A DNA stretch of 25,257 nt from positions 1 to 25,257 of IMG/VR virus record IMGVR_UViG_3300047557_001558. One strand, written 5' to 3'. Under the pieces are notes generated by a model that was not told the origin of the DNA, made no database searches, and worked only from the letters and a program-made list of their open reading frames with translations. Below, piece by piece: positions 1 through 25,257 of the stretch; the stretch's first letter is position 1, and every line of letters begins with the position of its first letter. This DNA is from a virus. A program made the position numbers and the translations under genes.

Positions 1-554
1 GCACCGGCCTGCGCCACACGGTTTCCGGTCGATCCGTCGGCCCCCTTGAACACCTCGCGCACCACGTCGGCGGTCATGGCCGGGTTGTCGAGGTTGAAGA
101 TCCGCATCCCGAGGTTGCGCAGCAGGCCGGTGCCGTCCTTGTTTCCGGCCGCGTCCAGCATGTCGCCAAGCGTTGAGACAGCATCGTCATGGACGGCGTG
201 CACGTAGTTCTGCGAGGTCTCGATCTCGCGCGCCAGCGCCTGCGACTGCGTCACCTTCTGGGCAGACACCCGCTTCATGTCGGCGATGCGCGATGCCGTC
301 TCGGCGGCCTTGATCGCCTGCATGCCGGTCAGCATTTCCTTGCGGGCGGCAGTGGCCTGAATGTCCTGCATTGCTGCCGTGGCGGCTTCGGTGATACGCT
401 GATCCCTGCTTTTCGCCTGCCAGCCCTCCGGATCGAGTCGCGCGAGTTCGCGCATCTTCCCGCTGATGGCGTCGTCGATAGCCTGAATCTTCGATTCCGA
501 GAGCTTCCGCCCACCGGCTGCGGCCTGAACCTTTTTTATACAGTCTGCGTGCAT
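1..554 (-). CDS. Large internal virion/ejection protein, N-terminal part (runs off left edge)
   Basis: This minus-strand frame opens at the ATG at 554 and stays open to the window edge, giving 184 residues of a longer protein. The N-terminus (Met-His-Ala-Asp-Cys-Ile, then an Ala-Ala-Gly-Gly turn and a Met-Arg-Glu-Leu-Ala-Arg-Leu-Asp-Pro-Glu-Gly-Trp stretch) resembles the start of very large phage proteins encoded after the ejection proteins in BPP-1-like podoviruses. The next ~100 residues are Ala/Gln/Glu-rich and probably helical. It is the last gene of the virion series visible here, as expected for a large protein ejected into the cell envelope. The ribosome binding site is weak (GGGGCG). 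The stop of the preceding virion gene is 184 bp away, an unusually wide gap for this array. Ejection function is inferred from position and N-terminal resemblance; no catalytic domain is visible in this fragment. Confidence 0.75.
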   Translation of the reverse strand, partial: MHADCIKKVQAAAGGRKLSESKIQAIDDAISGKMRELARLDPEGWQAKSRDQRITEAATAAMQDIQATAARKEMLTGMQAIKAAETASRIADMKRVSAQKVTQSQALAREIETSQNYVHAVHDDAVSTLGDMLDAAGNKDGTGLLRNLGMRIFNLDNPAMTADVVREVFKGADGSTGNRVAQAG

Positions 555-761
555 ATGCGCCCCGTCTATGACTTCGTGATGATGTTTCCGGAATGGCTAC
601 GGTTCCCCGTGGCCATTGCGATGCTCGTCTCGGTCGTGCCGATCGCCGGGCTCGTCACCTTCGGGAACTGGCGGCAGGCCAAGGCATACACCGCCATATG
701 GCTGAAGGTCATCGTCGGCATGATCTTCGTCGCCTGCCTCATAGCGCTGCTGTTCCTGTAG
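555..761 (+). CDS. Small two-helix membrane protein, antisense to the virion array (tentative)
   Basis: The frame encodes 68 residues with two strongly hydrophobic stretches (about residues 15-35 and 47-68) separated by a polar loop with Asn-Trp-Arg-Gln-Ala-Lys, the layout of a small two-pass membrane protein. Holin-like size and topology fit, but no family is recognised. Nearly all third positions are G or C, as in real genes here. However, a minus-strand frame (566-772) shares the same wobble positions, so GC3 cannot decide between them. The plus frame makes a more natural protein. It fills the only wide gap in the virion array, starts next to the start of the left-edge gene and overlaps the end of the 487-residue gene tail to tail. 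I see no good Shine-Dalgarno; in-frame ATGs at 579 and 582 are alternative starts. Confidence 0.45.
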   Translation: MRPVYDFVMMFPEWLRFPVAIAMLVSVVPIAGLVTFGNWRQAKAYTAIWLKVIVGMIFVACLIALLFL

Positions 762-2202
762 CCAGCGCGCACTCGGCGGCAACCTTAAGCAGCGGGGCGT
801 CGAGCGCACCGAACTCCGTCTCCGTTCCTTCCTGCGCGGCCTTGCGCACCGCATCCAGTTCGTCGGCCAGTCGCACCGGTTGCCCGGCTTCGTCAAGACG
901 TGCGATCAGATCGGGCTGCTCGGTCGCCAGTTGCTCGACTCGGGCGCGGTAAATTTCCGGGGTAACATCCTCAACTGGTTTTGGCTGCGCATCCATTGCC
1001 TGCCGCTTGCTGTGCATGTCGAATGCGGCAGCCACCACGGGATTATCTGGCGCGTATTTGACCGCCGCATCAGCCTCCATCTGGTCGAGTTCTGCAAGCC
1101 TTGCCCGCGCATCGTCTGCTGTCATGCGCTGCGAGACTGGCAATGCCTTCTGATGATCTGTCAGCCGCCCTTCTGCAATGGTCTGCATATCAAGGCGTTC
1201 TTTGTTGATTGCTTCGCGCGCCTTGCTCAACGAATCGGCGGCAAATGCCTCGACGGATTGCAGGGCGGGATCGGCTTGACGCGCCGCAATCTCAGCCGAC
1301 ACGGCCTCATGCACATCCCGCAGCGTGGTCAGGTTATGCACCATCGCCGCATCGATGTCGTCGCGTGTCGGCACGATGTCGGGGGTTTGCGGCACTGTTT
1401 CCGGCGCAGTTTCCGGGGCTTTTGTTCCGGTTTCGAGCGGCTTTGCCGCACCTCTTGCGCCAGCGCGTGCAGCTGCGGCGAAACCAGCTGGTACCAGAGT
1501 TGCCACCGTCAGGCCGACCGGGTCGAGCGGGTCGTACTGCTTGGCGATGTCGTGATAGTCGGCAGCTTCCAGAATCGAGCGCGTTGCCTGTTGCTGCGTC
1601 ATGAACGAGAGCGGCCCGCCGACGGCGACCAATCCGACCGTCTGCGCCAGCGTCTTGCCAGCGACAGGGAGCGCGACACCAACGGCATTCACGCCGGCGG
1701 ACACCATTCCGACCTTCGTGCGCGTGGCCTTGTCGACGCCCTGTGCGGCCAGATTGTCGGCATCGGTCAGGCCCTCGGACACGCCGAATGCAGCCGCGCC
1801 TCCGAACGGCCCAAACGCCAGGGCTGCAGGAACTGCTTTCGTCAGGCCCCGCGTCAGGCCGAACACCAGGTTCTCGGCTGTGCCGGCTGTCAACGGATCA
1901 GGGCGCAGCGAGCGGGCGTAGTCGTACTGCACGCGGCTGGCTTCCGTCTGCAGGTCGTAGCCTTCCTCGCGGAGCATCTTCGCGGCGTTCTCATTCACGG
2001 CAGCCGCAGCGGCCTGGCCGATCATCGTTCCGGCATCGATCACGTTGCCGCCGACCTCGACCGCTGCAGCAGCCACCCCTCGCGGAATGGCTGACCATGC
2101 GGAGTGCTTTGGCTTTGGCGGTTCTGCTTCCACCGGACGGGAAGCCATGACGTTCAGCGCGGTTTCCGTGCTGTCTGCGTAGGCATCAAGCAGGCTCATC
2201 AT
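739..2202 (-). CDS. Internal virion (ejection) protein, 487 aa
   Basis: The protein begins with Met-Met-Ser-Leu-Leu-Asp-Ala-Tyr. Residues ~45-230 are rich in Ala, Gly and Val with several amphipathic or hydrophobic segments and predicted helices, while the C-terminal half is charged and coiled-coil-like. This composition is typical of phage ejection proteins that leave the capsid and line or cross the envelope (T7 gp15/gp16-like or P22 gp16/gp20-like roles). No enzyme motif is seen. The start overlaps the stop of the upstream 671-residue gene by an ATGA junction, implying coupling. Its place among other internal virion candidates supports the assignment; the exact T7 counterpart cannot be told from sequence reading alone. 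Confidence 0.65.
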   Translation of the reverse strand: MMSLLDAYADSTETALNVMASRPVEAEPPKPKHSAWSAIPRGVAAAAVEVGGNVIDAGTMIGQAAAAAVNENAAKMLREEGYDLQTEASRVQYDYARSLRPDPLTAGTAENLVFGLTRGLTKAVPAALAFGPFGGAAAFGVSEGLTDADNLAAQGVDKATRTKVGMVSAGVNAVGVALPVAGKTLAQTVGLVAVGGPLSFMTQQQATRSILEAADYHDIAKQYDPLDPVGLTVATLVPAGFAAAARAGARGAAKPLETGTKAPETAPETVPQTPDIVPTRDDIDAAMVHNLTTLRDVHEAVSAEIAARQADPALQSVEAFAADSLSKAREAINKERLDMQTIAEGRLTDHQKALPVSQRMTADDARARLAELDQMEADAAVKYAPDNPVVAAAFDMHSKRQAMDAQPKPVEDVTPEIYRARVEQLATEQPDLIARLDEAGQPVRLADELDAVRKAAQEGTETEFGALDAPLLKVAAECALATGTAAL

Positions 2203-4214
2203 TGAACCCCGACGATGATCGGGCGGCCGTTGGCATTGACCACCGGGCGCCCCTTGACGATGACCGCGTACCGCCCCGGTCCGACGATGGCCAGTTCCTG
2301 ACCGGGAATGGTTGTCGCGAACTCATCGGCGGACATTTCCGCACCGGCCACACGGACCTTTCCGCCCGGCGCCTGCTTGAGAATGTCGCCTTTCGGAATG
2401 CCCTGCAGACGCTTCTCGAAGTCGCCCGCCTCCATGCCGGCGGGGATCGGCAGCTTCTTGCCGTTGCGCTCGATGATGTCGCCACCGACCGCCAGGCGCA
2501 CGGCCCGCTTGATGTCAGAACCCCCAACGTTGCCGCCATTCTCCGCAGCGATGCCGGCGGCAATGTAGTAGGCCGCATCCTTGACGGCAGACGCGGCTTT
2601 CTCGTTCGCGAAGGCGCCATCGACAGCGCTGGCAATGCTGGCCTTCCAGCCGGTCACCTTCTTGTCGTCCTTCATCACGGCGCCGTCCTTCATGGCCTGC
2701 GCACCCTTCAGGATCAGTTCGGAGGTGAAGCGGTTGGTCGTGGTCTGCGACCCGGCCATTGCGAACGCCAGCGCAAGCGGCTTGTCCTGCTTGTCCAGCT
2801 GCTCGGCAACGGCGCCGGCAAGACGCGGCCCGACCGACTGAGCGATGGTCGAGACTGCCTCGGAGCGTTGTTTCGGCGGCAGGGAATCCAGCGTGTTGCG
2901 GATCTTCTCGGCTTCCTTGGCGTCGAACGGGGATACCGGTTTCCCGGCCCATGCGCCGACGGCCTCGGCCTGCTCGATGCGCTTCGGGATGCTGGCGGCA
3001 ATGGCTTCCGGCGTGCTGACATCGAGCGGGGCCATGTCGGCGATCACGCCACGCTCAAGGCCTGCCCGCAGCCCGTTGTCCTTCAGGTCGGTCTGGCTGC
3101 CGCGCACGATCTTCTGCAGCTGCTCGCGGCGCTTGTCCAGTTCCGGAGTGCGCCCGGTCTTGACGATCTTGGCGTCGATCTGGTCGAGCTCGGCCTGCTG
3201 CTGCGCGATCGGCTGCGAGGCGATACCGCCGTTTTCCTGTGCCTGCTTGGCAACGCTGGCGACGGCCTGCTGATACGGCGTGCCGGCGGTCTTCTGCAGC
3301 ACCACGTCGATATAGGTCGGGTCGATGGTCGTGCCCTTGTCGGCAAGGCTCTGGAACGTGTTGAACTCGGCCTCGGCCTTCTTCAGGTGCCGCTCGGCAG
3401 CGCGATCCGCCCGGGCGCTGGCAGCTTCAGCCCGTTGCACAAGCGAGGTCTTGTAGCCATCGAGGCGGGAAACCAGCGTATTGCGGCGGTTCGAATCGAG
3501 CTTGTCGGCGTATTCGCCAGTGAGTTGCTGCTGCAGGGCATTGATGCCGTTCAGGTCGTTGCGCACGGAAATGGCCTGCTGGTTCAGCCGGGCGTCCCAG
3601 CTGTTGTCCTTCCAGTCCTGCTTGCGCTTCTCCCAGGCGGCCCCGTAGGCGCTGCGCCCGATCTCGTCCATCGCGTCGATCTGGCCCGTCAGCGCGGCCA
3701 TGTCGGTGCCCGGCAGCCCGGCCTGCTTGCCCAGCTTGTCGAGGATGCCGTCAGTCTGCGCCCGGAAGTCTGCCGTCTTGGCTTTGGCCGTCACCGTCTC
3801 GATGTGCTTCTCGCCCTTGAAGTCGATGCGCTTCAGGCTGCGCGAATAGTTCTCGGCATCGACTGGGGAGAGCCCGTCGAACTTGTCACCGGGGAGCGCC
3901 GCGACGCGCTGCTTGTAGGTCTCGCTGGCCTTGGAGTAGTGCAGACGTCCGGCGGTCACCTCTTCCTCAATCTCGCGCCCGAGCTGATCGACGGCCATTT
4001 CGCGATCGATGGCAGCATTTGCCGCACGCGCCCGCATCAGGGCATCGTCCTGGCGGCGCTGATCATCCATCAGCGACACCCCTACCTGCATCGCGGTGTC
4101 GCCGAGCTTCTGCGCACCGCTGCCGCCATCGTCGAATGCTGCCGCAGGGATGCGGACAGTGGGGGCCGGCTGGGCGATGACCGTGCCGAAGTTGCCCATC
4201 GGGATGCGTGCCAT
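2199..4214 (-). CDS. Internal virion protein, 671 aa
   Basis: This long, mostly helical, Ala/Gln/Lys/Asp-rich protein has many heptad-like stretches (about residues 40-330) and no Cys-rich or enzymatic motif. A compact C-terminal domain (about 560-671) ends in a beta-rich segment with repeated Gly-Arg-Pro turns. Such proteins are typical of the ejected core of short-tailed phages. The start ATG at 4214 follows the stop of the 159-residue gene by one base and has a strong GGAGGG Shine-Dalgarno. The end overlaps the next gene (ATGA). A plus-strand open frame of similar length covers the same region, but it is a GC-rich shadow. The function as an ejection protein is inferred from position, size and composition. 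Confidence 0.7.
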   Translation of the reverse strand: MARIPMGNFGTVIAQPAPTVRIPAAAFDDGGSGAQKLGDTAMQVGVSLMDDQRRQDDALMRARAANAAIDREMAVDQLGREIEEEVTAGRLHYSKASETYKQRVAALPGDKFDGLSPVDAENYSRSLKRIDFKGEKHIETVTAKAKTADFRAQTDGILDKLGKQAGLPGTDMAALTGQIDAMDEIGRSAYGAAWEKRKQDWKDNSWDARLNQQAISVRNDLNGINALQQQLTGEYADKLDSNRRNTLVSRLDGYKTSLVQRAEAASARADRAAERHLKKAEAEFNTFQSLADKGTTIDPTYIDVVLQKTAGTPYQQAVASVAKQAQENGGIASQPIAQQQAELDQIDAKIVKTGRTPELDKRREQLQKIVRGSQTDLKDNGLRAGLERGVIADMAPLDVSTPEAIAASIPKRIEQAEAVGAWAGKPVSPFDAKEAEKIRNTLDSLPPKQRSEAVSTIAQSVGPRLAGAVAEQLDKQDKPLALAFAMAGSQTTTNRFTSELILKGAQAMKDGAVMKDDKKVTGWKASIASAVDGAFANEKAASAVKDAAYYIAAGIAAENGGNVGGSDIKRAVRLAVGGDIIERNGKKLPIPAGMEAGDFEKRLQGIPKGDILKQAPGGKVRVAGAEMSADEFATTIPGQELAIVGPGRYAVIVKGRPVVNANGRPIIVGVQ

Positions 4215-4215
4215 G

Positions 4216-4695
4216 TCAGCCCTCCGCCTTCAGGCGAGTCTTCCACCCGCTCTTGATCATCGAGCCACCCGCGGACAGCACGGTCGATGCGGCGCCGTAG
4301 CCCGCATTCGTGACGGCGTTGTCGCCGGCCTTGCCGAGCAGCTTTGCCTCTTCCTGTGCAGCAGTCGTGGCCCGCTTGCCGCCGATCAGCGCGGAGAGCG
4401 CATCTTCCTCGGCGTTCTGGTTGATCTCCTTGTCGATCTCAAGCGGGGTACCCTCCCCGACCTTCACACCGGATGCGGCAAGCTGGGCCTTGGCTTCGCC
4501 GGCTTGTGACTTGCCGGCCTTGCGGAACTTCTCGGCCTGCTGCTTCGCGGCGTCGGCACGGTAGGCCCCTTCGTTCAGGGTCTGTTGCGCCTGGGCGTTG
4601 TGCATCTTCTGCTGTTGTTTGGCTTGCTGCATTTGCCCCATAACGGAGGCGGCTGCTCCAGCTATTGCAACGGCTGCGGCCGTGTATCCGGACAT
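4216..4695 (-). CDS. Internal virion protein, T7 gp14-like
   Basis: The 159-residue protein starts with a hydrophobic Ala/Gly helix (Ser-Gly-Tyr-Thr-Ala-Ala-Ala-Val...), then has a Gln/Lys/Ala-rich helical section. It ends with another Ala/Gly/Ser-rich segment before a basic Lys-Thr-Arg-Leu-Lys tail. This pattern (N-terminal membrane-active helix, then 'QQQ...QA' coiled coil and an 'ASGV..GxGTPLEI' turn) is characteristic of T7 gp14/P22 gp7-type ejection proteins, which form an outer-membrane pore during DNA entry. It sits first of the internal-protein run. The start at 4695 has an AGGAGA ribosome site and follows the previous stop by two bases. Confidence 0.75.
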   Translation of the reverse strand: MSGYTAAAVAIAGAAASVMGQMQQAKQQQKMHNAQAQQTLNEGAYRADAAKQQAEKFRKAGKSQAGEAKAQLAASGVKVGEGTPLEIDKEINQNAEEDALSALIGGKRATTAAQEEAKLLGKAGDNAVTNAGYGAASTVLSAGGSMIKSGWKTRLKAEG

Positions 4696-4697
4696 GG

Positions 4698-5156
4698 TTA
4701 TTCTCCTGTGGTGATGATCAAATTTCCGGACTGCTGGCGCGACATCAGCAGATCTGTTTCGTCGGTGAACTCCGCTTCGGCTTCCTCGACTGTCCGGGCT
4801 TCGGTCGGGAAGAGCATCGTCAGGTCAGTGTCTTCGTGGGCAAGAAAAGCCTGTTTTCGACCGGCACTGCCTGGAATGACGTGGTATCCGTGCAGATCGA
4901 TCGAGTCACCTCCGATAAAGACGGTCGCATGGCCAGAAACGATAAGAATCGTCGGGATGCGGATCAAGGCCCCCGTGATGACGACGCCTTTCGGAATGCG
5001 GATGGTTCGCGCGTACATACCGGCATGAAAGTGGTGAAACGTGGTGATTGGTACCTGATCCATGTCCCGAAGACACGACTGCAGGCGGCCGACCTTGGCA
5101 ACATCGCCAGCATCCATCGCCGGAAAAAAAGGTGCGGAAAGTGCTATCGCATTCAT
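4698..5156 (-). CDS. Beta-rich, cupin-like virion-module protein of unknown function
   Basis: The 152-residue protein has a central beta-rich region with His-His-Phe-His-Ala-Gly, then alternating Ile/Val strands and Gly turns (about residues 35-105), followed by an acidic C-terminus rich in Glu and Asp. The strand-turn pattern and clustered histidines suggest a small jelly-roll or cupin-like fold, but a metal site cannot be established. The frame is open much further upstream (to 5711), yet the start at 5156 is preferred because it makes an ATGA overlap with the acetyltransferase stop and the upstream extension reads like a shadow of that gene. The position between an acetyltransferase and ejection proteins suggests a virion or virion-modifying role. 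Confidence 0.6.
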   Translation of the reverse strand: MNAIALSAPFFPAMDAGDVAKVGRLQSCLRDMDQVPITTFHHFHAGMYARTIRIPKGVVITGALIRIPTILIVSGHATVFIGGDSIDLHGYHVIPGSAGRKQAFLAHEDTDLTMLFPTEARTVEEAEAEFTDETDLLMSRQQSGNLIITTGE

Positions 5157-5614
5157 TTCAGATTTACCAAGAAGATGTGATTCGTTTCTCGGCAATTCGC
5201 TGTGCGCTGCAGAACTTTGTCCAGGCGACTGCCGACCGGTGCGCTGACAAGCAGCGCCGGGGCTCCAAGTTCGCGCGCCAAGTCCTTTGCTGCCTGCAGT
5301 AGCCGCGTCCCGGTACCGTTGCGCCGCGCCTCCGGCAGCACAAACAGCGATTCCATTGCCGCAATCCTGCGGCCAGCGTAGTGCGGCAGGCCATAGACCA
5401 GCACTGTCGCCACACCAACCAACTCGGGCGCAAAGGCACCAATCGTGTGCATTGCCCCGCGCGCTTCGAAATCTCGATAGGTGTCCATGTCCGCGCTGGC
5501 TTCGCCGAGTTCGGGAATGCTGGATTCCTGAGCATAGGCTTCCAGCAGGATTTCCAAGGCGCCAGCCTGCTCGATCTCTTCGACAGAACATGCGCGGATA
5601 GTGATGTTTGCCAT
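5153..5614 (-). CDS. GNAT-family N-acetyltransferase (first of two)
   Basis: The 153-residue length is standard for a single GNAT domain. The conserved acetyl-CoA binding region is visible at about residues 86-115: a beta strand with Met-Glu-Ser-Leu-Phe-Val, then Pro-Glu-Ala-Arg-Arg-Asn-Gly-Thr-Gly-Thr-Arg-Leu-Leu, matching motif A (R/Q-x-x-G-x-G/A). The enzyme is expected to move an acetyl group from acetyl-CoA to an amine; the substrate is unknown. The gene starts three bases after the large tail gene and overlaps the next gene by ATGA, so it is expressed with late virion genes. GNAT genes occur in this place in some BPP-1-like phages, where the role is not settled. Confidence 0.85.
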   Translation of the reverse strand: MANITIRACSVEEIEQAGALEILLEAYAQESSIPELGEASADMDTYRDFEARGAMHTIGAFAPELVGVATVLVYGLPHYAGRRIAAMESLFVLPEARRNGTGTRLLQAAKDLARELGAPALLVSAPVGSRLDKVLQRTANCRETNHIFLVNLK

Positions 5615-5617
5615 AGT

Positions 5618-7854
5618 TCAGCCCCCATTGATCGTCAGCGTGCGGATCGCCGCGAGCAGATGGAACGGGAATGGCGCATCCTGCGAGATGACCGTCTCCG
5701 CCCGATCCCATCCGATATTGGACACCCGCTTGTCCCCTGTGAACAGTTCGGGCGCCATGTCGAGCTGGTCTGGACCCACGACGCGGCCGGGGATGGTCTG
5801 CTGCCCGTTGATCGTCAGGCCGAGGGTGTTGTGCACGCGGACGGTGACGTCATTGACGCTCATCGCATCGGCCTGGCTGGTACCGCTGCCGGTCTGTATC
5901 TCCGGCGTCAGCATCACGATCTCGGGGGTGATCATCAGCCCGATCAGCGTTCGCTTGGCCGTGCGCGGCAGGGTGATCTCGCCACCGGTTACCGTGAAAT
6001 CGCCCATGTCGACACCATCGGCAAGGCAGCGCACCGTCAGCCCTTCGAGATGATCGAGGCCGTCCCAGATCGGCTTCCCTTCTTCGAAGTCCTGAGAGAT
6101 AGCGCAGTCGAGCATGAAACCCCAGTTTGTCGGCTCGTCACCGGGCGGGAAGTCGTCAGGGTCAGGCGATGCCGTGCCGATGATCGGGTACCAGTCCGGC
6201 TGCAGGCGCTCGACGTAGCGGACGATGGCGCCATCGACCAGGCGCCGGACAATCAGCCAGACCTGATCCTTGTCGCCGTCAGGAATCGTCGCGACGGATT
6301 CGACCCCGCCGTCGATTTCGTGCCGGTTCCATGCGATCACGTCCAGATCGCGGTCGAGCGTGACACTGATCAGCCGGCCATTGTTCAGCACGACCCAGAC
6401 GACGGGATCGGGTTCGAGCTGCACCGACATTTCGCGGATGCCGGTCTCGGTGATGTGTTCGGCAAGCGTCGTCAGGTCCGGTGACTTGTAGCCGTCCTCG
6501 TCGTAGCGGAAGCCGGCAGCACGCAGCTTGCGGGCGGCACGATGGGCGAACAGCGTCTCCTTGCCGAGCGACGCCGGCTTGACCTTGGCGCAGCCATAGG
6601 AGGTTTCGTCGGCGTGATCGGCTTCTCGACCCCGGAGCGCAGCGAGTATTCCCCGCCGTGCGTCAGCAGCAGCAGGTCGCGCGTCGAGAGCATGTAGTTG
6701 ATCGGCGTCACCTGGTTCTGCGAGGTGCCGATCGTGAAGATGAAGGAATCGTCGTCGGCGGTGCCCTTGGTGAAATCGAGCGGTTCCGAGGTCTTGCTGC
6801 CGAATACCGTCTGCGGCTTGCCGGCGGTGCCGCCGCAGACCAGTCGCTGCTGATGCATCGTGCCGGTGCGCGGGTAGCCGTTGGTGCCGCCCCAGTCGGA
6901 GGACTCAAGCGTCCATGAGAGGGCCGGCGCGGCCGTCGTCGCGGTCAGGGCCTTGATGATCGTCCCGGTCGCCACGGTGCCGGAGGTGTAGCCGGTGATC
7001 TTGATCAGGCCGCTGTTGATCCGGACGAACTTGCCGACGTCCGTCGAGCGCCATCCATTTGCCGCCAGCGTCAAGCTTGTCGAGGTGCCGACCGGATCCT
7101 TCGCACCCGGCGTCAGCGTCGTCTGCGGGCTGGCATCGAGGTTCCACGCGCCAGACGGGATCGACGTCGAATCGAAGATCACCTTCACCTCAACAGTAAC
7201 GGTCTGGGTATCGGTGAAACCAGTGATCACGGCAACGCCGGCATTCCACAGAATGGCTCGGCCCACATCGGATGCGAGGAACACGGCAGACGCAGCGGTC
7301 ATGGTGCGGCCGGTGCCGACGGTGTTCAGCGACAGCGTCAGCGCGACGGCGTAGTAGTCGCCATTTTCCGAGAACGGGGTCGTCGTGAAGGGGGCGTTCG
7401 AACAGTCCCACTTTGCATCGCCGAAGGTGCGCAGCCGGTTCGGATAGACGGACGAGTGGAACACGTACATCGTGCCCTCTCCCTGCGTAAAGTCGATCTC
7501 GGCGACATAGGCTTCGGTGTAGGGCGTCGTGATCTCGTAGGGCACGCCCGGCGACGTCTCGACTTGCGTGCCGTCCGGCTTGAAGACGCGCAGGTACTGG
7601 TCGCCGACCTCCAACATGTAGGCATCGTCCCTGCTCTTCACGTAGGGGATAAGCCGCGCCCGCTTGTCTGCGTGCTTTGCCGGCGCAATGTACTGGCTTC
7701 CAGGTCGCTTCTGAGCCCCGCCGAGGGTGCGCGAGATCACATTGACCATGCGCTTTGCGGCGTTCGGGTATCGGGCAATATCGACCCGGCCCAGCGCCTG
7801 CGGTGACAGTTCGCCGGAGCTGAAGTTACTCTGGATCGTCTTGATCTTCGGCAT
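5618..7854 (-). CDS. Large tail (tail tube B/stabilisation-like) protein, interrupted by a frameshift
   Basis: Two frames together make one ~745-residue protein. The first (ATG at 7854) begins with an N-terminus typical of podovirus tail proteins (FSSGELSP, then 'GRVDIARY', 'KRMVN', 'RPGSQY') and runs to about 6604. There it loses the family pattern right after Glu-Lys-Pro-Ile-Thr-Pro-Thr and becomes Arg/Ser-rich junk. In the -1 frame the expected continuation (Thr-Ser-Tyr-Gly-Cys-Ala-Lys-Val-Lys-Pro, then 'GYKSPDLTTLAEHI' and 'MSVQLEPDPVVWVV') goes on to the stop at 5618. The join is at an AAA run (plus-strand TTT, 6604-6606); one more A would restore the frame. The upstream tail tube A stop is one base before the start. 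The break may be a sequencing error, a real mutation or, less likely, recoding, since no classic slippery heptamer is seen. Confidence 0.85.
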
Positions 7855-7855
7855 G

Positions 7856-8425
7856 TCAGCGCATCCGGTTCGCCAACAGAGGGAAGTCGCCCAGCGTCTC
7901 CGGCGTGACTTCCTGACCATCGACGGCGCGCGCAGTCTTCAGCACCTGCTTGACGATCTCTTCCTCGGTAGCCTGCTTGGTCGTGCTTTTCGTGATCGCG
8001 TAGGTCAGCGCGGCCACCATGACCTGCGTCATGGCGTCGATAAGGATCGCGTCCCACGTCGCTTCGTCGGCGTTGCGATAGATGTAGCGCAGCCGGCAGA
8101 CGCTGTTGTCCATGAGGATGTAGCGCCCCTCGATCACGTAGTCGTCCTGATCATCATCGAGGCCGACGGACAGCGTGCGCAGCCAGTCCTCGGGGAGCAG
8201 GAATCGGTAGGCATAGCCGAATTCCGGGTCGGTGGAATCCCGCGCCAGGATCACGCGCTTCGTCGCGCAGTTCCACGGATGCAGCCGCAGCACCTTGTCC
8301 CGCTTGGTGTCGTACAGGTTGGCTACCAGCCGCGTGCGGTCGTTGTCCTCGTCGAACGACGAGATCGGGCTGTCGCCGAGCAGCAGCAGCGCATTTGAGC
8401 AGATCGATACGGCACTGGTCGCCAT
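7856..8425 (-). CDS. Tail tubular protein A (T7 gp11-like)
   Basis: The 189-residue protein opens with Ala-Val-Ser-Ile-Cys-Ser-Asn-Ala-Leu-Leu-Leu-Leu-Gly. It then has an Arg-Asp-Lys-Val-Leu-Arg-Leu-His-Pro-Trp-Asn-Cys-Ala segment and 'YRFLLPEDWLRTL', the pattern of the T7 gp11 family that forms the adaptor ring between portal and nozzle. Length matches the family (about 190-200 residues). It lies right after a terminator and before the large tail protein (one-base gap), the order seen in T7-like phages (tail tube A then B). The start at 8425 has a modest AGGTGA ribosome site. Confidence is high from the N-terminal signature and position. Confidence 0.88.
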   Translation of the reverse strand: MATSAVSICSNALLLLGDSPISSFDEDNDRTRLVANLYDTKRDKVLRLHPWNCATKRVILARDSTDPEFGYAYRFLLPEDWLRTLSVGLDDDQDDYVIEGRYILMDNSVCRLRYIYRNADEATWDAILIDAMTQVMVAALTYAITKSTTKQATEEEIVKQVLKTARAVDGQEVTPETLGDFPLLANRMR

Positions 8426-8439
8426 GTCACATCACCTAA

Positions 8440-8471
8440 GAAAAAAGCCCGACCCTGTTATGGGCCGGGCT
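8440..8471 (-). terminator. Rho-independent terminator between decoration and tail tube A genes
   Basis: On the minus strand a 10-bp stem (AGCCCGGCCC with GGGTCGGGCT, one G-U pair) closes a 6-base loop and is followed by TTTTTTC. It lies in the 81-bp gap after the 153-residue gene at 8507-8968 and before tail tube A. It would end or reduce the capsid transcript, lowering tail gene expression relative to capsid. Confidence 0.9.
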
Positions 8472-8506
8472 CAACCCGCTTTCACGGAGGGGGAGGTAGT
8501 TCGATG

Positions 8507-8968
8507 TCAGGCGCCGACGTAGTCGACTTCGACGCGCAGCGCCTGGTTGGCGGCAAGGACAGCACCCTTCGCCGTGATGTACACCTCGGCATCGTCGGTC
8601 AGCACCTGGGCGGCCACGCCGGCGGCCAGATAGGCACCGTTCGAAGCGGCCGTCGGATTGGTCGTCGCGGTCGTGATCGCGATCAGGCTGGCAATCGCAG
8701 TGGCGGACAGGACTACGTTGTCCTTGCGCTTGCGCAGACCGATGTTGATCGTCGAGGAAGCCGTGCCGGCACTGTTCGAGACGCGGGCGCCAATGACGCG
8801 GCAGCCTGCCGGAACATAGACGCCACCGGCGATGGTGTCATCGATGGCCAGCTGGGCGAACGTTGCCGGGGTCTCGATGACCAGGGTACGAACGCGCCCC
8901 GAGTCGGCGTTGAGGTTCTTGGTGCCAGCGGCGTTTTTTGCAGCCTGGCGGGAGTTGGTTTCAGCCAT
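8507..8968 (-). CDS. Probable head decoration/cement protein
   Basis: The 153-residue, Ala/Thr/Gly-rich protein has alternating beta-strand-like stretches (Ile-Glu-Thr-Pro-Ala-Thr-Phe-Ala-Gln-Leu, 'VYVPAGCRVIGARVS', 'AEVYITAKG', 'RVEVDYVGA') and a flexible charged N-terminus. It directly follows the major capsid gene and has a strong AAGGAG ribosome site before the ATG at 8968, consistent with an abundant virion protein. BPP-1-type phages encode a cement protein beside the capsid protein, and this position matches. No direct sequence signature was recognised, so the role is inferred. An upstream in-frame extension to 9007 is less likely because it would include the ribosome site. Confidence 0.65.
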   Translation of the reverse strand: MAETNSRQAAKNAAGTKNLNADSGRVRTLVIETPATFAQLAIDDTIAGGVYVPAGCRVIGARVSNSAGTASSTINIGLRKRKDNVVLSATAIASLIAITTATTNPTAASNGAYLAAGVAAQVLTDDAEVYITAKGAVLAANQALRVEVDYVGA

Positions 8969-8998
8969 GTTCGATTCTCCTTGAGAGGTTCGGAGGAA

Positions 8999-9014
8999 GG
9001 GGGCCAAAGCCCCC
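8999..9014 (-). terminator. GC hairpin between capsid and decoration genes (weak attenuator)
   Basis: GGGGGC-CAAA-GCCCCC forms a perfect 6-bp stem with a 4-base loop in the 57-bp gap after the capsid stop. It is followed on the minus strand only by a short pyrimidine stretch (TTCCTCC), so it is more likely an RNA-stabilising or attenuating hairpin than a full terminator. Confidence 0.4.
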
Positions 9015-9025
9015 GACCGTGTTGG

Positions 9026-9892
9026 TTACTGGAAGGCGATCTCGACGACCTTGGTTTCGTCCTGACGGCCGGCACCGTAGGAGGCGCCCATCGAGACTTG
9101 CCAGAGATCCTTCTTGTCGCCGCGGCGGGTGACGTTGCCTTCCTCGTAGCCCTTGCCGAAGTGGATGCCCGACTTGGCCCACGCATAGGCGTAGTAGGTC
9201 GAGGCACTGAAGGTGAGGCCCTGATACGGGATCCAGGTGAAGCCCATCCAGTTCTGCGCAACCTTGCCGGACTGCAGCATCTGAACGGCCATGTAGTCCG
9301 CCGAGGTCAGCGAGGTGTCCGACAGGATGTCCTGCAGGGCCTCGTGGTTGTACATCATGAACAGCTCTTCGCCGTTCTCCTCGTCGCACTCGTTCGCGCG
9401 GAAGATCGCACGGGCCTGAATGATCTTGGCCTTCGTGAAGCCGGTACTGCCGTGGGCGATCTTCTGACCGGCCGGCAGCACGTTGCTGGTAACGCCGTCC
9501 TTCGAGGTGATCGTGCCGCCCAGCGCCGAATAGATGACTGCATCGGCCTTGCGGTTCTTGGCGTTCATCAGCGTGCGCATGTAGTCGCCGCCAGTGACGG
9601 GATTGACGATCATCTTCGGAATGTCGTTGCGATCGAGCGGCAGGGCCTTGTAGAAATCCTTCATCACGGCCAGACGGTTCGTGTGATTGATTTCGCCCCA
9701 CTCGGTGTCACCGTGACGGACGGTGTTCTCGTCCATCTCGACGCTCGAGAGGTTATTGACGGTGAAGCCGTCACCGGTGATCTGGCCGCGATCGGTAACG
9801 GCCTTCATCAGACGGGACTCAGCTTGCTGAGCTTGCAGGCGGATGGCGGTATCCCACTGCTGCACAAATGCTGCGGTGATGGTACTGGACAT
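9026..9892 (-). CDS. Major capsid protein
   Basis: The 288-residue protein has an N-terminal helical arm (Ala-Phe-Val-Gln-Gln-Trp-Asp-Thr-Ala-Ile-Arg then Gln-Ala-Gln-Gln-Ala-Glu-Ser). Next comes a conserved-looking 'TEWGEINHTNRLAVMKDFYKALPLDRND' region split over residues ~65-95, and a C-terminal mixed alpha/beta part. This matches phage capsid proteins of the Phage_capsid_2-like group found with T7/BPP-1-type portals. It follows the scaffold gene and precedes a probable decoration gene. The ATG at 9892 is preferred over an upstream TTG at 9904 because a GGAG ribosome site lies six bases before it. A terminator ahead and a 180-bp leader allow separate, strong expression. Confidence 0.88.
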   Translation of the reverse strand: MSSTITAAFVQQWDTAIRLQAQQAESRLMKAVTDRGQITGDGFTVNNLSSVEMDENTVRHGDTEWGEINHTNRLAVMKDFYKALPLDRNDIPKMIVNPVTGGDYMRTLMNAKNRKADAVIYSALGGTITSKDGVTSNVLPAGQKIAHGSTGFTKAKIIQARAIFRANECDEENGEELFMMYNHEALQDILSDTSLTSADYMAVQMLQSGKVAQNWMGFTWIPYQGLTFSASTYYAYAWAKSGIHFGKGYEEGNVTRRGDKKDLWQVSMGASYGAGRQDETKVVEIAFQ

Positions 9893-9924
9893 GATGTTCT
9901 CCAAAAAGGTTGATGGTCTTCAGC

Positions 9925-10028
9925 CTTTCCAGGGTGTCCGGCTCTCCGGGCCTGCTACGTTCCCTCTGCTGGCTATGCATCGGGCTGCGAGCTTTCAGGG
10001 TGTCCGCGCGCTACTTCGGGCCTGTTGC
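9925..10028 (-). repeat. Pair of imperfect direct repeats in the capsid gene leader
   Basis: Two similar segments, 9925-9957 and 9992-10028 (67 bp apart), share on the minus strand the blocks CAGGCCCG, GGACACCCTG and AAAG. They lie in the otherwise unexplained leader between the scaffold terminator and the capsid start. They could be duplicated promoter or regulatory sites or paired RNA elements; no standard sigma-70 promoter is evident within them. Confidence 0.5.
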
Positions 10029-10050
10029 TGGCGATTGTTGTTCGACTGCG

Positions 10051-10067
10051 GGGGCAGATTCCTGCCC
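10051..10067. repeat. 17-bp hairpin repeat, copy 1 (GGGGCAGATTCCTGCCC)
   Basis: GGGCAG and CTGCCC pair around ATTC. The identical 17 bases occur again at 16349-16365 inside the 3' end of a small HTH gene. This copy sits just past the scaffold terminator in the capsid leader. It may be a protein-binding or RNA site; chance sharing of a 17-mer in 25 kb is unlikely but not excluded. Confidence 0.6.
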
Positions 10068-10071
10068 AAAT

Positions 10072-10094
10072 GAAAAAGCCGCCCGAAGGCGGCT
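10072..10094 (-). terminator. Rho-independent terminator after the scaffold gene
   Basis: On the minus strand AGCCGCC-TTCG-GGCGGCT forms a perfect 7-bp stem with a stable UUCG loop, followed by TTTTCA. It lies 22 bp after the scaffold stop and before the capsid leader, separating the connector/scaffold transcript from the capsid transcript. Confidence 0.93.
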
Positions 10095-10115
10095 CTCTCG
10101 TAACGCTGGTGATGC

Positions 10116-11018
10116 TCAAAGGATCGGCACGTTCCCGCTCTTCGCCGCAGCCTCTGCCTGCCGTGCGAAGTGGTCCGCCACCTGGCGCGACACCGTTGCA
10201 TGCTCCGGGTGCCTCGGGTTGTTGTAGGCCTCGGACGTCATCAGCGACTCGACGGCCTGCCCGGTAGCGCTGCCACCGCCCGGCGGCGTAACGGAACGGT
10301 CCTCGCCCATCTCGCCACCGACGCGGGCCAGCAAGCGGATCACGCGCGGATCGTTGCCGTAGTCCTTCAGGATCGCCTCGGCATCGCTGTCGCCGTATGC
10401 GATGGCGGCCTGGTAAGCCTTGCGCACCTCGGCCTTGTACTGCTCCGGCGTATTCCACTCCTTCTGCAGCTCGGCTGTGCATTCCTCGGACGACAGCGTC
10501 TTCGAGCCTTCGAGCAGCTTCGGCACCACGTCGAGATAGGTCTGCATCGCCAGATCAACCTGCTTCTGGTTCATGCCGGCAGCGTGCGCGTTCTTCAGGA
10601 ACTCGCCGAGCAGCGGGTCCTCCTTCGGGTTCCAGACGTCCTTGAGCGTATCGGGGACGGCGATCTGGTAATCCTCGGCCGTCTTCGGCGGTGCGTCGCC
10701 AGAGCCAAGGCGCTTCTCAAGATGGCCGTATGCCTCGGCCAGTTTCAGGCTGCTGGCTTCGATGTCGAGCGAGCCGTCTTCTTTCTTGACTTGGTATTTC
10801 TCCGGGATCGTGACGGTCCCGGTTTCTGCGCCGGCAGCGAGGACGCTTGCACTTCCGGCTTCGCTACCTGCCGCAGCGCTACCAGCGCCCTCATTCCCAC
10901 CAGCGGCGCCGGCTGCCGCCGCAGTTCCCGCATCGCCCGAAGCAGCCCCGCCGCCCGGATCGCCGCCATCGCCTGCCGCATCCATGAAAACATAGTGTCG
11001 TCCTTTCCTGATCCACAT
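10116..11018 (-). CDS. Capsid scaffolding protein
   Basis: The 300-residue protein has a long Ala/Gly-rich low-complexity N-terminus (to about residue 60). A charged helical body follows with Ile-Pro-Glu-Lys-Tyr-Gln-Val-Lys-Lys-Glu-Asp-Gly ('IPEKYxV...DG'), 'AYGHLEKRLGSGDAPPKTAEDY' split across ~90-110, 'LKNAHAAGMNQKQVDLAM' and a helical C-terminus. These are hallmarks of phage scaffold proteins that guide procapsid assembly and are then lost. It is immediately upstream of the capsid gene. The ATG at 11018 is preferred because an AAGGAG lies seven bases before it, with the prior stop two bases upstream. A later ATG at 10985 is the alternative and gives 289 residues. Confidence 0.85.
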   Translation of the reverse strand: MWIRKGRHYVFMDAAGDGGDPGGGAASGDAGTAAAAGAAGGNEGAGSAAAGSEAGSASVLAAGAETGTVTIPEKYQVKKEDGSLDIEASSLKLAEAYGHLEKRLGSGDAPPKTAEDYQIAVPDTLKDVWNPKEDPLLGEFLKNAHAAGMNQKQVDLAMQTYLDVVPKLLEGSKTLSSEECTAELQKEWNTPEQYKAEVRKAYQAAIAYGDSDAEAILKDYGNDPRVIRLLARVGGEMGEDRSVTPPGGGSATGQAVESLMTSEAYNNPRHPEHATVSRQVADHFARQAEAAAKSGNVPIL

Positions 11019-11020
11019 AA

Positions 11021-11263
11021 TCACTCTCCTTGGGTTTCATCAACCTGCACGCCGTTGGCGCGGTTGATCTGGTTGGCAATGAATTCGAGCACCTCGCGGG
11101 CGCCCATGCGTTGATAGGTCTGCAGCACTGCATCAATGCCGCCCTTATTGACGGCTGGCCGTGCAAAGCGCAGGACCAGGTCGTCGAGGATGCGGGCACC
11201 GCGCTTGTCGACCTCGAACAGATCGGCATAGTCCTGCGGCGTCGGGCGTTCTGTCTGGCTCAT
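11021..11263 (-). CDS. Small conserved phage protein, possibly Bbp19-like
   Basis: The 80-residue protein has an acidic N-terminus, a region Arg-Phe-Ala-Arg-Pro-Ala-Val-Asn-Lys-Gly-Gly-Ile-Asp-Ala, and 'GAREVLEFIANQINRANG', a pattern seen in small phage proteins coded between portal and scaffold in podoviruses (Bbp19-like). It overlaps the upstream gene by ATGA and ends two bases before the scaffold start, so all three are coupled. Function is unknown; a structural or assembly role is inferred from place. The family name is a low-confidence suggestion. Confidence 0.65.
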   Translation of the reverse strand: MSQTERPTPQDYADLFEVDKRGARILDDLVLRFARPAVNKGGIDAVLQTYQRMGAREVLEFIANQINRANGVQVDETQGE

Positions 11264-11574
11264 GCGGCTTTCCTCAGAATGGGCGCCGGGGATACGTCGA
11301 ACTCGACCTGTCCCTTCCTGCGCCCCTTGCGTTCGGTGAATTGCAGACCGCGCGAGCCCACCATTGCGGCGATGCGCTGGAATCTGCGGATTTCGGCCTT
11401 CGTCGGCTTGCGCTTGCCGAGCCCGAAGTCGATCACGAAGAGCTGCGACACGTCGGCATTCGCGACAACGGTCTCGACGCTCTCGCCGGCCTCGACGTCA
11501 CGCGCCAGACCGAAGGCGACGATGGTTGATCCGGTATCGATGCCGATGCCCAGGCCGCGGAGAACGATGCTCAT
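11260..11574 (-). CDS. Hypothetical virion-module protein, 104 aa
   Basis: The protein begins with Met-Ser-Ile-Val-Leu-Arg-Gly-Leu-Gly, has an Ile/Val/Ala-rich beta segment (about residues 15-55) and a basic C-terminal half (Arg-Lys-Gly-Arg-Arg-Lys-Gly). No family is recognised. Both ends overlap neighbours by ATGA junctions, so it belongs to the coupled run of small genes between portal and scaffold. Third positions are GC-rich, supporting coding. A minor head-tail or appendage component is possible but not shown. Confidence 0.65.
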   Translation of the reverse strand: MSIVLRGLGIGIDTGSTIVAFGLARDVEAGESVETVVANADVSQLFVIDFGLGKRKPTKAEIRRFQRIAAMVGSRGLQFTERKGRRKGQVEFDVSPAPILRKAA

Positions 11575-12095
11575 GCCAGGCGCTCGCGGCGCTCGACACC
11601 GGTGCCGCTGTAGTTCTCGGTGCCGGCCGCATCCTTGTACAGCTGCGCCGTCAGCAGCGGCGTCACGCCGTCGTCGTCATAGACCGTCAGGATGCCGGTC
11701 GTCGGGTCAGAGATGGTCTTGTTTCTGAGCAGTTTCAGCGCCAGCCCCACGGCTGCATTGTCCGGAGCGGTATATCCAGCAGTCGGGAGCCGCGTTGAGA
11801 CATCGACATCAGTCGCGCCGGCCTCGACCAATAGCACCATGTCAGCAGGATCAGCCGCTGCGCCAGTGATGTGCAGCGCCAAGTCGCCAAGGGTATCGGT
11901 GTGCGACGCGGTCAGGGCTACGCTGTACCATCCATCCCCCCGATCCGTGACGGTCGGGCTGATCGAAGCGAACGCGCCACCGTTCTTGCTCGCCGTGATC
12001 GTCAGCGCCAGCCCGGCCAGCCCGGTGACATGATCTGCCGAACCGACCATCAGCACCATGACATTCTTGGCGGTGGATTGCTTGGATTTACGCAT
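11571..12095 (-). CDS. Ig-like/beta-sandwich virion appendage protein (putative)
   Basis: The 174-residue protein has an N-terminal basic leader (Arg-Lys-Ser-Lys). A beta-sandwich-like stretch follows ('VMVLMVGSADHVTGLAGL', 'LTITASKNGGAFASIS' and 'GDGWYSVALTASHTDTLG'). The C-terminal half is rich in Ala/Leu/Thr. Such 'DHVTG..GLTLTITxSKDG' domains recur in phage and prophage tail or baseplate-associated proteins. The true start is the ATG at 12095, giving an 8-base overlap with the stop of the gene before; a GAGAG ribosome site precedes it. A longer frame upstream belongs to shadow translation. Its partner and exact role are unknown. Confidence 0.7.
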   Translation of the reverse strand: MRKSKQSTAKNVMVLMVGSADHVTGLAGLALTITASKNGGAFASISPTVTDRGDGWYSVALTASHTDTLGDLALHITGAAADPADMVLLVEAGATDVDVSTRLPTAGYTAPDNAAVGLALKLLRNKTISDPTTGILTVYDDDGVTPLLTAQLYKDAAGTENYSGTGVERRERLA

Positions 12096-12486
12096 TGGCA
12101 ACTCTCGAACGTGACACACCACTGCCACCTGCTGGCGGATCATAGCTGCCGGTATAGTCCGTGCCGCCGGGGCCATACGTGACACCCGTGCGGACGTCAG
12201 GCTGTGCAGGGAATACCGCAGCACCAGCGGATAGCGCACCGGTGAATTTCACCCCGTTCTGCAGCCACTCGATTCCGCCCGTAACCTGATTCACGGATGG
12301 CCACGAGTCGGTGATCCCCATCGCCACCAGCGTAATGACGGCAAGACCAGCTGCGGCTAGTGAGGGGCGCGGATAGAGGATGATGTTCTCCGGTGTCGCA
12401 TCCGTCGCTCGCAGCGTCAGTTCCAGCAGCGTTGCGTCGACCGGAGCATCGGCCGCCGGCGCGAGGATGATGACCGAATTGGGCAT
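12088..12486 (-). CDS. Hypothetical tail/appendage protein, 132 aa
   Basis: The protein begins Met-Pro-Asn-Ser-Val-Ile-Ile-Leu-Ala-Pro-Ala-Ala-Asp-Ala-Pro. It contains 'LLELTLRATDATPENIILYP' (split at residue ~30), a hydrophobic 'AAAGLAVITLVAMGI' stretch, and a Gly-rich C-terminus with aromatic residues. No family is recognised. The start at 12486 uses a TAATG junction with the previous gene. It is one of a run of four to five small beta-rich genes between the portal and scaffold genes, where podoviruses may encode virion appendage parts. Confidence 0.65.
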   Translation of the reverse strand: MPNSVIILAPAADAPVDATLLELTLRATDATPENIILYPRPSLAAAGLAVITLVAMGITDSWPSVNQVTGGIEWLQNGVKFTGALSAGAAVFPAQPDVRTGVTYGPGGTDYTGSYDPPAGGSGVSRSRVANA

Positions 12487-12992
12487 TAGAGCACCGGTGT
12501 AAGGGTATTGACTGACCGACCGGCCAAGCTGCCGGAGGCGTAAAAGGAATGAACGAAGTGCGGCGTCGTGTCGAGCGTCGGGCATTCGAAAACGCCACGG
12601 TCATCACAGGCCACAGAGCCGACCATGACGTTATCCGAGGCACGCACCGCATAGACCACAGCCCCGCCGAGCGGATTACCCGCACCATCCTTGCAGATGC
12701 CGCGAATGAAGTAGGGGCGGGAATGGCCACTGATGCCGAGGTTCCATGGGCCGTATATGTCATTTTCGCGCGCATCCATGCCCAGAGGGCCGAAGGGTGC
12801 AGACGGGTCGCCGGACATAAACCCCGTGTTCGGCCAGCGCTGGTCTTTGTTCCACTGCCAAGAGATGGCTTGCGGCCCCCGGTTCTTGTAGCCATAGCCC
12901 CACGCCGGTTTCCACAGGTCGCCCTTCTCCTCGTCCTGAATGGTGAGGAAGCCCGTCCAGAATCCACCGTTCGGCATCAGGAACTGGCTCAC
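12486..12992 (-). CDS. Virion-associated protein with carboxypeptidase-regulatory-like beta domain
   Basis: The 168-residue protein is aromatic-rich in its N-terminal half (many Trp, Tyr, Gly-Tyr-Gly-Tyr). Its C-terminal ~70 residues match the general look of a CarboxypepD-regulatory-like beta sandwich: 'RGICKDGAGNPLGGAVVYAV' followed by 'VACDDRGVFECP'. Such small beta domains are common in phage tail and receptor-binding proteins. The start is GTG at 12992, overlapping the previous stop (GTGA) and preceded by GAGGG. Adsorption or tail decoration is inferred only. Confidence 0.65.
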   Translation of the reverse strand: MSQFLMPNGGFWTGFLTIQDEEKGDLWKPAWGYGYKNRGPQAISWQWNKDQRWPNTGFMSGDPSAPFGPLGMDARENDIYGPWNLGISGHSRPYFIRGICKDGAGNPLGGAVVYAVRASDNVMVGSVACDDRGVFECPTLDTTPHFVHSFYASGSLAGRSVNTLTPVL

Positions 12993-13216
12993 ATCACCCT
13001 CGCGCTTCCTGCCGGGATGATGAGCTCGCCATGCTTGCGCAGATGGTGCGATTTCACAGAGTCCCGCGCAGCGTCGATCAGCGAAAGGGCGAATTTCTCG
13101 TCGTGGATGTCGCCAGCCACAGACATTGCGCCAGATCGATAGACGGTCACAGTGATCTGCGCCATGACGTCGTTGTCGTCTGCCGCGTACTTTTGCTCGA
13201 GCGATTGAGCCATCAT
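12989..13216 (-). CDS. Small hypothetical protein, 75 aa
   Basis: The protein has an acidic N-terminus, then a compact part with 'QITVTVYRSGAMSVAGDI' and a helix 'FALSLIDAARDSVKSHH'. The strand-strand-helix pattern is seen in many small phage virion-region proteins without known function. Two adjacent ATGs (13216 and 13213) are possible starts; the first makes an ATGA overlap with the previous gene. The end overlaps the next gene's GTG. GC-rich third positions support coding. Confidence 0.65.
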   Translation of the reverse strand: MMAQSLEQKYAADDNDVMAQITVTVYRSGAMSVAGDIHDEKFALSLIDAARDSVKSHHLRKHGELIIPAGSARVM

Positions 13217-13641
13217 TCGTCAGCCACCCACCAGGCGTTGGTGCTGGCGCTGTTGGTGGCGAGGTTCCAGATCAGCATCGATGCCGACACGGCCAGCGCA
13301 AGGCCTCGCGGGAAGGTCCAGATAACTCCGGCACCAATCGTTGCGGGCAAGCCGATCCGGCGGAAGAACTGAGTCGGGACAGTCGGCGCGACGGACCAAG
13401 CAACGGCACAGCCGGTAAGCGCAGCCGGTTTGCTCGGGTCTTCCGCCTGCAACAGTACCGGGCTGGTCTGCGTCGGCGTATTGCCGGCACGGCCAAGGCC
13501 ATAGGTCGATGCGGTTGCAGCGCCGAGGGACAGGCCGACTTCCATGATGTTCGGCGTATTGGTTGCAGCGGCTTTGCAGTCCATGGCCGCAGCGCCTGTG
13601 GTTGTTACGGTTGTGTTAAGACTGAGTGAGTAGATCGACAT
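13213..13641 (-). CDS. Putative virion structural protein, 142 aa
   Basis: This Ala/Thr/Ser-rich beta protein has 'SIYSLSLNTTVTTTGAAAMD' at the N-terminus, 'GLGRAGNTPTQTSPVLLQAEDP' in the middle and a C-terminal 'LIWNLATNSASTNAWWVADE'. No catalytic motif is visible. The ATG at 13641 has a strong AAAGGAG ribosome site, suggesting high expression and hence a structural role. It is the first gene after the portal and overlaps the next by ATGA. Head or tail-appendage function is inferred. Confidence 0.7.
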   Translation of the reverse strand: MSIYSLSLNTTVTTTGAAAMDCKAAATNTPNIMEVGLSLGAATASTYGLGRAGNTPTQTSPVLLQAEDPSKPAALTGCAVAWSVAPTVPTQFFRRIGLPATIGAGVIWTFPRGLALAVSASMLIWNLATNSASTNAWWVADE

Positions 13642-13666
13642 CTCGTGCTCCTTTGAAAAAGTGTTT

Positions 13667-15286
13667 CTATGCTGCGGCCGCTTGCTTCACCATTTCCGGC
13701 GCGGCACGGGTGAGGACTTCGGCCCCGACGGCGCCCATCTCGGTTTCGGCCTGCTTCTGCTCGCGCGCATCACGCAGCGACCTGATCTTCTCCGGCGTGC
13801 GCATCAGGCGCTGCGGCACGCCCAGGAATCCGGAGCGCTCGCGGGCGGCGAGTTCGAAGTCATAGACATCGAGGACGGTCGGGTCAGCCTGTGCTTCTGC
13901 GATCAGCGAGGCTTCGAAGCGATCCATCGCCGTGACGTCTTCCAGTCGCTGGGCGCGGGCCAGGGGCGACAGATACTTCACGGTGAAGAGCTTGCCCTGC
14001 AGGCTTTCCGGTGCCTGACCAAGCACGCCGGCACGGTAGGCAATGCCAAAGCAGCGATCGATCAGCGGCTTCAGGTACTCTGCCTGCAACCGGCCATAGA
14101 TCGGGCCGAGCAGCTGGCGGATCAGTTGCACGCGGACATGAACCTCGGTGGCCGTCATCGCCGGGCCATCCTGCGGCTGCAGCTGGTCGGCAAGCATGGC
14201 CTTCCGGATAGCGGCCTGCAGTCGTTCCTCGGCGGTGAATGCGACGTTGAAGTTCGCCGAGGTCTTCAGCTCCTTCATCGAATCGACCGAGTTGGCGACG
14301 ATGATCTTGCGCGGACCGAGCTTCACGGCGCGGGGGTTTAGGACCCCGTCGTCCTCGGCGATGTACATGCCGGAGACGGCCACATCCATGCCGGCCAGCT
14401 CGAGCGCCTTGATGTCATTGACCGAGCGGATCGATCCCAGCGCATTCGACATCGGGCCGGTAGCGTAGGCCGTGCCGGGGATCAGCATCCAGCGCGGCAC
14501 GACGCAGGGGAACTCGTGATAGCCGGATTCGCGCAGAACATGCTGGGCGACCACTTCGAAGTGGTCAGAGGCGAACGGCAGATTCTTCGAGCGCCTGGCA
14601 TCGACCATGTGGATCTGGCGCGGATAGATCGCGTGGCAGACCAGCACCTTCTCGTCGAACTTCTCGGCCCGGTAGCAGTCGGCCGTCTTCTTCGACACCT
14701 TGTCGAGCCCGTACTCGGCGACGACCTGCTCGACGGTCATCTCGACTTCGCGGTAGATCGTATCGACCAGCCCGCCAAGGCGCGACGCACTCACGAAGCA
14801 TTGCGCGATGGGCCACTGTTCGAAGGCGTAGCCGCCTTCCTTGGCCTCATCGATGTAGAGCACGAACCAGCCGGCGGCAGTCAGGTCGATCGCGCACTCG
14901 TAGGCTGCAGCGTCGAAGTTCGACTGGTGGATGTTCTCGAAGATCGTGCGGGCCGACTCGTCGAGCCAAAGGCCTTCGTCGCTGGCTTCCGATCCGTCTT
15001 CGATCTCCAGGCCGGCATCGAGGCCGAACCACAACGAATTTGCCGGGGTTGTGCCGGACACGACGCTCGATCCAAGCGTGCGAGCCGAATCCGCGGCAGT
15101 GTCGTCGAGGATTCGGTTCTTCTTCGCCTGGGAGTCCTGCGAAGACGTTGCAAGGACGGCGGTACCGTTCAGGCCAAGCGCACGCTCCGGGAACGAATAG
15201 CTGTAGCACTCCTCCCAGCCCTGTTCATGCGGCTGGCGCAGCGCCTTCAGCGCGGCCAGTCGGCGGATGTGTGCCTTGGCGTCCAT
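13667..15286 (-). CDS. Portal (head-to-tail connector) protein, T7 gp8-like
   Basis: The 539-residue length is close to T7 gp8 (536). Features include the early 'RQPHEQGWEECYSYSFP' region, 'DDTAADSARTLGSSVVSGTTP' with a following Trp-Phe-Gly-Leu, 'ENIHQSNFDAAAYECAIDL', 'FPCVVPRWMLIPGTAYATGP', and 'MTATEVHVRVQ' (each a typical block of the phage head-to-tail connecting protein family). It forms the dodecameric ring through which DNA is packed and ejected. The start at 15286 follows the previous stop by one base; the open frame continues upstream to 15376 but overlaps the 84-residue gene. The usual upstream large terminase gene is not found next to it. Confidence 0.93.
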   Translation of the reverse strand: MDAKAHIRRLAALKALRQPHEQGWEECYSYSFPERALGLNGTAVLATSSQDSQAKKNRILDDTAADSARTLGSSVVSGTTPANSLWFGLDAGLEIEDGSEASDEGLWLDESARTIFENIHQSNFDAAAYECAIDLTAAGWFVLYIDEAKEGGYAFEQWPIAQCFVSASRLGGLVDTIYREVEMTVEQVVAEYGLDKVSKKTADCYRAEKFDEKVLVCHAIYPRQIHMVDARRSKNLPFASDHFEVVAQHVLRESGYHEFPCVVPRWMLIPGTAYATGPMSNALGSIRSVNDIKALELAGMDVAVSGMYIAEDDGVLNPRAVKLGPRKIIVANSVDSMKELKTSANFNVAFTAEERLQAAIRKAMLADQLQPQDGPAMTATEVHVRVQLIRQLLGPIYGRLQAEYLKPLIDRCFGIAYRAGVLGQAPESLQGKLFTVKYLSPLARAQRLEDVTAMDRFEASLIAEAQADPTVLDVYDFELAARERSGFLGVPQRLMRTPEKIRSLRDAREQKQAETEMGAVGAEVLTRAAPEMVKQAAAA

Positions 15287-15287
15287 G

Positions 15288-15542
15288 TCACTGCCCGCCC
15301 GATGCGAGGACGCTGCCGCCGGTCTTGCCACCGGAAGCGAGAACGCTGCCGCCCGTGCCGGCCTCATCGCCTGCAAGCAGGCCCTTCTGCTGGCGTTTGC
15401 GGCGTGCGTCGGCCGTCAGTTGCTCATTCGCTTTGGCTGCGGCCTCGGCTTCGGCCTTGCGGCGCTCGGCTTCGGGATCGACGGTCGGAACGGTCGGCGC
15501 CTTCTGTTGGCCGCCTCCGAGAATCTTTGCGATCTTGCCCAT
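15288..15542 (-). CDS. Small Ala/Lys-rich protein with a Gly-Ser-Val-Leu-Ala repeat
   Basis: The 84-residue protein starts Met-Gly-Lys-Ile-Ala-Lys-Ile-Leu-Gly-Gly-Gly, has a highly charged Ala/Glu/Lys helix (about 25-55), and ends with two copies of Thr-Gly-Gly-Ser-Val-Leu-Ala-Ser-Gly-Gly. Proteins beginning 'MGKIxKILGGG' are found just before the portal gene in BPP-1-like phages; the function is not known, though a flexible head or connector part is plausible. It is separated from both neighbours by single bases. Confidence 0.7.
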   Translation of the reverse strand: MGKIAKILGGGQQKAPTVPTVDPEAERRKAEAEAAAKANEQLTADARRKRQQKGLLAGDEAGTGGSVLASGGKTGGSVLASGGQ

Positions 15543-15543
15543 G

Positions 15544-15987
15544 TCACATGCTCCGGCAAAGCACGGGCCCACAGCCGTGAAACCCGAACTTTGCGAAAAG
15601 GTTGGTGTAGAGCTGCCCGACGATGTCGCCCATGCCGGCCGTTGCCGTGGCGAAGATGTGCGAGCAGTGGTATTGCCTGGCGAACTCGACGGCAGCAGCG
15701 ACCAGTGCGCGGGCGACGCCGGAACCTCTGGCCGCCGGCATCACGAACAGCTTCTCGACGTAGCACTCAGGCTGCACGCACCATGCGTGCTGCACGGTAA
15801 CGATCATCGCGGCCGGGTGTTCGTCATCGATGAAAACGGCAGCCTCCGGATGGCCGATCAGCAGCGCCAGGTAATCGACGGCGCGCATCGGATCGAAGGT
15901 CATGCCGTAGTCCGACTCCCGCACAAACGCCTCGGCCATCGCGAGGACGGCCGGGATGTCTGCTGCGGTAGCGAGTCGGACGGACAC
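15544..15987 (-). CDS. GNAT-family N-acetyltransferase (second of two)
   Basis: The 147-residue single-domain protein begins 'VRLATAADIPAVLAMAEAFV' and has motif A at about residues 78-100: 'VEKLFVMPAARGSGVARALV', with the R/A-x-x-G-x-A acetyl-CoA loop. This is a clear GNAT acetyltransferase with unknown substrate. The start is GTG at 15987, one base after the previous stop. It lies in the connector region, far from the other GNAT gene at 5153, and the two share only the family pattern. A virion or host-modifying role is possible. Confidence 0.87.
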   Translation of the reverse strand: MSVRLATAADIPAVLAMAEAFVRESDYGMTFDPMRAVDYLALLIGHPEAAVFIDDEHPAAMIVTVQHAWCVQPECYVEKLFVMPAARGSGVARALVAAAVEFARQYHCSHIFATATAGMGDIVGQLYTNLFAKFGFHGCGPVLCRSM

Positions 15988-15988
15988 G

Positions 15989-16291
15989 TCAGATCTTCTG
16001 GCCGTTCGGGTTGGCGCCGAAGCCGGTCGGGACCAGCCAGCCCTGCTTCGTCAGAACCGGCGACTTCAGCGTGGACAGATCGACGTCGTCCTGATCCGGC
16101 AGCGAAGCGTCGGGATTGGCACGACGGGCGACAGGGGTCGGATTGGCTTCCAGCGCCGCAACGCGGGCCAGCAACGCATCGAGCTGGGCCTTCGGAACGC
16201 TGACGGTTTCCTCGACGGTCTCCGTGGTGGTTGCTTCGGGTGCGGGCGTTTCGCCGGGGACTTTCGGTGCAACGGGGGTTTTCGGCGGCAT
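15989..16291 (-). CDS. Hypothetical protein, Pro/Thr-rich with a short coiled coil, 100 aa
   Basis: The N-terminal 35 residues are Pro/Thr/Glu-rich and probably disordered. A short leucine-repeat helix follows ('PKAQLDALLARVAALEA'), then a polar C-terminus with 'VLTKQGWLVPTGFG'. Proteins with this layout are often coded just before the connector genes of podoviruses; function is unknown. The ATG at 16291 has a GGAGA upstream. The longer open frame extending to 16501 is a shadow of the HTH gene. Confidence 0.6.
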   Translation of the reverse strand: MPPKTPVAPKVPGETPAPEATTTETVEETVSVPKAQLDALLARVAALEANPTPVARRANPDASLPDQDDVDLSTLKSPVLTKQGWLVPTGFGANPNGQKI

Positions 16292-16317
16292 GACTGGTGT
16301 CTCCGTGGTGGTTGATG

Positions 16318-16563
16318 TCAAGCGTGGTGCGAGTATTTCCCAACCCTCGGGGCAGATTCCTGCCCTTTGCCGGTAACGTTCGCCCACAGTGCGATGAGCC
16401 TGCAGCCGTCCTCGAAGCGCGGCTTGCTGCCGTCCTTCCAGCCGCCGACGGTGCGCTTCGATACCCCGACAGCGGCGCCAATAGCGACGTGCGGATAGCA
16501 CGACCGCTCAAGGTCGATGATGATGCGGAACCAGTCTATGCACTCGTCCTCGCTGATCAGCAT
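16318..16563 (-). CDS. Small helix-turn-helix DNA-binding protein, 81 aa
   Basis: Residues ~28-50 contain an HTH-like stretch, 'VAIGAAVGVSKRTVGGWKDG', with the turn Gly-Val-Ser and recognition helix Lys-Arg-Thr-Val-Gly-Gly-Trp. The rest is helical and ends in a basic Gly/Lys/Ser tail. It probably binds DNA as a transcription regulator. It sits between the replication and virion modules, where a late-gene regulator or a small terminase could lie, but neither role is shown. The start at 16563 is preferred over an upstream in-frame TTG at 16578; a GGGG precedes it and the prior stop is one base away. Confidence 0.7.
   Translation of the reverse strand: MLISEDECIDWFRIIIDLERSCYPHVAIGAAVGVSKRTVGGWKDGSKPRFEDGCRLIALWANVTGKGQESAPRVGKYSHHA
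16349..16365. repeat. 17-bp hairpin repeat, copy 2 (GGGGCAGATTCCTGCCC)
   Basis: This is the identical 17-mer to 10051-10067, lying inside the 3' end of the small HTH gene. The hairpin is GGGCAG-ATTC-CTGCCC. Copy 1 is noncoding, whereas this one encodes Gly-Gln-Glu-Ser-Ala, so protein constraint alone does not explain the identity. Confidence 0.6.
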
Positions 16564-16564
16564 C

Positions 16565-16849
16565 TCAGGCCCCGTCAAATGCGCGCACGCGCGAATCGGT
16601 GAGCATCCGGATCGTCTCCGCCAGCATGTCCAGCTCGGAGAGCTTCCTGATCCGCATCAGGCTTTTGTCGCCATGCACGCCGAGTGGCCCGACGTGGCAA
16701 TCCGGGCATAGCGGGATCGTCAGGAAATCGCTTGCCCGCTGTGCCATGCCCTGGCCTTCCCGGATGTGATGCACATGCACGCCACTCGCTCCGCAGCAGG
16801 CGCACGGCAACTGTGCGACCTTGCCCATGTGGCGGAGCCCGGCGTTCAT
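16565..16849 (-). CDS. HNH-type nuclease, Ref/DUF968-like
   Basis: The 94-residue protein shows a zinc-HNH pattern: C16-x2-C19, His-Val-His-His at 25-28, and C48-Pro-Asp-C51-His at 48-52, followed by 'GVHGDKSLMRIRKLSELDMLAETI'. The whole pattern ('HHI-REGQGMAQRASDFLTIPLCPDCH') resembles the RecA-dependent nuclease Ref/DUF968 family found in lambdoid and P1-like phages. It overlaps NinB by ATGA. A recombination-linked DNA nuclease role is inferred from family and neighbourhood. Confidence 0.8.
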   Translation of the reverse strand: MNAGLRHMGKVAQLPCACCGASGVHVHHIREGQGMAQRASDFLTIPLCPDCHVGPLGVHGDKSLMRIRKLSELDMLAETIRMLTDSRVRAFDGA

Positions 16850-17229
16850 GCCGCCGCCCTATCCGAGAACCTGACGCCACGCTCGGCGCCGAACGCATAA
16901 ACCAGTTCCAGCAGGTCGCCGAACTCCCGCTTGCCCATCCGGCTTGTCCGCTGCCCGCAGACGACGAATCCGCCATCCAGTCCTGGCACGACCTTCTGCT
17001 TCTTCAGGGCCGCGCTAAACACGTCCTTCCATTCCTCGGGGGTCAGCTTCTGGCCGTACCAATCGACCTGCTCGCTGACTTCGTTCAGGGCCGGCCAGAG
17101 CGCGGCGTTCTGGTCGAGGCTCCGGGTGCGCTCGGCAATCGTCACGACGTAACCATCGGGAGCGGCCAGCACGTCGCGGCATGCGGCCTTGCGTGCGGCC
17201 TCGCCGGTCAGGATCAGGATGCGCTTCAT
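16846..17229 (-). CDS. ninB: NinB-like recombination protein (lambda Orf family)
   Basis: The 127-residue length and the series 'RSLDQNAALWPALNEVSEQV', 'WYGQKLTPEEWKDVF', 'VPGLDGGFVVCGQRTSRM' and 'KREFGDLLELVYAFGAERG' are clear signs of the NinB/Orf family. Lambda Orf (NinB) binds single-stranded DNA with SSB and helps RecBCD/RecFOR-independent phage recombination. It is in an operon with a helicase loader, an initiator and an HNH protein, overlapping both neighbours by ATGA. High confidence from the family signature. Confidence 0.92.
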   Translation of the reverse strand: MKRILILTGEAARKAACRDVLAAPDGYVVTIAERTRSLDQNAALWPALNEVSEQVDWYGQKLTPEEWKDVFSAALKKQKVVPGLDGGFVVCGQRTSRMGKREFGDLLELVYAFGAERGVRFSDRAAA

Positions 17230-17498
17230 GCGGCTTTCCTCCGCTCGAATTCGCGTTTGACTGCCTCGCGCAGCGGATTCACGGCCTTTACGCCTCTCGC
17301 GTTTTCGGCTTTCGCCAGATAGCCGCGCCGCTCTTCCAGGCTCGGCAGGCTGAGAACGTGCCGAACTTCACAAGCCATGCGCCATTCCTCAGCATCCAGC
17401 AGGCCAAGGCGCTCGGCCTCTTCGCGGGTCAGCAGGCCGTCGAATTCCCGTATCGCGGCACGTTCCTCGAACACTTCGTTGAACAGTTCGCCAGTCAT
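17226..17498 (-). CDS. Hypothetical protein, 90 aa, next to ninB
   Basis: This acidic and basic, helical protein has 'GLLTREEAERLGLLDAEEWR' and 'SLPSLEERRGYLAKAEN' and a basic C-terminus. The stretch 'RHVLSLPSLEERRGYLA' recurs in small phage proteins near replication genes, without known function. The start at 17498 makes an ATGA overlap with the P-like gene; the longer frame to 17597 would run through that gene and is less likely. The end overlaps ninB by ATGA. Confidence 0.7.
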   Translation of the reverse strand: MTGELFNEVFEERAAIREFDGLLTREEAERLGLLDAEEWRMACEVRHVLSLPSLEERRGYLAKAENARGVKAVNPLREAVKREFERRKAA

Positions 17499-17962
17499 GC
17501 TGATGCCTTGATTCCGAGGGCTTCGCGGTACATCTTGACCTGCAGGAACGCGAGCTTTTCGCCAGATTCGTGGCGCCGCTTCAGATCCTTTGCCCACGCC
17601 AGATGATCGCGGCTCGGCATCTTCGCGACGGTTTCCAGGACCTTCTGCGCCGCTTCTTCCGCCCTGGCGATTTCGTCAGGGGTCGGGTAGTGCGGTAAGG
17701 CTTTCGGTGCGTCCAGTCCGCGCTGCCCTGCTTCCCTGCACATCGTCAGGAATTCCGGCAGGGTCGGCGGGAACGGCTTGGCATCCAGTGCGTCAAGGGC
17801 TTGCTTGATCGCGTTCGGCTGGTCAGCGAATCCTGCCAGCTTCACAGCCCAAACATTCCGCATCGAGGCAGGGTCGGTTCCGCGCCACAGGTCGGCAAAC
17901 TTCGACCCGTACAACGCCAGCATGTGATCGAAAATTCTGGTAATCCAGGCTTCAGGCAACAT
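17495..17962 (-). CDS. Replicative helicase loader, lambda P-like
   Basis: The 155-residue protein has 'AWITRIFDHMLALYGSKFADLW', 'VWAVKLAGFADQPNAIKQALDAL' and 'FPPTLPEFLTMCREAGQR', matching the lambda P-like replication protein family, which recruits and loads host DnaB helicase at the phage origin. It follows an O-like initiator gene directly, the arrangement known from lambda. The start at 17962 is preferred because GGGGAG lies seven bases upstream; it overlaps the initiator stop by 11 bases. An upstream ATG at 17977 lacks a ribosome site. Confidence 0.85.
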   Translation of the reverse strand: MLPEAWITRIFDHMLALYGSKFADLWRGTDPASMRNVWAVKLAGFADQPNAIKQALDALDAKPFPPTLPEFLTMCREAGQRGLDAPKALPHYPTPDEIARAEEAAQKVLETVAKMPSRDHLAWAKDLKRRHESGEKLAFLQVKMYREALGIKASA

Positions 17963-18848
17963 GGCGAGACTCCCCATCGATGAACGGCAACGGCTCCGGC
18001 TGCTGGCCCCTTCCGGTCAGTGCGTCAAGAAAGTCCTTGCGCTGATCGGACACGGATTTGAATTGGATGGACTGCGACGGAACCGTTCGGCCTGTTGCCC
18101 ACTCCATGCGAACCTTCTCGGCGTTCTTGAGCAACACCCCGAAGTCGTGCCCAGTGCGGACGTAGAACGGATCGTTGTGGGAAACGAAAAACGCGGCGAT
18201 CTTCGGCGCTTCTTCAGCGCCAACACGCTTCACGAAGTCCTGAACGTTGCGAGCGACCTTCGCGTTTCTGACCGGATCAACTCCGTACCTGACGCGGTAC
18301 GCCAACGAGTACGACTCCCACGCTTCGCGGTTCGATTCCTTCGATCCGTCATCTGATTTTTTTGATGCTGTCGCTTTTGCGACAGCGGGAAGAGATGGCG
18401 CAGGATTTTCTTCAGGGCTCGACGCAAGGGTTTGATCCTCTCCTTGATCCTTGATCCTTGATCCTTGATCCTCCGACGAACGTTCGCGAGGATTCGCGAG
18501 GGTTCGCGAGGATTCGTCGAAGTCGGGTATTTTCGACGGTGACGGCTTGTCAATCTTCTGATGATTCAACCAGTTACAAATTTGCACGTATGTCGTGCCA
18601 TCGACCCGATAGAGCGCAACACAGTTTTCGCGCTCCAACTCTTCAAGCCACTGGTTGATCAGCTCCGGCGCATCATCGTCATATGGAAAAAGAAGGCTCG
18701 CGAGCATTCGCGAATTTCCGCGAGCCCTCCCCGAATCGTCGCAAATCGTCCAGAGTTGAATGAAAAGAAGCCTGGCGTCGCGAGAGACGCGCCCCATGCT
18801 TTCGGAGTGCGGGAACTCTGGTTTAATCGTGCGAATACGCGCCATCAT
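17952..18848 (-). CDS. Replication initiator, lambda O-like, with an iteron-encoding linker
   Basis: The 298-residue protein opens with 'ARIRTIKPEFPHSESMGRVS' and 'DARLLFIQLWTICDDSGRAR', the N-terminal winged-helix pattern of phage O-like/DnaD-like initiators that bind origin DNA. A polar low-complexity linker (about residues 107-170) separates it from a helical C-terminal part ('AYRVRYGVDPVRNAKVARNV' and onward) that probably contacts the loader. The DNA coding for the linker is made of short tandem repeats (see origin), as in lambda O. Two adjacent ATGs (18848, 18845) follow an AAGGGG site; the first overlaps the HNH stop. The loader gene follows with an 11-base overlap. Confidence 0.85.
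   Translation of the reverse strand: MMARIRTIKPEFPHSESMGRVSRDARLLFIQLWTICDDSGRARGNSRMLASLLFPYDDDAPELINQWLEELERENCVALYRVDGTTYVQICNWLNHQKIDKPSPSKIPDFDESSRTLANPRERSSEDQGSRIKDQGEDQTLASSPEENPAPSLPAVAKATASKKSDDGSKESNREAWESYSLAYRVRYGVDPVRNAKVARNVQDFVKRVGAEEAPKIAAFFVSHNDPFYVRTGHDFGVLLKNAEKVRMEWATGRTVPSQSIQFKSVSDQRKDFLDALTGRGQQPEPLPFIDGESRHVA
18355..18520. other. Candidate replication origin inside the O-like gene (iterons, A/T run, inverted repeat)
   Basis: Five copies of TTGATCC lie at 18432-18438 and, in tandem with a 7-bp period, at 18444-18471. They are followed by decamers of the form GRTTCGCGAG at 18481-18510 with a degenerate fourth copy (18511-18520). Nearby are a T-run (about 18357-18363) and a perfect inverted repeat GCTGTCGC-TTTT-GCGACAGC at 18367-18386. 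Further TCGCGAG/TCGCGAA motifs occur at 18698-18724 and 18778-18784. Origins inside the initiator gene's linker with iterons are known from lambda; here this is inferred from pattern and position. Confidence 0.7.
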
Positions 18849-19321
18849 TCACCCCTTACGCTCTTGGCCAGAGCGTGAAATTCATCTGGACTCAGAGACA
18901 AAATCGTTTTGATGTCGTCGCTTGAAAAATCGTCTCGATAACCAATGAACTCGCCGATAACGAAAAGCTTCTTGTCGAATTTGCGCATACCTTCTTCGAC
19001 ATCTGGATGAAGACTTGATCGAACCAGTCCTCTAACGACACAGGCCAGCTCAAGGTATGAAAACCAGCCGTCCGAATGGCATAGAACATCGTCGAAAACG
19101 TCTTTTTCTTTGTGAGTTCCTTCGTGGCACTCGTCGCACAAACAAAGAAGTTCGGACGAGTTGTATTCCCAAACCTTGCGGCCCTTCACGTACCTGATGT
19201 GATGCACATGAAGCTGCGCTTCCTTCTCCCCGCAGCACTGGCATGCGAACCCTGCCGCCGCCATTACTTCAAGGCGCTTTTTTTGCCACAGCGGATGCTT
19301 GTATTGATCGTAGAATTTCAC
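18845..19321 (-). CDS. Free-standing HNH endonuclease
   Basis: The 158-residue protein has an N-terminal helix 'HPLWQKKRLEVMAAAGF', zinc pairs C27-x2-C30 and C62-x2-C65, the HNH His-Val-His-His at 38-41 and Asn-Ser-Ser-Glu at 54-57, His66 and His70: a complete HNH nuclease core. The C-terminal ~80 residues may set DNA specificity. The start is GTG at 19321, overlapping the VRR-NUC stop (GTGA). Its GC content is visibly lower than the neighbours, so a recently acquired or mobile (homing-type) gene is possible. Packaging or repair roles also fit HNH genes. Confidence 0.87.
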   Translation of the reverse strand: MKFYDQYKHPLWQKKRLEVMAAAGFACQCCGEKEAQLHVHHIRYVKGRKVWEYNSSELLCLCDECHEGTHKEKDVFDDVLCHSDGWFSYLELACVVRGLVRSSLHPDVEEGMRKFDKKLFVIGEFIGYRDDFSSDDIKTILSLSPDEFHALAKSVRGE

Positions 19322-19734
19322 TTGCTACCCCCATCCAGAACGGCCCACACATCGCCAACAGACCGCGCAATGAACGCGACGGCACCGTTGGCCTTGGCCT
19401 TGTCGATGAACGCTGCCTGCTCCGGATCTACGCGACCAGACGGGCGCTTGACCTCGATCAGCAGGGAGTGACCGGTACGCAGCTGGCCGATGATGTCCGG
19501 GCAGCCCTTGAAGCCGAATTTGATGAACTGGCTCTGTTTGCCGCCAGGGCGCGTCAGATGCCCCGCCCCGGTATTCATGCGGTGCGCCCACACGACCGCC
19601 GGATGCACCTTCAGTGCGCGCAGGATCGATGACAGGACATCGGCCTCTTTCGGCTCGGGCTGCGTCAGCTTGTAGCCGCGAGACTTGGCCCTGGCGTTGA
19701 TCACTGACAGATCGGTTTCAGTCATGCGAGTCAT
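19318..19734 (-). CDS. VRR-NUC domain nuclease
   Basis: The 138-residue protein has the PD-(D/E)XK core of the VRR-NUC family: Asp80 in 'GCPDIIGQ', then 'LLIEVKRPSG' giving Glu94-x-Lys96, followed by 'QAAFIDKAKANGAVAFIARSV'. The N-terminal 'HRMNTGAGHLTRPGGKQSQF' region is also usual for phage members. These enzymes act on DNA structures or as resolvase-like nucleases in phage replication. The start at 19734 is chosen since it forms an ATGA overlap with the zinc-ribbon gene and AAGG lies seven bases upstream; the frame is open to 19752. Confidence 0.9.
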   Translation of the reverse strand: MTRMTETDLSVINARAKSRGYKLTQPEPKEADVLSSILRALKVHPAVVWAHRMNTGAGHLTRPGGKQSQFIKFGFKGCPDIIGQLRTGHSLLIEVKRPSGRVDPEQAAFIDKAKANGAVAFIARSVGDVWAVLDGGSK

Positions 19735-19925
19735 GGCTTGGCCTTCGCGCATTCAGCGCACTTCCAGCCGTGCTGTTTGCCGGCGACCATATTTGCCTTC
19801 CGGCCCGCAGGCTTGGATGACTTGCCGCACTTCTTGCAGGGGAACCGGAAGCCGTACATGGCTGCGATCCGGTCGGCCTGAATCCGGTAGTCCTGAATCG
19901 CTGACGGGGGCGTGCTGATGGTCAT
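19731..19925 (-). CDS. Small zinc-ribbon-like protein, 64 aa
   Basis: Two Cys pairs (C30-x2-C33 and C56-x2-C59) are spaced like a zinc ribbon, with a Lys/Gly-rich loop between, and the N-terminal ~28 residues form an Ala/Arg helix with 'RIQADRIAAMYGF'. It may bind nucleic acid or a polymerase subunit. It overlaps both neighbours by ATGA within the early leftward operon. No family is named. Confidence 0.75.
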   Translation of the reverse strand: MTISTPPSAIQDYRIQADRIAAMYGFRFPCKKCGKSSKPAGRKANMVAGKQHGWKCAECAKAKP

Positions 19926-20119
19926 TTCCGCTCGCCCTCCGGCTGCATCGGATTGATGCCAGCGACCCGGCAGACCATAGTGGATTCAAGGAGCTTCGCC
20001 TTTGCCCACTGCTCTAGGAGGTCGTTGATGAATGATGTGCGACACTTGCCGGTCGCAGAGCAGTACCCGTCTAGAACGGCGACGGTTTCGGCCTTGGCCT
20101 CAAATCTGATTTCAGGCAT
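19922..20119 (-). CDS. Ribbon-helix-helix (Arc/MetJ-type) DNA-binding protein, 65 aa
   Basis: The N-terminal 'PEIRFEAKAETVAVLDGYCS' looks like an RHH beta-strand followed by helix 1, then 'KCRTSFINDLLEQWAKAKLL' gives the second helix, the usual ~45-residue RHH layout. Such dimers bind operator DNA through the strand. The start at 20119 is one base after the Cro-like stop; a longer frame to 20161 would overlap that gene. A regulatory role in the early region is likely. Confidence 0.75.
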   Translation of the reverse strand: MPEIRFEAKAETVAVLDGYCSATGKCRTSFINDLLEQWAKAKLLESTMVCRVAGINPMQPEGERK

Positions 20120-20120
20120 G

Positions 20121-20318
20121 TCAGGCGGCTTTCCGGTGCTTGCTACAGAAGTAGTCAGCAAGCGTCTGAATCTTCCTTACAGAAGGGTCTGGAATGCGGC
20201 CATCTTTCAGTTGCCACAGCCAGGAAGGTTTCAATCCGGTTTCCCGGCAAACCTCTGTAAGAACCGTGTCGCCACTGCGAAGCTGCGCCAAGACGTAATC
20301 GAGGATGTTTGTATTCAT
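20121..20318 (-). CDS. Cro-like helix-turn-helix repressor, 65 aa
   Basis: The short protein has an HTH: 'VLTEVCRETGLKPSWLWQLK' with the turn Thr-Gly-Leu and recognition helix Lys-Pro-Ser-Trp-Leu-Trp. It is Cro/C1-like in size and pattern and is the first gene of the leftward operon. Just upstream lie the palindromic operators 20330-20343 and 20353-20366, so it is the best visible candidate for binding them and repressing both early promoters. No C1-type repressor with a cleavage domain is found in the window. Confidence 0.8.
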   Translation of the reverse strand: MNTNILDYVLAQLRSGDTVLTEVCRETGLKPSWLWQLKDGRIPDPSVRKIQTLADYFCSKHRKAA

Positions 20319-20329
20319 GCCGAAATCAT

Positions 20330-20343
20330 CTCAAAATTTTGAG
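20330..20343. promoter_or_regulatory. Operator OL1 (CTCAAAATTTTGAG)
   Basis: A perfect 14-bp palindrome lies 12 bp upstream of the Cro-like start and is centred 23 bp from the next operator. The CTCAA/TTGAG half-sites match the other operators of the region. Confidence 0.8.
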
Positions 20344-20352
20344 CCGGTGGCA

Positions 20353-20366
20353 ATCAATACTTTGAG
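20353..20366. promoter_or_regulatory. Operator OL2 (ATCAATACTTTGAG)
   Basis: It is read on the minus strand as CTCAAAGTATTGAT, one base off a full palindrome of the same core. A minus-strand TATATT lies just upstream of it (about 20368-20373) as a possible -10 of the leftward promoter, though no good -35 is seen. Confidence 0.75.
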
Positions 20367-20421
20367 GAATATAGACGCGATGATTCTGACTATGCGAACT
20401 ACGCGCCCTTGAATTAGACCG

Positions 20422-20455
20422 CTCAAAGTCTTGAGTATTCGCTAAAAGTATTATA
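20422..20455. promoter_or_regulatory. Operator pair OM (CTCAAAGTCTTGAG and CTAAAAGTATTATA)
   Basis: A strong palindrome at 20422-20435 is followed 20 bp later by a degenerate copy at 20442-20455. Overlapping them are a plus-strand TATATT (20452-20457) and a minus-strand TATAAT (20455-20450), so divergent promoters are possible; -35 boxes are weak. The plus-strand one would drive the structured RNA just downstream. Confidence 0.65.
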
Positions 20456-20457
20456 TT

Positions 20458-20625
20458 CTTGGCTTGTCGTAACGGGTGGCACCGTTCGGCTTGCAGTAGA
20501 AACGCAGACCCGCAGTGTTACTAGGTGGGCCTTGATAAGGTGTGTTTCGACTGTTCTACTGCCAGTTGAATACGCTGCCCTGCCAAGGCCAAGGCCCACC
20601 TAGAAGCATCGCGGGTTTTTCTTTT
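20458..20625 (+). ncRNA. Candidate structured noncoding RNA with U-run
   Basis: No protein-like frame fits. A perfect 14-bp inverted repeat (CTAGGTGGGCCTTG at 20521-20534, CAAGGCCCACCTAG at 20590-20603) extends outward. After one mismatch, five further pairs (GTGTT/AGCAT with two wobbles) follow; after another, ACCCGC/GCGGGT (20508-20513, 20611-20616) closes the helix, giving about 25-27 pairs in all. The 55-base apex holds a second stem (CGACTG 20548-20553 with CAGTTG 20563-20568). The closing strand runs straight into TTTTTCTTTT, a terminator-like end on the plus strand only. A small hairpin (AACGG/CCGTT) lies at 20471-20486. An operator-controlled promoter lies just upstream. Function unknown; ends are approximate. 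Confidence 0.6.
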
Positions 20626-20913
20626 GGCGCGACCGCAATGGACGCGATAGCCAACGGGCCTGCATCGGCCAGCTTCCACGAATAGACCGGCACTCCTACA
20701 CCCGGAGACTACGCCGCGCGGCCTGTGAGCGAGGGACTGCACAAGAGCAGGGGTAAATGGTGGGACTGACCCTGTTTCGATGAATCGCTCCGTCATGCGT
20801 AGCCTGGTGTCTGGCAACACGATCAGACATGGGGCAGGGTCGGTTAATCCACCCTAGGGGAATCTATACCCAAAAATCACCGATAAAACATTTATTGGCG
20901 CTCGCCTGTAATT
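20626..20913 (+). other. Gene-free segment with a second structured RNA domain
   Basis: No credible gene lies here on either strand. A helix of ten pairs (ACTGACCCTG at 20765-20774 with CAGGGTCGGT at 20835-20844) is enclosed by GGTGG/CCACC and contains alternative stems such as TGTCTG/CAGACA. The segment after about 20855 is AT-rich (to ~20900) and shows no clear function. Confidence 0.45.
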
Positions 20914-20955
20914 CTCAAGATATTGATTGACAGACGCTCAAAGTATTGAGATACT
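20914..20955 (+). promoter_or_regulatory. Rightward early promoter with two operators
   Basis: TTGACA (20927-20932), a 17-bp spacer and GATACT (20950-20955) form a good sigma-70 promoter. The operator CTCAAAGTATTGAG (20937-20950) fills the spacer, and a second operator CTCAAGATATTGAT (20914-20927) overlaps the -35, 23 bp away centre to centre. Binding would block the polymerase. This is the probable promoter for the plus-strand operon starting at 21413. Confidence 0.82.
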
Positions 20956-21210
20956 GAATCTGTCGAAACAAACAACGCACCAGCAAAACCCGCGAGTCGG
21001 GCATTGAAGCCAAGCAAGAGAGTCCAGGGGATGCCTTGGTGAGCGAAGCGGAGAACCACCGGAGCGATAGAGCATCACGCAGCCTGATAGCGCAACAGGC
21101 CGTAACTGGAGAACGAAAGCCCAGCGACGAGAAGCGAGAGAGCTTCCGACAAGTACGCCACGTTACGGCCGCCGGAACCACTTCGACACCACTTCGGCTG
21201 GTGCTAGTGG

Positions 21211-21318
21211 ATGAAAAAAGGCAAGCGCCTAGTCAAGCGCCGTAAGGCTGGAAGGCCGATCAGAACCCTCGGAGCGCCGAGTAACAACCCGCCACGGCGG
21301 GCCAAAACTCCAAGCTGA
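21211..21318 (+). CDS. Very short basic ORF, 35 aa (tentative)
   Basis: The ATG at 21211 follows the AGTGG hairpin arm and opens 35 residues with 13 Lys/Arg, including Lys-Arg-Arg-Lys-Ala-Gly-Arg-Pro, which resembles an AT-hook core. No good ribosome site is seen and the frame crosses several leader hairpins. It may be a small nucleic-acid-binding peptide or simply chance within a structured RNA. Confidence 0.3.
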   Translation: MKKGKRLVKRRKAGRPIRTLGAPSNNPPRRAKTPS

Positions 21319-21393
21319 TCCGACCCGGAAGCCGGTAACCGGGATTGAGCAACACGGCCAAGCGGGCCGCGCCGACAAACAAGTCGGCCCGCA

Positions 21394-21409
21394 ATTCCCA
21401 CGGGGGAAT
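21394..21409 (+). promoter_or_regulatory. Hairpin covering the ribosome binding site of the 103-aa gene
   Basis: ATTCCC (21394-21399) pairs with GGGAAT (21404-21409) around ACGG. The GGGGG stretch that serves as Shine-Dalgarno for the ATG at 21413 lies in the loop and 3' arm, so the stem would hide it. Confidence 0.6.
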
Positions 21410-21412
21410 GCA

Positions 21413-21724
21413 ATGCCAACCACCATCCGCGACAACGAATCGTTCGATCAGGCCTACAAGCGCCGCTTTGCCGAAGAGGCCGAAATCGACGCTCGAATCC
21501 TGGCTCGCAACCCGATCATCCGCATGGCCTCGAAGTCGAGCCGCGTGTTCGAGGTCGAGCTGCACATTGGCGCCAAGAAGGAAACGCTGAACGTGCTGGC
21601 CTTCACCAGCTGCGACGCAATCACCCGTGCGATCGACATCTATTTCGACGGCGAAGACCCGCTTCCGATCGAGGGAATGATGATCCGCGTCCGCCTGAGC
21701 CCGTTGCACAAATGCGCCGCCTGA
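21413..21724 (+). CDS. Hypothetical early protein, 103 aa
   Basis: The protein has an acidic/basic helical N-terminus (Asn-Glu-Ser-Phe-Asp-Gln-Ala-Tyr-Lys-Arg-Arg-Phe) and a C-terminal alpha/beta part with 'VFEVELHIGAKKETLNVLAF' and 'AIDIYFDGEDPLPIEGMMIR'. No family is recognised. It is the first gene of the rightward operon, with a GGGGGA ribosome site that can be masked by a hairpin. Third positions are GC-rich as in the rest of the operon. It overlaps the next small gene by 13 bases. Confidence 0.75.
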   Translation: MPTTIRDNESFDQAYKRRFAEEAEIDARILARNPIIRMASKSSRVFEVELHIGAKKETLNVLAFTSCDAITRAIDIYFDGEDPLPIEGMMIRVRLSPLHKCAA

Positions 21725-21870
21725 GCCTCGACGCCTTCGTCGCCGTAATGCTCGCCCTGACCCGCTTCGAGCTGGCCATTGCGCGGCATTCGAGCAGCAA
21801 TTTCGGCTACATCCGCCGGCTGCGCGACGACGAGATCCACTGGATGACCGAACAGGCGAGGCGGGCATGA
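21712..21870 (+). CDS. Small hypothetical protein, 52 aa
   Basis: The frame from the ATG at 21712 gives a 52-residue protein with a hydrophobic helix 'LDAFVAVMLALTRFELAIA' followed by a basic/polar part 'NFGYIRRLRDDEIHWMTEQ'. Codon use is GC3-rich. It starts inside the end of the previous gene and its stop forms an ATGA with the next short frame, typical for coupled early phage genes. Function unknown. Confidence 0.65.
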   Translation: MRRLSLDAFVAVMLALTRFELAIARHSSSNFGYIRRLRDDEIHWMTEQARRA

Positions 21871-22064
21871 ACGACGGCGGAATCCAGTTCTGGCAGCAGT
21901 ACCAATCCGAACACGAATTTACTGAGCAAGGAAAATCAAATGAGTCACGGAATCATGATCCTCGGGGAGTCCGGAACCGGCAAGAGCGCGAGCATGCGCA
22001 ACCTCGACCCGCAACACACGCTGCTGATTCAGGCAGTCAAGAAGCCGCTGCCGTTCCGTTCTAA
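21867..22064 (+). CDS. Short overlapping ORF, 65 aa (doubtful)
   Basis: An ATGA junction with the previous gene opens this frame. Its first ~25 residues (Asn-Asp-Gly-Gly-Ile-Gln-Phe-Trp-Gln-Gln-Tyr) look natural and fill the 69-base gap before the ATPase, but the rest lies inside the ATPase gene in another frame and is Arg/Gln/His-rich. It may be a leader-like coupling peptide, a remnant, or not a gene. Confidence 0.3.
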   Translation: MNDGGIQFWQQYQSEHEFTEQGKSNESRNHDPRGVRNRQEREHAQPRPATHAADSGSQEAAAVPF

Positions 22065-22590
22065 GGACTGGTCGTATATCACGCAGGACAACAAGGTCGG
22101 GAACATCTACGTCACCGATCAGAGCGCGAACATCATCAAGGCCATGCAGCGCACCACGAAGTCCGTGATCGTGATCGACGACTTCCAGTACATCCTCGCC
22201 AACGAGTACATGCGCCGCAGCGAAGAGACCGGGTTCGCCAAGTTCACCGACATTGGCCGGCACGCCTGGGACATCCTTAGCGCCATCGGTTCAGGCCATG
22301 ACAACAAGCGCGTCTATGTCCTCGGCCATACCGCATCGGACGAGTTCGGCAAGGTCAAGGCCAAGACGATCGGCAAGATGCTCGACGAGAAGATCACCAT
22401 CGAAGGGATGTTCTCCATCGTCCTCCGCACCACCGTCCAGAACGGCAACTACCTGTTTTCAACCCGCAACAACGGCAGCGACACGGTGAAGTCACCGATC
22501 GGGCTCTTCGACGAAGACCTGATCGACAACGACCTCGCCGCCGTCGATGCCGCGATTTTCAACTACTACGGCTTGCAAGAAGCCGCTTAA
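21940..22590 (+). CDS. P-loop ATPase, Sak4/AAA_24-like recombination protein
   Basis: The 216-residue protein has a Walker A, Gly-Glu-Ser-Gly-Thr-Gly-Lys-Ser at 9-16, and a Walker B, Val-Ile-Val-Ile-Asp-Asp at 76-81, followed by Phe-Gln-Tyr. The core resembles the small AAA_24/Sak4 ATPases of phages, which act with an SSB-like partner in single-strand annealing or strand exchange. The next gene encodes an SSB-like protein, the usual pairing. An AAGGAAA ribosome site precedes the ATG. Assignment to Sak4 rather than another P-loop group is by context. Confidence 0.85.
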   Translation: MSHGIMILGESGTGKSASMRNLDPQHTLLIQAVKKPLPFRSKDWSYITQDNKVGNIYVTDQSANIIKAMQRTTKSVIVIDDFQYILANEYMRRSEETGFAKFTDIGRHAWDILSAIGSGHDNKRVYVLGHTASDEFGKVKAKTIGKMLDEKITIEGMFSIVLRTTVQNGNYLFSTRNNGSDTVKSPIGLFDEDLIDNDLAAVDAAIFNYYGLQEAA

Positions 22591-22609
22591 CTCAGGAGCC
22601 ACACGAATC

Positions 22610-23221
22610 ATGGAATACAACCTCGACATGCAGGCCGCGAAATCTGCCGACCAGATCAACTCGCGCATCGACTCGACCGGCAAGTATCTCGGCACCTTCA
22701 CTCGCGCCGAACCGATCAAGAGCCAGAAGGGCAGCCAGGGAATCGACTTCTCGTTCAAGGCCGACAACGGCGCATCGGCCGATTACCTGACGATCTGGAC
22801 GCACAACGCCAGCGGCGAGACGCTGCATGGCTACAAGCTGCTGATGGCGCTCATGACCTGTCTGCGCGTCAAGGCGCTGAAGCCTGAAGTCGGCGAGGTC
22901 GAGAAGTACGACCCCGACACCAAGCAGCGCGGCCCCGTATCCGTGCCGCTGTTCAAGGAACTGATGGGCAAGCCCGTAGGCCTGCTGCTGCAGATGGAGC
23001 AGTACGCCAAGAAGGACGGCAGCACGGCATGGAAGCCGGCCATCTTCGCCCCGTTCGACAAGGACGAATTCACCGCGTCGGAGATCCTCAACAAGTCCGC
23101 AAAGCAGGAGACGCTGGCAAAGATGGTTATCGCGCTCAAGGATCGCCCGCTCAAGTCCGCGCCGGCTGCCAGTACTGCACCCTCTGGCAGTGACGATTTC
23201 TCCGACGACGTGCCGTTCTGA
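22610..23221 (+). CDS. SSB-like single-stranded DNA-binding protein
   Basis: The 203-residue protein starts 'EYNLDMQAAKSADQINSRID' and 'GKYLGTFTRAEPIKSQKGSQ', with a beta-rich OB-fold-like body ('FSFKADNGASADYLTIWTHN'). It ends in a Ser/Ala/Pro linker and the acidic tip Asp-Asp-Phe-Ser-Asp-Asp-Val-Pro-Phe, just like bacterial SSB tails that recruit partner proteins. It may belong to a DUF669-like group. It lies between a Sak4-like ATPase and a Gp157 protein, a known phage recombination cassette. AGGAG lies upstream of the ATG; an open frame to 22547 overlaps the ATPase and is rejected. Confidence 0.85.
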   Translation: MEYNLDMQAAKSADQINSRIDSTGKYLGTFTRAEPIKSQKGSQGIDFSFKADNGASADYLTIWTHNASGETLHGYKLLMALMTCLRVKALKPEVGEVEKYDPDTKQRGPVSVPLFKELMGKPVGLLLQMEQYAKKDGSTAWKPAIFAPFDKDEFTASEILNKSAKQETLAKMVIALKDRPLKSAPAASTAPSGSDDFSDDVPF

Positions 23222-23229
23222 GGTGTGAC

Positions 23230-23727
23230 ATGACCGCCCTCTACCAACTCACCACCGAATACCGGGCCGCAGCCGAAAGGCTGCATGACCTCGACATTGA
23301 CGACCAGACCATCGCCGACACGCTGGAAGGCATGGCCGGCGCCGTCGAAGTCAAGGCCCGCAACGTCGCGTTCGTGATCCGCAACTGCGAAGCACTGGCC
23401 GACCAGATCAAACAGGCCGAAGAACAGATGGCCGCCCGCCGCAAGGCCATCGAGAACCGGGCCACGCGAATCCGCAATTATCTGCTGAACAACATGCAGG
23501 CATGCGGCATCAGCAAGATCGAATGCCCGGAATTCAAGCTGTCCATTCGCAAGAATCCCGGCGCCGTCGTCATCGATGCCGAGGGCCAAATCCCGTGCGA
23601 TCTGTTCGTGTATCCGGAAGCGCCCCCGCCGCGCCCTGACAAGAAGGCCATTGCCGACAGGATCAAGGCCGGCGAAGAAGTCCCCGGCGCTCATCTCGAA
23701 GTGTCGGAACGTCTGGAAATCAAATGA
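23230..23727 (+). CDS. Siphovirus Gp157-family protein
   Basis: The 165-residue protein has a helical coiled-coil N-terminal half ('LTTEYRAAAERLHDLDIDDQ', 'TIADTLEGMAGAVEVKARNV'), then 'ARRKAIENRATRIRNYLLNN' and a C-terminal strand part 'FKLSIRKNPGAVVIDAEGQI' with 'DKKAIADRIKAGEEVPGAHL'. This is a clear match to the Gp157 family, found beside phage ssDNA annealing and SSB genes; it has been linked to phage resistance in streptococci, but its biochemistry is not settled. Its stop overlaps the next start by ATGA. Confidence 0.9.
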   Translation: MTALYQLTTEYRAAAERLHDLDIDDQTIADTLEGMAGAVEVKARNVAFVIRNCEALADQIKQAEEQMAARRKAIENRATRIRNYLLNNMQACGISKIECPEFKLSIRKNPGAVVIDAEGQIPCDLFVYPEAPPPRPDKKAIADRIKAGEEVPGAHLEVSERLEIK

Positions 23728-23939
23728 CCACGCTAGTCCAGAAACTCGATTACCGCTGCCTGGGCAACTTCTGCCAGCAGGCCAGCCACTGCCGGCGCCA
23801 CACGCGCCCGGAGAAAGGCCAGATCATCCCGCTCGCTGCCTTCGATGTGCGCGACAAGCCGGAAGGCCGGTGCGACGGGTATGTGCCGAGGATCATGGAG
23901 CCGATCAGGATTGAGAGTGAGGGCGGAAGTGCGGATTAA
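23724..23939 (+). CDS. Small Cys-rich protein, 71 aa
   Basis: Five cysteines lie at Cys12, Cys17, Cys23 and later ('RCLGNFCQQASHCRRH' and '...EGRCDGYV'), plus nearby histidines, suggesting a zinc-binding or Fe-S-like small domain. It overlaps Gp157 by ATGA and is the last gene before the attC-like element; its stop codon TAA is inside that element. Function unknown. Confidence 0.7.
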   Translation: MTTLVQKLDYRCLGNFCQQASHCRRHTRPEKGQIIPLAAFDVRDKPEGRCDGYVPRIMEPIRIESEGGSAD

Positions 23940-24008
23940 CGCTGAGTTAACGGGCGACCCGCTTGCGGGGCGTCCGCGTTGAACGCCGGGTTATGCCCCG
24001 GCGCACCT
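23934..24008 (-). other. Integron attC-like structured element
   Basis: On the minus strand the order is a GCATAAC box, a GCGTTCAACGCGGAC box, a GC-rich centre, a GCCCGTTAACTCAGC box and a GTTAATC box. This follows the R''-L''-L'-R' layout of integron attC sites, with arms that fold into one long imperfect hairpin; a local stem CGCCGGG/CCCGGCG (23984-23990 with 23997-24003) also forms. The core boxes differ from RYYYAAC/GTTRRRY by one base each. No integrase is in the window. Confidence 0.5.
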
Positions 24009-24021
24009 TCGGAGAATTGAA

Positions 24022-24255
24022 ATGGACAAGAAAACCGAATTGGCAATTGACCTCGGGCAAGTTATCTACACCAACACGATCAACAGCCTGACACAGCAGC
24101 GCGATGAACTGTTGGGGGTTTTGCAGATTGCAAGAAATGGGCTTGTTCAATGGCACGTCCCCGACAACAGATACGCAGCACTGACTGCTATCGATGCTGT
24201 CCTCGCAAAAGTCGGCGCTGGCGGGACGGCACCCGAGGGGCACAACGCGAAGTAG
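24022..24255 (+). CDS. Hypothetical protein, 77 aa
   Basis: The protein is helical with 'DKKTELAIDLGQVIYTNTIN', 'LTQQRDELLGVLQIARNGLV' and 'RYAALTAIDAVLAKVGAGG'. Such 'QQRDELL.AL..AR..L' helices occur in many small early phage proteins of Ead/Ea22-like type, without known function. A GGAGAA ribosome site precedes the ATG. It is the first gene after the attC-like element. GC3 is lower than in its neighbours. Confidence 0.7.
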   Translation: MDKKTELAIDLGQVIYTNTINSLTQQRDELLGVLQIARNGLVQWHVPDNRYAALTAIDAVLAKVGAGGTAPEGHNAK

Positions 24256-24356
24256 ACGGCGTTTTCGCCGTATACGCTGAAACACGCGGCGCACCGAAAC
24301 CCAACAGGCACAAGGCTTCCGGCCAATGTGTCGAATTATTTACGAGGATATACGAC
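24256..24356 (+). other. Short intergenic segment with a hairpin
   Basis: The ~100 bases contain ACGGCG-TTTT-CGCCGT (about 24258-24273), a perfect 6-bp hairpin without a U-run, and then the GAGGAT ribosome site of the next gene. Nothing else is evident. Confidence 0.5.
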
Positions 24357-25226
24357 ATGATGAGTGAAAAACGCATCGAAGAAATTGCAGCAGAGGTAGC
24401 GTCGCCGGCAAGCCGCTATCTACCGTACTGGAGAACAGCAGTTGATTTCGCCCGCGCTATCGAAGCCGAGTGCCGGAAGGTGCCTGCCGGTTATGTGCCT
24501 GTTCCGGTGGAGCCGACAGCATCGCAACTTGATGTTGCCGTGTCTTTCGCGCTGAACGTGAAACTGTGCAACGACTACAACTGGTCAGCCTACATGCGTG
24601 ACGTGTATGCGCGAATGCTCGCCGCCGCGCCGAAGCCTGAGAAGGCCGAGCCTGACTGTGAGTGCGGAGCCGTGGCAAGCGAGCATTGCCCTGCGTGTGA
24701 GCCTGTCGCGCAGGAGCCGTTCGGCATCTGGCACCAAGGCGACACAGAAGAGGAAAGCGACTTCTTTCTGTTCAAGGACTCAGGCGATGTAAGTTGCCCG
24801 AACTGCATCAAGCTATATACCGCCCCGCCCGACCTCGCGGCAGAGGTAGAGAGGCTGGCCGAACAATGCCGAGACTTTGCGGCGCAAGCTGAAACAGATG
24901 CGGGCGTCATCAAAGCGGACGGCAAGGAGATTCACTACCTACGGGAGCGCATCGCAGAGCTTGAGCGGCAGCGGAACAGGCTTGTAACTGCACTTCAAGC
25001 CGAAACAGGGATGCTGGTCGCGTGCGAGAAGCGGCAGGCGGTGCTGGTGGAGGCGCTGGAAGAAGCCCGCGAAGAAGTTGTCGGCTGGGCGGCATACGCA
25101 TCTGAGTATTTCCAGCAGAAGCACAATCTCCAGGGTTACGTCGAGAAGCTGGATACCACACTCGCCAGCGTGAAGGGTAACGCCGAGGTCACCGGCGTAA
25201 CAACAGGAGAGAACGATGCTACATGA
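24357..25226 (+). CDS. Early phage protein, Ead/Ea22-like (tentative), 289 aa
   Basis: The N-terminal part has 'SEKRIEEIAAEVASPASRYL' and 'WRTAVDFARAIEAECRKVPA', then a Pro/Glu linker with 'MLAAAPKPEKAEPDCECGAV' and a Cys cluster (Cys-Glu-Cys, Cys-Pro-Ala-Cys, Cys-Pro-Asn-Cys). The C-terminal third is a long coiled coil ('YLRERIAELERQRNRLVTAL' and 'ALEEAREEVVGWAAYASEYF'). This modular, mosaic pattern resembles Ead/Ea22-like accessory proteins of temperate phages. The ATG at 24357 (or 24360) follows GAGGAT; the frame is open upstream to 24150 but reads as a shadow of the previous gene. Function unknown. Confidence 0.7.
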   Translation: MMSEKRIEEIAAEVASPASRYLPYWRTAVDFARAIEAECRKVPAGYVPVPVEPTASQLDVAVSFALNVKLCNDYNWSAYMRDVYARMLAAAPKPEKAEPDCECGAVASEHCPACEPVAQEPFGIWHQGDTEEESDFFLFKDSGDVSCPNCIKLYTAPPDLAAEVERLAEQCRDFAAQAETDAGVIKADGKEIHYLRERIAELERQRNRLVTALQAETGMLVACEKRQAVLVEALEEAREEVVGWAAYASEYFQQKHNLQGYVEKLDTTLASVKGNAEVTGVTTGENDAT

Positions 25227-25257
25227 CACGATAGCGAAGCAGATTCCGCAGCTTGCA
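25216..25257 (+). CDS. Start of a further early gene (cut by right edge)
   Basis: An ATG at 25216 with AGGAGAG upstream opens a frame (Met-Leu-His-Asp-Thr-Ile-Ala-Lys-Gln) that runs off the window. It overlaps the stop of the previous gene by 11 bases, as usual in this operon. Only 14 residues are seen, so no product can be named. Confidence 0.6.
   Translation, partial: MLHDTIAKQIPQLA

Follow-up and report, generated by a model that had tools for sequence, protein, structure and literature searches.

A strongly folded, self-terminating noncoding element takes the cI position in a lambda-like phage immunity region

Introduction

What stands between pR and pL in a lambda-like phage fragment in which no cI gene is found there? 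This question is raised by a virus record that has 25,257 bases and is probably a fragment. It was analyzed over its whole length and is called the window below. A first-pass annotation, made from the letters alone, had marked positions 20458-20625 as a candidate for an operator-controlled noncoding RNA. Several phage RNAs are known to act in development, among them OOP, sar, c4, PreS, VpdS and 24B_1 (PMC12197685). In our small literature search, which covered open papers only, that review describes no RNA in the cI slot.

Results

The element lies in the pRM-cI position

The left part of the window encodes head, tail and adaptor proteins, which show weak similarity to phage BcepC6B. Further right, the minus strand carries a cro-like gene, an ORF at 19922-20161 and the genes for VRR-NUC and HNH nucleases, an O-like replication protein, a P-like protein and NinB, while Sak4, SSB and a Gam/Gp157-like protein are encoded on the plus strand to the right of the element. 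The cro-like gene (20121-20318, minus strand) codes for a Cro-like HTH protein of 65 aa that matches PHROG 9425, transcriptional repressor, at 2.9e-6 and HTH_31 weakly. A pR-like promoter on the same strand (TTGCCA-17-GATGAT, 20325-20366) contains two operators, at 20330-20343 and 20353-20366. On the plus strand, a pL-like promoter (TTGACA-17-GATACT, 20914-20955), again with two operators (20914-20927 and 20937-20950), precedes a long leader and the early pL-operon gene for a Sak4-like single-strand annealing protein (21940-22590; PHROG 2872, 8.6e-90). Divergent pR and pL promoters with shared operators and a cro-like gene are thus all present, and the order in the slot is cro-like gene and pR (minus), element, then pL, leader and Sak4 (plus). 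Lambda pR and pL are arranged in the same way, and the element takes the pRM-cI position.

Operators at the promoter candidate and on both sides of the element were confirmed: CTCAAARTWTTGAG occurs at five sites, starting at 20330, 20353, 20422, 20914 and 20937. The middle one, CTCAAAGTCTTGAG (20422-20435), is accompanied by a half-site-like repeat at 20440-20452 and overlaps the -35 region of a weak plus-strand promoter candidate (20431-20459). This candidate can be read as TTGAGT-15-TATATT, with 9/12 consensus positions and a short spacer, or as TTGAGT-17-TATTCT, with 8/12. The possible promoter of the earlier annotation is weak in both versions, and a standard promoter scan reported neither.

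Two further features of the slot were seen. The promoter-operator regions 20328-20377 and 20903-20952 form a 50-nt inverted repeat that is 76% complementary; such mirror arms could permit inversion of the intervening segment, and similar arms are found in the loci L167 and L160. Between the element and pL, a second, weaker structured stretch (20759-20852, GGTGG..CCCTG / CAGGG..CCACC) folds with a z of -1.9.

No cI gene was found in the slot, and relatives carry one there

The region had been described as free of genes, and this held: the largest plus-strand ORF inside the element has 47 aa and no family match. No plus-strand ORF longer than 47 aa starts anywhere between pR and pL in this 25-kb record, the small ORFs of the slot match no family, and the element itself contains neither a recognisable nor a long reading frame. 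A cI gene may lie elsewhere in the phage genome, beyond this piece. Across 20463-20625 no gene or promoter was supported on the minus strand either, so that the element does not qualify as a cis-encoded antisense RNA.

We compared the slot with that of relatives, defined as loci that have ORF 19922-20161, its pL-side neighbour or a cro homologue in common with the window; their genes were called by reading and inspection of ORFs rather than by profile searches of each locus. In at least 16 relatives (L159, L160, L162, L163, L166, L167, L171, L175, L176, L178-L180, L184, L188, L193 and L196) the slot holds a plus-strand HTH/cI-type gene divergent from cro; L160 is the same contig as L007, and L178 and L179 are the same contigs as L200 and L201. 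In L159 the order is an S24-type cI, then a terminator, then pL. The slot ORF of L164, L172, L173, L186 and L197 looked HTH-like by eye. L165, L177, L182, L183, L185 and the L189 group stand outside this count, as do the truncated loci L181 and L187. Since relatives keep a cI-type gene in the same place, the slot is likely a transcribed regulatory position. In L161 (3568-3774, minus strand) cI is apparently cut to an N-terminal HTH stub of 68 aa, and the cro gene of this locus is, by eye, the closest to that of the window.

A separate observation concerns L178, where a segment between cI and pL on the strand opposite cI (1562-1803, plus) is strongly folded into several hairpins (z about -6 from 30 shuffles) and ends in a terminator-like hairpin. 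It has no Rfam or phage match.

A long helix with a structured apex ends in a U-run

The core of the element is a long helix between arm B (20508-20534) and arm B' (20590-20616). The first-pass annotation had put its length at about 27 bp; the helix is indeed long and comprises 25 pairs in 27 columns, namely 23 Watson-Crick and 2 G-U pairs. Its inner 14 bp are fully paired, in line with the perfect 14-bp inverted repeat noted before, and the two single mismatches fall where A20514 faces C and A20520 faces A. Likewise, the 55-nt apical loop was found to hold a second stem (20544-20551/20563-20570, spanning 20544-20570), whose loop UUCUACUGC has 9 nt (20554-20562 by helix arm I7). The 3' arm continues into GCGGGTTTTTCTTTT, and the sequence ends in the U-run GGTTTTTCTTTT (20614-20625); the U-run is absent on the minus strand, as expected from the earlier claim of a terminator for the plus strand only. 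A stable terminal hairpin followed by a U-run is the signature of an intrinsically terminated sRNA, and the candidate noncoding transcript would span 20463-20625, with its 3' end at the U-run and a tentatively placed 5' end.

Folding of the plus strand was compared with shuffled controls. The minimum free energy of 20458-20625 is -80.5 kcal/mol; dinucleotide shuffles, 200 in number, gave -54.1 +/- 4.0 kcal/mol (z -6.57), and 0/200 reached the value of the element. The putative transcript 20463-20625 alone gave a z of -5.76, again with 0/200 shuffles as good, and the minus strand of the element a z of -3.3. In scans of 120 and 168 nt the element was the top-scoring fold of the whole window. A z of -10 from a scan with 30 shuffles was set aside because of too few shuffles. 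Among 40 shuffled windows, inverted repeats with the same loop size had at most 23/27 pairs, compared with the 25 observed.

A second, interlocked helix makes the predicted fold bistable

The same transcript contains a second inverted repeat that interlocks with the first. Segment A (20463-20501) is predicted to pair in the nascent chain with segment A' (20554-20588), as an alternative to the fold described above, in a duplex of -37.5 kcal/mol. Only 0.10-0.17% of shuffles of A or A' reached this energy (z -4.3 and -3.9); the corresponding p of about 0.001-0.002 must be weighed against how many features were inspected, since this one was found by looking. The gain of the half-transcript 20463-20589 as a whole over its shuffles is modest (z -1.7). 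The 9 nt of the apical loop are exactly complementary to GCAGTAGAA (20493-20501), a 9-mer that is unique within the window.

The segments alternate (A-B-A'-B'), the linkers being 6 and 1 nt long, and the two folds should therefore be mutually exclusive. We considered a pseudoknot containing both helices, which was judged sterically impossible with such linkers across long helices, and hence treated A-A' and B-B' as alternatives. Along the minimum-energy trajectory of the growing chain, A-A' prevails from about 20568 to 20598 and B-B' takes over at 20604, before the U-run is made. The model thus suggests that the second inverted repeat renders the fold of the element bistable.

Searches for families and copies of the element

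The Rfam/Infernal search returned no family for the window at the gathering score, and none at an E of 5, for which 20300-21000 was searched. This includes the C4 antisense RNA (RF01695); the same family scores 66 bits in the relative L171 (6722-6804, plus), which carries a true C4 RNA. DNA similarity searches against phages and plasmids revealed no copy of the element, and a pattern search with the exact arms found none in viral contigs. An 18-mer of the apex matched L199, a single chance match inside an unrelated coding region.

The covariance model R1 was run on 66 + 8 related loci and on 399 + 369 + 268 genomes (about 1,000, proteobacterial) and gave chance matches only; as R1 was built on one sequence and strict filters were used in the large scans, these are weak negatives. 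The matches in L189, L191 and L192 had an E of 4.7 and were attributed to chance. In L197 (97-194) R1 matched a helix that has no apex, U-run or sequence similarity and lies away from the cro/cI junction. Inverted repeats in Erwinia, Pantoea and L016 loci were unrelated in sequence and context.

Possible targets in the pL leader

Two short stretches at the start of the pL leader (20962-21002, plus) are complementary to the candidate RNA: 20609-20622 can pair with 20982-20995, and 20540-20551 with 20962-20973, each with a single mismatch. Among random 64-nt windows, about 2% match as well on both counts (joint p about 0.02), so that this complementarity is weak sequence evidence for a target. 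The leader start also contains the motif GCAAAACCCGCGAGTCGGGC (20977-21002), just past the pL promoter, which is common to L178, L179 and L202, and no copy of the RNA was found there. Since phages without a copy of the RNA have the motif as well, the complementarity may simply reflect terminator-like sequence. An antisense target scan across the window yielded best sites within the chance background; RNAduplex on long windows was uninformative for targets, as it permits long internal loops.

The motif GCAAAACCCGCGAGTCGGGC might itself be an antitermination or processing element; the phages that share it are otherwise different, and in L203 it is part of a short tandem repeat that lies inside a gene. 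The pL-operon leader of the window (20956-21410) is long and has no convincing gene. A boxA-like CGCTCTTTA occurs in the leaders of L139, L143, L159 and L178 and was, by eye, absent from that of the window.

Discussion

Sequence and folding energy together support well that a noncoding, self-terminating structured element is encoded on the plus strand next to repressor-type operators. It differs from the phage RNAs known to us for comparison. The CI RNA of phage P4 is a small phage immunity RNA that works through the loops of a compact fold. The C4 antisense RNA of phages P1 and P7 (RF01695) resembles the element in the same respects, as a small RNA of an immunity circuit with loops of a compact fold; however, the window has no RF01695 match, and no antirepressor target or processed-leader arrangement was found in it. 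The OOP RNA of lambdoid phages is also short, has an intrinsic terminator and is encoded near the immunity region, but OOP is antisense to cII (PMC12197685), whereas the strand opposite the element carries no gene, and a cII was not found in the window. The regulatory RNAs sar of P22, PreS of lambda and VpdS of VP882 also bear on phage development (PMC12197685); they differ from the element in genome position and in having known targets.

We tentatively favor the reading that the element gives rise to a separate noncoding RNA of about 160 nt, transcribed in the cI position from the operator-overlapping promoter, closed by its own terminator hairpin and acting as a free regulatory RNA. Transcription would start at this promoter, and the nascent chain would pair A with A' first. 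The terminator helix B-B' would then displace A-A', and transcription would stop before the pL operon. The released RNA would expose a 5' hairpin and the 9-nt apical loop and might regulate phage or host transcripts; of all steps, this action in trans is the least certain. A role as regulator, antisense RNA or decoy, as suggested by the first-pass annotation, would be conjectural, as the searches gave no homologue and no convincing target. What speaks for a regulatory RNA is that helix and apex are more elaborate than a terminator requires.

Close behind stands the somewhat less probable reading that the element works only in cis, as a conditional terminator or insulator whose exclusive helices set the read-through from a promoter in the pRM position into the pL operon, the released RNA being functionless. 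Its terminator immediately precedes pL and points the same way, and the order A-B-A'-B' together with the fold trajectory is attenuator-like. An ordinary terminator, timm, lies between cI and pL in lambda, and L159 and L167 have terminators in the corresponding place, with the same direction. These are, however, short hairpins after a cI gene, while the element has a helix of 25 bp and a structured apex and does not follow a gene, and an insulator needs neither such a helix nor a structured 55-nt apex. Moreover, pL has its own promoter, and nothing that would set the switch, be it a ligand, a leader peptide or an antitermination signal, was found.

It is rather unlikely that the element is what remained of the immunity region after loss of cI, with pRM and the downstream terminator left to make a short functionless transcript in a phage that may be virulent or defective. 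The slot is without cI here and has one in relatives, L161 retains only its stub, and no integrase was present among the scanned proteins of this fragment, all of which would suit such a history. Yet relics and ordinary terminators are far less structured than the element, which contains two interlocking inverted repeats, and the operators are intact at three promoters. Least probable is an element acting as DNA, a cruciform or a mobile inverted repeat with incidental RNA: the inverted repeat is long and fairly stable on the minus strand too, but the G-U pairs and the U-run point to a plus-strand RNA, no copies occur elsewhere (phages, plasmids, viral contigs), and no target-site duplication was seen by eye.

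In a bolder reading, a small bistable RNA would have taken the place of CI in this lineage and, jointly with the 65-aa Cro-like protein, would decide between the lytic and the lysogenic state, for instance through base pairing to the pL leader at 20962-20995. We regard this reading as improbable. Phage sRNAs as such are known, but an immunity region whose cI slot holds a structured RNA, flanked by intact control regions of pR and pL, would be unusual in its design. It raises the question whether a lambda-like switch can be run by a Cro-like protein and an RNA in place of CI. Even if the element is only a switchable terminator, it would still be a neat case of two interlocked helices that control read-through into an early phage operon.
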